In this document: positions 1-64,000 of the stretch, piece by piece
Layout of the letters: every line of letters starts with the position of its first letter
Numbering within the stretch: the stretch's first letter is position 1
Origin: Bradyrhizobium oligotrophicum S58
GTDB lineage: Bacteria > Pseudomonadota > Alphaproteobacteria > Rhizobiales > Xanthobacteraceae
Reading direction: 5' to 3'
Length of the DNA stretch: 64,000 nt
NCBI RefSeq assembly: GCF_000344805.1
Contig: NC_020453.1
Span: 3,691,001 to 3,755,000 of the forward strand
Notes under the pieces: model-generated
The model's input: only the letters and a program-made list of their open reading frames with translations
Told to the model about the DNA's origin: nothing
Databases searched by the model: none
Translations under genes and position numbers: made by a program

Positions 1-2264
1 TTGAGGCCGATGTCGAACACCTCGTCGCCGGCCTCCAGGCTCGCATAGGTCTTGTCGTGCTTCACGAACGGTCCGAAGCGGCCGAGCCCCGCCGTGATCG
101 GCAGACCCGTCTCCGGATGCCGGCCGATCTCACGCGGCAGCGACAGCAGCTTCAGCGCCAGCTCGAGATCGACATCCGACGGTTGCGTGCCCTTGGGGAT
201 GCCGGCGCGCTTCGGCTTTTCGCCTTCGGCATAATCCTTCTGCTCGCCGAGCTGGATGTAGGGGCCGAAGCGGCCGGCCTTGACGGTCACGTCGCGTCCC
301 GTGTCCGGATCCTGGCCGAGGATGCGATCGGCGGCGGCTTCGCTGTCGGCGGCGAGCGGGCGGGTGTAGCGGCACTCCGGATAGTTGGAGCAGCCGACGA
401 AGGCGCCGAACTTGCCGGCCTTCAGGTTGAGCCGTCCAGTGCCGCAGGTCGGGCATTGCCGGACGTCGCCACCATCCTCGCGCGGCGGATAGATGTGCGG
501 GCCGAGCATCTCGTCGAGCGAGTCGAGCACCTGCGCCACGCGCAGATCCTTGATGTCGTCGACGGCGCCGATGAAGCCGGTCCAGAAATCCTTCAGCACC
601 TGCTGCCAGGCGATCTCGTTGTTGGAGATGCGGTCGAGCTGCTCCTCGAGATCGGCCGTGAAATCATATTCGACGTAGCGGCGGAAGAAGTTCTCCAGGA
701 ACGCGATCACGACGCGGCCCTTGTCCTCGCCGTGCAGCCGCTTCTTCTCCAGCTTCACATAGCCGCGGGCCTTGAGCACATCGAGGATCGAGGCATAGGT
801 CGAGGGCCGGCCGATGCCGAGCTCCTCCATGCGCTTGACCAGCGACGCCTCCGAGAAGCGCGGCGGCGGCTCGGTGAAGTGCTGCGTGACCGCGAGGTTC
901 TGGCGCTTGAGCGGATCGTTCGGGCTCATCTGCGGCAGCCGGCGGCTGTCCTCGTCCTCCTCGTCGTCGCGGCCTTCCTGGTAGAGCGCGAGGAAGCCGT
1001 CGAACTTGATGACCTGGCCGGTGGCGCGCAGCTCCAGGGTGCGGGCGCCCGCCTTGGCGATGATGTCGACCGTGGTGCGTTCGAGCTCGGCCGACTCCAT
1101 CTGGCTCGCGATGGTGCGGGTCCAGATCAGCTCGTAGAGCTTGGCCTGGTCGTCATCGAGCCGCTTGCGCAACTCGGCCGGCTTGCGCGACAGGTCGGTC
1201 GGACGGATCGCCTCGTGCGCTTCCTGCGCGTTCTTGGCCTTGGCCTGGTACTGGCGCGGGCTGTCCGGCACGTATTTGTTGCCGTAGATCTCGCCGATCA
1301 CCTTGCGCACCTGCGTGATCGCCTCGGGCGCGATCTGCACGCCGTCGGTTCGCATATAGGTGATGAGACCGGTGGTCTCGCCGCCGATGTCGATGCCTTC
1401 ATAGAGACGCTGCGCGATGCGCATCGTATGCGCCGGTGCGAAGCCGAGCTTGCGGCTCGCTTCCTGCTGCAGCGTCGAGGTGGTGAAGGGGGCCTGCGGA
1501 TTGCGCCGCGCCGGCTTGGCGTCGACGGTCGCGACCGTGTAGCTCGCCGCATTCAGCGCCTGCTTGAAGTCTTCGGCCTCGACGCCGGTGCCGATGTCGA
1601 GCCGCTGGATCTTCTTGCCGTCGGCGCCGACGAGACGCGCCTCGAAGGTGTCGCCACGCGGCGTCGCCAGGGTTGCAATCAGCGACCAGTATTCGCGCGG
1701 TACGAACTTCTCGATCTCGAGCTCGCGATCACAGACCAGCCGCAGCGCAACCGACTGCACGCGCCCCGCCGAGCGGGCGCCCGGCAGCTTGCGCCACAGG
1801 ACGGGAGAGAGGGTGAAGCCCACGAGGTAATCGAGTGCGCGGCGCGCCATGTAGGCATCGACCAGCGCGCCATCGATCTGGCGCGGATGCTTCATCGCCT
1901 CCGAGACGGCCTGCTTGGTGATGGCGTTGAAGACGACGCGCTCGATCTTCTGATCCTTGAGCGCACGTTTCTCCTTCAACACCTCCAGCACGTGCCAGGA
2001 AATCGCCTCACCCTCGCGATCAGGGTCGGTGGCGAGAATCAGTCGGTCAGCACCCTTCAGCGATTTGGCGATGTCGTTGAGTCGGCCGGCCGCCTTGGGG
2101 TCCACTTCCCAGATCATCCGGAAATTCTCATCCGGATCGACGGAACCGTTCTTGGCCGGAAGGTCGCGGACATGACCGAAAGAGGCCAGAACCTCGTAGG
2201 AGGAGCCCAGATACTTATTGATCGTCTTGGCCTTCGCAGGCGACTCCACGATGACGATGTTCAT
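1..2264 (-). CDS. topA: DNA topoisomerase I (3' end outside the window)
   Basis: Type IA topoisomerase that relaxes negative supercoils through a 5'-phosphotyrosine intermediate. The product opens with MNIVIVESPAKAKTI, the Toprim start, followed by the DPDREGEAI acidic metal site near residue 80. The active-site region reads TYMRTDG near residue 310. A C-terminal four-cysteine zinc ribbon (CPTC...CSNYPEC) lies near residues 610-635 and is followed by a further topoisomerase C-terminal repeat. About 754 codons are present and the reading frame runs off the left edge, so the tail is missing. The start at 2264 is set by the universally conserved N-terminus. In related genomes topA directly follows dprA; here about 3 kb of accessory genes separate them. 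Confidence 0.97.
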   Translation of the reverse strand, partial: MNIVIVESPAKAKTINKYLGSSYEVLASFGHVRDLPAKNGSVDPDENFRMIWEVDPKAAGRLNDIAKSLKGADRLILATDPDREGEAISWHVLEVLKEKRALKDQKIERVVFNAITKQAVSEAMKHPRQIDGALVDAYMARRALDYLVGFTLSPVLWRKLPGARSAGRVQSVALRLVCDRELEIEKFVPREYWSLIATLATPRGDTFEARLVGADGKKIQRLDIGTGVEAEDFKQALNAASYTVATVDAKPARRNPQAPFTTSTLQQEASRKLGFAPAHTMRIAQRLYEGIDIGGETTGLITYMRTDGVQIAPEAITQVRKVIGEIYGNKYVPDSPRQYQAKAKNAQEAHEAIRPTDLSRKPAELRKRLDDDQAKLYELIWTRTIASQMESAELERTTVDIIAKAGARTLELRATGQVIKFDGFLALYQEGRDDEEDEDSRRLPQMSPNDPLKRQNLAVTQHFTEPPPRFSEASLVKRMEELGIGRPSTYASILDVLKARGYVKLEKKRLHGEDKGRVVIAFLENFFRRYVEYDFTADLEEQLDRISNNEIAWQQVLKDFWTGFIGAVDDIKDLRVAQVLDSLDEMLGPHIYPPREDGGDVRQCPTCGTGRLNLKAGKFGAFVGCSNYPECRYTRPLAADSEAAADRILGQDPDTGRDVTVKAGRFGPYIQLGEQKDYAEGEKPKRAGIPKGTQPSDVDLELALKLLSLPREIGRHPETGLPITAGLGRFGPFVKHDKTYASLEAGDEVFDIGL

Positions 2265-2478
2265 GTATTTCCAATGACTTAGTGGAAGGATTGAAGCCGG
2301 TTTCGCGGGATTCGCGCCTGCCTCGTTGACCCGAACATGGGTGGTGAGGCGGTTCCTGTCAAATCGATGGATGTTGAAAGTCGATTGCGTTGACTCGGCG
2401 AAGTACCTATCAGGTTGTGAGGAGTGCTATTGGAACCGCGCTCTTTTTATGTTCGTTTCCGTCAAATACCCATGCTGG

Positions 2479-2697
2479 ATGGATTTGTTGGCCAAGGCAG
2501 CGGACAAACACGATCCTGACGTTGAAGCGATGGTCGAGGACGCGGACGCCGCGGCGGCGCTCATCGCCGAGGTGACGACGAGCCTCTCCCATCTGGCCCA
2601 GCGGCATAACCTCGACATGCTCGACTACCTGCTGCGCATGGCCAATCTCGAGGCGGAGGAGCATCTCCGGTTGCGCAGCCGCCACAGGCTCTGCTGA
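2479..2697 (+). CDS. Small acidic helical protein, unknown function
   Basis: A 72-residue product beginning MDLLAKAADKHD. It is acidic, rich in Ala, Leu and Glu, and predicted to be almost wholly helical; the second half contains LSHLAQRH and MLDYLLRMA. It looks like a small conserved hypothetical protein of the Bradyrhizobium group, but I cannot assign a function. The frame is open upstream to 2326, yet that part is low-complexity and lower in GC, and the protein-like sequence starts at the ATG at 2479. There is no strong ribosome-binding site, so ATG 2449 is a possible alternative. It is transcribed divergently from topA and converges on the HxlR regulator gene. Confidence 0.55.
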   Translation: MDLLAKAADKHDPDVEAMVEDADAAAALIAEVTTSLSHLAQRHNLDMLDYLLRMANLEAEEHLRLRSRHRLC

Positions 2698-2712
2698 CGC
2701 GCGTCGTTCGGC

Positions 2713-3156
2713 TCATCGCGGCGCGAGGCTGGTCTCCTCGGGCGCCAGCGGCGTACCGTCGTCAGCATAAAGAACCAGCTTGCGGACCGGCCGGCGGTGG
2801 GCGCGATCGACCAGGACGGTCGCGATCTCCTCGGGATGCGCGTCGAATTCCTCGCTCCATTGCCGCAGCGCGACCAGGATCGGAAACAGGCCGCGGCCTT
2901 TCGCCGTCAGCACGTAGTCGCGATAGGAGCTGCCATCGGAGGCGGGCTCCGTGGCGAGGATGCCGCGATCGACCAGCGCTCGCAGCCGCACGGTAAGGAT
3001 GTTCTTGGCCATCCCGAGGCTGCGCTGGAAGGCGCTGAAGCGGCGAACGCCGAGAAACGCGTCGCGGATGATGAGGAGCGACCACCAGTCGCCGATCGCA
3101 TCCAGCGAACGTGCGATCGGGCAGGCGTCGCCTTCGAGGCTGGTGCGTTTGACCAT
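2713..3156 (-). CDS. HxlR-family winged-helix regulator
   Basis: 147-residue MarR-like winged-helix protein of the HxlR family. The family core is visible as CPIARSLDAIGDWWSLLIIRD (residues 12-32), with the wing near SSYRDYVLTAKG. A cysteine at residue 12 lies just before helix 1, the place used for redox or electrophile sensing in Bacillus YodB; equivalence here is inference. The gene is divergent from an SDR oxidoreductase, and the gap between them contains a perfect 12-bp inverted repeat with a second palindrome inside it, a good candidate operator for this protein. Likely role: local autoregulated repressor of the SDR. Confidence 0.88.
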   Translation of the reverse strand: MVKRTSLEGDACPIARSLDAIGDWWSLLIIRDAFLGVRRFSAFQRSLGMAKNILTVRLRALVDRGILATEPASDGSSYRDYVLTAKGRGLFPILVALRQWSEEFDAHPEEIATVLVDRAHRRPVRKLVLYADDGTPLAPEETSLAPR

Positions 3157-3228
3157 TCACATCGTCCTTCATCCTCTCGCCCGGACGGTGGCGCGTGCCG
3201 GACATAGCGCGGCGATCACGGGCTTGTG

Positions 3229-3285
3229 TGGTTGCATTATAAAACCAATCCGCTATGTGGTCTACATAGTTTAATAATGCAACCA
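3229..3285. promoter_or_regulatory. Nested palindromic operator between hxlR and SDR genes
   Basis: Perfect 12-bp inverted repeat: TGGTTGCATTAT at 3229-3240 and ATAATGCAACCA at 3274-3285. Centred inside it is a second palindrome, CTATGT-GGTCT-ACATAG (3253-3269). The segment is much more AT-rich than its surroundings, and the right arm ends just before the ribosome-binding site of the SDR (GGAG at 3289-3292). The position suits a repressor site controlling both divergent promoters. Binding by the adjacent HxlR protein is inferred. Confidence 0.65.
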
Positions 3286-3298
3286 TATGGAGACGGGT

Positions 3299-4072
3299 AT
3301 GAGGCTTGCGAACAAGACGGCACTGATCACCGGCGGCAGCAGCGGCATCGGGCTCGCGACCGCCCGCCGCTTCGTAGCGGAGGGCGCCAAGGTCGCCATC
3401 ACCGGGCGCGATGCCGGTCGGCTCGAAGCTGCGGCGCGTGATCTCGGGCCGAACGCGCTGGCTTTGGCCGCCGATGCGACCGACATCGGCGCGACCGAGG
3501 CCGCGGTTGCACGCGCTGCAGAGCGCTTCGGCAAGCTCGACATTTTGTTCGCCAATGCCGGCATTCCCGGTGCGACCCCGGCCGGCGCCACTAGGCTTGA
3601 GGTGTTCGAGCAGGTGATCCGTACCAATCTGACCGGCGTGTTCTTCACCGTTCAGGCGGCACTGCCTCATCTCAACGACGGCGCGTCGATCATCCTCAAC
3701 GGCTCGGTGATCTCGGTGCTCGGCAATCCCGGTTATTCGGCCTATGCCGCCAGCAAGGCCGGGGTACGCGCGATGGCGCGGGTGCTGGCGTCAGAACTGT
3801 CGCCGCGCGGCATCCGCGTCAACGTGGTCGCGCCGGGCGCGATCCGGACGCCGATCTGGGGTGCCGCGATCGCGACGCCGGAAGCAGAGAAGGCGTTCGA
3901 GGCCAGGATTGCCGCGACGACACCACTCGGCCATATCGGTGAGCCCGAGCATATCGCGAGCACCGTGCTGTTCCTTGCGTCCGACGACGCGGCGCACATC
4001 CAGGGCCAGGAGCTGTTCGTCGATGGCGGCGCCACGAGCTCGCCGGCCGGCGCGCCGATCTATCGGGGCTAG
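3299..4072 (+). CDS. SDR-family oxidoreductase
   Basis: Classical short-chain dehydrogenase/reductase of 257 residues with a Rossmann fold. It carries the cofactor motif TGGSSGIG (residues 10-17), NAG in strand 4, and the catalytic YAASK after a Ser in strand 5. The C-terminal GQELFVDGG is typical of the family. Start chosen at ATG 3299 because GGAG lies 6 nt upstream; an in-frame ATG at 3287 has no such site and overlaps the operator edge. A basic residue at the end of strand 2 (TGRDAGR) suggests NADP(H) preference. The substrate is unknown. Its pairing with a divergent HxlR gene fits reductive detoxification of carbonyl or quinone compounds, which is inference. Confidence 0.9.
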   Translation: MRLANKTALITGGSSGIGLATARRFVAEGAKVAITGRDAGRLEAAARDLGPNALALAADATDIGATEAAVARAAERFGKLDILFANAGIPGATPAGATRLEVFEQVIRTNLTGVFFTVQAALPHLNDGASIILNGSVISVLGNPGYSAYAASKAGVRAMARVLASELSPRGIRVNVVAPGAIRTPIWGAAIATPEAEKAFEARIAATTPLGHIGEPEHIASTVLFLASDDAAHIQGQELFVDGGATSSPAGAPIYRG

Positions 4073-4086
4073 GGCGTCGAAGACGC

Positions 4087-4117
4087 TCCGTGGTGTGGCC
4101 CGAGGCCCCACCACGGA
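4087..4117. terminator. Bidirectional hairpin between convergent SDR and azoR
   Basis: Near-perfect 14-bp inverted repeat (arms 4087-4100 and 4104-4117, one mismatch, 3-nt loop) in the gap between two convergent genes. No long T-run follows on either side, so its efficiency as a terminator is uncertain. Confidence 0.55.
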
Positions 4118-4152
4118 CCTAAGAAGGGTCGCGAACGGGCAGCCTCGCGATG

Positions 4153-4764
4153 TCAGGCAGCGAGGCCGCCGGCAGTCTGAAGGGCATTCGCCAGCGCCTG
4201 CTCGCGCTGCTCTGCGCCGATCTGGACGCCGTCGGCCGCGATGAATTCGAGATCCGTGACGCCGATGAAGCTGAAGACGCTGCGCAGATAGGTCTCCAGG
4301 TGTTCGAATGTCGCCATCGGCGTGTCCGCGCCGTAGTGGCCGCCGCGCGAAACGGCGATGATGACGCGCTTGCCGCCGGCCAGCCCCTGCGGGCCGTTCG
4401 GGCCATAGCTAAAGGTCTTGCCCCTGACGGCGATGCGGTCGATCCAGGCCTTCAGCTGGCTCGGGATCGAGAAGTTGTACATGGGGGCGCCGATCACGAC
4501 GATATCGGCCGCAAGGAACTCCTCCAGCGCGGCCTGTCCGGCGGCGACCTCCGCCTTCACGGTGGGATCTTCGACCGGTGCACCGTAGGCAATGGCGACA
4601 TGCGTTCCGGACAGATGTGACAGCGGCTCGGCTGCGACGTCCCGGTAGGTGACCTCCAGCCCGGGCGTGACCTGGCGGAAGCGGCCGACGATCGCGGCGG
4701 AGACCTGACGGCTGACGGAGTTCGGGCCGAGCACGCTGGAGTCGATGTGAAGGAGTTGGGTCAT
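4153..4764 (-). CDS. azoR: FMN-dependent NADH-azoreductase
   Basis: 203-residue flavodoxin-like FMN enzyme of the AzoR/acyl-carrier-phosphodiesterase family, which reduces quinones and azo dyes with NAD(P)H. The N-terminus [16 protein letters not shown] forms the FMN phosphate-binding loop, [18 protein letters not shown] (about residues 94-111) is the family signature, and SRGGHYG near residue 140 binds the isoalloxazine ring. Start supported by a GAGGTGA ribosome-binding site. It is divergent from a second HxlR regulator, an arrangement parallel to the YodB-controlled azoreductase of Bacillus, which suggests local control by that regulator. Confidence 0.93.
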
Positions 4765-4852
4765 AGGTCAGTCACCTCAGTATTGGTTTGTAACTGGCGC
4801 ACTATGAGTGACTGTGCTGTAACCCCACAAGAACGCACATTTTTGAAACCCG

Positions 4853-5260
4853 GTGACATCCGTGACACTTGCGAACAGCGATGATCCCGCCCCGGCGATG
4901 CAGCCGGATCACAATGATTGCCGCGGCGTCGCATCGATTCTAGCGCGCGTCGGCGACAAATGGAGCGTGTTCGTCATCATGATGCTGGGCGACGGCCCCA
5001 AGCGCTTCAACGAGCTCAAGCGTCTGGTCGGCGGCATCTCGCAGCGCATGCTGACGCTGACCTTGCGCGGTCTCGAGCGCGATGGGCTGGTGACGCGGAC
5101 CGTGTTTCCGACCATTCCGCCGCGCGTCGATTATGAGCTCACCGACCTCGGGCGGGGATTGTCAGGGCCGGTCAAAGCGCTGGGTGAATGGGCGATGGCG
5201 CACCAAGACCAGATCGAGGACTCGCGGATGCGATTCGATCTACGGAATGACCGGCAGTGA
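4853..5260 (+). CDS. HxlR-family winged-helix regulator next to azoR
   Basis: Second HxlR-type regulator, up to 135 residues, with ILARVGDKWSVFVIMML as the DNA-binding core and LTLRGLERDGLVTR as the recognition-helix and wing region. A Cys precedes helix 1 (HNDC), as in the other HxlR protein nearby and in thiol-sensing family members. The start is uncertain: GTG 4853, GTG 4862 and ATG 4898 are all in frame with no clear ribosome-binding site. The 88-bp divergent gap to azoR holds a 7-bp inverted repeat (CAGTCAC 4769-4775, GTGACTG 4808-4814) that partly overlaps the azoR ribosome-binding site. Probable repressor of azoR, by analogy. Confidence 0.87.
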   Translation: MTSVTLANSDDPAPAMQPDHNDCRGVASILARVGDKWSVFVIMMLGDGPKRFNELKRLVGGISQRMLTLTLRGLERDGLVTRTVFPTIPPRVDYELTDLGRGLSGPVKALGEWAMAHQDQIEDSRMRFDLRNDRQ

Positions 5261-5279
5261 GCGCGCGAGCATCGCACGC

Positions 5280-6398
5280 CTAGATCAGCGACACCATCCC
5301 GCCGCCATGGCGCTCCAGGCGGCCGGCCAGCTCGAGCTCGAGCAGCACCATGCGCAGCACAGCGGGCGACAGGCCGCTGATCCGGATCAGGTCGTCGATC
5401 GACACCGGGGTTGGGCCGAGCAGGGCGATGATCTGGTCGCGGTCGTGGCTCTCGGGATCGGGGGCGAACAATTCCTCGTCGGGCTCGCGCAGCGACAGTG
5501 GCAGCGGCCGTTCCATGATCGGGCCGACGGCCTGGATGATGTCGGCGGCTTCGGTGACCAGGGTGGCGCCCTGCTTGATCAGGTCGTTGGTCCCGGCCGA
5601 GCGCGGATCGAGCGGTGATCCCGGCACGGCGAAGACCTCGCGGCCCTGTTCGCCGGCCATCCGCGCGGTGATCAGCGAGCCCGAGCGATGCGCGGCTTCG
5701 ACGACGACGACGCCGAGCGAGGCGCCTGATATCAGCCGGTTGCGACGGGGAAAGTCGCGGGCCCTCGGCTCGTGCCCGAGCGGCATTTCGGAGATGGCGG
5801 CGCCGCTGCCACCGACGATGGCGCCGAGCAGGTCGACATGCTCGGGCGGATAGATCCGGTCGTGGCCGCCGGCGAGCACCGCGACCGTGCCACTGGCGAG
5901 GCTCGCGCGATGCGCGGCCTGATCGATGCCGCGGGCCAGCCCGGAAATGACGACGAAGCCGGCATTGCCGAGCTCGTAGGCGAGCTGGCCGGAAAATTTC
6001 AGCCCGGCGGCCGAGGCGTTGCGCGAGCCGACGATGGCGATCGTCGGCCGCATCAATGTAGCCAGCGCGCCGCGCACGGCGAGCAGCGGGGGCGCATCCT
6101 CGCAGGTGGCGAGGCGAGGCGGATAGCCGTCCTCGTCCGGCGCCCGCAACTGGACGCCCTGCCGTCGGCAGGCTGCGAGTTCGGCCTCGGCTTCGTCGAC
6201 CGTGCAGATCCGGCCCGCCCTGGCGGCGCCGCCGCGGCGTGCCAGATCCGGCAGACGGTCCAACGCGGCGCGCGCGGTGCCGAAATGGTCGAGCAGCGAG
6301 CGAAACGTCCGCGGTCCGACATTGTCGGAGCGGATCAGCCGCAGGCGGTCGCGCCGCTCTATCTCGCTCAGCTCGATGGTGTTGTTGATTGCGTCCAC
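5280..6398 (-). CDS. dprA: DNA-processing protein DprA
   Basis: 372-residue DprA/Smf protein, which loads RecA onto incoming single-stranded DNA during natural transformation. An N-terminal SAM/HhH-like region ([13 protein letters not shown]) precedes the extended Rossmann core with [28 protein letters not shown] and [10 protein letters not shown]. The C-terminus is a DprA-type winged helix with low-complexity links. The start is GTG 6398 with a GAGGGG ribosome-binding site. It lies on the same strand as plsY, pyrC' and pyrB, separated from plsY by a patatin gene. DprA is widespread in bacteria with no proven competence, so its presence alone does not show transformability. Confidence 0.95.
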
Positions 6399-6461
6399 GC
6401 CAGTCCCCTCTACGCAGAGGACCAGAATGGAGCAACCGGGAGGCGCAGGGAAGAGGGCGCG

Positions 6462-7793
6462 CTACGTCAGCGCGGCGTCGCGCAAATCCTCCGCGGCGAC
6501 GGCCGGCTGCTCGTCCTGGACGGTGAGCGTGGTGCCGGCCGGCGCTTCGCGCAGCCAGCGGTCGGCAGCGTCGCGCCCGCGCTGGTACAGCAGCTCGATG
6601 AATCCGCTGCCGAGGTCGGTCGCGTCGCGCTGAGCCAGGGCCTCGATCTCGTCTTCGGCCGCGAGCCGATGCACGCGTGGCGGATGCAGCCCGTCGCTGC
6701 GGGCCCATTCGAGCGCCGCGAGCTCGGCATTGAGGACGGCATTGCCGGCGATCTGGTCGAGCCGGCGATCGATCGCGGCCGACGACATGGGGACGTAGCC
6801 GTCGCGCGCGGGCGTGACCCGGACCACCAGCAGGTCCGCAGCGCTGGATTCGTGTGCGATCTGGATCAGCGGCGGGTTGGCGACGTGGCCGCCATCCCAA
6901 TAGCTCTCATCCTCGATGTCGACGGCGGCGTGCAGCTGAGCAGGGCAGGTCGAGGCGAGCAGGACGTCCGCCGTGATCTCGGAGTTGCGGAAGATCTGCG
7001 GCAGGCCGTCGCGGACGCGGGTCGCCGAGATCAGCAGGCGCGGCGCGGCGGCGCTATGCATCGCATCGAAATCGATCGTCTCGGCGAGGATGTCGCGCAG
7101 CGGATCGAGGTCGAGCGGGTCGGCGCGCCCGCCACGCAGTCCCGACCCGAACGAGACGGCGCTGCTCGCCGGCGAATAGGCTCCAATCACCATCAGTGAG
7201 CGGAACGAAGCGTCCTCGGTCAGACGGGTCCAGAACAGCGCGAGCCGGTTGCGCGCTTCTTCACGGCCGCTTCTGGCAAGGCCGCTGGCGAGCAGGGCAG
7301 CGTTGACCGCGCCGGCGCTCGCACCGCTGATGGTGTCGAAATCGCAACCAGGCTCCTCCAGCAGGCGATCGAGCACGCCCCAGGTGAAGGCCGACAACGT
7401 CCCGCCGCCCTGCAGCGCCAGCGACAGCTTGCGCGGCGGCCACATCCGCGGCGGCGGCGGCAGGGTGGCGCTGGCGATCGTCTCGGCCAGCGATCGCTCC
7501 GGCGCTTCCGCCGGCTTGGGCTCGGCGGCCGCAGTCGCCCCGGTCACTGCGATGGGAGGTTCGATGGCGACCGTGCTTTCCAGCGGCGCGCTTGCCGAAG
7601 GCTCCAGCGCAGCGTTTGCGCTCTCGGGAGCCGGATCTTCGACCGTGGCTGCGCTGACGCTCGTTGCGGGCTCGCTCGCAGCGGGCGGTGAGGGGGCCGC
7701 GGCTTCGCTGCCGGAGCCGAACACATTGTCCGTCAGCCAGATCTGAGCGGCGGAGAGAAGGGCGCTGGCGCTGGAACGGACCGGGGTGGACAT
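6462..7793 (-). CDS. Patatin-like phospholipase family protein
   Basis: 443-residue protein with a patatin (PNPLA) domain. The oxyanion loop LALQGGGTLSAF lies near residue 126, the nucleophile elbow GASAG near 158 and the catalytic dyad Asp as DGGHVANPP near 305. The first ~115 residues are an Ala/Pro/Glu/Ser-rich low-complexity tail with no signal peptide, so the enzyme is probably cytoplasmic or membrane-peripheral. Patatin proteins hydrolyse acyl esters of phospholipids or storage lipids; the substrate here is unknown. It lies between plsY, a phospholipid synthesis gene, and dprA. That could mean a link with membrane lipid turnover, or simply an insertion in the usual gene order. Confidence 0.88.
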   Translation of the reverse strand: MSTPVRSSASALLSAAQIWLTDNVFGSGSEAAAPSPPAASEPATSVSAATVEDPAPESANAALEPSASAPLESTVAIEPPIAVTGATAAAEPKPAEAPERSLAETIASATLPPPPRMWPPRKLSLALQGGGTLSAFTWGVLDRLLEEPGCDFDTISGASAGAVNAALLASGLARSGREEARNRLALFWTRLTEDASFRSLMVIGAYSPASSAVSFGSGLRGGRADPLDLDPLRDILAETIDFDAMHSAAAPRLLISATRVRDGLPQIFRNSEITADVLLASTCPAQLHAAVDIEDESYWDGGHVANPPLIQIAHESSAADLLVVRVTPARDGYVPMSSAAIDRRLDQIAGNAVLNAELAALEWARSDGLHPPRVHRLAAEDEIEALAQRDATDLGSGFIELLYQRGRDAADRWLREAPAGTTLTVQDEQPAVAAEDLRDAALT

Positions 7794-7875
7794 TTGCTGC
7801 GCCGGCTCCTCATCATTGCGATCGTCGCGCGTGGTCGACGAACCGCTCGAATTGGTCTTGCGTAATCAGAAGCCG

Positions 7876-7917
7876 GAATCATGACAGGCAATCATGATTC
7901 ACGCCAGAGTCTGGCGT
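7876..7917. other. Two adjacent palindromes downstream of plsY
   Basis: GAATCATG (7876-7883) pairs with CATGATTC (7893-7900), and ACGCCAGA (7901-7908) pairs with TCTGGCGT (7910-7917). They lie in the 225-bp gap between the end of plsY and the start of the patatin gene, both on the minus strand. They may be transcript-end hairpins or a regulator site for the patatin gene. The same gap has a 10-bp direct repeat CCGTATTTGC (7989 and 8000). Confidence 0.4.
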
Positions 7918-8018
7918 TGAGTTATTAGCTGATGAGGCGCCGGTGTTGCCGCGCTGCCGCTGCGAATACAGCGCGAACCTCACATTGTCCGTATTTGCTC
8001 CGTATTTGCCCGGAGTAA

Positions 8019-8618
8019 TTACTTCTTCGCGCCGATTTTGCTCTCGGTGCCCGCCTGCAATCGCTTGATGTTTTCGCGATGCATGTAAATGAGCAACAGC
8101 GTGAGCAGAGCAAATAAGGCAGCGAGCGCGCTGTGGCCGAAAGCCCACAGCACGATCGGTGTCAGCACGCTCGCGACGAGTGCCGCGGCTGATGAGTAGC
8201 GGAGCGCGAACGCGGTTGCGAGCCAGACCAGGCAGAAGAAGATCGCGCCCGGCCAGAACAGACCGATCAGAATACCGATATAGACCGCGACACCCTTGCC
8301 GCCGCGGAATTTCAGCCACACTGGGAACAGATGCCCGAGGAACGCGCCGAGTCCGGCGACCATCGCGGCATTCGGGCCGCCGAGAGTGCCAGCGATGATG
8401 ACGGCCGCGGTACCCTTGAGCGCATCGCCGAGAAGGGTTGCCGCGGCGAGCCCCTTGCGCCCGGTGCGCAGTACATTGGTGGCGCCGATGTTGCCGGAGC
8501 CGATGCTGCGCAGATCCTGCGTGCCGGCGAGCCGGGTCAGGATCAGCCCGAACGGGATCGACCCCAGGAGGTAGCCGATGATGAGGGCGACGGGCAGGAA
8601 GGCTTCGGAACCCATCAT
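8019..8618 (-). CDS. plsY: Glycerol-3-phosphate acyltransferase PlsY
   Basis: 199-residue integral membrane enzyme that transfers an acyl group from acyl-phosphate to glycerol-3-phosphate, the first step of phospholipid synthesis. The three PlsY motifs are visible: GSIPFG near residue 20, SGNIGATN near 40-47 and KFRGGKGVA near 104. About five hydrophobic segments are present. The start at 8618 has an AAGGAG ribosome-binding site; a second ATG follows immediately. It begins 27 nt after the stop of the pyrC homologue, so it is probably co-transcribed with pyrBC. Confidence 0.96.
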
Positions 8619-8645
8619 GCGACTCCTTCCGCGCTCTGGCGCGCG

Positions 8646-9947
8646 TCAGACATGTTCGAACACGGTGCGGCCGCCGACGATGGTGCGGACCACGCGTCCA
8701 GTGAAGCGGGCCTCGTCGAACGGCGTGTTCTTGCACAGCGATTTGAGGTCGGCCGGATCGAGAATCCAGGGCACGTCCGGATCGATCACGATGATGTCCG
8801 CCGGCGCGCCGGCGCGCAAGGTGCCGCCGGGCAGGCCGAGCAACTCCGCGGGCCGGGTCGACATGGCGCGGATCAGGGTGGTCCAGCTCAGCTCGCCATT
8901 GTGCACCAGCCGCAGCGCGGCCGGCAGCATGGTCTCGAGGCCGACCGCGCCGCTGGCGGCTTCCGCGAACGGCAGCCGCTTGACCTCGACGTCCTGCGGC
9001 GTGTGGTCGGACATGATGACGTCGATCAGGCCGGAGGCGAGTGCCTCGACCAGCGCGCGGCGGTCGACCTCGGTGCGCAGCGGCGGCGTCAGCTTCAGGA
9101 AGGTGCGGTAAGGGCCGATGTCGTTCTCATTGAGCGTCACATGGTTGATCGAGACCGACGCGCTCACCGTCAGGCCCGCGTCGCGCGCGCGCTTGAGAAC
9201 GTCGAGCGAGTCGACCGAACTCAGCGCCGCCGCGTGGTAGCGGCCCTTGCTGAGTGCGACGAGACGCATGTCGCGCTCGAGCACGACAGCCTCGGCCGCC
9301 GGCGGAATGCCCTCCAGGCCGAGCCGCGAGGCGAACTCGCCCTCGTTCATGACACCTTCGCCGACAAGGTTCGGGTCCTCGGTGTGATGCACGATCAGGG
9401 CGTCGAAATCGCGCGCATAGGTCAGCGCGCGGCGCATCACCTGCGCGTTCATCACGCTGCTGTGGCCGTTGGAGAAGGCGACGGCGCCTGCCGCGCGCAG
9501 CAGCCCGATCTCGGTCATCTCCTCGCCGCGCAGGCCCTTGGTCAGCGCCGCCATCGGCTGGATGTTGACGATCGCGGTATCGCGGGCGCGGCGCAGCACG
9601 AAGTCGACGGTCGCCGAATTGTCGATGACGGGCTCGGTGCCGGGCTGGCAGATGATGGTGGTGATGCCGCCGGTGGCGGCGGCCTGGCTGGCGCTGGCAA
9701 AGGTCTCGCGATGGCCCAGACCCGGCTCGCCGACGAAGGCGCATATGTCGACCAGGCCGGGCGCCACGATCATGCCGGCGCAGTTGATGACATCGGTGCC
9801 CTCGGGAACACCGGCGGCGCCGATGCCGCGCTTGAGGTCACGGATCACGCCGTCGGCGATCAGCACGTCGCCGGGGCCGTCGAAGTCGCGCGAGGGGTCG
9901 ATGACGCGCGCATTGGCGAGCAGGATCGGGCGGCGGTCGGTCAGCAT
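8646..9947 (-). CDS. pyrC: Dihydroorotase-like protein, probably non-catalytic (PyrC')
   Basis: 433-residue class I dihydroorotase homologue directly behind pyrB. Most of the family fold is present (APGLVD, GEPG, HHTEDPN, NHVTLNEND, MSDHTPQ). However, the metal-binding DxHxH motif after strand 1 is replaced by DICAF (residues 67-71), so both first histidines are gone. Loss of these ligands is the hallmark of pseudo-dihydroorotases that scaffold aspartate carbamoyltransferase in proteobacteria. The true dihydroorotase should then be elsewhere in the genome. Start placed at ATG 9947, 20 nt after the pyrB stop, giving a normal N-terminus. The inactive call rests on the missing ligands, not on any assay. 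Confidence 0.93.
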   Translation of the reverse strand: MLTDRRPILLANARVIDPSRDFDGPGDVLIADGVIRDLKRGIGAAGVPEGTDVINCAGMIVAPGLVDICAFVGEPGLGHRETFASASQAAATGGITTIICQPGTEPVIDNSATVDFVLRRARDTAIVNIQPMAALTKGLRGEEMTEIGLLRAAGAVAFSNGHSSVMNAQVMRRALTYARDFDALIVHHTEDPNLVGEGVMNEGEFASRLGLEGIPPAAEAVVLERDMRLVALSKGRYHAAALSSVDSLDVLKRARDAGLTVSASVSINHVTLNENDIGPYRTFLKLTPPLRTEVDRRALVEALASGLIDVIMSDHTPQDVEVKRLPFAEAASGAVGLETMLPAALRLVHNGELSWTTLIRAMSTRPAELLGLPGGTLRAGAPADIIVIDPDVPWILDPADLKSLCKNTPFDEARFTGRVVRTIVGGRTVFEHV

Positions 9948-9969
9948 GTGTTTCGTCCCGACTTCTGTA

Positions 9970-10923
9970 TCAAGCGTTGGGCAGGTTGCGGGCCAGTGCT
10001 TCGAGCACGGCCATGCGCACGGCAACGCCCATTTCGACCTGTTCCCGGATCAGCGATTGTGCGCCATCGGCCACGATGGACTCGATCTCGACGCCGCGGT
10101 TCATCGGGCCGGGATGCATGACCAGCGCGTCGGGCTTGGCATAAGCGAGCTTCTTCTGGTCGAGCCCGAAATACTGGAAGTATTCCGACGAGGACGGCAC
10201 GAACGAGCCGTTCATGCGCTCGCGCTGCAGCCGCAGCATCATCACGATGTCGGCGCCGTTCAACCCTTCGCGCATGTCGCGCGCGACCTCGACGCCCATG
10301 CGCTCGATGCCCGGCGGCAGCAAGGTGGAGGGCGCGACGACGCGGACGCGGGCGCCCATCGTATTCAGCAAGAGAATGTTGGAGCGCGCCACGCGCGAAT
10401 GCAGCACGTCGCCGCAGATCGCGATCACCAGCCCCTCGATGCGGCCCTTGTTGCGGCGGATCGTCAGCGCATCCAGCAGCGCCTGGGTCGGATGCTCATG
10501 CGCGCCGTCGCCCGCATTGATCACCGAGCCGTCGACCTTGCGGGCCAGCAGCTCGACCGCGCCGGAGGCGTGGTGACGGACGACCAGGATGTCCGGATGC
10601 ATCGCGTTGAGCGTGACCGCCGTGTCGATCAGGGTCTCGCCCTTCTTGATGGACGAGGACGACACCGACATGTTCATGACGTCGGCGCCGAGCCGCTTGC
10701 CGGCAAGCTCGAACGAGGACTGGGTCCGCGTCGAGGCCTCGAAGAACAGGTTGACCTGGGTGCGGCCGCGCAGCACCGTGCGCTTCTTGTCGACCTGACG
10801 ATTCAGCTCGACATACTCCTCGGACAGGTCGAGGAGGCCGGTGATGTCGTGGGCGGAAAGGCCCTCGATTCCCAGCAAATGCCGGTGCCCGAGGACGAAC
10901 GTCGATTTCGGAGAGGTTGCCAT
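9970..10923 (-). CDS. pyrB: Aspartate carbamoyltransferase catalytic subunit
   Basis: 317-residue ATCase catalytic chain, which condenses carbamoyl phosphate and aspartate in the committed step of pyrimidine synthesis. The carbamoyl-phosphate loop FFEASTRT lies near residue 57, HPTQALLD near 140 and HPGPMNRG near 275, all intact. Start at ATG 10923 gives the usual N-terminus ([12 protein letters not shown]); longer in-frame readings run into a non-conserved, oppositely coded region. First gene of the minus-strand pyrB-pyrC'-plsY group. No regulatory pyrI is adjacent, which fits a PyrB/PyrC'-type dodecamer. Confidence 0.96.
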
Positions 10924-11788
10924 TAAAGCCAGAGCTATAGGGGCGGTTTCCCCGAGGGGCAAGGCCGAAAGCCCGGGTTCCGAGTTATCCCCCGTTCCGT
11001 CCCGGGGCTGCCGGAGACCTGCACGGTGGCGGTCGACCGCGGCTGGAAGCCTGCTTCGATGGGCCATCCTGCTGGTAGGCATCGTTCCGGCCTCGGCGGC
11101 TCCCCTGCCTGCCGATTTTGTCTACCTCCGCGACATCGATGCGACGATCCAACAGGACATCCGCTATGCCGGCAGCAACAATTTCGTCGGGCGGCCCCTG
11201 CCGGGCTACGAGGCGGCCGAGTGTATCGTGACGCGTGGCATCGCGCTGCGGCTGAAGGCTGCTCAGGCCCAGCTGCGGCCGCGCGGCCTGTCCTTGAAGA
11301 TGCTGGACTGCTATCGGCCGGTGCGCGCCGTCGCGGAGATGCTGGCATGGTCGGAGGACGGGGTCGAAACCGCCGCCGGCCGTCGCTACACGCCTGGAGT
11401 TGCGAAGCGCGACCTATTTCGTCTCGGCTATATCGCCGTGCGTTCCGGCCATTCGACCGGCGCGGCCGTCGATCTGACGCTGGTCGAGCTCGCGGCCGAC
11501 AATTCCGCTGACTTCGATCCGGCAAAGGACTACGCGGACTGCACGGCGCCGGCGGCGCTGCGCGCACCGGAGGGCAGCGTCGATATGGGAACCGGCTATG
11601 ATTGTTCCGACCCGAAGGCTCATACCTCCGCGCAGGACCTGAGGCCCGAGCAGCGCCGTTGGCGGAGCGAACTGGTGGCCGTGATGGCGGCGCAAGGTTT
11701 TGTGAACTATGCCAGGGAGTGGTGGCACTTTTCGCTGCCGGGCGCTGGCGAGACCACTTATGTCTTTCGCATTCGGCCGCGCCGATGA
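10844..11788 (+). CDS. D-alanyl-D-alanine dipeptidase (M15D, VanX/DdpX type), start uncertain
   Basis: Zinc metallopeptidase of the VanX/DdpX family, which cleaves D-Ala-D-Ala. Mature-domain motifs are [21 protein letters not shown] (first His and Asp ligands), FDPAKDYAD and EWWHFSL (catalytic Glu and third ligand). A hydrophobic, signal-peptide-like stretch ending PASAA lies directly before the mature domain [10 protein letters not shown] (about 11060-11110). No ATG, GTG or TTG occurs in frame between it and the GTG/ATG pair at 10841/10844. That pair does have a GAGGAGG site at 10831, but using it gives a roughly 75-residue leader that overlaps the antisense start of pyrB. The true start may be a rare codon. 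Periplasmic peptidoglycan-dipeptide recycling is the likely role. Confidence 0.85.
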
Positions 11789-11810
11789 TCGATCTCACCA
11801 GGGCACGGCC

Positions 11811-13454
11811 ATGACCCCATCTTCTTTTGCGACCCACGAGGTCTTCAACCAGTCGCCGCCGTTCGAGGACGTGAACCTGTTCACGGCCGACCGGCCGCTG
11901 ATCGAGGCCGTCAAGGCGAATGGTGCAGCCGGTGCCGAGCAGGAGCTGGCGGCGTTCGGAGCGCTGTGGGGCTCGGCCGCCATGGCGGAGCAGGGCCGGC
12001 TCGCCAACGAGAATACGCCGAAGCTGCGCAGCTTTGACGCCAAGGGTTTTCGCCGCGACGTCGTCGAGTTTCATCCGGCCTATCATCAGATGATGGCGCG
12101 CTCGGTCGAGGCGGGGCTGCACAATTCGACCTGGACGCCGCAGGGCAGGCCCGCCGGCGGTAGCTCCGAGGTGGTCCGCGCCGCAAAATTTTACATGGCC
12201 TCGCAGGTCGAGAGCGGTCATCTGTGTCCGATCACGATGACGCGGGCGTCGGTTGCGGCACTGGCCCTGCAGCCTGACCTGCTGACGAAAGCGATGCCGG
12301 TCATTGCGACTGATGCCTACGACCCAGCGTTCGCGCCGTGGTGGGGCAAGCGCGGCATGACGCTCGGCATGGGCATGACCGAGAAGCAGGGTGGCACCGA
12401 TGTGCGCGCCAATATGACAACAGCCGAGCGCACGTCCGACGGCTATCGCATCACCGGGCACAAATGGTTCATGTCGGCGCCGATGTGCGACGCCTTCCTG
12501 GTGCTGGCGCAGGCTGACGAAGGCCTGACCTGCTTCTTCATGCCGCGCTTTGCGCCCGACGGCTCGGTCAACGCGATCCAATTTCAACGTTTGAAGGACA
12601 AGCTCGGCAACCGCTCCAACGCGTCCTCTGAAGTGGAGTTCGTCGGCGCCTATGCCGAGCGGGTCGGCGAGGCGGGCAGGGGCATCAGCACCATCATCCA
12701 GATGGTGCAGCTGACGCGGCAGGATTGCGCGATCTCCTCAGCCGGCCTGATGCGCTCGGGGCTGGCGCATGCGCTCCATCATTCGCGCCATCGCAGCGTG
12801 TTTCAGAAGCATCTGGCCGACCAGCCCTTGATGCAGGCCGTGCTCGCCGACATGGCCCTCCATGTCGAAGCGACGGTGGCGCTGGTGATGCGGCTGTGCC
12901 GCGCGTTCGACCGCATACATGAGGATCCGATGGAAGCCGCCTACATGCGGCTGCTGACTCCGGCGATCAAATACTGGGTGTGCAAGAGCGCGCCGCCGTT
13001 CCTCTACGAGGCGATGGAGTGCCTCGGCGGTAACGGCTATGTCGAGGACGGCATTCTCGCGCGCCACTTCCGGGAGTCGCCGGTCAACGCGATCTGGGAG
13101 GGCTCGGGCAATGTGATGTGCCTCGACGTGCTGCGCGCGCTGTCGCGCGAGGCGGACGCGGCCACGGCGGTCCTGAAGACCCTGGCGGATGAAACGCGCG
13201 GTTTGCCCGGCGCGGCAGAATCCGGCGCCGCCATCAGCCAAGCGTTTCGCGGCGGCGACAGCGAGCGCATCGCGCGCCTCGCAGTCGAGAAGCTGGCGCT
13301 GCTCGCGGCGGCGGCCGCGCTCAACGCGGTCGCGCCCGATCAGGCCGAACTCTTCGCCGCCACCCGTCTCGCCGCTGTTCATCAGAGCATGTATGGCGCT
13401 ATCGATCTCGATCCCACTGCAATTCGTGCCTTGCTGGAGCGTACCCTGCCTTGA
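11811..13454 (+). CDS. aidB: AidB-like acyl-CoA dehydrogenase
   Basis: 547-residue flavoprotein matching the AidB subfamily of acyl-CoA dehydrogenases, slightly longer than E. coli AidB. Recognisable blocks are THEVFNQSPP at the N-terminus, SGHLCPITMT, GMGMTEKQGGTDV, GHKWFMSAP, LKDKLGNRSNASSEVEF and MECLGGNGY...ESPVNAIWEGSGN. E. coli AidB is induced by alkylating agents and binds DNA and FAD; its enzymatic activity is weak. The start at ATG 11811 aligns with the AidB N-terminus. The gene overlaps the next one by 4 nt, so translation is probably coupled. Confidence 0.92.
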   Translation: MTPSSFATHEVFNQSPPFEDVNLFTADRPLIEAVKANGAAGAEQELAAFGALWGSAAMAEQGRLANENTPKLRSFDAKGFRRDVVEFHPAYHQMMARSVEAGLHNSTWTPQGRPAGGSSEVVRAAKFYMASQVESGHLCPITMTRASVAALALQPDLLTKAMPVIATDAYDPAFAPWWGKRGMTLGMGMTEKQGGTDVRANMTTAERTSDGYRITGHKWFMSAPMCDAFLVLAQADEGLTCFFMPRFAPDGSVNAIQFQRLKDKLGNRSNASSEVEFVGAYAERVGEAGRGISTIIQMVQLTRQDCAISSAGLMRSGLAHALHHSRHRSVFQKHLADQPLMQAVLADMALHVEATVALVMRLCRAFDRIHEDPMEAAYMRLLTPAIKYWVCKSAPPFLYEAMECLGGNGYVEDGILARHFRESPVNAIWEGSGNVMCLDVLRALSREADAATAVLKTLADETRGLPGAAESGAAISQAFRGGDSERIARLAVEKLALLAAAAALNAVAPDQAELFAATRLAAVHQSMYGAIDLDPTAIRALLERTLP

Positions 13455-14275
13455 CCGACACTCCCGACGCCGCCGTCATGGATTCCCTCGATCCGCTCCA
13501 GCCGCCGCAGCAGGTCGCTCGGGCGCAGCATCAGCCGCGCACGCTCGGCTTCTGGCGGACGACGTTATGGGGTCTCCTCGTCATCGTCCTCTTCTTCGTC
13601 GGTCAACTGACGCCGATCGTCTATTTCCTGGTGCGTCATGACGGCTCGTTCAATGGCGCGGTTGAATTTCAAACGGCCATGGTCCAGGTCGCGAGCCGGT
13701 CGCTCACGGTCTCGCTGTCGGCGATCATGGGCGTGCCGGCGATCCTGCTACCGATCTACTTCGCCGTCCGCCACACCCGCATGTCCTTCGCCGACTATCT
13801 GGGCCTGCGTTGGACCACCTGGAAGAATTTTGCTTTCGGCGTGGTCGGGATGGTCGTGATTCTCGGATGCTGGGAGCTGGCTGCGCAGCTGACCGGACGC
13901 GGAGACACGTCGTCGAGCTTCATGGTGGATATCCTGAAGACCGCCAGAGGCGACGGCGTGGTCTGGCTGATGGTCATCGCCTTCTGCGTGGCGGCGCCGG
14001 TTTCGGAAGAGCTGATGGCGCGCGGCTTTCTCTATCGCGGCTGGTCGGACTCCTTCCTGCGGGTGCCCGGAGCCATCGTGCTGTCGTCACTGGTCTGGAC
14101 CGTGCTGCATCTGCAGTACGACTGGTTCGCCCTGCTGAACGTGTTTTCGCTCGGCGTGTGGTTCGGCTATCTGCGCTATCGCACCCACTCCACCTATCTG
14201 ACCATGGTGCTGCACGGCCTCAACAACCTCGCCGCCACGGTGCAGACGATGTGGCTCGCCAGCGGCCATTCCTGA
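13451..14275 (+). CDS. CPBP-family intramembrane glutamic endopeptidase
   Basis: Membrane protein of up to 274 residues with a CAAX-protease/bacteriocin-processing (ABI/CPBP) domain. The signature is in the C-terminal half: SEELMARGFLYRGW (catalytic Glu pair and Arg), VWTVLHLQ (His) and MVLHGLNN (His and Asn). About seven hydrophobic segments are present. The start may be TTG 13451, overlapping the aidB stop, or ATG 13478; neither has a strong ribosome-binding site. Substrates of stand-alone bacterial CPBP proteins are mostly unknown. It converges on the AEC transporter gene. Confidence 0.85.
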   Translation: MTDTPDAAVMDSLDPLQPPQQVARAQHQPRTLGFWRTTLWGLLVIVLFFVGQLTPIVYFLVRHDGSFNGAVEFQTAMVQVASRSLTVSLSAIMGVPAILLPIYFAVRHTRMSFADYLGLRWTTWKNFAFGVVGMVVILGCWELAAQLTGRGDTSSSFMVDILKTARGDGVVWLMVIAFCVAAPVSEELMARGFLYRGWSDSFLRVPGAIVLSSLVWTVLHLQYDWFALLNVFSLGVWFGYLRYRTHSTYLTMVLHGLNNLAATVQTMWLASGHS

Positions 14276-14283
14276 CCGGATCG

Positions 14284-15207
14284 TCAGCTCGCCCAGGCAA
14301 TCGCGAGCGGCATGGTCAGCGCGGCGAGCACCGTCTGCAGCGAGATGATCTGCGCGAGCAGCGGCGCATCGCCGCCCATCTGCTTGGCCAGCACATAGGC
14401 GCTGGGCGAGGTCGGAACGGCGGCGCAGATCGCGACCACCACGAGGCTCGGGCCGCTGACGCCGAACCAACCCGCGAGCCCGATCGCGAGGATCGGCATC
14501 AGCACCAGCTTGAGCGCCACGCCGAGCGCGGCCGCCGGCCCCGCGCGCCGCAGGCCTTCGAAATGCAGACCCGCGCCGGTCACCAACAGGCCGATCGGCA
14601 GCGAGGCCTGTCCGAGCGCGTCGGCGGCATCGTGCCAGAGCTTTGGCAGCGGCACATGCGCCACGTTGAGCGCGAGCCCGACGACGCAGGCCCAGATCAG
14701 GGGATTGCGGATGATCGTGGCGACGATCTCGCGCATCGACCGGCGGTTCGGAGAGGCGTAGTGGGCAAGAACAGCAACGCTGAATACGTTGACCATCGGG
14801 ATGATCGCGATCATTCCAACCGAGGCGGCCGCGAGGCCGCTGGGGCCAAACAGGCTGCCTGCCACGCTGAGCGCGACATAGGTCTGCCAGCGCGTGGCGC
14901 CCTGGAAGACCGAGGTGAAGGCGGGGCCATCGACGCCGGAGCGCGAAAGCAGCGGCCGCAGGGCGAGACAGAGCAGGGACATTGCGAGCGCCGCAAGGAA
15001 CAGGGCGCCACCGACACCTGCGACCGGCACCTTGCCGAGGTCCGCCTTGACCAGACTCTGCACCAGCAGCGCCGGAAACAGCACATAGTAAGTGAGCCGC
15101 TCCAGCCCGTGCCATTGTGCATCGAGCCTGATGAGGCTGCGCCGGAGACCGAAGCCGATCACGATCAGCAGGAACACCGGTGCGAGCGCTGCGATGACCG
15201 GGGTCAT
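14284..15207 (-). CDS. AEC-family transporter (auxin efflux carrier-like)
   Basis: 307-residue protein with about ten hydrophobic helices arranged as two five-helix halves, as in the AEC family. It begins with LAPVFLLIVIGFGLRR; the central NPLIWACVVGLALN and the C-terminal segment ending MPLAIAWAS fit the second half. AEC members export or import organic acids such as malate or malonate; the substrate cannot be read from sequence. The start codon lies 4 nt after the ruvX stop, so the two genes are likely co-transcribed. Confidence 0.85.
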   Translation of the reverse strand: MTPVIAALAPVFLLIVIGFGLRRSLIRLDAQWHGLERLTYYVLFPALLVQSLVKADLGKVPVAGVGGALFLAALAMSLLCLALRPLLSRSGVDGPAFTSVFQGATRWQTYVALSVAGSLFGPSGLAAASVGMIAIIPMVNVFSVAVLAHYASPNRRSMREIVATIIRNPLIWACVVGLALNVAHVPLPKLWHDAADALGQASLPIGLLVTGAGLHFEGLRRAGPAAALGVALKLVLMPILAIGLAGWFGVSGPSLVVVAICAAVPTSPSAYVLAKQMGGDAPLLAQIISLQTVLAALTMPLAIAWAS

Positions 15208-15211
15208 GGGA

Positions 15212-15697
15212 CTACTGGCCGGACCGGCGCAGCGTCGTCAGCCGGTCGAGCGCGCCCTGCAGGATGAAGATCGCCGCATGGGTGTCGATCACCTCGGCGC
15301 GCCTGGCCCGGCTGACATCCAGGCCGATCAGCTCGCGCTCGACCGCCGCCGTCGACAGCCGCTCGTCCCACAGCCCGATCGGCAGCGTCGTCAGGTTCGC
15401 GAGATTGCGCGCGAAAGCCCGTGTCGACTGCGCCCGCGGTCCCTCGCTGCCGTCCATGTTGATGGGCAGGCCGAGCACGAAGCCGACCACGTTGCGCTCG
15501 GCCGAGATCGCCAGCAGTCGCGCCGCATCGGCCTTGAAGGCCTTGCGCTGGATCGTCTCGACGCCGGTGGCGAGCCGGCGGTCGGGATCCGACACGGCGA
15601 CGCCGATCGTCTTGGTGCCGAGGTCGAGGCCGACGAGCGCGCCGCGCTCGGGCCAGCGGCCTGCGGCCTCGATGAGAGGAAGGATGGGAGCGGGCAT
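15212..15697 (-). CDS. ruvX: Putative pre-16S rRNA nuclease / Holliday junction resolvase RuvX (YqgF)
   Basis: 161-residue YqgF-family RNase H-fold protein, implicated in 16S rRNA 5'-end maturation and earlier proposed as a resolvase. The motifs are complete: [15 protein letters not shown] (first catalytic Asp), [12 protein letters not shown] and [11 protein letters not shown] (second acidic site), with a terminal [11 protein letters not shown]. Start placed at ATG 15697, giving about 20 residues before the first strand. A longer reading would begin at 15748, but the added residues are not family-like. Confidence 0.93.
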
Positions 15698-15867
15698 GGC
15701 CAGCCGCTTAGCATGGGCGCATCCGCGCGGCCAGCCAGCGTAGCGCATGGTTGCCGCGGCGCTGCGACCGTCCTATATCGTCGTTCGTACCGTGAAGAGG
15801 AGTGGTGCCGTGGATCGCAGGACCAACATTGCCCGCCGCTTTGTGTCCCCTGCCATCACGGTTGCTC

Positions 15868-17445
15868 ATGCCCTCCTTTCTGACGCTCGACGCGGTCGCC
15901 GCAGCGACGCCTGACGGTCATCGTCTCTTCGACAATCTCTCGCTCTCTATCGGCGCCGAGCGCGTCGGCGTGGTCGGCCGCAACGGGTCCGGCAAGTCGA
16001 CCTTGCTGCGGATCGCGGACGGCTCGTCGCAGCCTGCCTCGGGGACGGTGACGCGAAGCGGGACGTTTGGCCTGCTGGCGCAGCACTGGGATCCCGGGCT
16101 GCGTGTCGGCGAGGCGCTCGGCGTCGCCGGCGCCCTCGCGATCATCGACCGGATCGTCGCCGGAAAAGGCTCGGACGACGATCTCGCGCGCGCGGATTGG
16201 AGCCTGCCGGGCCGGATCGATGACGCGCTGATAGAGGCGGGGATGGGCTGCATCGCGCTCGATCGCGCGATGGATTCCTTCAGCGGCGGCGAGCGGACGC
16301 GGATCGGCGTCGCGCGGCTGCTGATCGAGGCGCCGGATCTGCTGCTGCTCGACGAGCCCACCAACAATCTCGATGCCGAGGGCCGCGCCGCGATCGGCCG
16401 GCTGATGCAGCGCTGGCGCGGCGGCATGCTGGTCGCCAGTCACGACCGCGCGCTGCTGGAGATGATGGACCGGATCGTCGAGCTGACCCCGGTCGGGGTG
16501 CACATCATCGGCGGCGGCTGGTCGATGTTCGCGCAGGCGCGCGATGCCGAGTTGGCGCGCGCAGCCGCTGCGCTGGACCGCGCCGATGCGCGCTTGCGCG
16601 AGGTCGGCCGCGACGTGCAGCGCCAGCGCGAAGCCAAGGCGCGCAAGGACAAGGCCGGCCGCGCCTTGGCCGCGCGCGGCTCGGCGCCGAAGCTTCTGCT
16701 TGGTGCGCGCGCCGAACGGGCCGAGAACACCGGCGGACGCTCGCAGCGAACGGCCCAGCGGATGATGGCCGAGGCCACCGCGGAGGCTGAAGAGGCTCGG
16801 CAGAACGTGGAGGTGCTCACGCCCTTGTCGATGGTCTTGCCGTCGACGGGGCTGGGCGCCGGTACGGAGTTGCTCGCCATGGAGGATGCGGTCGTCACCG
16901 CAGGCGAGCGGAGCTTCGGACCATGGACGCTTCATGTGCGGGGCCGGCAGCGGATCGCGATCGCCGGGCGCAACGGCGCCGGCAAAACGACATTGCTCAA
17001 GGCTGCGATCGGCGCGCTTCCGCTGGCCGGCGGAACGGTCCGGCGCGCCGAGGGACGGATCGCGCTGTTGGATCAGCACGTCGCGCTGCTGGATCGCAGC
17101 GACAGCATCATCGGCAATTTCCGTCGCCTCAATCCGGCGCTCGGCACGGAGGCGGCGCGTGCGGCCTGTGCGCGGTTCGCATTCCGCAATCGCGACGCGG
17201 AGCAGACGGTGGACACGCTCTCCGGCGGCGAGCGGCTGCGCGCGGGGCTCGCCTGTACGTTCGGCGGCGAGCAGCCGCCATGGCTTTTGCTGCTCGACGA
17301 GCCGACCAATCATCTCGACATCTCCGCCATCGAGATCCTGGAGCAGGCGCTGCGCGATTTCGACGGCGCGCTGCTCGTCGTCAGTCATGATCCGTCATTC
17401 CTCGCAGCGATCGGAGTAGCGCAGGAGTTCGTCGTGGAGGGCTGA
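15868..17445 (+). CDS. ABC-F family ATPase
   Basis: 525-residue soluble protein with two ABC ATPase domains and no membrane segment. Domain 1 has Walker A GRNGSGKST (residues 37-45), signature SGGERTR and Walker B LLLLDEPTNNLD. Domain 2 has GRNGAGKTT, LSGGERLR and LLLLDEPTNHLD. An Arg/Lys/Ala-rich linker (about residues 225-320) joins them, as in ABC-F proteins that bind the ribosomal E site. Members act in translation control, antibiotic protection or ribosome rescue; the exact subgroup is not clear. Start set at ATG 15868 (MPSFLTLDAV), directly before the first ATPase strand. Confidence 0.93.
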   Translation: MPSFLTLDAVAAATPDGHRLFDNLSLSIGAERVGVVGRNGSGKSTLLRIADGSSQPASGTVTRSGTFGLLAQHWDPGLRVGEALGVAGALAIIDRIVAGKGSDDDLARADWSLPGRIDDALIEAGMGCIALDRAMDSFSGGERTRIGVARLLIEAPDLLLLDEPTNNLDAEGRAAIGRLMQRWRGGMLVASHDRALLEMMDRIVELTPVGVHIIGGGWSMFAQARDAELARAAAALDRADARLREVGRDVQRQREAKARKDKAGRALAARGSAPKLLLGARAERAENTGGRSQRTAQRMMAEATAEAEEARQNVEVLTPLSMVLPSTGLGAGTELLAMEDAVVTAGERSFGPWTLHVRGRQRIAIAGRNGAGKTTLLKAAIGALPLAGGTVRRAEGRIALLDQHVALLDRSDSIIGNFRRLNPALGTEAARAACARFAFRNRDAEQTVDTLSGGERLRAGLACTFGGEQPPWLLLLDEPTNHLDISAIEILEQALRDFDGALLVVSHDPSFLAAIGVAQEFVVEG

Positions 17446-17469
17446 GCGGGCATGCCATGCCCGCTCAGC
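17441..17469. terminator. Bidirectional hairpin between ABC-F and cyclase genes
   Basis: Perfect 13-bp inverted repeat (17441-17453 and 17457-17469, 3-nt loop) that overlaps the ABC-F stop codon and ends just before the convergent cyclase-family gene. A very stable GC stem without a clear T-run. Confidence 0.6.
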
Positions 17470-17481
17470 AAGGCTCGAAGC

Positions 17482-18417
17482 TCAGCGGATCGCGATCGGG
17501 TTGATCATCCCTTGCACACCGCCGCGCCAGCGTGGCTGGCCGAGCACGAACAGGAACTCGTAGCCCTTGTCGGCGGCGAGCGCTGCGGTGTCCATGTTCT
17601 CCAGGATGTAGGTGCCGTTCATGGCGAGCAGGATCTGATGCACCTCGAACAGGTTCGGCGACTCGAACGGGATCGCCTCGACGGCCCAGTTGTCGGCGCC
17701 GATCGCGACCACGCCCTTCGACGTCAGATATCTGGCGCCTTCGACGCCGAGACCGGGCTCGCCGGCGCTGTAGCGTTTGTCGTCCTTGCCGACCAGGCCG
17801 AGCCAGCCGGTGTGGAAGATCACGATGTCGCCCTGTCGGATCTCGACGTTCTGCTTCTTGGCGGCCTCCTCGATCTCCTTGACGTTGAAGGCGGTGCCTT
17901 CCTTGACCACGTCGGTGTTGTAATAGGCGGCCATGTCGAGCAGCACGCCGCGCGCCACCAGCGGCGGCACCTTCTCGATGCCGAGCTTCTTCAAGCCGGT
18001 CGGGTCGGCGAAGTCGAGCAGCTTGTTGCCGTTGTAGTAGACGTGCTCGATCCCGAGATGGCCGAGGCCGTCGATCTGGCTGCCGATGCCGACCCAGCTG
18101 TCGATGATGTCGTCATTGTAGGTGGCCTTGTTGGGCCCGAGGCCGGGGATGCCAGCCTGTCCCGGCTGCACCACCGTGATCTTGAACGAGCGCGGCGGGT
18201 AGGCCGGCGTCTTGGAGTCGACGATCATGCCGAGCGGGTAGGTCTTGCCGGTCTTCACCAGCGAGGCGGCTTTGACCACGAGCTCCGGTGTCATGTAGTT
18301 GGCGGCGCCGATCTCGTCTGCCGGCCCCCATTTCGACTTGGTCCAGTCCTGAGCATTCGCCGTTCCGATTGCGCCCGCAAAGGCGATCGAACAGCACAAC
18401 ACGAACGCGTTGCGCAT
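17482..18417 (-). CDS. Periplasmic cyclase-family protein (kynurenine formamidase-like fold)
   Basis: 311-residue member of the cyclase/kynurenine-formamidase superfamily (PF04199). A cleavable signal peptide runs to ANAQ (about residue 23), so the enzyme is exported. The metal-site region reads WVGIGSQIDGLGHLG, the counterpart of the HxGTHxDxPxH motif, with several positions differing from the kynurenine formamidase consensus. A second conserved part is GDIVIFHTGWLG. Start at ATG 18417 has a perfect GGAGGAA ribosome-binding site. Such proteins hydrolyse amides or lactones of unknown identity; kynurenine itself is unlikely given the motif change and export. Confidence 0.85.
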   Translation of the reverse strand: MRNAFVLCCSIAFAGAIGTANAQDWTKSKWGPADEIGAANYMTPELVVKAASLVKTGKTYPLGMIVDSKTPAYPPRSFKITVVQPGQAGIPGLGPNKATYNDDIIDSWVGIGSQIDGLGHLGIEHVYYNGNKLLDFADPTGLKKLGIEKVPPLVARGVLLDMAAYYNTDVVKEGTAFNVKEIEEAAKKQNVEIRQGDIVIFHTGWLGLVGKDDKRYSAGEPGLGVEGARYLTSKGVVAIGADNWAVEAIPFESPNLFEVHQILLAMNGTYILENMDTAALAADKGYEFLFVLGQPRWRGGVQGMINPIAIR

Positions 18418-18648
18418 TGCATTTCCTCCGACATGTTGACGCTTGTTGGGTTTTCGCGCTGGCCAGCGCTGCATCCTAACGTAGTATCCGATCACCGGAC
18501 AAAATCTTTTTCGGATGCGTGCGTCGCACCGCGCCCGAAAGTCGCATCGGCAAAAATGGCCGTAGTTTACGGCAGATAAAGGTCATTTCGCACCATGGAA
18601 TTTGCAGTCAGCCAGCTCGGTTCGTTCACAATCCCTGGGTGAATCCAC

Positions 18649-19539
18649 TCAAGCCGCGATGTCGCGATCCCGGCCGGCAAGTCCGTCCATGAAGGCCGAA
18701 AGTGCGCTGGTGCGATGCGCCGCGCGGCGATGGATGAAGAGCGTCTCGACCCGCGCATAGGAGGGCTCGAGCGTGTGCAGGCCGACGCTGCCGATCATCT
18801 CGTGCCGCGTCACCACCGCGCGCGGCAGCAGCGCGACGCCCATGCCGGCAGCGACGCAGCCGATCATGCCGTCGAGCGTACCGAGCTCGATGCGGGACGC
18901 GGCGGGCCAGCCGAAATCGTTGATGATCTGCTCCAGCCGCTGCCGGTAGGTGCAGCCGGCCCTGAACACCAGGGCGGTCGGACCGGAGCCGGCGGTGGCC
19001 GCGCGCAATGCAGCCAGGCTCTCGAAGCGCCGTGCCGTCACCAGCACCAGCTCCTCTTCGAAGGCGGTGACGCCGGCAAGCTCGGGATGATCGATCGGGC
19101 CGGCGACGAAGGCGCCGTCGAGCGTGCCATCGAGCACGCCGGCCACGAGATCAGCGGTCGGCGCCGTGCGCAGGCTCAATGCGACAGCCGGAAAACGCTG
19201 GTGAAAGTGGGCGAGCAGCGTCGGCAGGCGCACCGCGGCGGTAGTCTCCATCGAGCCGATCATCAAGGGCCCCTTGGGCTCGCCGTCGTCGCGCGCGGCG
19301 AGCAGCGCCTCGCGCGACAGCGCGGCCATGCGGTCAGCGTAGGGCAACAGGCGGAGCCCGGCGCCGGTCAGGGTCATGCCGCGGCTGTGCCGTTCGAACA
19401 GCATGGTGCCGATCTCGGCTTCCAGCGCCTTGATCCGTTGGGTCACGTTGGACTGCACCGTGTTGAGGGCTTCGGCGGCACGCGTGATGCCGCCGGTGCG
19501 CGCCACCACCGCGAAAGTCTGAAGGTCGCTCAGTTCCAC
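18649..19539 (-). CDS. LysR-family transcriptional regulator
   Basis: 296-residue LTTR. The N-terminal winged helix-turn-helix reads LQTFAVVARTGGITRAAEALNTVQSNVTQRIKALE, followed by a periplasmic-binding-like effector domain that starts about residue 90. It is divergent from two nitronate monooxygenase genes with a 105-bp gap containing a small palindrome. That arrangement is typical of an LTTR controlling its neighbour in response to a pathway metabolite, so regulation of the nitronate monooxygenases is the natural inference. Confidence 0.93.
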   Translation of the reverse strand: MELSDLQTFAVVARTGGITRAAEALNTVQSNVTQRIKALEAEIGTMLFERHSRGMTLTGAGLRLLPYADRMAALSREALLAARDDGEPKGPLMIGSMETTAAVRLPTLLAHFHQRFPAVALSLRTAPTADLVAGVLDGTLDGAFVAGPIDHPELAGVTAFEEELVLVTARRFESLAALRAATAGSGPTALVFRAGCTYRQRLEQIINDFGWPAASRIELGTLDGMIGCVAAGMGVALLPRAVVTRHEMIGSVGLHTLEPSYARVETLFIHRRAAHRTSALSAFMDGLAGRDRDIAA

Positions 19540-19574
19540 GGCTGCTCTCCGTTTCGAATCTACGAATGCAGGGT

Positions 19575-19595
19575 TCTCAAGTATTCATTTTGAGA
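19575..19595. promoter_or_regulatory. Candidate LysR binding site
   Basis: TCTCAA (19575-19580) and TTGAGA (19590-19595) form an imperfectly extended palindrome with a 9-nt spacer inside a locally AT-rich patch, in the gap between the LysR gene and the first nitronate monooxygenase. The layout resembles LTTR T-N11-A boxes. Confidence 0.4.
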
Positions 19596-19644
19596 GAATG
19601 CTAGCGGCACCTAGAGTCGGGGTCCAGAGGCAAGGAGACGTTTG

Positions 19645-20649
19645 ATGCCGTTGAGGACGCCGCTGACGGAAAAGCTCGGCATTGATCACCCGGTTCTGCT
19701 GGCGCCGATGGACGTCGTCGCCGATGCGCGGCTGGTGCGTGCGGTCAGCAGCGCCGGCGGATTCGGCATTCTCGGTGGCGGCTACGGCAACCGGACGTGG
19801 CTGGCACAGGAGACCGCGAAGTTCGGCGGTCTGCACGCGCCGTTCGGCATCGGCTTCATCACCTGGTCGCTCGCCAAGCAGCCGGAGCTGCTCGACATCG
19901 CGCTCGCCGCGAAGCCGGCAGCGGTGATGTTGTCGTTCGGTGATCCCGCGCGTTTTGCCCCGGCGATCAAATCAGCCGGCGCGCTCTTGATATGCCAGGT
20001 GCAGGATGAGGCGATGGCGGCGCAGGCGCTCGCGGCCGGCGCCGACATCCTGATCGCGCAAGGAACTGAGGCGGGTGGCCACGGGGCGTCGCGCACCACG
20101 CTCGACATCGTTGCTGCGATCGTCGATCTCGCCGCAGGCCGCGTGCCGCTGGTCGCTGCTGGCGGGATCGCGGACGGTCGCGGCCTTGCCGCGATGCTCA
20201 CGCTCGGCGCCGATGGCGTGCTGCTCGGCACGCGCTTCTACGCCAGCGAGGAGGCCAACGGCGCCGGCGAGGCCAAGCGGCGCATCTGCGCGGCGCGCGC
20301 CGGCGAGACCGTGCGCGGCATCATCTTCGATCTCTCACGCAACAACGTCTGGCCGGCGCCGTTTACCGGCCGCTGCCTGATCAATGATCACGCGCGCCGC
20401 TGGATGGGACGCGAGGTCGAGCTGCTGCAGCAGGTTGCGGGCGTGTCGGCCGACTATATGAAGGCGCGGGCCGAGGGCAATTTCGATGTCGCAGCCGTCA
20501 TCGCAGGCGAGGCGGTCGGTTTGATTCATGATATCCCGCCGGCGGGCGAGATCGTCGAACGCATTGTCGCCGAGGCCGAACAGATCTTGCAAGGGCGGCG
20601 CAACTCGTCGCGGCCGTTGCCGAATTCGATTGAAGAAGAAGTGAGGTGA
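19645..20649 (+). CDS. Nitronate monooxygenase family protein
   Basis: 334-residue FMN TIM-barrel enzyme of the nitronate monooxygenase (2-nitropropane dioxygenase) family, which oxidises alkyl nitronates to carbonyl compounds. Features: APMDVVADARLVRAVSSAGGFGILG at the start of the barrel, IAQGTEAGGHGASR (FMN site) near residue 140, and AAGGIADGRGLAAMLTLGADGVLLGTRF binding the phosphate. Start at ATG 19645 has an AAGGAG site; a TTG directly before is less likely. It is followed after 3 nt by a second homologue of different sequence, forming an operon under the divergent LysR. Confidence 0.9.
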   Translation: MPLRTPLTEKLGIDHPVLLAPMDVVADARLVRAVSSAGGFGILGGGYGNRTWLAQETAKFGGLHAPFGIGFITWSLAKQPELLDIALAAKPAAVMLSFGDPARFAPAIKSAGALLICQVQDEAMAAQALAAGADILIAQGTEAGGHGASRTTLDIVAAIVDLAAGRVPLVAAGGIADGRGLAAMLTLGADGVLLGTRFYASEEANGAGEAKRRICAARAGETVRGIIFDLSRNNVWPAPFTGRCLINDHARRWMGREVELLQQVAGVSADYMKARAEGNFDVAAVIAGEAVGLIHDIPPAGEIVERIVAEAEQILQGRRNSSRPLPNSIEEEVR

Positions 20650-20652
20650 ACC

Positions 20653-21729
20653 ATGTGGCCCGATCGCCGCTTTCTGGATCTCGTCAAGACCGAACATCCG
20701 ATCGTGCTCGCCCCGATGGCTGGGGTGATGGATGCCGAACTCGTCATCGCCGTGGCGCAAGGGGGCGGCCTCGGCTCGCTGCCCTCCGCGATGCTGAGCG
20801 CGGACAAGGCGCGCGAGCAGGTCAACATCATCCGCCAGCGCGTGTCGGCGCCGCTCAACCTGAACTTCTTCTGCCACATCCCGGTCGAGGCCGATGCGGC
20901 GCGCGAGGCCGGCTGGAAGCAACGCCTTGGCGCCTACTATCAGGAGTATGGCGTGGATCCGGCGGCTCCGATCACCGCTGCCAACCGCGCCCCGTTCGAT
21001 GCGGCGATGTGCGCGGTGGTCGAGGAACTGAAGCCGGAGATCGTAAGCTTCCATTTCGGCCTGCCTGAGCCGTCTCTGCTGGCGCGCGTGAAGGCGACCG
21101 GCGCGGTCGTGATGGCCTCAGCGACCGTGGTCCGCGAGGCAGTGTGGCTGGAGCAGAACGGCGCCGACGTCATCATCGCGCAGGGCGCCGAGGCGGGCGG
21201 CCATCGCGGCATGTTCCTGACCGACAAACTCGCCGAGCAGGTCGGCACGTTCGCGCTGGTGCCGCAGGTGGTCGATGCGGTTAACCTGCCGGTGGTTGCG
21301 GCCGGCGGTATCGCCGACGGCAGAGGCATCGCGGCGGCCTTCGCGCTCGGCGCCTCCGGCGTGCAGATCGGTAGCGCCTATCTGCGCTGTCCCGAATCCA
21401 AGGTCAGCGCTCCCGCGCGCGCTGCGCTCGCAGCGGCTGACGACGAATCGACCGTCATCACCAACGTCATGACAGGTCGGCTCGCCCGCGGCGTCGCCAA
21501 CCGGGTCATGCGTGAGGTCGGTCCGATCTCGCCGGATGCGCCGGCGTTTCCGCATGCCGCGACCGCGCTAGGCCCGCTTAAGGCCGCGGCGGAGAAGCAG
21601 GGAAGGGTCGATTTTACCAATCTCTGGGCTGGGCAGGCGTTGCCGTTGGGACGCGCGGTGCCAGCGACCGAGCTGACGCGGACCCTGGCCGAACAGGCTT
21701 TGGCGCGCCTCGCGAAGATGGCGGGCTGA
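20653..21729 (+). CDS. Nitronate monooxygenase family protein, second copy
   Basis: 358-residue NMO-family enzyme. It has the class I-like features LAPMAGVMDAELVIAVAQGGGLGSLPSA, NLNFFCH, IIAQGAEAGGHRG and AAGGIADGRGIAAAFALGASGVQIGSAYL. It is clearly diverged from the preceding homologue and longer in the middle. Together the pair suggests oxidation of nitroalkanes, propionate-3-nitronate, or related substrates for which this fold has been recruited; which one cannot be told from sequence. Confidence 0.92.
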   Translation: MWPDRRFLDLVKTEHPIVLAPMAGVMDAELVIAVAQGGGLGSLPSAMLSADKAREQVNIIRQRVSAPLNLNFFCHIPVEADAAREAGWKQRLGAYYQEYGVDPAAPITAANRAPFDAAMCAVVEELKPEIVSFHFGLPEPSLLARVKATGAVVMASATVVREAVWLEQNGADVIIAQGAEAGGHRGMFLTDKLAEQVGTFALVPQVVDAVNLPVVAAGGIADGRGIAAAFALGASGVQIGSAYLRCPESKVSAPARAALAAADDESTVITNVMTGRLARGVANRVMREVGPISPDAPAFPHAATALGPLKAAAEKQGRVDFTNLWAGQALPLGRAVPATELTRTLAEQALARLAKMAG

Positions 21730-21837
21730 CGCCTCGGGCAGGGCATTGCCCTGGGAAAGTCCAGAGGCTGCCGGTTGCGGCGCGAAAGCGGCCTCTGCTA
21801 TAGGGCGGGTTCACCTTGTCCCGTGAGGCCCTATATA

Positions 21838-22125
21838 ATGTCGGTCGATGCCGCCACCGTCCGCCGGATCGCGCAATTGGCGCGGATCGCTGTCACTGAC
21901 GCCGAGGTCCCGCATCTGCAGGGCGAGCTCAATGCGATGCTGGCCTTCGTCGAGCAGCTCTCGGAGGTCAATGTCGAGGGCGTCGAACCGATGACCTCGG
22001 TGACCCCGATGGCGATGAAGAAGCGCCAGGACGTGGTCACGGACGGCGACATCGCCGACGACATCGTCAAGAACGCGCCGGCGACCGAGAACCACTTCTT
22101 CCTCGTGCCGAAGGTCGTGGAATAG
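21838..22125 (+). CDS. gatC: Asp/Glu-tRNA amidotransferase subunit C
   Basis: 95-residue GatC, the small subunit that stabilises the GatA/GatB pair of the tRNA-dependent amidotransferase that makes Gln-tRNA(Gln) and Asn-tRNA(Asn). The sequence is canonical: [27 protein letters not shown] and a GVEPM-containing linker. Start at ATG 21838 with GAGG about 9 nt upstream. First gene of the gat operon, on the same strand as a small CLLC protein, gatA, another small protein and gatB. Confidence 0.95.
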
Positions 22126-22184
22126 CCCAGGTAGCCGTATGGCGCGCGCCATCTGCTCCTCAAACCGACAAGCGAGCCAACGCC

Positions 22185-22418
22185 ATGTGCCTGCTCTGCG
22201 ACGATGAAGCGGCCTACAAGGCCTATATGGATTATCTCGACGCGATGGAGCGGCAGGGCAAGGCCGCCGATCCGGACAAGGCCGTGAACGAGATCCTCGA
22301 CCAGCTCGAGGCGTTCAACGCCAACAAGACTCCCCCCAAGAAGAACAAGTTCTTCGCCGACGACACCACCGACGACAAGACGCTCTCCCCATTCTTCTGC
22401 AGCCCGATCAACAAATGA
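22185..22418 (+). CDS. Small conserved protein inside the gat operon, unknown function
   Basis: 77-residue hydrophilic protein starting [21 protein letters not shown], with a CxxC pair at the N-terminus and a third Cys near the end, and predicted helical. Its stop codon overlaps the gatA start in an ATGA arrangement, so it is translationally coupled to gatA and almost certainly expressed. The N-terminal CLLC could bind a metal or form a disulphide. I do not recognise a characterised family. Its place between gatC and gatA makes a role linked to the amidotransferase, or simple co-regulation, the obvious options. Confidence 0.75.
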
Positions 22419-23890
22419 CCGATTTGACTTCGCTGACGCTCGCCGATGCCCGCCAGGGCCTCGCGGACAAGACCTTCACGTCGCTCGAGCTGACCGACGC
22501 CCATCTCAAGGCGATGGAAGAGGCGCGGGCGCTCAATGCCTTCGTGATGGAGACGCCGGAGAAGGCGCGCGATATGGCGCGCGACGCCGACGCCAAGATC
22601 ACCAAGGGCGAGGGCGGGCCGCTGGCCGGCATTCCGCTGGGGATCAAGGACCTGTTCGCCACCAAGGACGTCCGCACCACCGCGTGCTCGAAGATCCTCG
22701 GCAATTTCGTGCCGACCTACGAGTCGACCGTGACCTCGCAGCTGTGGCGCGACGGCGCGGTCATGCTCGGCAAGCTCAACAATGACGAGTTCGCGATGGG
22801 CTCGTCCAACGAGACCTCGTGCTTCGGCCCGGTGGGCAACCCCTGGCGCCGCGAGGGCTCCAATACCACGCTGGTCCCGGGCGGCTCGTCCGGCGGCTCG
22901 GCGTCCGCCGTGGCGGCGCTGTTGTGCATGGGCGCGACCGCGACGGATACCGGCGGCTCGATCCGCCAGCCCGCCGCGTTCACGGCAACCGTCGGCATCA
23001 AGCCGACCTATGGCCGCTGCTCGCGCTGGGGTATCGTCGCCTTCGCTTCGTCGCTCGACCAGGCTGGCCCGATCGCGCGCACCACGCGTGACGCCGCGAT
23101 CCTGCTGCGCTCGATGGCCGGCCACGACCCGAAGGATACGACCTCGGTCGATATTCCGGTGCCGGACTACGAGGCCGCGATCGGGAAGTCCCTGAAGGGC
23201 ATGAAGATCGGCATCCCCAAGGAATATCGCCTCGACGGCATGCCGGCCGAGATCGAGAAGCTGTGGAGCGAAGGCCGCAAGTGGCTGGAGGCCGCAGGCG
23301 CTGAAACCGTCGAGGTGTCGTTGCCGCACACGAAGTATGCGCTGCCGGCCTATTACATCGTGGCGCCGGCGGAGGCGTCCTCGAACCTCGCCCGCTACGA
23401 CGGCGTGCGATACGGCCTGCGCGTGCCGGGCAAGTCGATCGGCGAACTCTACGAGAACACCCGTGCCGAAGGTTTTGGGCCCGAGGTGCGGCGCCGCGTC
23501 ATGATCGGCACCTATGTGCTCTCGGCCGGCTATTACGACGCCTATTACATCCGGGCGCAGAGGGTCCGTACCCTGATCAAGAAGGATTTCGAGGACTGCT
23601 TCGCCAAGGGCGTGAGCGCGATCCTGACGCCGGCGACGCCGTCGGCCGCCTTCGGCATCGGCGAGAAGGGCGGCGCCGATCCGGTGGAGATGTATCTCAA
23701 CGACATCTTCACGGTGACCGTGAACATGGCGGGCCTGCCGGGCATCGCGGTGCCGGCCGGCAAGGACGCGCAGGGGCTGCCGCTCGGGCTGCAACTGATC
23801 GGACGTCCGTTCGACGAGGAGACGCTGTTCTCGCTCGGCGAGGTCATCGAGCAGGCGGCGGGACGCTTCACGCCCGTTCGGTGGTGGTGA
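22415..23890 (+). CDS. gatA: Asp/Glu-tRNA amidotransferase subunit A
   Basis: 491-residue amidase-signature subunit that hydrolyses glutamine to supply ammonia to GatB. The Ser-cisSer-Lys triad region is intact: [10 protein letters not shown] (Lys near residue 75), [13 protein letters not shown] (Ser near 153) and [13 protein letters not shown] (nucleophile Ser near 177). Normal length for the family. The start overlaps the stop of the preceding small gene by 4 nt. The 3' end overlaps the next small gene by about 10 nt. Confidence 0.97.
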
Positions 23891-24183
23891 GCTTACCCGA
23901 CTTCAAGACGAGCCTCGCGGGCGCCGCGCCCGCGACCGGCCTTTCGCCCGTGCTGACGGGTCTGTGGTGGCTGGGCAAGGGCGACTGGGACCGGGCGCAC
24001 GGGATCATTCAGGACGAGACCGGCCGCGACGCGGCCTGGGCGCACGCGCATCTGCATCGCGTCGAGGGCGATCTCGGCAATGCCGCCTATTGGTATCGCC
24101 AGGCCGGGCAGAAGGTCGCGACCGATGCGTTGGATATCGAATTCGAGCGGATCGTCTCCGCGCTTCTTGGATACAGAGAATAG
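23881..24183 (+). CDS. Small conserved protein between gatA and gatB
   Basis: Roughly 100-residue product with [46 protein letters not shown] and a terminal helix. The pattern is that of a short helical-hairpin (TPR/Sel1-like) protein. Three consecutive GTG codons (23881, 23884, 23887) can start it; all overlap the gatA 3' end, so it is translationally coupled. No function is known to me. It is the last high-GC gene before the lower-GC insertion in front of gatB, and its stop lies inside the left arm of an inverted repeat. Confidence 0.75.
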
Positions 24184-24211
24184 CCTATGCCGTTTAGGAC
24201 AAGGCTATTCT
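24177..24211. repeat. 9-bp inverted repeat at the left edge of the gatB insertion
   Basis: AGAATAGCC (24177-24185) and GGCTATTCT (24203-24211) are perfect inverted copies with a 17-nt spacer. They lie exactly where base composition drops from typical chromosomal GC to the lower-GC open frame fused to gatB. This could be a hairpin terminator for the upstream operon segment, a regulatory hairpin for the inserted gene, or a remnant of the insertion event. No matching copy was seen near 25050. Confidence 0.45.
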
Positions 24212-24232
24212 GTTGGTGCTAGGGGAATGCAC

Positions 24233-26536
24233 ATGACATTCGAAGTACGGCAAATTCTGGATGTAGGCGTAAGTCACCCGGTTGTGGCGCGGCTTGGGCC
24301 CCAGACCAGCGAACTCACGAATTGGCTGAGCATCTCCCAAGAGAAGAAGCTTGAGCTTTCGCACGTCTACGCGATCACACTTACCCAGCGGCTTATTGAG
24401 TGTCACAAGGTTCGCGACTCTCTAACCGAGAAAATGAACGAAAGCCTTGAAAGGCTGGGCGATAAGCAAAGTCAGCAAGCTCGCGAAGTTCCTCACGTTA
24501 TTGGGCTCCAAAAGATCGTCGAAGGCTTCTTATACGAGGCCAAAGACTATCTTCGGGACTTGCTGAAGCTTTTTGAAATTCTCTATGACTGCAAACTTAA
24601 AGAGGCCAGCGCTTTCGCTGATTTGCAGGAAAACGGAGAGAGCAAGCTCTCCAAGTGGGCTTGCCTTAAGTTTGGCGATGAGCATCGTCTGACGAAACTC
24701 ATTCGATCCGAAGAGAGTTGGACTTCCGAGCTTGTTCGCAAAAGGAATGCCATCGAGCATCCCGGAGAAAAGTCGGGAACTCTGAAGATTGAGAATATTC
24801 GATCGGCAGATCAAGTCGGACGCTATGTTCCTCCTACCTGGACGCGTACAGGGCAGCCGGACAGCAGTATCCTAGCGGATATGGACATCTACCTCGACAA
24901 TATGCTGACCCTTGCAGAGGACCTGTTGGCGTCCGTTGTTTTGGAAGAGTTAGCGCCCAGAGGACTTACGATTCAAGAGATACCGGTCGAGCTGAGGGAT
25001 CGGCAATGTCCAATTCGGCTCAAGGTTGTCTTGTGGGGGAACCTCCCGTTACCGCCGGGGAGCTCCAACCAAGGCAAGCTGATCAAGGGCGCCACCGGCG
25101 ACTGGGAGGTCGTGATCGGCATGGAGATCCATGCCCAGGTGACCTCGAAATCAAAACTGTTCTCCGGCGCCTCGACCGCGTTCGGCGGCGACCCCAACAG
25201 CCACGTCTCGCTGGTCGATGTGGCGATGCCGGGCATGCTGCCGGTCATCAACGAGGAGTGCGTGCGCCAGGCCGTGCGCACCGGGCTCGGCCTGAACGCC
25301 AAGATCAACCTGCGCTCGGTGTTCGACCGCAAGAACTATTTCTATCCCGACCTGCCGCAGGGCTACCAGATCAGCCAGTACAAGGACCCGATCGTGGGCG
25401 AGGGCGAGGTCACGGTCGAGCTCGACGGCGGCAGGACCGCCACTGTCGGCATCGAGCGCCTGCACATCGAGCAGGATCCGGGGAAGATGCTGCACGACCA
25501 GTCGCCGTCGCTGTCCTATATCGACTTCAACCGCTGCGGCGTGGCGCTGATGGAGATCGTCTCCAAGCCTGATATCCGCGACGCCGAGCAGGCCAAGGCG
25601 TACGTGACCAAGCTGCGGTCGATCATGCGCTATCTCGGCACCTGCGACGGCGATATGGAAAAGGGATCGCTGCGCGCCGACGTCAACGTCTCCGTGCGCA
25701 AGCCGGGCGGGCCGCTCGGCACCCGCTGCGAGATCAAGAACATCAACTCCATCAGCTTCATCGGCCAGGCGGTCGAAGCCGAGGCGCGGCGCCAGATCGA
25801 GATCATCGAGGACGGCGGCGTGATCGAGCAGGAAACCCGCCGGTTCGATCCCGACAAGGGCGAGACGCGCTCGATGCGCTCCAAGGAGGAGGCGCACGAC
25901 TACCGTTACTTCCCGGACCCGGACCTGTTGCCGCTCGAGTTCTCGCAGGCTTTCGTCGACGAGCTGAAGGCGGCGCTGCCGGAGCTGCCGGACCAGAAGA
26001 CGGCGCGCTTCATCGCCGATCTCGGCCTCTCGCCCTACGACGCCTCGGTGCTGGTGGCCGAGCGCGAGAGCGCCGCGTTCTATGAAAGCGTGCTGGAGGC
26101 GCTGTCCGACCGCGGCCGGGACGGCAAGCTCGCCGCCAACTGGGTGATCAACGAGCTGTTCGGGCGGCTCAACAAGGAAGGCCGCGACATCGCGTCGTCT
26201 CCCGTCTCGGCCGCTCAGCTGGCCGCGATCGTCGCGCTGATCGGCGAGGGCACCATCTCCGGCAAGATCGCCAAGGACCTGTTCGAGATCGTCTGGAGCG
26301 AGGGCGGCGATCCGCGCGAGCTGGTGGAAAGTCGCGGCATGAAGCAGGTGACCGACCTCGGCGCGATCGAGAAGGTCGTCGACGAGATCATCGCGGCCAA
26401 TCCGGACAAGGTCGCGCAGGCCATCGCGAAGCCGCAGCTGGTCGGCTGGTTCGTCGGTCAGGTGATGAAGTCGTCGGGCGGCAAAGCCAATCCGCAGGCG
26501 GTCAACGATCTCCTGAAGAGCAAGCTCGGCATCTGA
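24233..26536 (+). CDS. gatB: HEPN-like domain fused in frame to Asp/Glu-tRNA amidotransferase subunit B
   Basis: One uninterrupted 767-codon frame. Residues ~281-767 are a normal GatB, which phosphorylates Glu/Asp-tRNA and receives ammonia from Gat[48 protein letters not shown], then the tail domain. Residues 1-~260 are foreign: helix-rich, lower in GC with different codon use, and carrying RNAIEH at 171-176, the RNxxxH motif of HEPN nucleases. I see no toxin partner. Start chosen at ATG 24233 (AGGGGA upstream); ATG 24227 is also in frame. No good GatB start lies near the junction; TTG 25031 is the only candidate that keeps the conserved N-terminus. The cell may therefore make a HEPN-GatB fusion, or initiate internally. 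GatB identity is certain; the fusion as a real protein and its RNase activity are inference. Confidence 0.88.
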
Positions 26537-26561
26537 AACGACGATCGCTCGTCCTCGTTCC

Positions 26562-26592
26562 AACGGCGCGCACATGGTGCGCGCCGTTTTCG
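26562..26592 (+). terminator. Rho-independent terminator of the gat operon
   Basis: Perfect 12-bp GC-rich stem (AACGGCGCGCAC 26562-26573, GTGCGCGCCGTT 26577-26588) with a 3-nt loop and a T-rich tail TTTCGTTT, 26 nt after the gatB stop. Confidence 0.85.
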
Positions 26593-27054
26593 TTTGCCCC
26601 TCGCGTTCCGCGAATCGCCGCACGCGATTCGCAGAAAAGCCACCTTTGGAGAGCGCTCGAACGTGCACGAGGCCGTGTGCAACGAAAATTTTTTCGTTGC
26701 CAATTTTTACGACTCAGAGTCCGCGCGTACCGCGCGACTTGCGACTCTGCACCTCGACAAGGCGCCGACGCCGTTTTCGACGCGCCGTATACTCGTTCAG
26801 AAAAATACTTGCAGCACAGGCTTTTTGCGCAATCTCGATTAGTAGCGCGCGCGGCCTTGTGCGGAGAGACGTTCGCGTTTTCGCGATCGATCGTCGTGCT
26901 GCTTCGCGCGTTTCGTCAGCCGCACGCGCGCGCGCCTGTCAACACTTCCTTAAGCCGGAAGCTGTTTTTTTTCACTCGTTGGTGTATCGATGAGGAGTGC
27001 AGTTCGATTCCCGAGTGCACGCATCGACTAAGCCATCTCACATCGGAGGGCAAC
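26593..27054. other. Long intergenic region with three hairpins; candidate small RNA locus
   Basis: No convincing protein gene. It contains a palindrome GCGAATCG/CGATTCGC (26610-26632), a perfect 10-bp palindrome GCAACGAAAA-TT-TTTTCGTTGC (26679-26700), and a short stem CTTCC/GGAAG (26945-26961) followed within 3 nt by eight T residues (26965-26972). The last looks like an intrinsic terminator that ends a transcript lying wholly between gatB and the next gene. The region is mosaic, with AT-rich runs inside alternating CG-rich words. A promoter could not be fixed. Confidence 0.4.
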
Positions 27055-27159
27055 ATGGCCAAGAAAGCGAAGAAGGCGAAGAAGGCAGTGAAGAAGGTCG
27101 CGAAGACCGCGGCGAAGAAGACTGCCAAGAAGACCAAGAAGGTCGCCAAGAAGAAGTAA
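27055..27159 (+). CDS. Lysine/alanine-rich histone H1-like small peptide
   Basis: 34-residue product MAKKAKKAKKAVKKVAK... ending AKKK, over half lysine with alanine, valine and threonine, like the C-terminal tails of histone H1 and bacterial H1-like DNA-binding proteins. A strong GGAGGG site lies 4 nt before ATG 27055, supporting translation. Such basic peptides bind nucleic acid non-specifically; a nucleoid or RNA-condensing role is inferred. It is preceded by an unusually long leader region and followed by an 8-bp stem (27161-27180) without a T-run. Short low-complexity genes like this are often missed. Confidence 0.7.
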   Translation: MAKKAKKAKKAVKKVAKTAAKKTAKKTKKVAKKK

Positions 27160-27962
27160 CTCTCGCAGTCCGCTGCGAGATGAGTCCGGCAGCTGATGCC
27201 GGCACGTCGCTGGAACGTTAGGTCCGCTTGAGCTCCTCGAGAGCCGGGCAGATCTCCTGAAGCTCCATCGACGATAGAGGGTGTCGGCGAGACATCAGGT
27301 CAACGGTCGGATCGAACTCGAGAGCGGCTTCGCTCGCGGTGCGGTCCGGCAGAAGAAACGGGATTTCTTCGTTCGGTGCAGATCGCGCTTCCGGTCTGCA
27401 ATCTCACGAGCGGCTCACGAGCCAGAGTGAGATCTGATCCTGACGTGTTCGCCGACGCCCTCGATCCTGGCCGCGTGCCCAATGGCCGCGTGCCCAATGG
27501 CCGCGTGCCTTTATGCCTCCTCCCATGACATGCATCTGATCCGGACGACGTCGCATCGGCTTGGCGACCGATCTCGCGGCCGTGAGCGCGCGCGTGATCG
27601 TGTCGGGATCGCGCGTCGTTGCGTGCCGGCCGTATCGATCGCCGCCCGCCGTAGCGCGCAACGGCTGGCGCCGGCGGCCTCATCGCGTTTCCGCGATGGT
27701 TAGAGGTTTGCCAAACAGAACGGTAAACCGCTCTTTGCCGCTTCAAAAATTCTCATCTGAATCAGGCATTTGGGCTTCAGCCCGGAAGATCGGGCGGTTT
27801 GCGTTCAGGCTTCCTTCAGCACGATGTTTAAACTGCCTTTCAAACTTGATCGGTCATCCTTCGCGCATAAGCCGTCAAACGGCACAGGGACTAACCAGGC
27901 GTTGAACAGTTGGACGGGGGCTGCGCTCGAGGAGAGCCGCCTCCCAGTGAAGGAGAGCGACG
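27160..27962. other. Gene-poor region with no convincing coding sequence
   Basis: About 800 bp. It holds the hairpin TCTCGCAG/CTGCGAGA at 27161-27180 and a short tandem repeat at 27468-27509. Open frames here (for example 27300-27746 on the minus strand) are Arg/Ser-rich, lack ribosome-binding sites and look like chance frames in GC-rich DNA. The last part (27700-27960) is lower in GC and probably carries the promoter of the Sel1 gene. Confidence 0.5.
27468..27509. repeat. 15-bp tandem repeat, 2.8 copies
   Basis: The unit TGGCCGCGTGCCCAA occurs at 27468-27482 and 27483-27497, and a partial third copy follows at 27498-27509. It is in non-coding sequence and no function is evident. Confidence 0.7.
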
Positions 27963-28229
27963 ATGTTTCAGGGACAACTCAATTTCGATGATGTGACCAC
28001 CGCGGAGCAGGGCGCCAATGGCGACGTGCTGTTCGAGCTCGGCATGCTCTATGCGAGCGGTCGCGACGGCGTGGTCGATCTGATCGCCGCGCACAAATGG
28101 TTCAATCTCGCTGCCCTGAAGGGGCGTGTCGATGCGATCGCGATGCGCCGCGAGATCGCGGAGCAGATGTCGGATGGCGACATCGCGGCTGCGCAGCGCG
28201 AGGCGCGTGCCTGGATGACGGCGCGCTGA
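27963..28229 (+). CDS. Sel1-repeat small protein
   Basis: 88-residue soluble protein with a Sel1-like repeat. The middle reads LFELGMLYASGRDGVVDLIAAHKWFNLAALKG, the usual Sel1 helix-turn-helix pattern. The C-terminal helix (MRREIAEQMSDGDIAAAQREARAW) is the capping segment common in small Sel1 proteins of Bradyrhizobium. Start at ATG 27963 is supported by AAGGAG 8 nt upstream. Sel1 proteins act as protein-interaction scaffolds; no partner is indicated by the neighbourhood. Confidence 0.8.
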   Translation: MFQGQLNFDDVTTAEQGANGDVLFELGMLYASGRDGVVDLIAAHKWFNLAALKGRVDAIAMRREIAEQMSDGDIAAAQREARAWMTAR

Positions 28230-28396
28230 TCACGGAGTGCCGCGGGCACTTCTGTCTCGCGCCTCGTCGACGATGAAGGCGAGATCGGGCGCCGGTCCAT
28301 AGCTGGAACGATACGGTCGTCGGTGGGCGATCTCGGACCCCATCATTTGCGCGCAAGCAAGCCTCGTCGCGCGCCGATAAATCCCCTATCTGTCGC

Positions 28397-28780
28397 ATGT
28401 ACGGAGACAGCGGGATCGATGGCATGAGGCAGGCGCAGCAGCGACGGGCGACGCAGCAGGAGCTGATCGACTGCCACGACTGCGGGAACGGCGTGTCCTT
28501 CAGTGCAGTGGCGTGTCCGCATTGCGGGTCCACCGAGCCCTCCGGGCCTGCCGTGCAGAGCCGGCGCGAGTTGCGGCGGTTGCGGATCGAGGCCACCAAT
28601 GACCGGCGTCTCGTCATGGTCACCACGCTGTGCGCGGGCCTCGGCACCTTGTACGGCGGAGTCATGGGAGCAGGGGGCGCGGCGTCGCTGTGGGCGGCGC
28701 TCGGCTACGGCTTCGTCGGCGCCGTCATCGGCGTGCCCGCCGCGTTCGTCATCAACATCAGCCGCAGCCTGTTCGATTGA
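28397..28780 (+). CDS. Zinc-ribbon membrane protein, unknown function
   Basis: Product of up to 127 residues. A zinc ribbon CHDCG...CPHCG lies at about residues 26-44, then a basic stretch, then two hydrophobic segments (VTTLCAGLGTLYGGVMGAGG and ALGYGFVGAVIGVPAAFVI) before a short tail. The topology is a cytoplasmic zinc ribbon anchored by a membrane hairpin. ATG 28397 and ATG 28424 are both possible starts; neither has a clear ribosome-binding site. No characterised family recognised. Confidence 0.6.
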   Translation: MYGDSGIDGMRQAQQRRATQQELIDCHDCGNGVSFSAVACPHCGSTEPSGPAVQSRRELRRLRIEATNDRRLVMVTTLCAGLGTLYGGVMGAGGAASLWAALGYGFVGAVIGVPAAFVINISRSLFD

Positions 28781-28942
28781 GCCGCGCGCGTCACGCCGGC
28801 CGAAGTCCGTTCCGATGCAGAGATGATTTGAAGAGCCGCCGCGGTGGAAGGTCAACCGTGTCCGCGGCCATCGAAGGCGGCCCGGCCACTCTAACGTCGC
28901 GCGAAGGGAGGGGGCCGCCATCGGCTGCGCCCAACGGGCGCC

Positions 28943-29036
28943 TGGCGGAGACGGAGGGATTCGAACCCTCGATAGGGCTTTACAACCCTATAACGGTTTA
29001 GCAAACCGCCGCCTTCAGCCACTCGGCCACGTCTCC
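28943..29036 (-). tRNA. tRNA-Ser (anticodon GCT)
   Basis: On the minus strand the acceptor stem GGAGACG pairs with CGTCTCC, followed by discriminator G and an encoded CCA (28943-28945). The D-arm reads GTGGCCGAGTGGCTGAAGGC, the anticodon loop TTTGCTAAA gives GCT, a long variable arm typical of class II tRNAs follows, and the T-loop is GGTTCGAATCC. Reads AGC/AGU serine codons. Confidence 0.97.
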
Positions 29037-29763
29037 AGCCCGGTCGGTATGCCCGACGACGCGCTGAGCCGCAAGCGGCAGATTGCGCGCCGATTTGAAA
29101 TCCTCACAGACAAGCGCGGTGAAGCCCACCGGGCTCCACGCCAGGGCCCGGGCCGGAGGGGGCGCCGGGACACCCGAAGGTTTGCGGTCGTGTTCACCCC
29201 GGCTGGTCCTGGGGCGGGCCGGAAGCCACAAAGACGACGCCGCCCTGGTCCTCGATCGGGCCGGGCGGAGCTCGGTGAACGCCGCGCGGCTGTTCGCATC
29301 GAACCTCGTGCGAATCTCGTCCGGGTGATGTCCGAATTCGACGATCGCCCTGCCCGAGATGCGGCGGGTTCCGGTCGGCGAGTGTGTCCTGGCTTACGCA
29401 CCTAAGATTGCGTTGTTACAAAACAATAACATAAACAGTAGCTTATCCGTTTCCGCAGAACCACGGTTCCGTGCTTTTTGTGCAACACCGCTCCAAAAAG
29501 GCGCCTGCTGGGCGCCGCAATGATGGTTCCTTTGTTGCGTGTGCAAAGGGCTTCGGTAATTCTGCCCTCACGACGAAGGGGGGCATCCCGACGTCGTCCC
29601 GTTTAGGTCGTTCGCTCAAGTCCCTCGCGTTCATGCGGGTGTGTCCGATAGCGCGAAGCGGCCGAGCGACGGGTCGAAGAGGGACCAGGGCAAACCTCGA
29701 GGGTGTCTCACACCTAGCGCAGGCGGATCCTTCCCTGACTGAGCAACTTGGAGGTTTAACACT
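29037..29763. other. Intergenic region and porin 1 leader
   Basis: No convincing gene in the first 400 bp. From about 29400 the sequence becomes AT-rich (TTGTTACAAAACAATAACATAAAC), a likely promoter zone. A block at 29611-29660 (TTCGCTCAAGTCCCTCGCGT and following) is almost identical to the block upstream of porin 2 (34148-34196). Immediately before the start, GCAACTTGGAGGTTTA is also shared with porin 2 and includes the GGAGG ribosome-binding site. Confidence 0.6.
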
Positions 29764-31329
29764 ATGAACATCATCAAGAGCCTCGTCCTGGGCTCGGCGG
29801 CAGCTCTCGTCGCCATGTCTGGGGCACAGGCAGCTGACCTTCCGATCAAGGCCAAGGCGGTCGAATACGTGAAGGTCTGCTCGCTCTACGGAGCCGGCTT
29901 CTACTACATCCCCGGCACCGACACCTGCATCAAGCTGGGCGGTTATCTGCGTGCTGAAACGTCGTTCGCCAGCAACGGCCAGTACAACAACGCCGTCAAC
30001 GGCGTCTCCGGCGCGAACAACCGCCTGAGCAACTACTATTACAGCCGCGCCCGTCAGGACCTCAACATCGACACGCGCACCGCGACCGAGTATGGCGTGG
30101 TCCGCACCTACTTCGAGGCGACCTACACCTGGACCTCCGGCACCTACGGTGGAACCGGCTCGGCGACCGGCGGAACGGCCTATAGCTCGGCGATCGGCCT
30201 CAATGCGGCGGGTACGGCGACTGCTGGCGCGTCCAGCGTCAACCCGACGGATGGCGGTATCGCCGGCGGCGCGCTCGGCGTGTACTTTGCCTTCATCCAG
30301 TTCGCCGGCTTCACCATGGGTAAGGCCGTGTCGCAGTTCGATGCGCCCTGGACCGGCTATCCCGGCAACAACCTCGACGGCCTGTGGGGCGGCGGCAACA
30401 CCACCACCGGTGTCAACCAGTTCACCTACACGGCGGACTTCGGCCAGGGCATCACCGCCGCGATCTCGGCGCAGGATGCGACCCAGAACTCCCAGACCAA
30501 CCTCTGGAACGTCTCGGGCATCACCGCGGCCGGCATCATCGGCGGCGCTTACGGCTCCAACTCCTACGGTGGCAACGTTGCTCCGGACATCGTCGGCATG
30601 GTCCGTGTCGACCAAGCCTGGGGTCTGTTCCAGGCGTCGTTCGCGGCGCATGACAACCACACTGGCTACTACGGTGCTTCCGAGACCTCGGGTCATCCGT
30701 CGGACAAGTGGGGCTGGGCAGCTTCGCTGGCCTTGTCGATCAAGAACATCCCGACCGGCGCCGGCGACAGCATCAACATCCAGGGCGTCTACACCAACGG
30801 TGCGAGCCGCTACAACGAGGGGCAGCTCAACCCCACCACTTATGCGATGTACGGTGGTAGCAGCACTGCTGGCGTTTACGGCACGCTCGGCTTCGCTGGC
30901 GTCAGCGACGCGGTCTACGCGACGAACGGTGATCAGCAGTTGACCACCACCTACGGCTTCCGTGGTGCTTATACCCACAACTGGAGCCCGACCTGGAACT
31001 CGGCGATCTACGGTTCGTGGGCTGCCGTGAGCTACAACGGGACTGCCAAGGGCCTGATCTGCGGCAGCGCGGCGATGGGAGCGATCGCGGGTGCAGGCTT
31101 CACTTGCAACCCCGACTTCAACATCTCCACGCTGGGTTTGATCACCCGCTGGACTCCGGTCAAGAACCTGACCTTCTCGGCTGACGTGGCCTGGACGAAC
31201 CTCGACCAGAAGTACTCCGGCAACATTGCCTACCCGGGTTCGGGCAGCATCGCGAAGCCGGCTGCGACCTACCAGCTCAAGGACCAGAACTCGGTGTCCT
31301 TGCTGGTCCGCGCTCAGCGCAACTTCTGA
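29764..31329 (+). CDS. Outer-membrane porin (Porin_2 family), copy 1
   Basis: 521-residue general porin of the alphaproteobacterial Porin_2 type, forming a trimeric 16-strand beta-barrel in the outer membrane. A signal peptide [23 protein letters not shown] is followed by the mature start [25 protein letters not shown] and [20 protein letters not shown] are family strands, and the protein ends in the typical Phe (LVRAQRNF) needed for BAM-mediated insertion. Two Cys in the N-terminal segment ([14 protein letters not shown]) probably form a disulphide. Strong similarity to the two downstream porins marks recent family expansion. Confidence 0.95.
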   Translation: MNIIKSLVLGSAAALVAMSGAQAADLPIKAKAVEYVKVCSLYGAGFYYIPGTDTCIKLGGYLRAETSFASNGQYNNAVNGVSGANNRLSNYYYSRARQDLNIDTRTATEYGVVRTYFEATYTWTSGTYGGTGSATGGTAYSSAIGLNAAGTATAGASSVNPTDGGIAGGALGVYFAFIQFAGFTMGKAVSQFDAPWTGYPGNNLDGLWGGGNTTTGVNQFTYTADFGQGITAAISAQDATQNSQTNLWNVSGITAAGIIGGAYGSNSYGGNVAPDIVGMVRVDQAWGLFQASFAAHDNHTGYYGASETSGHPSDKWGWAASLALSIKNIPTGAGDSINIQGVYTNGASRYNEGQLNPTTYAMYGGSSTAGVYGTLGFAGVSDAVYATNGDQQLTTTYGFRGAYTHNWSPTWNSAIYGSWAAVSYNGTAKGLICGSAAMGAIAGAGFTCNPDFNISTLGLITRWTPVKNLTFSADVAWTNLDQKYSGNIAYPGSGSIAKPAATYQLKDQNSVSLLVRAQRNF

Positions 31330-31359
31330 TCCTCTGATCCCTAGGATTAGGTTTTACGC

Positions 31360-31387
31360 CCCCCGGCAGGCAACTGCCGGGGGTTTT
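31360..31387 (+). terminator. Rho-independent terminator of porin 1
   Basis: Perfect 10-bp stem CCCCCGGCAG (31360-31369), GCAA tetraloop, CTGCCGGGGG (31374-31383) and a TTTT tail, 30 nt after the stop. The stem and loop core GGCAGGCAACTGCC is the same as in the terminator of porin 2. Confidence 0.9.
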
Positions 31388-32127
31388 CATTTGTCTTCGG
31401 GGGGCGAGCGCTCGGCTGTTTTGCCGGATGCCCGGCATCGATGCCGCCCAGCGTCTGAATGGGTGAGGTGAAGCCATGCCGTGCTCGAGCCGGGGTGAGG
31501 AAATACCTGTGCAGATTGCTTCTCAAGGCCGGTTCGAGATCTGAGCGAGCGCCTCATAATGGAATCGGGATGCATATAAGTGGTGTCTCAGTAGCGCGCG
31601 GCTCCCCTCTGTGCAGTTCCAGGGATCGTTCAAGCGAGCCAATTTCGCAGCCCGCACACGCGGGTGCTGCAGAAAAAATGCAACTAAAACAATTGATTAT
31701 AAGAAAGTTGTCAGGGTTGGACGATTTGGTATTGAAATTAGATGAGTTGATAAGATAATTTTCTCAGCGTCGCTGCACAGGAATATGTGTGTACGGGCCG
31801 AATGATACCGTTCAACGTTAAGACCTCCGGAAACCCTCGACGATGCCCCGTCGGGGGTTTCTTCATTTCATGCGGAAGAAAACGTCCTTTGTTCCCAGGG
31901 GCGATGGCAAACCAGGCACCTCCGCGCTCCTGATGGGCCGGATATACAGCCAGCCCAGGCGCCGCGTGGCCGGTCATCCAGGATGACGGGCAAGCGTACG
32001 TCTCCCGATGTACGAAAACCTGCAAAAAAGTGTCGTGACGTGACTTGACCGTAAATTCGCGGATCATCACAGTCTGACGAACAGATGACGGACATGAAGC
32101 CGTTGCGGGTCGAGGAAGCGGTGCGAG
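31388..32127. other. Intergenic region with a low-GC patch and a terminator
   Basis: No established gene. A conspicuous AT-rich stretch at about 31668-31790 contains a 26-codon frame (ATG 31678 to TAA 31758) that would encode a Leu/Ile-rich amphipathic peptide; there is no good ribosome-binding site, so I leave it uncalled. An imperfect stem AAACCCtCGACG...CGTCGgGGGTTT at 31831-31860 followed by CTTCATTT is a probable terminator, implying a transcript that ends here. The final ~100 bp should hold the promoter of the next gene. Confidence 0.5.
31831..31863 (+). terminator. Probable terminator in the porin 1-hydrolase gap
   Basis: An imperfect 12-bp stem (31831-31842 with 31849-31860) and a short T-rich tail. 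It is about 450 nt beyond the porin 1 terminator, so it either ends a separate small transcript or is a relic. Confidence 0.5.
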
Positions 32128-33228
32128 ATGAGGTCGGAAGGCATTCTGAAGGCGTTAGGACCGTGGTCTGAACGAGAAGAACTGTCCGACGCCTTGATGC
32201 GGCTGCTGGATACCACCCCGGAGGGCGGCGGAGAGTTCGCGGCGTGCCTGGCGGTCGTCCAGCGCATCTACAATGATGATGAAGCCTCCTGGTATCAGGA
32301 ATGGACGCGATCTGCAGAAGTGATGCGGGAGGAGGCGTGCCTGCTGGCCGACGCAGGGTCGCTCGACGCCGGGCGCCGCAAATGGCTCCGCGCGATCAAT
32401 TACTATGATGTGGCCGCATCTCCCTTCGGGGGCTGCGTGGTGCGCCAGCAAGCCGTTGCTTCGGGCATTCGCGCTTGTGCATTGGACTATCTCCGCCTCG
32501 GCGTTCCGCAAGGCGAGGTGGTCACGATCCCCTGGCGGCAGGACTATCCGCTCGAAGCCTACTTTCTGCCGGCCGATGGGAATGGCCCCGCGCCGACGGT
32601 GGTCTGCATCTGCGAGCCCGGCCGGCGCAAAGAGAAGTCCTTGCTGATGCTGGCCGGGTACGCCGCGGAGCGTGGCCTGTCCTTGTTGGTCGTCGACGTG
32701 CTTGGACCCGGCCCGGCCAGCCGGTTCGACGACATCGTCGGCAGTCGTGACCTGGAATCTGCCATCGGCAGCGTGATGGACTACGTTTGCGAGCGCGACG
32801 ACGTCGATGACGACAGGATCGCGATTCTGGCCGACGATTGGAGTTCGTCCTTCGTGGCCCGCGGCATCGCGCTCGATCCGCGCTACGCGGCTGCCGTTTG
32901 CGACGCCGGCCTCTGGGACATTCATGAGCGTGTGTGCTTGTCGCGTCGGTTGAAGCCGGATGAGCGGGCCTGCCTGCCGAGCGCGAGTGATTGCCGCGTT
33001 GCGCGGCAGATCATGTGTCCGCTCCTGGTCGCACTCCCGGAGGTCGGATGGCTGCGTGCCGACATCGCCGCGCGCCTGGTCGCGCAGATGAAGCGCGATC
33101 ATCTCGACATCACGCTCAAGATCTTCGCGAACCAGCAGGGAGGCGTTCCCGACGAAGCCCACGCCAACGGCTTCATCTTCGATTGGATTGCGTCGCGTCT
33201 CGCAGGCTCGCAGGAGATGCAGGGCTAG
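32128..33228 (+). CDS. Alpha/beta-hydrolase-fold protein with atypical nucleophile elbow
   Basis: 366-residue protein with a helical N-terminal cap (about 1-125) and an alpha/beta-hydrolase-like core, laid out like FrsA/2,6-dihydroxypseudooxynicotine-hydrolase relatives. The lead-in strand PTVVCICEPGRRKEKS resembles the oxyanion region. The nucleophile elbow reads DDWSSSF (236-242), so the glycines of GxSxG are replaced and Ser239 is the only plausible nucleophile. A late His occurs in DEAHANGFIFDWI. It may be inactive or have a changed specificity. Start ATG 32128 has GAGGAAG upstream. It lies between two porins and converges on a MarR gene. Confidence 0.7.
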   Translation: MRSEGILKALGPWSEREELSDALMRLLDTTPEGGGEFAACLAVVQRIYNDDEASWYQEWTRSAEVMREEACLLADAGSLDAGRRKWLRAINYYDVAASPFGGCVVRQQAVASGIRACALDYLRLGVPQGEVVTIPWRQDYPLEAYFLPADGNGPAPTVVCICEPGRRKEKSLLMLAGYAAERGLSLLVVDVLGPGPASRFDDIVGSRDLESAIGSVMDYVCERDDVDDDRIAILADDWSSSFVARGIALDPRYAAAVCDAGLWDIHERVCLSRRLKPDERACLPSASDCRVARQIMCPLLVALPEVGWLRADIAARLVAQMKRDHLDITLKIFANQQGGVPDEAHANGFIFDWIASRLAGSQEMQG

Positions 33229-33363
33229 CAGCCAACCGGCGCCCAGGGCGAGCAGCGGCTGTTCTCTCCGCCAAAGCGATTGCCTGTCAGGGTCGTCGCG
33301 TCCGTCACGAGGGCAGGGGCGAAGGCAGCGGAATGGCAGGCATGAGGCTGTTGCGCCTCCTGA

Positions 33364-33903
33364 TCAGACCCCCAGCGAGACTCGGGCGCTCGCCTTTTCG
33401 AAGCGCTCCTTGAGCGCGGCGAGCTTATCCGTGAAGGTGGACAGCTCGCGTGCGTCGAATTCCTCGAAAATGAAAGCGAAGATCTGTCCCTGATGCACTT
33501 CGAGCTCGGAAAAGAGCTCCGAGGTCTTGGCGGTCAGCGACATCCTGACGACGCGCGCGTCGTCAGGGGCGGGCCTGCGCTGCATGAAGCCCTTCTTCTC
33601 GAGCAGCTTGGATTGCGTGGTGACGAAGGATGGGTCGACGTGCAGCCGCTTGGCTGCCGCATTGACGGCGACCCCCTCGCCCTGATCGAGCTCCGAGATC
33701 GCCATCAGGATCATCCATTGCGGGCCGCTGATGCCGATTCGCTTCGCCCAGAAGTACCTCAACTCCTCAAGATGGACATTGATGGTGGCGATCTCCCTGG
33801 CGAACCGCAGAACGGCGTCGCGATTCTTTGGCAGGTGCTCGGTCATCTGCGGCTGCTCGGCCGATTCCACAGGTGCGGCGGACGTATTCTTGGAGGGCGC
33901 CAT
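33364..33903 (-). CDS. MarR-family transcriptional regulator
   Basis: 179-residue winged-helix regulator. The core ISGPQWMILMAISELDQGEGVAVNAAAKRLHVDPSFVTTQSKLLEKKGFMQRRPAPDD has the helix-turn-helix and the wing with the conserved DxR (PDDARVV). About 30 hydrophilic residues precede the first dimer helix. It is divergent from porin 2, whose long leader starts behind it, so control of that porin is possible but no operator was identified. The ligand is unknown. Confidence 0.9.
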   Translation of the reverse strand: MAPSKNTSAAPVESAEQPQMTEHLPKNRDAVLRFAREIATINVHLEELRYFWAKRIGISGPQWMILMAISELDQGEGVAVNAAAKRLHVDPSFVTTQSKLLEKKGFMQRRPAPDDARVVRMSLTAKTSELFSELEVHQGQIFAFIFEEFDARELSTFTDKLAALKERFEKASARVSLGV

Positions 33904-34147
33904 TGCTCAACAGTTCCAAATCGAAGTCCGACCCTAGTGAAAAAAAATCCATAGCAAAATCACTTATCTAGGAGGTAATCCGGATGTCCCCTTGCGTTGC
34001 ACAATCGACTGCCTTGGTGTTGCCCTCAAGACACATTTCGGCTTCATTCAATTACCTGACTGCATAAACTATTTTGCTTACCGAATGAGCGAAGGCATAG
34101 TTCCTGGCGACGGTGGGGGGATTACTCGATCGTCCCGTGACAGGTGG

Positions 34148-34196
34148 TTCGCTTAAGTCCCTCGCGTGATGCGGGTGTGTCCGATGGCGCGAAGCG
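34148..34196 (+). promoter_or_regulatory. Conserved leader block shared by porins 1 and 2
   Basis: TTCGCTTAAGTCCCTCGCGT, then ATGCGGGTGTGTCCGATGGCGCGAAGCG, matches 29611-29660 upstream of porin 1 with only a few changes. Both lie 90-105 nt before the ribosome-binding site of their porin while the DNA between has diverged. This pattern points to a preserved promoter, 5'-UTR or sRNA target rather than simple duplication. Confidence 0.6.
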
Positions 34197-34285
34197 ACTG
34201 GAGCGGTTTTTCGGGAGCGGAGGAAGCGGATCGTCCTGGGGGATCTTGATCCGGTTCTTCTCAAAAGAGCAACTTGGAGGTTTAT

Positions 34286-35845
34286 ATGAAGACGGTTAAG
34301 AGCCTTGTCCTCGGCTCGGCGGCGGCTCTGCTCGCTATGTCCGGGGCTCAGGCGGCCGACCTTCCGATCAAGGCCAAAGCGGTCGAGTATGTGAAGGTTT
34401 GCTCCCTGTATGGTGCGGGTTTCTACTACATCCCCGGCACCGACACCTGCATCAAGCTCGGCGGCTATCTGCGCGTCGAGGCCGGACTGGGCACCAACAG
34501 CCTGTACAACTATGCGACCGGCGCTCCGGCCGGCGCGCACAACCGCCTGAGCAACTACTACACCGCTCGCGCTCGTGAAGACCTGAACATCGACACGCGC
34601 ACCGCGACCGAATACGGCGTCGTCCGCACCTTCTTCGATGCGACGTTCTCCTGGACCACGGGCGGCTACACCGGCACCGGCTCGGCGACGGGCGGCACTG
34701 CCTACAGCACCGCCATCGGCCTCAACGCCGCGGGCACGGCGACTGCCGGTGCGGCCAGCGTCAACCCGACGGACGGCGGCGTCGCCGGCGGTTCGCTCGG
34801 CGTGTACTACGCCTTCATCCAGTTCGCTGGCTTCACCATGGGTAAGGCCGTGTCGCAGTTCGACGCGCCCTGGCAGAACTATCCGGGCAACAACTACGAC
34901 GGTCTGTGGGGCGGCGGCGGCACCGTTACCGGTGTGAACCAGTTCTCCTACACCGCCGATTTCGGCCAGGGCATCACTGCCACGGTTTCGGCTGAAGATG
35001 CGACCCAGTACTATCAGGCTGGCAATCTCAACCTGTCGGGTGGATCCGCAGCCGGCATGATCGGTGGCGCATACGGCACCAACAACATCGGTGGCACGCG
35101 CTCTCCGAACCTCGTTGGTATGCTGCGTGTTGACCAGGCCTGGGGCCTGTTCCAGTTGTCCGTCGCGGCGCATGACAATCACGTTGGCTACTACGGTGCC
35201 AGCGAGACCAGCGGCGCTCCGGCTGACAAGTGGGGTTGGGCGGTTCAGGCGGCCTTGTCGATCAAGAACATCCCGACTGGCCCCGGTGACACGATCAACA
35301 TCCAGGGCGTCTACACCGACGGTGCGACGCGCTACAACGCTCAGAGCCTGGCACCCGTCAGCTACCAGATCTACGGTGGCAGCAACGTTGCCGGCGCTTA
35401 TGGCAGCCTCGCCTTCGCGAACGCTCCGGATACGGTGTTCGTGACCGGCGGTGCGCAGGAGAGCGTGAAGACCTGGGGCTTCCGTGGTGCGTACACGCAC
35501 AACTGGAACGCTGCCTGGAACACGGCGATCTACGGGTCGTACGCTCAGGTCAAGTACGGCACGGTCGGCACGGCGGCGATCTGCGCCAACGCGACGGCTT
35601 TGCTGGGTCTGGTCGGAACCTGCAACCCGAACTTCGACATCTCGACGATCGGCTTGATCACCCGCTGGACTCCGGTCAAGAACCTCACGTTCTCGGCCGA
35701 CTTCGCCTACAGCATGCTCGACCAGAAGTATTCTGGAACGGTTGCTGCTCCGGCGAGCGCTGGCAATGCCAAGCCGGCCGGCATCTACGAGCTCAAGGAT
35801 CAGAACAGCATGACCCTGCTGATCCGCGCTCAGCGCAACTGGTAA
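34286..35845 (+). CDS. Outer-membrane porin (Porin_2 family), copy 2
   Basis: 519-residue paralogue of the porin at 29764, with signal peptide [23 protein letters not shown] and the same mature start ADLPIKAKA. Differences concentrate in segments that should be surface loops (for example [14 protein letters not shown] and [12 protein letters not shown]) and the strands are nearly unchanged. It ends LIRAQRNW, a terminal aromatic. Start is ATG 34286, with GGAGG in the sequence CAACTTGGAGGTTTA shared with porin 1. It has its own conserved leader and a strong terminator, so it is probably monocistronic. Confidence 0.95.
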
Positions 35846-35868
35846 CAGCGCGCTCATAGCGAGACTAC

Positions 35869-35903
35869 GATCCCCGGCAGGCAACTGCCGGGGATCTTCT
35901 TTT
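35869..35903 (+). terminator. Rho-independent terminator of porin 2
   Basis: Perfect 12-bp stem GATCCCCGGCAG (35869-35880), loop GCAA, CTGCCGGGGATC (35885-35896), tail TTCTTTT, 24 nt after the stop. Confidence 0.9.
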
Positions 35904-36552
35904 GCGGCGTCGGCAGGCGCCGAGGCGAGCGTGTCGCCCTCGGCGTCGTCGCCAAAGCGTCTCGAAACACACCCGCGCAGGTCATTCCGCACGGCCAGCG
36001 TCTCCGGCAGACGCGCCGCGATCCGACTTCGATGCTGTGTGGCTTCATGACCGACCGATTCGAGGCATGCGTCTGCCGTCGATCGATCGGGTCTATTCTC
36101 CGACCGTCAGCTATCGAACTCCTGACCGGCAAAGCTCGCAAGCCAACGGTGGCAGGCGCGCGATCGCCCGTGAGAATCGGGAGACGTGTTGCGGAGACCA
36201 GGGCGGGGCGGCGTGCCTTTGATCGCGCGGCCTGCCACCGTCACGTCTGGCCCGCGTGCTGCGATTGTTGCTTCATTCCAGCCATGGTCTCGACACGGAT
36301 CCAGCGCCGTGCGGCAGGCTCACACTCTATATGGGAGACGCAGCGCGCGCGGACGTGCCGCGCCGCCGTCACAAGCATGGTTCGGCCCGCCACGAGAATG
36401 GTCCGATAAAACACCAAAAGCGCCTCGCCATCGTTCCGACTGCAACGCTATGCGCGATCACTGTACAGCGGCCGGAGATGAGCTGACCCCGTGGGGGGCG
36501 GATGTTCGCTTCTGAGCCAGACCTGTCTGAAGTGAGTCATGTGGAGGTTAGT
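35904..36552. other. Intergenic region between porins 2 and 3
   Basis: About 650 bp without a convincing gene; frames present are Arg-rich chance frames. The leader block conserved before porins 1 and 2 is absent here, although the final GTGGAGGTTAGT still resembles their ribosome-binding region. Porin 3 may therefore have different control. Confidence 0.5.
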
Positions 36553-38118
36553 ATGAAGACTGTGAAGAGCCTTGTTCTGGGCTCAGCGGCGGCTTTGCTC
36601 GCCATGAGTGGGGCTCAGGCAGCCGACCTTCCGATCAAAGCCAAGGCGATCGAGTATGTGAGGGTCTGTTCCATGTACGGGGCGGGGTTCTTCTACATCC
36701 CGGGTACGGACACCTGCATCAAGCTGGGGGGCTATCTGCGCGCCGAGGTCGGAATTGGGACCAACGCCCTGTTCCAGAACGCCACCAATGGTGTTGCCGG
36801 TGCACGAAATCGTCTCAGCAACTACTACACGACTCGCTCGCGCGCTGACTTCAACATCGACACCCGTACGGCGACCGAATACGGCGTCGTTCGCACGTTC
36901 TTCGATGCCGTCTTCCAATGGACCTCGGGCAGCTACACCGGCACCGGCTCAGCCACGGGTGCCACGGTCTACAGCAGCAACATCGCGCTGAACGCGGCAG
37001 GCAATGCGATTGCCGGCGCGACCACCGTCAATCCGTCCGACGGCGGCATCGCCGGTGGCGGGCTCGGTGTCTTCTATGCCTTCATCCAGTTTGCCGGCTT
37101 CACGATGGGTAAGGCCGTGTCGCAGTTCGACGCGCCCTGGAGCAACTATCCCGGCAACAACTTCGACGGTCTGACCGGCGGCGGCGGCTCCATCACCGGT
37201 GTCAATCAGTTCACCTACACCGCGGACTTCGGCTCCGGTATCACCGCGGCGATCTCGGCTCAGGATGCGACGCAGTACGGGCAGTCCCAGATCTGGAATA
37301 CGACGGGACAGACTGCCGCCGGCGTGATCGGCGGCAACTATGGCACGTCGAATTTCGGCGGCAATGTTGCGCCCGACATCATCGGCATGGTGCGCGTCGA
37401 CCAGGCGTGGGGCCTGTTCCAGGCCTCCTTTGCGGCTCACGACAATCACGCCAGCTTCTTCGGTGCGAATGAGACCACCGGTCATCCCGCCGACAAATGG
37501 GGCTTTGCCGGTCAGCTCGCTCTCTCGGTCAAGAACATCCCGACCGGGGCCGGCGACACCATCAACCTCCAGGGCGTCTACACCAACGGCGCCAGCCGCT
37601 ACAATTTCCAGAGCCTCGCGCCGATCAACTACGCGATGTATGGCGGCAGCAACATGGCCGGCGCCTTTCAGAGCCTCGGCTTTGCCGGCGTGTCTGATTC
37701 GGTGTTCGCGACCGGCACCCAGCAGCAGCTGACGACGACCTACGGTGCCCGCGGCGCCTTCACCCACAATTGGGATCCGTTCTGGAACACGGCCGTCTAC
37801 GGTTCGTGGAGCGCCGTCAGGTACAATGCCACGGCCAAGGGACTGATCTGCAACGGTGCTGGCATGATCGCGCTCGGCATCACCGGCGCCAACTGCAACC
37901 CGGACTTCAACATCTCGACCTTGGGTGTGATCACGCGCTGGACACCGGTCAAGAACCTGACCTTCTCGGCCGACGTTGCCTGGACCCGGCTCGACCAGAA
38001 GTTTGCGGGCGTAGCGAACGCGCCGGCTGCCGGTGCCGTCGCCAAGCCGGCGACCACCTATCAGCTGAAGGACCAGGACTCGGTCTCGCTGCTGCTGCGC
38101 GCTCAGCGCAACTGGTGA
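36553..38118 (+). CDS. Outer-membrane porin (Porin_2 family), copy 3
   Basis: 521-residue porin closely related to the two upstream copies, with the signal peptide [23 protein letters not shown] and mature start [16 protein letters not shown]. It ends LLRAQRNW. The first ~250 bases are slightly less GC-rich in third positions than the rest. Loop segments ([24 protein letters not shown]) differ from both paralogues, and its body is more like copy 1 than copy 2. Start ATG 36553 with GGAGG 7 nt upstream. No hairpin terminator like those of copies 1 and 2 follows; the gene instead runs toward a heptanucleotide repeat. Confidence 0.95.
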
Positions 38119-38180
38119 CGAACCAGCGGGTGGCGAATAGGGAGTAGCGAATAGCGCTTGACGGACCAACCTCGGTTCGT

Positions 38181-38268
38181 CTCGCTACTCGCTACTCGCT
38201 ACTCGCTACTCGCTACTCGCTACTCGCTACTCGCTACTCGCTACTCGCTACTCGCTACTCGCTACTCG
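38181..38268. repeat. Heptanucleotide tandem repeat (CTCGCTA), about 12.6 copies
   Basis: Uninterrupted perfect repeats of CTCGCTA from 38181 to 38268. The right end covers the stop codon of the lytic transglycosylase on the minus strand (TAG at 38262-38264, inside GAGTAGCGAGTAGCG). A related fragment in inverted orientation (GGAGTAGCGAATAGCG, about 38140-38157) lies before it and could pair with the array in a large hairpin. Perfect short repeats are prone to copy-number change. Confidence 0.95.
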
Positions 38269-40562
38269 ACCACGGCGCCGCGGCGCAGATCGGCCTCGAT
38301 CTGCAGCCGTGAGCCGCCGCCGAAGCGCGCGCGATAGACCTGCAGATTCTCCATCACGCGCTGCACGTAGTTGCGGGTCTCCGCGAACGGGATCAGCTCC
38401 ACCCAGTCGACCGCGTCGACATTGGGATCGCGCGGATCGCCGTAGCGCTCGACCCACTTCCTGACGCTGCCGCGGCCGGCATTGTAGGCCGCAAACGTCA
38501 TGATGTAGGAGCCACGGTAGTCCTCGAGCAGGCCGCCGAGCTCGGCGGCGCCGAGCTGGGCATTGTAGACGGGGTCCGTCTTCATCCGGTTCAGATCGAA
38601 GCCGACACCCGCGCGCTTGCAGACATAGCGGCCTGCATCCGGCGTCACCTGCATCAGACCATAGGCCTGCGCGGGCGAGACCACGGCCTGGTTGAAGGCA
38701 CTCTCCTGGCGGGCGATCGAGAAGATCACGCTCTGCTCGACCTCGGGCCCGATCGACCGGAAGGCCGGAATTCCGTTGACGGGATAGGCGTAGTGATCGA
38801 ACGGCAGTCCGCGATTGAGCGCGGCCTTGCCGACCAGCAGCATCGCGCGGGCGTCGCTGTTTCTTCCCGCGATCTCGGCGAGCCCCACCAGCACGTCCGG
38901 ATCGCCATTGTCGCCCATGTCGGCGAACATCGGGATCGCCACCTCGCCTTCGTCGACGTCGTAGAGCAACTGGACTGCGCGCACCACTTCCAGCCGCTCG
39001 ACGCCGCGTCCGCGGCCGGTCGGCGCGGCATTGAGGCCGAGCTGCGGCAGGCCGAGCTTGGCCCGCGCCAGCTGCCCGTAATAGCTCGTGGACTGCTCGG
39101 CCGCGGACGTAAAGGCCGCGCGCGCCTCCTGCATGTGGCCCATGGCTTCCGCTGCGCGGCCTTGCCAATAGCCAGCCCGCGCCAGGGTGGTCGGATTGAC
39201 GCTGCCGACGCCGATGCGGGCGAAGTGCTGTGCGGCGGTCGCCGGGTCCTTCAGGAAACGCAGCGCGATCCAGCCGGCGGTGAATTCCTGCTCGGTCTTG
39301 TAGATGTCGCGGTTCGGCAGCGCCGCGTCGCGGGCGATCAGATAGGCGCTGCGGTACTCGCCGGTATCGATCATCTTGCGCGCCAGCAGGCGGCGCTCGA
39401 TCCACCATTCGTCGAGATTGTGCAGCCGGCCGGGATCCTTGGGCGCATTCAGCATCAGCTGCGCCGCATCAGTGAATTTCTCGTCGCGGCGCAGCAGCTG
39501 GATGCGGCTGAAGATGTAGCCGGCATCGCCGTGGAGCTCGCGCGGCACGGCCTCGAGCAGGGCCTGGCTGTTCGAGGCCTTGCGGTAGGCCGCGATCCGC
39601 GCCTTGGCGAGCGCCACATGGCCCGAGCCGAGTCGCTTGGCGGCGCGCAATGCGGCCTCATGCTCGCTGCCATACAGCAGCGTGTCCATCCGCGCCTTGT
39701 GGTCGCCGCCGGAGAGCAGGGCGCCGAACTGGTCGAGAATGGTGTTCTCAGTGTCTTCCGACATGGCGTCGCTGCGCCAGGCCTCGCGCACCAGGCGCTC
39801 GGCGTTGGCGCGGTCGCCGCGATTGAGCATGACCCGGGCGAGCGCGAAGCGGCCCTTGGCCGACAGCGGCGATTCGTTCTCGAACCAGGACCACACGACG
39901 GCGTCGTCACGCTTGTCGTCCCACAGCGCGGCTTCCAGACGGCGGCGCAGGAAGCTCTGCGACGGCCAGCTCGGATTGGCCGTGATGAAGGCGCGGTAGC
40001 GCTCGACGGTGGCATTGTTGTTGTCGCTGCGCAGGATGACCCATTCCGCGAGCTTGCGGGCAACGGGGTCCGAGATCGCCTGTTCGACCTGGGTGGCGTC
40101 ATCGGGCTTGCGCTTGCGGACGAGCTCGATCACGTTTTCGAGCGCGTCCTTGTCCGACTGCGAGGTCGATGCGGTCGACGCGACCGCGGCCGGAGCGATG
40201 GGCTTGCGGGAAGCCGGCAGCGCGGCGTGCTGGCGCGCCGGCAAGCTCGCTGCCGGGGCCGGCGTGATGTCCCGGGGGGCGACCCGCAGCGGCTCGCCGG
40301 TTGCCTTGATGCCGCTCTTGGCGTCGGATTTGGCCTCGGCCCGGGCGTCCACCTTGCTCCGGGCTTCAGTGGTCTCCTTGGGCGGGCTGTTCGGAACCAC
40401 ACCGCGCGCAATCGGCCGCGCCTTGGGCAGAGGAACCTTGTCCTTGGCGAGAGCGATGTCTCCAACAGCGAATCCGAGCGTCAGGCCGGCGGCCAGTGAC
40501 ACCGAGAGAGACATCGACAGGGCAGTCGATCGCAATGCGGTAGCGCGGGCTGGAAAGGGCAC
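38262..40562 (-). CDS. Soluble lytic murein transglycosylase (SLT domain)
   Basis: 766-residue periplasmic enzyme that cleaves peptidoglycan with 1,6-anhydro product formation. A signal-peptide-like N-terminus is followed by a Lys/Pro/Ala-rich linker, a long helical superhelix domain (about 150-560), and a C-terminal SLT lysozyme-like domain. The catalytic Glu is in ARQESAFN, with GLMQVTP and AAYNAG after it. Start chosen at GTG 40562, preceded by AAGGAA; the open frame extends further but without protein-like sequence. The stop codon lies in the first unit of a heptanucleotide repeat, so repeat changes could alter the C-terminus. Divergent from dapA. Confidence 0.92.
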   Translation of the reverse strand: MPFPARATALRSTALSMSLSVSLAAGLTLGFAVGDIALAKDKVPLPKARPIARGVVPNSPPKETTEARSKVDARAEAKSDAKSGIKATGEPLRVAPRDITPAPAASLPARQHAALPASRKPIAPAAVASTASTSQSDKDALENVIELVRKRKPDDATQVEQAISDPVARKLAEWVILRSDNNNATVERYRAFITANPSWPSQSFLRRRLEAALWDDKRDDAVVWSWFENESPLSAKGRFALARVMLNRGDRANAERLVREAWRSDAMSEDTENTILDQFGALLSGGDHKARMDTLLYGSEHEAALRAAKRLGSGHVALAKARIAAYRKASNSQALLEAVPRELHGDAGYIFSRIQLLRRDEKFTDAAQLMLNAPKDPGRLHNLDEWWIERRLLARKMIDTGEYRSAYLIARDAALPNRDIYKTEQEFTAGWIALRFLKDPATAAQHFARIGVGSVNPTTLARAGYWQGRAAEAMGHMQEARAAFTSAAEQSTSYYGQLARAKLGLPQLGLNAAPTGRGRGVERLEVVRAVQLLYDVDEGEVAIPMFADMGDNGDPDVLVGLAEIAGRNSDARAMLLVGKAALNRGLPFDHYAYPVNGIPAFRSIGPEVEQSVIFSIARQESAFNQAVVSPAQAYGLMQVTPDAGRYVCKRAGVGFDLNRMKTDPVYNAQLGAAELGGLLEDYRGSYIMTFAAYNAGRGSVRKWVERYGDPRDPNVDAVDWVELIPFAETRNYVQRVMENLQVYRARFGGGSRLQIEADLRRGAVVE

Positions 40563-40926
40563 GGCGTTCCTTTGCGTGCGGATGGCTTCGATCCCCAACG
40601 AACTTGGTCTATCGAAAAGGTGAACAAATACTAAATGTACAGGGATGAGTTGCAACCTGCGCCAACACCGCGGCGAAATCACGACCGAAGGGCGGCGATG
40701 CGGCCACGCGGCGCGGGCGGACACCGTCTCCGGCACCCTCCTTGGGCGGGGCGGCCTCTCGTGCCGATGCAGGAAACGTCGCAGGATCGGCTGGTCCGGG
40801 CTGATTCGGTCGATTCGCCCGCCTGTTGAGAAGGCCGCCGAGACCAGGGCGGGCCTTCCGCCTTGTGTCCGGACCCGGTATGAAGTGCGCTGCGCTCAGG
40901 GGCAACACGCGTTGGGAGGGAGTTTC
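40563..40926. other. Divergent promoter region between lytic transglycosylase and dapA
   Basis: 364 bp. An AT-rich patch around 40610-40650 (AGGTGAACAAATACTAAATGTACAGG) is a likely promoter area. The remainder is GC-rich with no recognised motif. The dapA ribosome-binding site GGGAGGGAG ends the region. Confidence 0.5.
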
Positions 40927-41817
40927 ATGGCAGCCAAGACGAATTTCCGGGGCTCTTTCACCGCCTTGGTCACTCCCTTCAAGAATGGGGCGGTGGACGA
41001 GGCAGCCTTCCGCGGCCTCGTGAACTGGCAGATCGAGGAGGGGACGCATGGCCTGGTGCCGGTCGGCACCACCGGTGAGAGCCCGACTCTCAGCCATGAC
41101 GAGCACAAGCAGGTCGTCGAGTGGTGCATCGCCGAGGCCAAAGGGCGGGTGCCCGTGATCGCGGGCGCCGGCTCGAATTCCACCAAGGAAGCGGTCGAGC
41201 TCGCTCAGCACGCCGAAAAGGCGGGCGCGGACGCCGTGCTGGTGGTGACGCCCTACTACAACAAGCCGACCCAGGAAGGCCTCTACCAGCACTTCAAGGC
41301 GATCAACGATGCCATCGGCATTCCGATCATCATCTACAACATCCCGCCGCGCTCGGTGATCGACATGTCCGTCGACACCATGAAGCGGCTGTTCGAATTG
41401 AAGAACATCGCCGGCGTGAAGGACGCCACCGCCAGCATGGTCAGGGTGTCGCAGCAGCGCGCGGCGATGGGCGAGGATTTCAACCAGCTGTCCGGCGAGG
41501 ACGCCACGATCATCGGCTACATGGCGCATGGCGGCCACGGCTGCATCTCCGTCACGTCGAACGTCGCGCCGCGGCTGTGCTCGGAATTCCAGGCCGCCTG
41601 GCAGAAAGGCGATGTCGCGACCGCGCTGAAGATCCACGACAAGCTGATGCCGCTGCACACCAACCTGTTCATCGAGTCCAATCCGGCGCCCGTGAAATAC
41701 GCGCTGTCGCTGCTCGGCAAGCTCGAGGAGAAGTTGCGGCTGCCGATGGTGCCGGTGTCGGAGCCGACCCGTGTCGCGGTCCGCGACGCCATGGTTCATG
41801 CCGGACTGATCAACTGA
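40927..41817 (+). CDS. dapA: 4-hydroxy-tetrahydrodipicolinate synthase
   Basis: 296-residue TIM-barrel aldolase that condenses pyruvate and aspartate semialdehyde in lysine and meso-diaminopimelate synthesis. Family features: FTALVTPF near the start, [11 protein letters not shown] (pyruvate contacts), [29 protein letters not shown] (catalytic Tyr) and [14 protein letters not shown] with the Schiff-base Lys near residue 163. Start ATG 40927 has a strong GGGAGGGAG site. Next to mscL and smpB, a common alphaproteobacterial neighbourhood. Confidence 0.97.
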
Positions 41818-41869
41818 GCAACTTGGTTGAGCCTGAGAATTTTCTTGCAAGTCTGAGGGGGGTACAGAC

Positions 41870-42286
41870 ATGTTGAAGGAATTCCGCGAATTCGCCATGA
41901 AGGGCAACGTCGTCGACCTCGCAGTCGGCGTCATCATCGGCGCGGCCTTTGGGGCCATCGTCAACTCGCTGGTCGGCGACGTCATCATGCCGATCATCGG
42001 CGCGATCACCGGCGGTCTCGATTTCTCCAACTACTTCATCCCGCTCTCCAAGGCGGTTAGTGCAACCAATCTGGCGGATGCGAAGAAGCAGGGCGCGGTG
42101 CTGGCCTATGGCAGTTTCCTGACGCTCACGCTCAACTTCCTCATCGTCGCCTTCGTGCTGTTCATGATCATTCGCGGCATGAACCAGTTGAAGCGGAAGC
42201 AGGAGGCTGCGCCCGCGGCTCCGCCGAAGCCGACAGCCGAGGTCGAGCTTCTGACCGAAATCAGGGACCTCCTGAAGAAAGCCTGA
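41870..42286 (+). CDS. mscL: Large-conductance mechanosensitive channel
   Basis: 138-residue inner-membrane channel that opens under hypo-osmotic stress. The N-terminal amphipathic helix ([27 protein letters not shown]) runs into TM1, followed by a periplasmic loop, TM2 ([21 protein letters not shown]) and a charged C-terminal bundle ending [12 protein letters not shown]. Full family length. Good ribosome-binding site GAGGGGGG before ATG 41870. Located 1 nt before smpB, so they are probably co-transcribed. Confidence 0.97.
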
Positions 42287-42287
42287 C

Positions 42288-42761
42288 GTGGCCGACAAGA
42301 ATGAGCCCAAGATCACCGTCGCAGCGGAGAACCGCAAGGCGCGGTTCAATTACGCGATCGAGGACACCATCGAGGCCGGCATCGCGCTGACCGGCACCGA
42401 GGTGAAGTCGGTCCGCAGCGGCAAATCGACGATCGCGGAATCCTATGCGGATTCGCGCGACGGCGAGATTTGGCTGATCAACGCCAACATTCCCGAATAC
42501 CTGCAGGCCAACCGCTTCAACCACGAGCCGAAGCGGCCGCGCAAGCTGCTGCTCCATCGCAAGCAGATCAACAAGCTGATGGGAGCCGTCGACCGCGAGG
42601 GCATGACGCTGATCCCGCTGAAGCTGTATTTCAACGAGCGCGGCCGCGCCAAGCTGCTGCTCGCCGTCGCCAAGGGCAAGAAGCTGCACGACAAGCGCGA
42701 GAGCGAGAAGAAGCGCGATTGGGGTCGCGAAAAGGGTCGGTTGCTGCGAGCGCGCGGCTGA
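42288..42761 (+). CDS. smpB: SsrA-binding protein SmpB
   Basis: 157-residue partner of tmRNA in trans-translation rescue of stalled ribosomes. Conserved parts: [63 protein letters not shown], and the basic C-terminal tail [19 protein letters not shown] that enters the mRNA channel. The start is GTG 42288, almost touching the mscL stop. Confidence 0.97.
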
Positions 42762-42821
42762 CGAGCCGTTGGTTTGCCGCGCCTCGCGTGGGCGCAACTG
42801 TCAGGTCAGGGGAGCGGTCCG

Positions 42822-43403
42822 ATGAATCAGAAGAACCTGCTGGACGTCGACTGGAGCCAGATCCCCGCACCCACTGATGACGGCGCGGCCGATCACCTGC
42901 CGGGCATGACCATCCCGCCGGTCGGCCTGCGTGCCACCGACGACACGCTGGTCGTGCTGTCGGCTCTCCCCGGTCGCACCGTGGTGTTCGCCTATCCGCG
43001 GACCGGCGAGCCCGGCAAGGTGTCCCTGGTCGAGGATTGGGACATGATCCCGGGCGCGCGCGGCTGCACGCCGCAGACCTGCAGCTTCCGCGACCTGTTC
43101 GGCGAGCTGAAGGCTGCGGGCGCCGCGCATGTGTTCGGCCTGTCGACGCAGAGCAACGCCTACCAGATCGAGATGGCCTCGCGCCTGCATCTGCCATTCC
43201 CGGTGCTATCGGACGAGAAGCTCGAGCTGACCGACGCGCTGCGGCTGCCGACGATGGAAATCGCCGGGCTGACCATGATCAAGCGGCTGGCGCTGATCGT
43301 GGATGACGCCCGCATCACCCACGTCTTCTATCCGGTGTTTCCGCCGGACCGGAATGCAGGCGACGTGCTGGCGTGGCTGAAGGATCATCGCGTCGCCGCA
43401 TGA
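42822..43403 (+). CDS. Peroxiredoxin (BCP/PrxQ-like)
   Basis: 193-residue thioredoxin-fold peroxidase. The active site GCTPQTCSFRD (Cys82 and Cys87) has the two Cys spaced five apart as in PrxQ/BCP, where the first reduces peroxide and the second resolves the sulfenic acid. The surrounding strands VVVFAYPRTG-like and VFGLSTQSNAYQ fit the AhpC/TSA fold. Start ATG 42822 has AGGGGAG upstream. It may be transcribed with smpB. Probable cytoplasmic detoxification of hydroperoxides. Confidence 0.88.
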   Translation: MNQKNLLDVDWSQIPAPTDDGAADHLPGMTIPPVGLRATDDTLVVLSALPGRTVVFAYPRTGEPGKVSLVEDWDMIPGARGCTPQTCSFRDLFGELKAAGAAHVFGLSTQSNAYQIEMASRLHLPFPVLSDEKLELTDALRLPTMEIAGLTMIKRLALIVDDARITHVFYPVFPPDRNAGDVLAWLKDHRVAA

Positions 43404-43415
43404 GACGCGGTGCAC

Positions 43416-43609
43416 ATGAATGAGCCCTCTCCCCTTGCGGGAGAGGGCATGTTGGAAAGCGCGGCAAGCTCGCTTGGGTGAGGGGTATCTCTCCAGGAGT
43501 ATCGCTAGTGGAGAGATACCCCTCACCCAACCGCGTGCGTGGATGGGGTGGAGATGCCCTCTCCCGCCTTGCGAAGCTCCGCTTCGCTTGGGGGAGAGGG
43601 CGCATTCAT
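43416..43609. repeat. Composite palindromic intergenic element
   Basis: Three nested or adjacent inverted repeats: GCCCTCTCCC/GGGAGAGGGC at 43424-43448; a perfect 21-bp pair at 43474-43494 and 43510-43530 (TTGGGTGAGGGGTATCTCTCC and its complement, 15-nt loop); and GCCCTCTCCC/GGGAGAGGGC again at 43556-43601. The whole unit is bounded by ATGAATG (43416) and CATTCAT (43603), so it is itself a large palindrome. It resembles the CCCTCTCCC-type palindromic elements common between rhizobial genes. It lies between two convergent genes. Confidence 0.85.
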
Positions 43610-43671
43610 CGCCACCGTGCTTCTTTTTCTCCAAGCGCACCATCAGCCTGACGGTGGCCGCGAGGCGCGAC

Positions 43672-44376
43672 CTAATCCAGATCCGCCTTCACCCGCGCGA
43701 ACACGGCATGAAACATCTCGGTCGTGAGCACGCCGGTGTTCGTGTTGTAGCGCGAGCAGTGATAGCTGTCATACAGCCTGATCCCGCCGGCCTGATGCAC
43801 GGCACCGTGAGCGAAGGGCGCCGCGACGGCGCGCAGGCCGAGCAGCTTCAGCAGCGTGTCATGCGAGATGCGGCCGAGCGCGACGATGCTGCGCAGGCGC
43901 GGCATCGCGGCGATGCTGGCGCCGAGGAAGTTGCGGCACTGGTTGATCTCGGCCGGCAGCGGCTTGTTCTGCGGCGGCACGCAGCGCACCGCATTGCTGA
44001 TCCGGCAATCGACCAGTGTCAGCCCGTCGTCGGGCCGCGCTTCGAAGCGCCCGTTCGCAAATCCGTATTTTAGCAGCGTGCCGTAGAGCAGCTCGCCGGC
44101 GTAGTCGCCGGTGAACGGCCGCCCTGTGCGATTCGCGCCCTGCAATCCCGGCGCGAGTCCGACGATCAGCAGGCGCGCATCGGGATCACCGAACGACGGG
44201 ACGGGCGCGTTGAACCATGACGGTTCGCGCGCCCGCTGGGTGGTGCGAAAATCGACGAGACGAGGGCACAGCGGACAGTCGCGATCGGGATCGGTCGGAT
44301 GCGCTGCTGGTGGATGTCCGTCCGAATCAGACTTTCGCGGGCCGCTTGCGGCAGCCCTAGTCCTCGAATTCGTCAT
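43672..44376 (-). CDS. Family 5 uracil-DNA glycosylase (UDGb-like)
   Basis: 234-residue DNA repair enzyme. Motif A GLAPGLQGANRTGRPFTGDYAG (about 73-94), with Ala/Pro in place of the catalytic acidic residue, and motif B HCSRYNTNTG near 210 match family 5 (UDGb), which removes uracil, hypoxanthine and other deaminated bases. An N-terminal CPLC pair with later Cys residues fits the 4Fe-4S cluster. Here motif B starts HCSRYN rather than the more usual HPSxxN, a modest difference. The 5' end overlaps the NYN gene by 20 nt on the same strand, so both are probably co-transcribed. Confidence 0.88.
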   Translation of the reverse strand: MTNSRTRAAASGPRKSDSDGHPPAAHPTDPDRDCPLCPRLVDFRTTQRAREPSWFNAPVPSFGDPDARLLIVGLAPGLQGANRTGRPFTGDYAGELLYGTLLKYGFANGRFEARPDDGLTLVDCRISNAVRCVPPQNKPLPAEINQCRNFLGASIAAMPRLRSIVALGRISHDTLLKLLGLRAVAAPFAHGAVHQAGGIRLYDSYHCSRYNTNTGVLTTEMFHAVFARVKADLD

Positions 44377-45004
44377 CGTTGGGAGTGGTCGTGGGCGTGC
44401 GTGCGGCAGGCGTTGTCGTCGAGCGCTGCAGGAATTGCGGTGAATGGTGGCGAGGCTCGCGCGGGGCAGGGCGCTCGGACGGGTCGCGGCCGAGCTTCGA
44501 CTGCAGCTCGACGAGGTCGGTGAAGACGTCGGCCTGGCGGCGCAGCTCGTCGGCGATCATCGGCGGCTGGCTCGAAATCGTCGAGATCACGGTGACGCGA
44601 ACGCCGCGGCGCTGCATCGCCTCGACCAGCGAGCGGAAGTCGCCGTCGCCCGAAAACAAGACCATCTGGTCGATGTGCTCGGCCAGCTCCATGGCATCGA
44701 CGGCAAGCTCGATGTCCATGTTGCCTTTGACCTTGCGGCGTCCGCTGGCGTCGATGAACTCCTTGGTCGCCTTGGTGACGACCGTATAGCCATTGTAGTC
44801 CAGCCAGTCGATCAAGGGACGAATTGACGAGTATTCCTGATCCTCGATGATCGCCGTGTAATAGAATGCACGGAGCAGCGTGCCGCGGCTCTGAAATTCC
44901 TTGAGCAGGCGCTTGTAGTCGATGTCGAAGCCGAGAGTCTTGGCCGTCGCGTATAGGTTGGCGCCGTCAATGAAGAGCGCAATTTTGTTGGTCGAAGATG
45001 ACAT
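44357..45004 (-). CDS. NYN-domain protein (LabA/PIN-like)
   Basis: 215-residue protein with a LabA-type NYN domain, a PIN-fold predicted RNase. Acidic residues fall in the usual places: ALFIDGANLY (residues 9-18), KGNMDIELAVDAM near 93 and LFSGDGDFRSLV near 116. The C-terminal ~45 residues are Arg/Thr/Pro-rich and disordered, ending DDEFED. NYN proteins cleave or bind RNA, but substrates are rarely known. It is divergent from rpoZ in a neighbourhood that also includes rsh, an arrangement that recurs in this group. Confidence 0.88.
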   Translation of the reverse strand: MSSSTNKIALFIDGANLYATAKTLGFDIDYKRLLKEFQSRGTLLRAFYYTAIIEDQEYSSIRPLIDWLDYNGYTVVTKATKEFIDASGRRKVKGNMDIELAVDAMELAEHIDQMVLFSGDGDFRSLVEAMQRRGVRVTVISTISSQPPMIADELRRQADVFTDLVELQSKLGRDPSERPAPREPRHHSPQFLQRSTTTPAARTPTTTPNDDEFED

Positions 45005-45351
45005 TCAGTGTCTCGCGTTCAGTTAGATTCTATTTTTGGCGCGACTCCATTCGGTCGCGCATTCCATTTCAAGATACTGCCAAGGCGTCGGCGGTCCATC
45101 TGGTGTGAGGTTACCGCAAACAGGAGTGATCGGGGCAACAAAGGCGCACTTGTGACGACGTAATGAAGCGTTTTCTTGTCCAAGGCCCGAATTCTACGGG
45201 TCCGGACGGAGCGCCAGTCAAGGTTGCCGGATTCGGTACTCCTTGCCCCTTACCGAAGCCTGACGCCAGTTTGGCCTTGCGAAAACCGGCCAGCCTCTAT
45301 AACTAGCCCAGCATAATCAGCATATTAAGCACACAAAGGACCGGAGCGACA
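45005..45351. other. Divergent promoter region between the NYN gene and rpoZ
   Basis: 347 bp without a gene. Contains no clear palindrome; short AT-rich patches at 45150-45200 and just before rpoZ (AGCATAATCAGCATATTAAG, 45308-45330) are the likely promoters. Confidence 0.45.
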
Positions 45352-45744
45352 ATGGCGCGCGTCACTGTGGAAGATTGTATCGATAAAGTCGACAACCGGT
45401 TCGACCTGGTCCTCCTGGCCGCGCATCGCGCGCGCATGATCTCGTCAGGATCACAACTTACAATTGATAGAGATAATGACAAGAATCCCGTTGTGGCACT
45501 CCGGGAAATTGCGGATTCGACCATTTCTCCCGAGGATCTGAAGGAAGAACTGGTGCATTCGCTGCAGAAGTTCGTCGAAGTTGACGAGCCGGAGCCTGAC
45601 ACGGTCCCGCTGATCGGCTCGGCCGGCGCCAGCGTCGATGCTGATGATACCGAGGTTGCGGTCGAGCGGATGACCGAAGAAGAGTTGCTGAAGGGCCTCG
45701 AAGGCCTCGCTCCGCCGGAAGAGCAGCCGGAAGAGGACGAGTAA
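45352..45744 (+). CDS. rpoZ: RNA polymerase omega subunit
   Basis: 130-residue omega subunit that assists assembly of beta' and forms part of the ppGpp site. The N-terminal core [28 protein letters not shown] and the [19 protein letters not shown] segment are canonical. The acidic tail ends [10 protein letters not shown]. Located directly before rsh, the ppGpp enzyme whose product acts at this subunit; the order rpoZ-rsh is common in alphaproteobacteria. Confidence 0.97.
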
Positions 45745-45791
45745 GCGCGTTTCGCGATCTGTCCGAACTAAAATTAACTTGTGAGAATGTG

Positions 45792-45823
45792 AAGGCCCGG
45801 ACCTCGTCCGGGCCTTTGCATTT
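45792..45823 (+). terminator. Rho-independent terminator after rpoZ
   Basis: Perfect 10-bp stem AAGGCCCGGA (45792-45801), loop CCTCG, TCCGGGCCTT (45807-45816), then TGCATTT. It partly separates rpoZ from rsh, so rsh likely has its own promoter in the 90 bp that follow. Confidence 0.85.
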
Positions 45824-45912
45824 GAACGTGATTTCGTGATTACCATAGGGCCGCTTCAATGGACCGTCCGTCGCCGGATTCGGTCTCAAGGATAAAGGTT
45901 TAGTCATTTTCC

Positions 45913-48216
45913 ATGGTGGTTTCGGGCCACACTCCTCAGCAGATGCAGGCGGCGGCCGAATCGGCCGCGTTGGCGCCTCCGCCGCCGGCTGAGCGGCCGC
46001 GGCCGCAAAAGCCGCGCTCGCGCATGATGCGGCAGTACGACCTGGTGGAAAGGGTCCGCTCCTACAACCCCGATACGAACGAGGATCTGCTCAACCGCGC
46101 CTATGTCTATGCGATGAAGGCGCACGGGTCGCAGACCCGCGCCTCGGGCGACCCGTATTTCACCCATCCGCTCGAGGTGGCGGCCATTCTGACCGACCTC
46201 AAGCTCGACGATGCCACCATCGTCGCGGCGCTGCTGCACGACACGATCGAGGACACCGAGGCGACGCGCGCCGAGATCGACCGCTTCTTCGGGCCCGAGA
46301 TCGGCGCCCTGGTCGAGGGACTCACCAAGCTGAAGCGGCTCGAGCTCGTCTCGCGCGAGGCCAAGCAGGCCGAGAATCTGCGCAAGCTGCTGCTGGCGAT
46401 TGCCGACGACGTGCGTGTGCTCCTGGTCAAGCTCGCCGATCGCTTGCATAACATGCGTACGCTCGAATTCGTGCCCGAGGCGTCGCGCCGACGTATTGCC
46501 GAGGAAACGCTCGATATCTATGCGCCCCTGGCCGGCCGCATGGGCATGCAGGAGATGCGCGAGGAGCTCGAGGATCTCTCGTTCCGGACGCTCGATCCTC
46601 AGGCCTACAGCGTCGTCATGCAGCGGCTCGACGCGCTAGCGGATCGCAATCGCAATCTGATCGGCGAAATCGAGAGCCAGCTCGCGCGCAAGTTCCGCGA
46701 TCACGGCCTGACCGCGCGCGTGTTCGGCCGCCGCAAGCGTCCGTTTTCGATCTGGACCAAGATGGAGCGGAAATCGATCGGGTTCGAGCAGCTCTCGGAC
46801 ATCTTCGGCTTCCGCGTCATCATGCCGGACCTCGAATCCTGCTATCGGGCGCTCGGTATCGTGCATACGACCTGGCCGGTCGTCCCCGGGCGCTTCAAGG
46901 ACTACATCTCGACGCCCAAGCAGAACGATTATCGCTCGATACACACGACCGTGATCGGTCCCGGCAAGCAGCGCGTCGAGCTGCAGATCCGGACCGAGGA
47001 GATGGATCAAATCGCCGAGCTCGGAATCGCTGCTCACGCCTTCTACAAGGACGACATCGGCTCGCCGACCGAGTTGCTCAAGCGCGAATCGAACGCCTTC
47101 GCCTGGCTGCGGCACACCATCGGCATTCTCTCCGAAAGCGCCAATCCGGAGGAATTTCTCGAGCACACCAAGCTCGAGCTGTTTCACGATCAGGTGTTCT
47201 GCTTCACGCCCAAGGGCAAGCTGATCGCGCTGCCGCGCCACGCAAACGTGATCGACTTCGCCTATGCCGTGCATACCGACGTCGGCAACAGCGCGGTCGG
47301 CTGCAAGATCAACGGCAAGTTCGCGGCGCTGTCGTCGGAGCTGCAGAACGGCGACGAGGTCGAAGTGCTGACCTCGGATGCGCAGTCGGCGCCGCCGTCG
47401 GCGTGGGAGACGCTGGCCATCACCGGCAAGGCGCGGGCCGCGATCCGGCGCGCCACCCGCACCGCCGTGCGGGACCAATATGCCGGGCTTGGCCGGCGCA
47501 TCGTCGAGCGCCTGTTCGAGCGCACCAAGCTCGAATATGCCGACGACAAGCTCAAGGGCGCGCTGCCGCGGCTGGCGCGGGCCTCGATCGAGGACGTGAT
47601 GGCTGCGGTCGGTCGCGGCGAGATCAAGGCCTCCGACGTCGCGCGCGCGATGTATCCGGATTACAAAGAAGAGCGCGTCGTCCGCTATGGCGCCAAGAAG
47701 ACGGCCGCGCCGGCAACTGCGACCAAGGCTGCAGCGCCGAGCGCGGAGCCGCCGCGCGGTCCGTTCGCGATTCCGATCAGTGGGTTGAATTCCGGCCTGC
47801 CGGTCAAGTTCGCGCCGAATGGCGGCGCCGTTCCCGGTGATCGCATCGTCGGCATCGTGACGCCGGGCGAGGGGATCACGATCTATCCGATCCAGTCGCC
47901 GGCGCTGAAGGACTTCGAGGACGAGCCGGAGCGCTGGCTCGACGTGCGCTGGGATGTCGACGAGACCTCGCCGCAGCGCTTTCCGGCGCGCATCCGCGTC
48001 GAGAACGTCAACGAGCCCGGCAGCCTCGCCCAGGTCGCGACCGTGATTGCCGAGCACGACGGCAACATCGACAACATCAGCATGAGCCGCCGCTCGCCCG
48101 ATTTCACCGAGCTCACGATCGATCTCGAGGTCTACGACCTCAAGCATCTCTCGGCGATTATCAACCAGCTGCGCGCCAAGACCATCGTGGCCAGGGTCGA
48201 CCGGGTGAATGGCTAA
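45913..48216 (+). CDS. rsh: Bifunctional (p)ppGpp synthetase/hydrolase (RelA/SpoT homologue)
   Basis: 767-residue Rsh, the alphaproteobacterial single enzyme that makes and degrades (p)ppGpp. Domains in order: HD hydrolase (HPLEVAAIL near 85; LLHDTIED with His109-Asp110), synthetase (FRVIMPDLESCYRALG, KDYISTPKQNDYRSIHT near 320-345), TGS (QVFCFTPKGKLIALPRHANVIDFAY), and a C-terminal ACT (VENVNEPGSLAQVATVIAEHDGNIDNI). Both catalytic halves appear intact. The first ~38 residues are Ala/Pro-rich and poorly conserved, so ATG 45913 may be slightly too far upstream. Confidence 0.96.
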   Translation: MVVSGHTPQQMQAAAESAALAPPPPAERPRPQKPRSRMMRQYDLVERVRSYNPDTNEDLLNRAYVYAMKAHGSQTRASGDPYFTHPLEVAAILTDLKLDDATIVAALLHDTIEDTEATRAEIDRFFGPEIGALVEGLTKLKRLELVSREAKQAENLRKLLLAIADDVRVLLVKLADRLHNMRTLEFVPEASRRRIAEETLDIYAPLAGRMGMQEMREELEDLSFRTLDPQAYSVVMQRLDALADRNRNLIGEIESQLARKFRDHGLTARVFGRRKRPFSIWTKMERKSIGFEQLSDIFGFRVIMPDLESCYRALGIVHTTWPVVPGRFKDYISTPKQNDYRSIHTTVIGPGKQRVELQIRTEEMDQIAELGIAAHAFYKDDIGSPTELLKRESNAFAWLRHTIGILSESANPEEFLEHTKLELFHDQVFCFTPKGKLIALPRHANVIDFAYAVHTDVGNSAVGCKINGKFAALSSELQNGDEVEVLTSDAQSAPPSAWETLAITGKARAAIRRATRTAVRDQYAGLGRRIVERLFERTKLEYADDKLKGALPRLARASIEDVMAAVGRGEIKASDVARAMYPDYKEERVVRYGAKKTAAPATATKAAAPSAEPPRGPFAIPISGLNSGLPVKFAPNGGAVPGDRIVGIVTPGEGITIYPIQSPALKDFEDEPERWLDVRWDVDETSPQRFPARIRVENVNEPGSLAQVATVIAEHDGNIDNISMSRRSPDFTELTIDLEVYDLKHLSAIINQLRAKTIVARVDRVNG

Positions 48217-48297
48217 TCTGCGGGGATCGCAGCGGCGTTCTGCCTCGGGATGCGCTAAACAAGCTGTCGTCTATTCGAAAGTCCTGCGAGCCGGCCC

Positions 48298-49074
48298 ATG
48301 TCAGATCCATCGAAGTCACATCCTCCGAAGCTGCGCCTCGGCATCAATGTCGACCACGTCGCGACGCTGCGGAATGCGCGTGGTGGTCGCAACCCGGATC
48401 CGGTGCGCGCGGCGCTGCTCGCGATCGAAGCGGGCGCCGATGGCATCACCGCCCATCTGCGCGAGGACCGGCGGCATATCCGCGACGACGACATGGCGCG
48501 CCTGAAGGCGGAGATCTCCAAGCCGCTCAATTTCGAGATGGCGGCCACCGAGGAGATGGTGCGTCTTGCGCTCGCGACGCGGCCGCATGCCTGCTGCCTC
48601 GTGCCCGAGCGGCGCGAGGAGCTGACCACCGAGGGCGGTCTCGACGTCGTCGGCCAGCGTGACGCGCTGGCGCCCGCGATCACCCGGCTGAATGAAGCCG
48701 GCATCCGGGTGTCGCTGTTCATCGCCGCCGATCCCGCGCAGATCGAGATGGCCGCGCACCTGCGTGCGCCCGTGATCGAGATCCACACTGGCGGCTGGTG
48801 CGACGCCATCACCGACGGCCACCATGACAAGGCGGAAGCCGAGTGGCAGCGAATCGTGACCGGCGCCCGGCGGGCCTATGCGGCCGGGCTCGAAGTCCAT
48901 GCCGGCCATGGGCTCGATTTTGCCACTGCCGAGCAGATCGCGGCCCTGCCGGAAATCGTCGAGCTCAACATCGGCTACTTCATGATGGGTGAGGCGCTGT
49001 TTGTCGGGCTGCCCGAATCGGTGCGGACCATGCGCGCCGCGATGGATCGCGGCCGCAGCCGGGCGAATGGTTAG
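48298..49074 (+). CDS. pdxJ: Pyridoxine 5'-phosphate synthase
   Basis: 258-residue TIM-barrel that condenses 1-deoxyxylulose 5-phosphate with 3-amino-2-oxopropyl phosphate, the last ring-forming step of DXP-dependent vitamin B6 synthesis. Conserved features: [51 protein letters not shown] and [10 protein letters not shown], all canonical. Normal length. Followed 12 nt later by acpS in the usual pdxJ-acpS order. Confidence 0.97.
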
Positions 49075-49086
49075 GGGCACCGACGC

Positions 49087-49506
49087 ATGATCATCGGCAT
49101 CGGCTCCGATCTGATCGACATCCGCCGGGTGGGTGAGGTGATCGAGCGCCATGGCGAGCGCTTCCTGAACCGCATTTTCACCGAGGCCGAGCGCGCCAAG
49201 GCCGAGCGGCGGGCCAAGAACGAGAAGATGGTGGTCGCCACCTATGCCAAGCGATTCGCGGCCAAGGAGGCGTGCTCGAAGGCGCTCGGCACCGGAATCC
49301 GGCAAGGCGTGTGGTGGCGCGACATGGGCGTGGTCAATCTGCCGGGTGGCCGCCCGACCATGCAACTCACGGGAGGTGCAGCAGAACGGCTGAAGGCGCT
49401 GACCCCCGAAGGACACGAAGCTCGCATCGACTTGTCGATTACCGACGACTGGCCGCTTGCCCAGGCTTTCGTCATAATTTCGGCGGTGCGTCGCGAGACA
49501 TCCTGA
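49087..49506 (+). CDS. acpS: Holo-[acyl-carrier-protein] synthase
   Basis: 139-residue phosphopantetheinyl transferase that activates acyl carrier protein from CoA. Motifs are standard: [15 protein letters not shown] (Mg-binding Asp8), [15 protein letters not shown], and [14 protein letters not shown] near the end. AGGGG precedes ATG 49087. Part of the pdxJ-acpS-lepB-rnc-era-recO run; 300 bp follow before lepB with no recognised feature. Confidence 0.97.
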
Positions 49507-49806
49507 AGCGCCCGGGAACTCCGGCAGGAAAAACAAAAATGCAATCGATTCCAGCGAGTTATGTAGTTTTGATACGGCCCTTGATTGCGCGGCCCCGCGC
49601 AGTCGTCTAAAACCCGCTCGGATCGAAGCGGCTGCACCAGGGGCGGATTCTGGATCAAACCGGAGTTGGCCTTAACCACCAGAATCAGGACAGACTCCTT
49701 TAAGCCGCGGAACGATAGGTTGTCGCGGGCGGAGCGGTGTTCTGCATCGGCAGGCGAATCGTCGGACCATTCGCCAAGGACTTCGCCAAGGGACATTGAA
49801 AGAGCG

Positions 49807-50568
49807 ATGAGCGTGACCTCCGGAACCAAGACTGAGAGCGGCCTCGGTGAAACCGTTCGCGTCGTCGTTCATGCCCTTCTGATCGCGCTCGTGATCCGAA
49901 CCTTCCTGTTCCAGCCTTTCAACATCCCCTCGGGGTCGATGAAGGCGACGCTGCTGGTCGGCGACTATCTGTTCGTCTCGAAATATTCGTACGGCTACAG
50001 CCATTTCTCCATTCCGCAGTCGCCCAATTTGTTCGCCGGGCGCATCTTCGGCTCCGAGCCGAGGCGCGGCGACATCGTGGTGTTTCGGCTGCCGAAGGAT
50101 ACCGAGATCGACTACATCAAGCGCGTGATCGGTCTGCCCGGCGATCGCATCCAGATGCGCGACGGACTGCTCTACATCAATGATGTGCCGGTCCAGCGCG
50201 AACGGCTGCAGGATTTTGTCGGCGAGGATCCCTGCGGGACCGCCGATTCGATCGCACGCGTGAAGCGCTGGAAAGAGACGCTGCCGAACGGCGTCAGCTA
50301 CGAGACGCTGGATTGCTTCGACCACGGACCTTACGACAATACGGACGTGTACAATGTGCCGCCCGGCAACTTCTTCATGATGGGCGACAACCGCGACAAC
50401 TCGACTGACAGCCGCGTGCCGCTGGCGGTCGGCTACGTCCCGTTCGAGAACATCATCGGCCGTGCCCAGATGATCTTCTTCTCGATTGCCGAGGGTGAGC
50501 ATGCCTGGATGTTCTGGCGCTGGCCGGTGTCGGTGCGCTGGAATCGGCTGTTCAAATTTGTCCGATGA
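49807..50568 (+). CDS. lepB: Signal peptidase I
   Basis: 253-residue inner-membrane protease that removes signal peptides from Sec and Tat substrates. One N-terminal TM segment (VRVVVHALLIALVIRTFLF) precedes the catalytic Ser in PSGSMKATLL (near residue 44). YIKRVIGLPGDRI has the general-base Lys and GDNRDNSTDSR is box E. Start ATG 49807 gives a normal N-terminus; an in-frame upstream extension to 49585 is not protein-like. The stop overlaps the start of rnc (ATGA). Confidence 0.96.
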   Translation: MSVTSGTKTESGLGETVRVVVHALLIALVIRTFLFQPFNIPSGSMKATLLVGDYLFVSKYSYGYSHFSIPQSPNLFAGRIFGSEPRRGDIVVFRLPKDTEIDYIKRVIGLPGDRIQMRDGLLYINDVPVQRERLQDFVGEDPCGTADSIARVKRWKETLPNGVSYETLDCFDHGPYDNTDVYNVPPGNFFMMGDNRDNSTDSRVPLAVGYVPFENIIGRAQMIFFSIAEGEHAWMFWRWPVSVRWNRLFKFVR

Positions 50569-51641
50569 TCGACGACTCACCCGATATCCAGACGACGCAG
50601 GCCGCTGCAGCGAGCCCGCAACCCGGCACGGGCGCGCTCGAGGCCGCGCCGAAGGCCGTGTCGCGGCCGAAGCCTGAAATGAAGGCGGAGCCCAAGACGG
50701 AAGCCAAGGGTGAAGCCAAGACGGAAGCCAAGCTAGAAACCAAGGCAGAACCTAAGGCAGACCCGAAGCCCGAGACGAAGGCCGCCGGCGGCGGCCCATC
50801 GACGTCCGCTGCGGCGGAGGGCGGGCCGGACATCGCCGTGCTCGAGACCGATCCCGAGTCGACGTCGCGCAGCAAGTCCAAGGGCCGCCGTGCCAAGAGC
50901 GCAGGCACGGGTGCCACCAAGAGCGCCAAGGCCGCCGAGAAGGCTGCCAATGCCGCGATTGAGGCGCGAATCGGCCACCGCTTTGCCGATCCGTCGCTGC
51001 TCAGCACAGCATTCACCCATGTCTCGGCGCTGAAATCAGCCAAGAAGCGCGGCGACAGCTATCAGCGGCTCGAATTCCTCGGCGACCACGTCCTGGGCCT
51101 GATCGTCTCGGACATGCTGTACCGCTCGTTTCCCGGTGCGGACGAGGGCGAGCTGTCGAAGCGGCTCGCCGACCTCGTGCGCAAGGAGAGCTGCGCCGAT
51201 GTCGCCAAGTCGCTCGGCCTGCTCGACGACATCAAGCTCGGCGCCGTCGGCGCGGGCGCCGGCGCACGGCTGCGCAAGTCGGTGCTGGGCGATGTCTGCG
51301 AGGCCGTGATCGGCGCGATTTTCCTGGACGGCGGCTATGCTGCCGCGGCGGGGTTCGTCGAGCGCAACTGGACCGAGCGCATGCGCAAGCCGCGGCGTCC
51401 GCTGCGCGATCCCAAGACGGTGCTGCAGGAATGGGCGCAGGGCAAGGGATTGCCGACCCCGGTCTATCGTGAGGTCGAGCGCACGGGTCCGCATCACGAT
51501 CCGCAATTCCGCGTCGCCGTCGATCTCCCCGGGCTCGAGCCGGCCGAGGGTGTCGGCGGCTCGAAGCGGGCGGCAGAGAAAGTGGCGGCATCGGTGATGA
51601 TCGAACGCGAAGGCGTCAGTGGCGGCAGCAATGACGGCTGA
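50565..51641 (+). CDS. rnc: Ribonuclease III with long charged N-terminal extension
   Basis: 358-residue protein. Residues ~131-355 are a standard RNase III: the endonuclease domain with YQRLEFLGDHVLGL (168-181) and DVCEAVIGAIFLDGG containing catalytic acids, then a dsRNA-binding domain (DPKTVLQEWAQGKGLPTPVY...GSKRAAEKVAASVMI). The first ~130 residues are low-complexity: a run of short Glu-Pro-Lys and Glu-Ala-Lys units (about 38-72), a Gly/Ala/Ser patch, then Lys/Arg/Ala. Usual family length is about 220-270. ATG 50565 overlaps the lepB stop, so the extended form is the natural translation product unless an internal start is used; none has an obvious ribosome-binding site. The enzyme matures rRNA and degrades sRNA duplexes. 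Confidence 0.94.
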   Translation: MIDDSPDIQTTQAAAASPQPGTGALEAAPKAVSRPKPEMKAEPKTEAKGEAKTEAKLETKAEPKADPKPETKAAGGGPSTSAAAEGGPDIAVLETDPESTSRSKSKGRRAKSAGTGATKSAKAAEKAANAAIEARIGHRFADPSLLSTAFTHVSALKSAKKRGDSYQRLEFLGDHVLGLIVSDMLYRSFPGADEGELSKRLADLVRKESCADVAKSLGLLDDIKLGAVGAGAGARLRKSVLGDVCEAVIGAIFLDGGYAAAAGFVERNWTERMRKPRRPLRDPKTVLQEWAQGKGLPTPVYREVERTGPHHDPQFRVAVDLPGLEPAEGVGGSKRAAEKVAASVMIEREGVSGGSNDG

Positions 51642-52557
51642 GCAACAGGCCGGGCGGGGGGCCGATACCCGCTGTGGATTCGTCGCGCTGATCGGCGCGC
51701 CCAACGTCGGCAAGTCGACCCTCGTCAATGCGCTGGTCGGATCCAAGGTCACGATCGTCTCGCGCAAGGTGCAGACCACGCGCGCACTGATCCGTGGCAT
51801 CGTCATCGAAGGGGCCTCGCAGATCATCCTGGTCGATACGCCCGGCATCTTCTCGCCCAAGCGCCGGCTCGACCGCGCGATGGTGACGACGGCCTGGAGC
51901 GGCGCGCATGATGCCGATCTCGTCTGCGTGCTGCTCGACGCCAAGAAAGGCATCGACGACGAGGCGCAGGCCATCATCGACAAGGCGGCTGCGGTCGCGC
52001 ACGAGAAGATCCTGGTGGTCAACAAGGTCGACCTGGTGCCGCGCGAGAAGCTGCTGGCGCTGGTCGCCGCCGCCAACGAGAAGCTGTCCTTCGCGCGCAC
52101 CTTCATGATCTCGGCGATATCAGGCGACGGCGTCGACGATCTCAGGCGGGCGCTGGCGGAGATGGTGCCGCCCGGTCCGTTCCATTATCCCGAAGACCAG
52201 ATGTCGGATGCGCCGATGCGGCACCTCGCGGCCGAGATCACCCGCGAGAAGATCTATTCGCATCTGCATCAGGAGCTGCCGTATCAGTCCACGGTCGAGA
52301 CCGACAGCTGGACCGAGCGCAAGGACGGCTCGATCCGGATCGAGCAGACGATCTTCGTGGAGCGGGACAGCCAGCGCAAGATCGTGCTCGGCAAGGGCGG
52401 CGCCACGATCAAGTCGATCGGGGCGCAGTCGCGCAAGGAAATCGCCGAGATCACCGGCGTGCCGGTGCACCTGTTCCTGTTCGTCAAGGTGCGCGAGAAC
52501 TGGGGTGACGATCCCGACCGCTACCGGGAGATGGGGCTCGAGTTCCCCAGGGAATGA
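51631..52557 (+). CDS. era: GTPase Era
   Basis: 308-residue GTPase for 16S rRNA maturation and 30S assembly. G-domain motifs: GAPNVGKST (P-loop), T in the switch I region QTTRALIRG, DTPG (G3), NKVD (G4) and SAISG (G5). The KH domain is visible as RKIVLGKGGATIKSIG. Start chosen at ATG 51631, which lies inside the rnc 3' end; GTG 51619 in the same frame is possible. Coupled with rnc upstream and the small membrane gene downstream. Confidence 0.96.
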   Translation: MTAEQQAGRGADTRCGFVALIGAPNVGKSTLVNALVGSKVTIVSRKVQTTRALIRGIVIEGASQIILVDTPGIFSPKRRLDRAMVTTAWSGAHDADLVCVLLDAKKGIDDEAQAIIDKAAAVAHEKILVVNKVDLVPREKLLALVAAANEKLSFARTFMISAISGDGVDDLRRALAEMVPPGPFHYPEDQMSDAPMRHLAAEITREKIYSHLHQELPYQSTVETDSWTERKDGSIRIEQTIFVERDSQRKIVLGKGGATIKSIGAQSRKEIAEITGVPVHLFLFVKVRENWGDDPDRYREMGLEFPRE

Positions 52558-52940
52558 CGATGAGCGTGCCGCGCAACGTGTTGTGGTTCGAAGTCCTGCT
52601 CTACATCTCGCTGATGCTGGATGCGCTGTCGGTCGCCGTGTCGGACCGGACGCCGACCTTCGACATGACCGAGGACATGATCACGGCGCAGACCGTGCTC
52701 AATGGCGTCGTCATTCTGCTGCTGTTCTATTTCGTCTACCTGGCGGCGCAGCGGCGCAAGAACTGGCCGCGCTGGGTGCTGCTGGCGGCGCTGGTGCTGT
52801 CCGACATCTCGCTGGTGCAGGTCATCGGCCAGAAGGGCATGACGCTCGACGCCGGCATCGAGGTGATCTCCTGCGCGCTGACGATGATGGGGCTGTACTA
52901 CTCCTTCACCGGCGATGCGCGCGGCTGGTTCAACGCGTGA
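52554..52940 (+). CDS. Four-TM small membrane protein, unknown function
   Basis: 128-residue protein with four hydrophobic helices (about 10-30, 48-66, 73-94 and 105-122). It overlaps the era stop by 4 nt, so translation is coupled. Charged loops are short. I recognise no characterised family. The position between era and recO is fixed by overlap; a function in ribosome maturation or repair should not be assumed from that alone. ATG 52560 is an alternative start. Confidence 0.75.
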   Translation: MTMSVPRNVLWFEVLLYISLMLDALSVAVSDRTPTFDMTEDMITAQTVLNGVVILLLFYFVYLAAQRRKNWPRWVLLAALVLSDISLVQVIGQKGMTLDAGIEVISCALTMMGLYYSFTGDARGWFNA

Positions 52941-53115
52941 GGCCGTCGCGTACGGTTCGGCTTGAAGCTGGAAACGTCGGCACACTGCCAATGAGCGAGG
53001 CGTGACTTCGCCCCCGGTGTTTGCGGAGGTATCGAGCGCAAGCTACGATACGCGACAAGCACGCGGAGCGCAGCTGCGTACAGCGTAAGCGAGAATCGTG
53101 GAGACCGCTCGCCCG

Positions 53116-53862
53116 ATGGAATGGACCGACGACGGCATCGTGCTGGGCATTCGGCGGCATGGCGAATCCTCCGCCGTGCTCGAGCTGCTGACGCGCGAGC
53201 ATGGCCGTCATCTCGGGCTCGTCCGTGGCGCCAGCGGCAAGCGGATGCGGCCTGTCCTGCAGCCCGGCAACACCGTGCGGGCGGTGTGGCGCGCGCGGCT
53301 TGACGAACACCTCGGCATGTACGCCATCGACGGGCTCACCTTGCGTGCGGCCGAGCTGATGTCCGCTTCGCACGGCGCCTACGGCGTGACCCATCTGGCG
53401 GCGCTGGCGCGGCTGCTGCCCGAGCGCGATCCGCACGAGGACATGTATCTCAGGCTCGAACATGCGCTCGATGATTTCGAGGATGCGGGCGGCGCCGCCG
53501 CCCACATCGTGCGCTTCGAACTCGCCATCCTGGCCGAACTCGGCTTCGGGCTCGATCTCGAATCCTGCGCCGCCACCGGCGAAATGACCGATCTCATCTA
53601 CGTGTCGCCGAAGTCGGGCGGCGCGGTGTCGCGCACGGCCGGCGCGCCCTGGGCCGACCGGCTGCTGCCGCTGCCGCCGTTCCTGCGCGAGAGCGAGGAG
53701 GACCATGGCTGGTCCGATCAGGATCTCTTCGACGGCTTTCGTCTGACCGGCCTGTTCCTGTTGCGCCACGTGCTGGAGCCGCGCGGGCAGGGCCATTCGG
53801 ATGCGCGCGAGGGCTTCATCAACGCGGTGACGCGGGCCAGGGCGCGGCTGGCGCGGGCGTAG
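53116..53862 (+). CDS. recO: DNA repair protein RecO
   Basis: 248-residue RecO, which together with RecR loads RecA on SSB-coated single strands. An N-terminal OB-fold ([38 protein letters not shown]) precedes a helical region; RecO from proteobacteria often lacks the zinc Cys seen in Deinococcus, as here. Start at ATG 53116 matches the usual MEWTDDG N-terminus; GTG 53098 would add six residues. Completes the rnc-era-recO run. Confidence 0.93.
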
Positions 53863-53883
53863 CCCCGAGGAGAGAGAACCATC

Positions 53884-54867
53884 ATGGGATTGCTCGTCGA
53901 CGGCCAATGGCACGACGTCTGGTACGACACCGCGGCCTCCGGCGGCCGTTTCGTGCGCAAGGACTCGGCCTTCCGCAGCTTCGTCACCGCCGACGGAAGC
54001 CCGGGTCCGACCGGCTCAGGCGGCTTCAAGGCCGAACCCGGGCGCTATCATCTCTATGTCAGCCTTGCCTGCCCATGGGCGCACCGCACCCTGATCATGC
54101 GTACGCTGAAGGGGCTCGACGAGATGATCTCGGTGTCGGTCGTGCACTGGCTGATGCGCGAGCAGGGCTGGACGTTTGCCAACGGCCCGGGCGTCGTGCC
54201 CGATGGCCTCAACCACGCGCAGCTCCTGCACCAGGTCTATACCGCGGCGGATCCGCGTTACTCAGGCCGTGTCACCGTGCCGGTGCTGTGGGACAAGGCG
54301 CAGCGGACGATCGTCAACAACGAGTCGTCCGAGATCATCCGGATACTCAACTCGGCATTCGATGGCGTCGGCGCTGCGCCCGGCGACTACTATCCACATG
54401 CGCTGCGCGACGAGATCGACGCGATCAATGCCCGCGTCTACGACACGCTCAACAACGGCGTCTACAAAAGCGGCTTTGCGACCACGCAAGGTGCCTATGA
54501 AGAGGCGATCGCACCGCTGTTTGCGACCCTCGACTGGCTGGAGGACAGGCTTGCGACGCGCCGCTTCCTGCTCGGCGATGTCCTGACCGAAGCCGACGTC
54601 CGGCTGTTCACGACCTTGATCCGGTTCGACGCGGTCTATGTCGGCCATTTCAAGTGCAACATCCGCCGCATCGCCGACTATCCGCATCTTTCGGCTTACA
54701 CGCGCGACCTCTACCAATGGCCGGGAATCGCCGCGACTGTGAATTTCGAGCACATCAAGCGGCACTATTACGAGAGCCATCGCACCATCAATCCGACCGG
54801 TATCGTGCCGGTCGGGCCGCAACAGGACTTCACCGCGCCGCATGGTCGCGAGCGCCTGGTCCCGTGA
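53884..54867 (+). CDS. Glutathionyl-hydroquinone reductase-like GST
   Basis: 327-residue Xi-class glutathione transferase (YqjG/EcGS-HQR type). The signature CPWAHR near residue 63 contains the catalytic Cys, followed by NNESSEIIRILNSAF (glutathione binding) and TEADVRLFTTLIRFDAVYVGHFKCN. This class reduces glutathionyl-hydroquinones back to hydroquinones. ATG 53884 has a GAGGAGAGAG site. The stop overlaps the GTG start of the following ACT-domain gene, so they are co-translated. Confidence 0.9.
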   Translation: MGLLVDGQWHDVWYDTAASGGRFVRKDSAFRSFVTADGSPGPTGSGGFKAEPGRYHLYVSLACPWAHRTLIMRTLKGLDEMISVSVVHWLMREQGWTFANGPGVVPDGLNHAQLLHQVYTAADPRYSGRVTVPVLWDKAQRTIVNNESSEIIRILNSAFDGVGAAPGDYYPHALRDEIDAINARVYDTLNNGVYKSGFATTQGAYEEAIAPLFATLDWLEDRLATRRFLLGDVLTEADVRLFTTLIRFDAVYVGHFKCNIRRIADYPHLSAYTRDLYQWPGIAATVNFEHIKRHYYESHRTINPTGIVPVGPQQDFTAPHGRERLVP

Positions 54868-55274
54868 CCGGCGAGCGCAACCTCGACACGTTGCTGCGCA
54901 CGATGACGCCCGAGCTGCAGGACGGCGTCTTCGTGTTCTGCACGGTCGATGCGGACAGCGAAGTTCCTGCCGGGCTGAAACCATTGCTGCAGTTTCGGGA
55001 GCGCGAAGGTATCACCCTCATTGTCAGAGCCGAGGACGCTGAGCGGGCAGGGCTGCCTCATCAGTTCGCCTCACGCCTGATCACGCTGACCGTCCATTCC
55101 GCGCTGGACGCGGTCGGCTTCCTCGCCGCGGTCACGACGCATCTGGCCGCGGCCGGCATCAGCGTCAATGCGGTGTCGGCCTTTCACCACGACCACCTGT
55201 TCGTGCCCGAGCACAGCGCCGCAGAGGCGCTGCGGCTGCTGCAGGAGATGTCGCGCGTGCCGCGCGCGCGTTGA
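54864..55274 (+). CDS. ACT-domain protein (ACT_3/DUF2241-like)
   Basis: 136-residue protein. The N-terminal half (LDTLLRTMTPELQDGVFVFCTV) leads into a C-terminal ACT-like fold: ASRLITLTVHSALDAVGFLAAVTTHLAAAGISVNAVSAFHHDHLFVPEHSAAEAL. It matches the stand-alone ACT_3 family, presumed to bind an amino acid as a regulator. GTG 54864 overlaps the preceding stop codon. The bound ligand and target are not known. Confidence 0.85.
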   Translation: MTGERNLDTLLRTMTPELQDGVFVFCTVDADSEVPAGLKPLLQFREREGITLIVRAEDAERAGLPHQFASRLITLTVHSALDAVGFLAAVTTHLAAAGISVNAVSAFHHDHLFVPEHSAAEALRLLQEMSRVPRAR

Positions 55275-55303
55275 TCGCGGCACGCTCGTTTGCGACGGTG
55301 AGG

Positions 55304-56353
55304 TCAGGCGCGTCCCTTGGCGGCGGGACGAGAGCGACGACGCGGTGCCGTGGCCGGCTTGGCGGGCGGCGAAGGCTTTTTTCCGCGGCGCATCGCGCCC
55401 GCAGCCGGGCGCCGCGGCGTGATCAAAATCCTCTCGGCCTCCGCGCGGACCATGTCCATCAGCATCGTGGCCGCAGGCGACAGGGTGCGCCCCTTCAGCC
55501 TGAGCATGCCGAACTGGGCCATCAACAGGTCGGAGGTGCGCGGCTCCTGCAGCTCGGTCACATTGAGCCGAACCAGCTGACCTGAGGCGAGCTCCTGGGT
55601 GAGCACGGCATCGCCAGCGAGAAGCACGATGTCGGAGCGGATCGCGACCTGTGTCAACAGGCTGACATTCTCGGATTCGAGCGTGACGGCGAAGCCGTTG
55701 CCGTCGGCTGACGCGATCAGCGCGTTCAGGCGCTTCCTGAAATCCAGGGGGATGATGACGGACGCGAAGCGCTGGCCGGCGAGCTCGCGCGCCGAGAGCT
55801 CGGACCGGCCGGCCAGCGGATGCGTCGGCCGGCAGTAGAAGTGTCCGGGCAGGCTGCCGAGCGGCTCGACCTCGAGGCTGTCGTCGGCGCGGATGTCCGA
55901 AATATGCGCCAGGAAGAAATCGAGCTTGCCCTGCTGCAGGACATCCATCAGCAGCCGCCAATTGTCCTGCACCAGCGTGACGCGGACCGAGGGATGCCGC
56001 GTAGAGAGCCGGGCCACGGCTTCGGGCAGCAGCGTCAGCCCCGTGAAGGCGCCGACGCCGACCGCGACCTCGCCCGCGTCTCCCGACCGCAGCATGCGCA
56101 TTTCGCGGCCGAGGTCGGCGGCGCTGGAGAGTAGCGTCTGGGCGTGCGCCACCAGCCGCTCGCCGACCGGGGTGATCTCCACCGAGCGCGAGCTGCGGTC
56201 GAACAGCCGCATGCCTGCGGCATCCTCCAACGCCTGCAGGCTGCGGCTCAGCGCCGACTGCGTGACATGGGCGCGCTTGGCGGCCCTGGCGAAATGCCGC
56301 TCTTCGGCGAGATAGACCAGCTGCTGCAGCTGGCGCAGGGTCGGCGTTTCCAT
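55304..56353 (-). CDS. LysR-family regulator with basic C-terminal tail
   Basis: 349-residue LTTR, longer than the usual ~300. The HTH domain (LRQLQQLVYLAEERHFARAAKRAHVTQSALSRSLQALE) and effector domain (about 90-300) are standard. The last ~35 residues (from about residue 313, RRPAAGAMRRGKK...) are Arg/Lys/Pro/Ala-rich, resembling a histone-H1-like tail and unusual in LTTRs. Start taken at ATG 56353 (METPTLRQLQQ). It is divergent from a ThDP enzyme gene 154 bp away, and probably controls the 56.5-60.5 kb catabolic genes. Confidence 0.9.
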   Translation of the reverse strand: METPTLRQLQQLVYLAEERHFARAAKRAHVTQSALSRSLQALEDAAGMRLFDRSSRSVEITPVGERLVAHAQTLLSSAADLGREMRMLRSGDAGEVAVGVGAFTGLTLLPEAVARLSTRHPSVRVTLVQDNWRLLMDVLQQGKLDFFLAHISDIRADDSLEVEPLGSLPGHFYCRPTHPLAGRSELSARELAGQRFASVIIPLDFRKRLNALIASADGNGFAVTLESENVSLLTQVAIRSDIVLLAGDAVLTQELASGQLVRLNVTELQEPRTSDLLMAQFGMLRLKGRTLSPAATMLMDMVRAEAERILITPRRPAAGAMRRGKKPSPPAKPATAPRRRSRPAAKGRA

Positions 56354-56507
56354 CGATGAGCCAAATGCATTGATTGGGCCATAACAATTCATTGGATTTC
56401 TTGGACGGTCAATCCCACAATGGCCGAAACACATCGGGGGAACGCCACGGCGAGGCCGATCGGATCGCGCCCATGCTCTGTCGCTCCCCGCGGCAATAGG
56501 CTCTCCG

Positions 56508-58169
56508 ATGCCCAATGGCGCCCAAGCCCTGATACGGACCCTCGTCAACGCCGGCGTGCGGGTCTGCTTCACCAATCCCGGCACCTCCGAAATGCACTTC
56601 GTCGCGGCGCTGGATTCCGCATCCGAAATGCGCGCGGTGCTGTGCCTGTTCGAGGGCGTCGCCACCGGCGCCGCCGACGGCTATGCACGCATGACGGGCC
56701 GGCCTGCGGCGACCCTGCTGCATCTCGGATGCGGCCTCGGCAACGGCCTCGCCAACCTGCACAATGCACGCAAGGGCAAGGTGCCCGTCGTCAACATCGT
56801 CGGCGACCATGCCACCTATCACGTCAAATACGACGCGCAGCTGCAGTCCGATATCGAGACCGTCGCGCGCAACGTCTCGCCGGGCTTCGTCTGGACCTCC
56901 CAGGTGACCTCGGAGCTGTGCCGCGATGCTGTTGCGGCGGTGAAGGCGGCGCGCGCGCGGCCCGGGCAGGTGGCGACCTTGATCCTGCCCGCCGACGTGT
57001 CCTGGGGCGAGGGCGGGGTAGCGGAGCCTGCGCCTGACATCGCGCCGCCGCCAGCCGCTGACGACGCCGCCGTGCAAGCCGTCGCCGCGGCGATCAAGGC
57101 GGGCGGGCGCAGCGCGCTGCTGCTCGGCGGCATGGCGTTGCAGGACGAGGCGCTGTTCGCGGCCGCACGCATTGCCGCGGCTGCAGGCGTCAAGGTCTAT
57201 GCCGAGACGTTCCCAACGAGGATGCAGCGCGGCGCCGGCCTGCCGACGATCGACCGCATCGCCTATCTCGCCGAGATGGCATCTATCCAGCTCAAGGAGA
57301 TCGACACGCTGATCCTGGTCGACGCCAAGGCGCCGGTGTCGTTCTTCGCCTATCCCGGCAAGAAGAGCTATCTCCCGCACGACGATTGCACGGTACTGAC
57401 CCTGTCGACGCCCGCGGAAGATGCGGCGGCGAGCCTCGCCAAGCTTGTGGCTGTGCTCGGGGCTGAGCACGCCGCGCCGACGCTGGCACCTGCGGAACGG
57501 CCGGGCCGTCCGCGCGGCAAGAAGCTCACCGCTGAGAAGGTCTGCAAGGCGATCGGCCATCTGTTGCCCGAGAATGCCATCCTGGTCGACGAGGCGATCA
57601 GCTCCGGCCTGATGCTGTCGAAGTTCACGTCCGGCGCGCCGCGCCACGACCTGATCACGCTGACCGGCGGCGCCATCGGACAGGGGCTGCCGAACGCGAT
57701 CGGCGCCGCGATCGCCTGTCCGGACCGGCCGGTGCTGGCGCTGATCGGCGACGGCAGCTCGATGTATACGATCCAGTCGCTGTGGACGATCGCGCGCGAG
57801 CAGCTCAACGTCACCGCCGTGATCTTCAACAACGCCTCCTATTCAGTTCTCAATGTGGAATTGGAGCGGGTCGGCGCCGAGCGGATCGGACCGAAGGCGC
57901 GGGCGCAGCTCGACCTGCACGGGCCGGTCTTGAAGTTCGCGCAGATCGCCGACGGCATGGGTGTGCCGTCGACCCGCGCGACTACGCCGGACGAATTCAC
58001 CGATGCGCTGGCGCGCGCGCTTGCCACGCCGGGGCCGCATCTGATCGAGGCCATGGTGCCGCCGGCGCTGAGCGGGCTCAAGCTGAAGCTGCTGCCGCAT
58101 CTGTTGGGATCGCTCGATCGCATGCCGTTGTCGGTGGCGCGCATGCTCAAGCGCAAGATCGCGCCGTGA
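56508..58169 (+). CDS. Thiamine-diphosphate enzyme, acetolactate synthase large-subunit-like
   Basis: 553-residue ThDP-dependent enzyme. The N-terminal PYR domain has the cofactor-activating Glu in CLFEGVATGAADGYARM, the middle domain follows, and the PP domain carries GDGSSMYTIQSLWTIAREQLNVTAVIFNNASY (GDG-N metal motif). It fits the acetolactate-synthase/benzoylformate-decarboxylase group but lies alone without ilvH, so it is not the biosynthetic acetolactate synthase. It probably decarboxylates or ligates a 2-oxo acid. One nucleotide separates it from the next FAD dehydrogenase gene. Confidence 0.88.
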   Translation: MPNGAQALIRTLVNAGVRVCFTNPGTSEMHFVAALDSASEMRAVLCLFEGVATGAADGYARMTGRPAATLLHLGCGLGNGLANLHNARKGKVPVVNIVGDHATYHVKYDAQLQSDIETVARNVSPGFVWTSQVTSELCRDAVAAVKAARARPGQVATLILPADVSWGEGGVAEPAPDIAPPPAADDAAVQAVAAAIKAGGRSALLLGGMALQDEALFAAARIAAAAGVKVYAETFPTRMQRGAGLPTIDRIAYLAEMASIQLKEIDTLILVDAKAPVSFFAYPGKKSYLPHDDCTVLTLSTPAEDAAASLAKLVAVLGAEHAAPTLAPAERPGRPRGKKLTAEKVCKAIGHLLPENAILVDEAISSGLMLSKFTSGAPRHDLITLTGGAIGQGLPNAIGAAIACPDRPVLALIGDGSSMYTIQSLWTIAREQLNVTAVIFNNASYSVLNVELERVGAERIGPKARAQLDLHGPVLKFAQIADGMGVPSTRATTPDEFTDALARALATPGPHLIEAMVPPALSGLKLKLLPHLLGSLDRMPLSVARMLKRKIAP

Positions 58170-58170
58170 C

Positions 58171-59772
58171 ATGAGCACGACGCTGCAATCCGATGTCGTC
58201 ATCGCCGGCGGCGGTCTCGCCGGCATCGTCACCGCGCTCGAGGCTCTCAGCGCCGGCAAGTCCGTGACCGTGATTGACCGGGACACGCCGGAGCGGTTCG
58301 GCGGGCTGGCGCTGTGGGCGTTCGGCGGCATGGCGCTGATCGGCACCCCGCTGCAGGCGCGCATGAAGATCCCGGATACGCCGGAGATCGCGCTGCGCGA
58401 CTGGCTGCGCTTCGGCGAGCTTGATGAGGCCGATCAGTGGCCGCTGCAATGGGCGCGCTATTATGTCGAGCATTCGCGCAGCGAGGTCTACGACTGGCTG
58501 CTTACCCATGGCGTGACCTTCATGCCGGCGGTGAACTGGGTCGAGCGCGGCCTGCAGGGCAACGGCAATGCGCTGCCGCGCTACCACATCGTCTGGGGCA
58601 CCTCGCAGCGGCTGACGCGCGTGATGATCGAAGCGATGCGTGCGGCCGACAGTGGCGGCAGGCTCACGGTGCTGTACCGTCACCGCGTCGTGAGCCTCGA
58701 TAGCGCCGGCGGTGCCGTGTCGGGCGTGGTTGCCATCAATGAAGAAACCGACGCGGAGATCCGTATCGCGGCGCCGCTCGTGGTGCTGGCGATGGGCGGC
58801 ATCAATGGCAGCCATGAGGAGGCGCGCGCCAACTGGGTCAAAGGCCGGCCACTGCCGGCGGCGATGCTCAACGGCGCGCATCCGTTTGCCGATGGCAGGC
58901 TGCATCATCACGCCGCCGAGGCGATGGGTGCGCAGATCACCCATGCCGGCGAGATGTGGAACTACGCCGCCGGCATCCCGCATCCGTTCCCGCATTTCGC
59001 AGGCCACGGCCTGTCGCTGGTGCCGTGCAAATCGGCGCTGTGGCTCGACCACAAGGGCGAGCGCATCGGACCGGAGCCGCTGGTGACCGGCTTTGACACC
59101 CACGATCTGTGTCAGCGCGTCGCGGCGCAGGAGAAGCCGTACACGTGGCACCTTCTGAACTGGCGCATCGCTGCCAAGGAGTTCGCGATCTCGGGCGCCG
59201 AGCACAATCCGCGCATCCGCGACCGGCAGATGCCGATGTTCCTGAAGGAGACGTTGCTCGGCAACCATCGCCTGGTCAGGCAGATGCAGCGCGAGAGCCG
59301 GCACTTCCTGGTCGACGAGACGCTGTCCGGCCTCGCCGCCAAGATGAACGCGCTCACCGGAACTGATGACGTCAAGCCGGAGGTGCTGCAGGCCACAGCT
59401 GATGCCTTCGACGCGAATTTCAAGCACGGCGACAAGCTCCACAATGACGACCAACTGCGCCGCATCCTGCATGCCCGGCAATGGGGCCCGGACAAGCTCC
59501 GCACCTGCAAGCCGGCGCCGCTGCAGATGCGCGGGGCAGGGCCGTATATCGCGATCCACATGCAGCTCATTACCCGCAAGAGCCTCGGCGGCCTGCAGAC
59601 TGATCTGCACAGCCGTGTGCTCGATGCGGCGGGCGCGCCGATCAGCGGCCTCTATGCGGTCGGCGAAGCCGCCGGCTTCGGCGGCGGCGGCGCTTCGGGC
59701 AAGCGCTCGCTCGAAGGTACTTTTTTGCCCGGCTGCATCCTCACCGCCCGCGCGGCGGTGCGGGCGATGTGA
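58171..59772 (+). CDS. FAD-binding dehydrogenase (fumarate reductase/ketosteroid dehydrogenase fold)
   Basis: 533-residue flavoprotein. Rossmann FAD motif VVIAGGGLAGIVTALEAL at the N-terminus, a long substrate domain, and the C-terminal FAD segment GLYAVGEAAGFGGGGASGKRSLEGT. It belongs to the predicted FAD-binding dehydrogenases related to fumarate reductase and 3-ketosteroid-1-dehydrogenase, which introduce or remove a double bond next to a carbonyl. It starts 1 nt after the ThDP gene, so they are surely co-transcribed and probably act on the same pathway. The substrate is unknown. Confidence 0.87.
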   Translation: MSTTLQSDVVIAGGGLAGIVTALEALSAGKSVTVIDRDTPERFGGLALWAFGGMALIGTPLQARMKIPDTPEIALRDWLRFGELDEADQWPLQWARYYVEHSRSEVYDWLLTHGVTFMPAVNWVERGLQGNGNALPRYHIVWGTSQRLTRVMIEAMRAADSGGRLTVLYRHRVVSLDSAGGAVSGVVAINEETDAEIRIAAPLVVLAMGGINGSHEEARANWVKGRPLPAAMLNGAHPFADGRLHHHAAEAMGAQITHAGEMWNYAAGIPHPFPHFAGHGLSLVPCKSALWLDHKGERIGPEPLVTGFDTHDLCQRVAAQEKPYTWHLLNWRIAAKEFAISGAEHNPRIRDRQMPMFLKETLLGNHRLVRQMQRESRHFLVDETLSGLAAKMNALTGTDDVKPEVLQATADAFDANFKHGDKLHNDDQLRRILHARQWGPDKLRTCKPAPLQMRGAGPYIAIHMQLITRKSLGGLQTDLHSRVLDAAGAPISGLYAVGEAAGFGGGGASGKRSLEGTFLPGCILTARAAVRAM

Positions 59773-59892
59773 TCCTGCGGCCGACGTCGTCGGCCGCGCG
59801 GATCGGTGGAACCGTCGCGAAAATTTTCGCGAGTCATTGTCGATCTGGTGCCCGCCCGTTCGTCTTCAAGGCATAACGGATGGAGACCCGTC

Positions 59893-60516
59893 ATGAAGAT
59901 CTACTGGATCAAGGCCCAGGCCCCGCGCCGCGTGCTGGCGCTGGTCAAGCATCTCGGCGTGCAGGCCGAGTTCATCGACATCAGCCGCGGCCTGAAGACC
60001 CCGGAGTTTGCCGCGCTCAATCCCAACATGAAGGCGCCGGTGCTGCTCGATGGCGACACCGTGCTGTGGGAGTCCGCCGCCATCATGGCGCATCTCTGCG
60101 TCAGAGAGAGCTGCGACATGTGGCCGGCGCGGAACCCGCAAGAGCAAATCGAGGTGCTGCGTTGGCTGGCGTGGACCGACTGCCACTGGGCGCCCGCGGT
60201 CGGGCCGTTCTATTTCGAGCACATCGTGAAGAAGACGTTCGGGATCGGTGCGCCGGACCGCGCAGCGCTGGTCGCGAAGGTGTCGAACCTGAAGACGTTC
60301 GCCGCCGTGCTCGACGCGCATCTCAGGTCGCACAGCCATATCGCCTGCGACCGGCTCACGATCGCCGATTTCGCGGCCGCCTCGATGGCGACCGACTGGC
60401 GTGAGGCCGAAATGCCGATGGAGCCGTTTCCCAACATCGTGCGCTGGCTCGACGGCCTGATGCGCTTGCCGGCCTGGGCCGAGCCGTGGCCAGAAAAGCG
60501 TTCTGCCGCTGCCTGA
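59893..60516 (+). CDS. Glutathione S-transferase family protein
   Basis: 207-residue GST with an N-terminal thioredoxin-like domain (MKIYWIKAQAPRRVLALVKHLG; NPNMKAPVLLDGDTVLWESAAIMAHLC provides the cis-Pro and ES glutathione contact) and an all-helical C-terminal domain with LTIADFAAASM. No Cys or Tyr sits at the usual catalytic position near residue 10; Ser/Thr is also absent there, so the class is uncertain. GGAG precedes ATG 59893. Same strand as the FAD dehydrogenase, 120 nt downstream; could isomerise or detoxify a pathway intermediate. Confidence 0.85.
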   Translation: MKIYWIKAQAPRRVLALVKHLGVQAEFIDISRGLKTPEFAALNPNMKAPVLLDGDTVLWESAAIMAHLCVRESCDMWPARNPQEQIEVLRWLAWTDCHWAPAVGPFYFEHIVKKTFGIGAPDRAALVAKVSNLKTFAAVLDAHLRSHSHIACDRLTIADFAAASMATDWREAEMPMEPFPNIVRWLDGLMRLPAWAEPWPEKRSAAA

Positions 60517-60519
60517 GCC

Positions 60520-61308
60520 TTACGGCTGCACCGTGCCGTGGCCGAGCTGCTTGGAGATCTCGGCCGCGCAGGCGCGTAAGCGGGTCGCAAGCGGTGATTG
60601 CCAGCCGGCATCGAAGGTGCCGGCCGGGCCCATCGCGGTGATGACCAGCGCGACATGGCCGGCGTGGTCGAACACCGGTGCTGCGAACGCATTGACGCCG
60701 GGCAGGGGATCGCCGATGGCGCGAGCGAGACCCTGCGCGCGCACCTCGGCCAGCATCTCGGCCACCTTCGGACTCTTCGGCGCGCGCTTCGGATTGTAGC
60801 CGACGCCGAGATGATCAAGGCCGGATTCGAGCGCTGCCTTCACCGTTTTCGGCGGCAGGAACGCCGCGAACGCCCGGCCCGTCGCGGTCTCCAGCAGCGC
60901 CATGATCGAGCCGACGCGCATCACGATGTGCACGGCATGGCTCGGCTCCTCCAGCCGCACCACGGTCGGGCCGTTGGTGCCCCACACCGCGAGCGACACC
61001 GCGTGGTCGATGGCGCCGGCGAGTTCTGCAATCTTCGGCGTCGCGATCCTCACCGCCGACAGCCGGCGCAGGCTGATCAGGCCGAGCTCGAGTGCGAGCG
61101 GGCCGATCTCGTAACGGCCGGTGGTCGCGTCCTGCTCGATCAGGCCGATGCGCGAGAAGCTGACGAGATAGGGATGCGCCTTGGCCGGCGGCAGCCCGGC
61201 CTCGCGCGCGAGGTCGCGCAGCATCATCGGCTCGCCGCTGCGCGCCAGCGCCTGCAGCAGGGTGCCGCCGACCTCGATCGACTGGATGCCGCGGCTCTCT
61301 CTGCCCAT
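60520..61308 (-). CDS. IclR-family transcriptional regulator
   Basis: 262-residue regulator. The winged-helix N-terminus (IQSIEVGGTLLQALARSGEPMMLRDLAREAGLPPAKAHPYLVSFSRIGLI) leads into the IclR GAF-like effector domain, with VFDHAGHVALVITAMGP near the end. Start at ATG 61308. The frame is open further upstream but is not protein-like. It lies on the same strand and directly after an SDR/FAD-dehydrogenase pair, so it probably controls them. Its stop is only 4 nt from the convergent GST stop. Confidence 0.92.
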   Translation of the reverse strand: MGRESRGIQSIEVGGTLLQALARSGEPMMLRDLAREAGLPPAKAHPYLVSFSRIGLIEQDATTGRYEIGPLALELGLISLRRLSAVRIATPKIAELAGAIDHAVSLAVWGTNGPTVVRLEEPSHAVHIVMRVGSIMALLETATGRAFAAFLPPKTVKAALESGLDHLGVGYNPKRAPKSPKVAEMLAEVRAQGLARAIGDPLPGVNAFAAPVFDHAGHVALVITAMGPAGTFDAGWQSPLATRLRACAAEISKQLGHGTVQP

Positions 61309-61342
61309 ATCTGCTAACGTCCTCCGCGTGTTCGGCCGCTGC

Positions 61343-62104
61343 CTACACCGCCAGGAAGCCGCCGTCGACCGGCAGCGTGACGCCGTTGACGTAGGAGGCC
61401 ATGTCGGAGACCAGGAAGACCACCGGGCCAACGAGCTCCTCCGGCTGCCCGACGCGACCGAGCGGGGTGCGGCTCATGAAGCCGGCGAGCCGCTGCGGAT
61501 CGTTGCGCGTGGACTCCGTCATCGCGGTCGCGATCACGCCGGGCGCGATGGCGTTGACGCGGATGCCGTCGGCGGCGAGTTCGCGCGCCAGCGCCTGGGT
61601 CAGCGACTTCACGCCGCCCTTGGACGGCGAATAGCCGAGCGTGTTGCTGATGCCGATGAAAGAGGCGACCGAGGCGATGTTGACGATCGTGCCGCGCGTC
61701 GCGCGCAAGGCGGCGAGAAAGGCGTAGGTGACGTTGAACACGCCGTTGAGATTGACGTCGATGACGCGCTGCCAGTTCTGCGCGGCGCGCGGGGAATCGA
61801 TGTTTTCGCGGATGATGATGCCGGCATTGTTGACGAGAATGGAGATGGCGCCGACCTCCGTGCGCAGTTGTGCCGCCAGCGCCGCGCATCCGGCGGCGTC
61901 GGTGACATCCAGCCGATGCGCCCACGCCTTGCGGCCATGATCGCGGATCTCCGCCGCGCAGCGCTCGGCGCCGTCCAAGTCGATGTCGGTGATGACAACA
62001 TCGGCGCCGCGGCCCGCGAGCCCGAGTGCGATCGCGCGGCCATTGCCGTGCGCGGCTCCCGTGACCAGCGCGAGCTTGCCGGCCAACATCTGATGGTCGC
62101 TCAT
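61343..62104 (-). CDS. SDR-family oxidoreductase, second
   Basis: 253-residue classical short-chain dehydrogenase. Cofactor motif TGAAHGNG (residues 15-22), an acidic residue at the end of strand 2 (DIDLDG) pointing to NAD(H) use, NNAG, and catalytic Ser...YSPSK. C-terminal NGVTLPVDGG. The gene starts within the last codon of the upstream FAD dehydrogenase (ATGA overlap at 62101-62104), so both are translationally coupled. Likely oxidises a secondary alcohol to the ketone that the FAD enzyme then desaturates, which is inference. Confidence 0.93.
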   Translation of the reverse strand: MSDHQMLAGKLALVTGAAHGNGRAIALGLAGRGADVVITDIDLDGAERCAAEIRDHGRKAWAHRLDVTDAAGCAALAAQLRTEVGAISILVNNAGIIIRENIDSPRAAQNWQRVIDVNLNGVFNVTYAFLAALRATRGTIVNIASVASFIGISNTLGYSPSKGGVKSLTQALARELAADGIRVNAIAPGVIATAMTESTRNDPQRLAGFMSRTPLGRVGQPEELVGPVVFLVSDMASYVNGVTLPVDGGFLAV

Positions 62105-63834
62105 GCGGCGCTCCTTTTGGCGGCACGTTCGGCGAGATGCCGGCCGGCAATGTAGCCGAAGGTCAGCGCTGGTCCGAGCGTAATGCCGGCGCCGGGATAG
62201 TTGCCGCCCATGATGCTCGCCATGTCGTTGCCGGCGGCATAGAGCCCCTCGATGGGCTGGCCCTGGGCATCGAGCGCGCGGGCGTGCTCGTCGGTGCGGA
62301 CGCCGGCATAGGTGCCGAGATCGCCGATCACCATCTTGATCGCATAGAACGGCCCATCCTTGATCGGCGCAACGCACGGGTTCGGCCCGTGCAGCGCATC
62401 GCCTTGGTAGCGGTTGTAGGCGCGCGAGCCCTTGCCGAAGGTCGGATCCTGGCCCAGCGCAGCATCGGCGTTGAACGCGGCCACCGTTGCTTCCAGCGAC
62501 ATCGCATCAATCCCGGTCACGCGCGCGAGCTCGGCGAGCGTCGTGCCGCGCTTCAGATACCCGGTGCTGAGATGGTGGCCGAGCGGCATCGGGAAGGGCG
62601 GCACGCAGCCGAGGCCGTAGCGACGCAACGAGCGATGATCGGCGACCAGCCAGGCCGCGATCTCGCGGCCGGGCTTGGCCGCCTTGACCATCGCCTGCAC
62701 GAAGTCGTGGTAGGAATTGCCTTCATTGGCGAAGCGCACGCCGTCGGCGGTCACCGCGATCACGCCCGGCTTGGCGCGGTCGATGAAGTGCGGCATCACG
62801 CCCTTGCTGCCGTCCTTGCGCGTGGTGACGGAGACCGGCACCCAGGCCGCCGCATGCGGCAAGCCATCCTCGACGCGGCCTCCAACGGCTTCCGCCAGCC
62901 GCAGGCCGTCGCCGGTGTTGCCGACGGGACCGGGCGACATATGCTCCTGGCCGGTCGGCGCATGCGGAAACATCGCCTTGCGCCGTTCAACGTCGTGCGG
63001 GAAGCCGCCGCACGCCAGCACCACGCCGAGCCTGGCATTCACTCTGATGCGACGCCCCTGGCGCGTCACCACGGCGCCGCGCACCGCGTCGTCATCACGG
63101 ATCAGCTCCGCCACGGGCGACGACAGCCACAAGGGAATGCCGAGATCGAACGCCGACTTCGCAAGCCGTCCCGCCAGCGCATTCCCATTGGTGAGCGTCA
63201 TGCCGCGGCCGTGGCGCAGCACGTCCAGCGCATGTTTCGACAGCCGCTTGGCGACGTAGAACGCCGAGGTCAGCGACTTGGTCGCGCGCATGAAATGGAT
63301 GATCTCCTTGCCGGAGCCGAGCATCATGCCGAACACGGTGAGCTCGGGCAGGGGCTGCCCGAGATCCTTGATGTGATCACCAAGCTCGCGGCCGTCGAAC
63401 GGCCGCGTCGCCATCGAGCGCCCGCCCTGCGTGCCGCCCGGCGCTTCCGCGTGATAGTCCGGGAAGGTCAGCGGCATGTCGAACTTCAGCGCGGTCTTGC
63501 CGGTGAAGAAGTCGACCGCCTCCGGGCCCTTGGTCAGGAAGGCGTCGACGCGCGCTGCATCGAACGAGTTGCCGGCCTCGTGGCGCAGATAGGTGCGCGC
63601 CAGCTCGGGGGGCTCGTCGATGCCCCAGGCCTTCGCAAGCGACGTGCCGGGAATCCACAGCCAGCCGCCGGAGCGCGCGGTGGTGCCGCCGAAGCGCGGC
63701 TCCTTCTCGGTGACGACGACCTTCAGCCCGGCATGGGCGGCGGTGACCGCGGCCGACAGCCCGGCCGCGCCGGAGCCGACCACCAGCACGTCGCACTCGA
63801 CTGTATCGCCGTCCTGAGGCTCAGCTGCGCTCAT
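62101..63834 (-). CDS. FAD-dependent dehydrogenase (KstD/fumarate reductase flavoprotein-like)
   Basis: 577-residue flavoprotein with VLVVGSGAAGLSAAVTAAHAGLKVVVTEK (FAD-binding Rossmann) then FGGTTARSGGWLWIPG, a motif typical of 3-ketosteroid dehydrogenase-like proteins. The C-terminal FAD part reads IEGLYAAGNDMASIMGGNYPGAGITLGPALTFGYIAGRHLA, also as in that group. Start at ATG 63834. It is diverged from the FAD dehydrogenase at 58171. It forms a cluster with the SDR, IclR regulator and a solute-binding protein, consistent with uptake and oxidation of a ring compound. Confidence 0.88.
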   Translation of the reverse strand: MSAAEPQDGDTVECDVLVVGSGAAGLSAAVTAAHAGLKVVVTEKEPRFGGTTARSGGWLWIPGTSLAKAWGIDEPPELARTYLRHEAGNSFDAARVDAFLTKGPEAVDFFTGKTALKFDMPLTFPDYHAEAPGGTQGGRSMATRPFDGRELGDHIKDLGQPLPELTVFGMMLGSGKEIIHFMRATKSLTSAFYVAKRLSKHALDVLRHGRGMTLTNGNALAGRLAKSAFDLGIPLWLSSPVAELIRDDDAVRGAVVTRQGRRIRVNARLGVVLACGGFPHDVERRKAMFPHAPTGQEHMSPGPVGNTGDGLRLAEAVGGRVEDGLPHAAAWVPVSVTTRKDGSKGVMPHFIDRAKPGVIAVTADGVRFANEGNSYHDFVQAMVKAAKPGREIAAWLVADHRSLRRYGLGCVPPFPMPLGHHLSTGYLKRGTTLAELARVTGIDAMSLEATVAAFNADAALGQDPTFGKGSRAYNRYQGDALHGPNPCVAPIKDGPFYAIKMVIGDLGTYAGVRTDEHARALDAQGQPIEGLYAAGNDMASIMGGNYPGAGITLGPALTFGYIAGRHLAERAAKRSAA

Positions 63835-63844
63835 GCGCGTGCTC

Positions 63845-64000
63845 CTACTTCTTGAACAGCGGGCACTTGGATTCCGAGACCGGGCGGAACGCATCCTCAC
63901 CCTTCACGGTCTTGACGATCTCCAGATAGTCCCACGGCTCCTTGGATTCCGACGGCTTCTTGACGCGGGCGAGATACATGTCGCGGATGACGCGGCCGTC
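63845..64000 (-). CDS. ABC transporter substrate-binding protein, branched-chain amino acid type (C-terminal fragment)
   Basis: Only the last 51 residues are inside the window: DGRVIRDMYLARVKKPSESKEPWD... ending SESKCPLFKK. This is the typical C-terminus of Leu/Ile/Val-type periplasmic binding proteins in Bradyrhizobium. The gene continues beyond 64000. It is transcribed in the same direction as the FAD dehydrogenase 11 nt downstream, so it probably heads that operon; the cargo is probably an aromatic or carboxylic compound rather than an amino acid. Confidence 0.8.
   Translation of the reverse strand, partial: DGRVIRDMYLARVKKPSESKEPWDYLEIVKTVKGEDAFRPVSESKCPLFKK

Follow-up and report, generated by a model that had tools for sequence, protein, structure and literature searches.

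Typical HEPN RNases fold as a helical bundle and act independently of metal. The HEPN superfamily is marked by an Rx4–6H motif in which a polar residue follows the arginine (Anantharaman et al. 2013, PMC3710099). Many of its families, not all, also carry a second conserved acidic residue, typically as Ex3[KR], which is not required (PMC3710099). PrrC and RloC are HEPN RNases that cut tRNA anticodon loops and are silenced by other domains or partners (PMC3710099). Cas13a likewise cuts tRNA anticodon loops, with a preference for tRNA(Lys), tRNA(Glu), tRNA(Gln), and tRNA(Thr) (PMC11042736). As a rule, antitoxins or sensor ATPases hold HEPN RNases in check. In HepT, which pairs with MntA, the tyrosine of the RX4HXY motif, two residues after the histidine, is the site of AMPylation.

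In Bradyrhizobium oligotrophicum S58, an HEPN-like N-terminal domain, hereafter the N-domain, is joined to a partner of another kind: GatB, the tRNA-handling subunit of the tRNA-dependent amidotransferase GatCAB and an indispensable translation enzyme. Like the HEPN RNases described in PMC3710099, the N-domain is predicted to be helical and contains R-N-x3-H, that is, Rx4H with a polar residue after the arginine, and members of its family occur in phage-like contigs and beside recombinases. Unlike them, the fused protein has no MNT, ABC-ATPase, CARF, or restriction module, and the N-domain has no curated family match and carries short beta strands after the motif. It differs from HepT (5yep, 6m6w, 7ae8) in that no MNT antitoxin lies beside the fused gene, the neighbors being a small gene and GatB itself, in having G178 at the position of the HepT tyrosine, and in being fused to a housekeeping enzyme. 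PrrC and RloC are ABC-ATPase fusions linked to restriction, whereas here the partner is GatB and the fused protein includes no ABC-ATPase. The ordinary Bradyrhizobium GatB (P0080), to which the GatB half of S58 is 97% identical, lacks the N-domain and starts with its own methionine. The word amidotransferase has no match in the main text of PMC3710099, and no HEPN–GatB fusion is described in the open-licence literature searched, mostly titles and abstract openings. As far as this literature shows, the pairing of an HEPN-type effector with GatB is new and undescribed. If true, it would offer a testable example from nature of core metabolism housing an immune-type effector.

One Reading Frame Joins the N-Domain to a Complete GatB

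The window analyzed is a stretch of 64,000 nucleotides of the S58 genome. Its gat cluster is ordered as follows: gatC-like ORF, 77-aa ORF, gatA, 100-aa small gene, and fused 767-codon frame. The features of the locus are listed by position in the window:

21775..22125, plus strand: putative gatC-like ORF, named by resemblance, first of the gat cluster (translation and position)
22415..23890, plus strand: gatA, Amidase family (PF01425, 477.8 bits)
23881..24183, plus strand: small gene of 100 aa, no Pfam family above cut-off
24171..25072, plus strand: foreign segment in place of about 26–33 bp that held the native start codon of gatB (blastn)
24177..24211, no strand: perfect inverted repeat of 10 bp that forms a hairpin in the leader, by the left border of the foreign segment (repeat search)
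24221..24226, plus strand: Shine–Dalgarno-like AGGGGA ahead of ATG 24233, a presumed ribosome site (sequence)
24233..25030, plus strand: HEPN-like N-terminal domain, residues 1–266 (family alignment, tree)
24743..24760, plus strand: R171-N172-A-I-E-H176, putative RNase motif (translation and alignment)
25031..25078, plus strand: flexible linker, residues 267–282 (pLDDT, start-codon list)
25079..26536, plus strand: complete GatB (Pfam; sole gatB found in the genome)

The ORF translation of positions 24233–26536 on the plus strand gives one open frame of 767 codons, which, as the initial annotation had stated, joins an N part of lower GC content to a complete GatB. GC is 0.47–0.57 in the N part (300-base windows), and GC3 is 0.57 there versus 0.92 in the GatB remainder of the frame and 0.90 in gatA. 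This low GC3 suggests that the N-domain arrived fairly recently in S58. A Pfam scan of the fused protein detected GatB_N (PF02934; residues 293–575, 389.5 bits) and GatB_Yqey (PF02637; residues 620–765, 167.8 bits) and nothing else; as both are present and above cut-off, the GatB half is complete. Its identification as GatB is accompanied by gatA (PF01425) in the same cluster and by gatC, assigned from translation and position. The frame is also open upstream of 24233, as far as ATG 24080, and this stretch overlaps the 100-aa gene in a different reading frame.

The full-length predicted model (pTM 0.50) contains two folded units and yields no placement of the two domains relative to each other. 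Linker residues 268–280 have a pLDDT < 50, as do some stretches of the GatB half. The in-frame ATG, GTG, or TTG codons between residues 240 and 296 are limited to TTG 25031, preceded by AAGG and thus a possible internal start, and GTG 25112, already within GatB; TTGs 24926 and 24941 lie further upstream, within the N-domain. Judged from these codons, TTG 25031 is the nearest candidate internal start ahead of GatB proper.

The S58 genome is a single contig of 8,264,165 bases, in which gatB was found once. A gatB match was obtained in 60 of 60 genomes of the genus, in one case (G061) only as a 45-residue piece. S58 encodes a full GlnRS (TIGR00440, 720.8 bits, above cut-off), and AsnRS above cut-off is absent from the genome, the best match to TIGR00457 reaching 95 bits against a cut-off of 342.6. 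Without AsnRS, Asn-tRNA(Asn) has to be made via GatCAB. With no AsnRS above cut-off and a sole gatB, the fused gene must therefore yield a functional GatB, whether this is the whole fusion or a product initiated internally.

A Foreign Segment Substitutes for the gatB Start

We compared by blastn the flanks of 30 gatB loci, 29 of them from relatives. In every relative (29/29), gatB begins with an ATG of its own at about the expected position, and in 21 of the 29 the 100-aa small gene lies directly 5′ of it. Left-flank homology stops at 24167–24171 in 18 relatives; among the other 11, it ends at 24110–24154 in three, is limited to a 30-bp piece in one, and gives no match in seven. Right-flank homology restarts at 25073–25080 in every relative. 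Fourteen relatives, with alignments running to 24170 and restarting at 25073 or 25075, have a gap of 26–33 bp that holds the gatB start; the gap is 36–86 bp where alignments stop earlier. Because flank homology breaks here and the start codon falls within the gap, about 900 bp substitute for the gatB start. The initial annotation was thus right that the native start is gone, and the comparison of the gatA–gatB interval that it had proposed shows about 900 bp in place of 26–33 bp, with relatives unfused.

A repeat search located no direct repeats at both edges of the segment, only short or imperfect ones. The hairpin at 24177–24211 has an RNA fold z of −3.1 and a single copy in the genome. This stable hairpin spans the stop of the small gene, lies just 5′ of the presumed ribosome site for the fusion, and is possibly a leader control element or an insertion relic. 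Remains of an insertion sequence were considered and rejected, given the lack of long direct repeats at both edges and the single-copy hairpin.

The N-Domain Belongs to a Scattered HEPN-Like Family

Relatives of the N-domain are mostly free-standing proteins of about 280 residues, scattered across bacteria and uncurated. We aligned them in 65 rows, leaving out five short matches of 69. R171, N172, and H176, part of the RNAIEH that had been noted at residues 171–176 and is seen in the translation, are invariant in 65/65 rows. So are E229 and K104-x3-R108, the latter on a different helix and with no invariant acid ahead of it, and glycine is nearly invariant at position 178, two residues after H176. 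In a structure search, the predicted fold resembled HEPN toxins with moderate scores. Single-protein scans of Pfam, PHROGs, PADLOC, and NCBIfam gave no convincing match to the N-domain, a PDB sequence search gave no useful one, and a viral structure library none with E < 0.001, an RNaseLS-like protein ranking third at E 0.51. A family search from a second center returned the same seven other matches. The database search called for at the outset thus produced relatives and no convincing curated family, HEPN or other. By its invariant motif and predicted fold the domain resembles HEPN, in line with the initial proposal, and we call it HEPN-like; no curated profile recognizes it. The family so revealed is uncharacterized and extends from Bacillus to Bradyrhizobium. 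Five members (L063, L064, L023, L024, and L071) form a distant, longer subfamily of 337–341 aa with an extra N-terminal stretch and the same domain.

We found 21 loci with N-domain relatives in genome contigs, in hosts including Bacillus, Fictibacillus, Halanaerobium, Desulfuromusa, Photobacterium, Mesorhizobium, and Bradyrhizobium. At 20 of them, the match lies inside an ORF of 220–338 residues; L022 has no intact ORF. Comparison of neighboring ORFs of at least 80 aa within 7 kb (E 1e-4) gave seven matches in five locus pairs; the pair L010 and L014, with a recombinase region in common, accounts for three of the matches. No neighbor family is widely common to the 21 loci, and a toxin–antitoxin pair was rejected for want of such a partner gene. 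Among ten neighbors scanned with Pfam, no MNT domain was found; a phage integrase adjoins L008 and a serine recombinase adjoins L014. Four viral contigs also carry a relative, among them L061 (close to a gene of the invertase/integrase type), L063 (adjacent to an integrase), and L062. On the phage-like contig L062, the relative (4986–5807) sits between the terminase and portal genes, where accessory (moron) genes are typically found. Annotated phages and plasmids were rejected as the source, with matches in 0 of 50,697 phage records and 1 of 72,556 plasmid records (27.7%).

In genome draws from the family and the order, which overlap, the N-domain matched in 8 of 391 and 3 of 397 genomes, respectively, and B. 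oligotrophicum S58 was the only one with a fusion to GatB. Two other long frames were observed. L056 matches residues 13–224 (30%) and continues as unrelated sequence in a long non-GatB frame; L060 matches residues 145–268 (27%) in the terminal part of a frame >600 codons long, with the motif RNNLEH. They are possibly other HEPN-like fusions, or frames that are just open in GC-rich DNA.

The Fusion to GatB Recurs

A search with the whole frame, of which the best 120 of 8000 scored proteins were taken, had as its nine best matches proteins aligning over both halves (P0071–P0079, 662–798 residues; seven from jgi, one from ena, and one partial NCBI MAG record labelled Terriglobales). When residues 1–270 alone were searched among long proteins (3846 candidates), the matches were again these nine, every one a GatB. 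The junction is identical in these and in S58, and N-domain identity among the ten ranges from 52% to 91%. The N-domain on GatB is a recurring architecture, and the nine further fused proteins led us to reject an accident in one genome. The initial annotation had proposed that a mobile gene landed between the small gene and gatB. A stand-alone family partly located on mobile elements, and the position of the N-domain between these two genes, agree with such a landing, whereas nine more fusions on several GatB backgrounds show that it was not one event in one genome.

P0071–P0073, which are separate database records, have the 767 residues and the junction of S58 exactly. They refute a sequencing or assembly error joining two separate genes in S58 as the source of the architecture; such an error is scarcely credible, even though the S58 linker differs from the linkers of the other fused proteins.

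The 16 family-invariant residues are retained wherever covered in the ten fused proteins, four of which are cut at the front and do not reach residues 20–24, except for H176Q in P0077; R-N-x3-H is accordingly kept in nine of ten. No other fused N-domain has a branch as long as that of P0077, which, from its sequence, looks as if catalysis had been lost. This Q and the probable RNA binding of motif-less HEPN domains (PMC3710099) speak for a non-catalytic accessory role, in which the N-domain would bind RNA and assist GatCAB in holding tRNA; the retention of the motif in the nine other proteins speaks against it, and we consider this reading very unlikely.

The N-domain could also be hitch-hiking, keeping its solitary job, or none, while gaining expression from the gat cluster; GatB would then tolerate the tail or start at TTG 25031, and there would be no link to tRNA. 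We consider this unlikely: the flexible linker, the TTG with its upstream AAGG, and the low GC3 of the S58 N-domain are in its favor, but ten proteins with N-domains 52–91% identical share partner and junction, the family-invariant residues are retained, and the linkers of the fused proteins have, at the protein level, no conserved methionine.

A different, apparently unrelated N-terminal domain (residues 1–255) was observed at the same GatB junction in P0113, which has a 90% identical GatB half. Relatives of this domain are found in four plasmid records (28–39%) and in 11 of 195 genomes of the genus. Mobile genes may have landed repeatedly at the 5′ end of gatB.

The Two Halves Have Different Histories

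The N-domain tree has 74 members (10 fused, 64 free), and all ten fused members group in one clade (100/100 support) that is nested among free forms. The GatB tree comprises the ten fused proteins and 43 others, including P0113, from the best 120 of 8000, and leans toward Bradyrhizobium. There, S58 is sister to the unfused P0080 (492 aa) with 100/100 support, P0074 is placed among other unfused GatBs, and the remaining eight fused proteins, of which P0075 and P0078 are long branches, fall outside the unfused group. Three changes, possibly a single gain plus two losses, are required by the branches with good support. A tree that keeps the ten fused GatBs in one group is 117.8 log units worse (p-AU 1.9e-42), and simple vertical inheritance of the fused gene was rejected on this ground. 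The closest fused N-domain to that of S58 belongs to P0075 (72%), with a GatB half 74% identical, against 97% for P0080.

As the N-domains form one clade and the GatB halves do not, recombination has reshuffled domain and GatB. Either the domain, with its junction, moved between gatB backgrounds, or in some lines a fused allele gave way to a plain one; in both cases there was recombination at this site. S58 probably acquired an allele or N-domain that had been fused beforehand. A single gain with later replacement by plain alleles in some lines is possible; repeated independent joinings are less likely, because the fused N-domains form one clade with one junction. A housekeeping gene would exist as two interchangeable alleles, with and without an effector.

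This interchange also bears on the idea of addiction by position, in which a selfish gene secures itself because its excision removes the start of an essential gene, and the RNase need not serve the host. The replaced native start, the sole gatB, the lack of AsnRS above cut-off, and the occurrence of some relatives on mobile elements are in its favor. Yet if alleles interchange by recombination, as the two trees suggest, the N-domain can be removed, and its active-site residues are conserved; we regard this explanation as quite unlikely.

A Tethered, Dormant RNase as a Possible Role

The conservation of active-site residues, the repeated pairing with GatB, and free forms carried in part by phage-like elements together suggest a defense-type RNase tethered to a tRNA enzyme. 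We tentatively favor, with a confidence just short of even, a laterally spread, probably catalytic HEPN-type RNase that is now fixed at the N terminus of GatB, dormant and serving conditional shut-off of translation. The N-domain would normally be held silent, since an unrestrained RNase attached to an essential enzyme would be lethal. Once translation or the amidation of tRNA is perturbed, for example by phage attack, the released domain might cleave RNA near GatB, most plausibly tRNA(Asn) or tRNA(Gln), and translation would stop. We infer this RNase activity, its target, and its trigger from the evidence above. Location within an essential protein would ensure constant expression and hinder loss of the domain. 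In a bolder and somewhat unlikely version, GatCAB would be both housekeeping enzyme and sensor, freeing a built-in, dormant tRNA nuclease on its own tRNA substrates upon disturbance of amidation by phage or stress, and the long gatB would be a mobile immune allele swapping with the short one.

Downstream of the fused gene, at positions 27055–27159 of the window, we observed a short lysine/alanine-rich reading frame (MAKKAKKAKKAVKKV...) with a histone H1-like composition.
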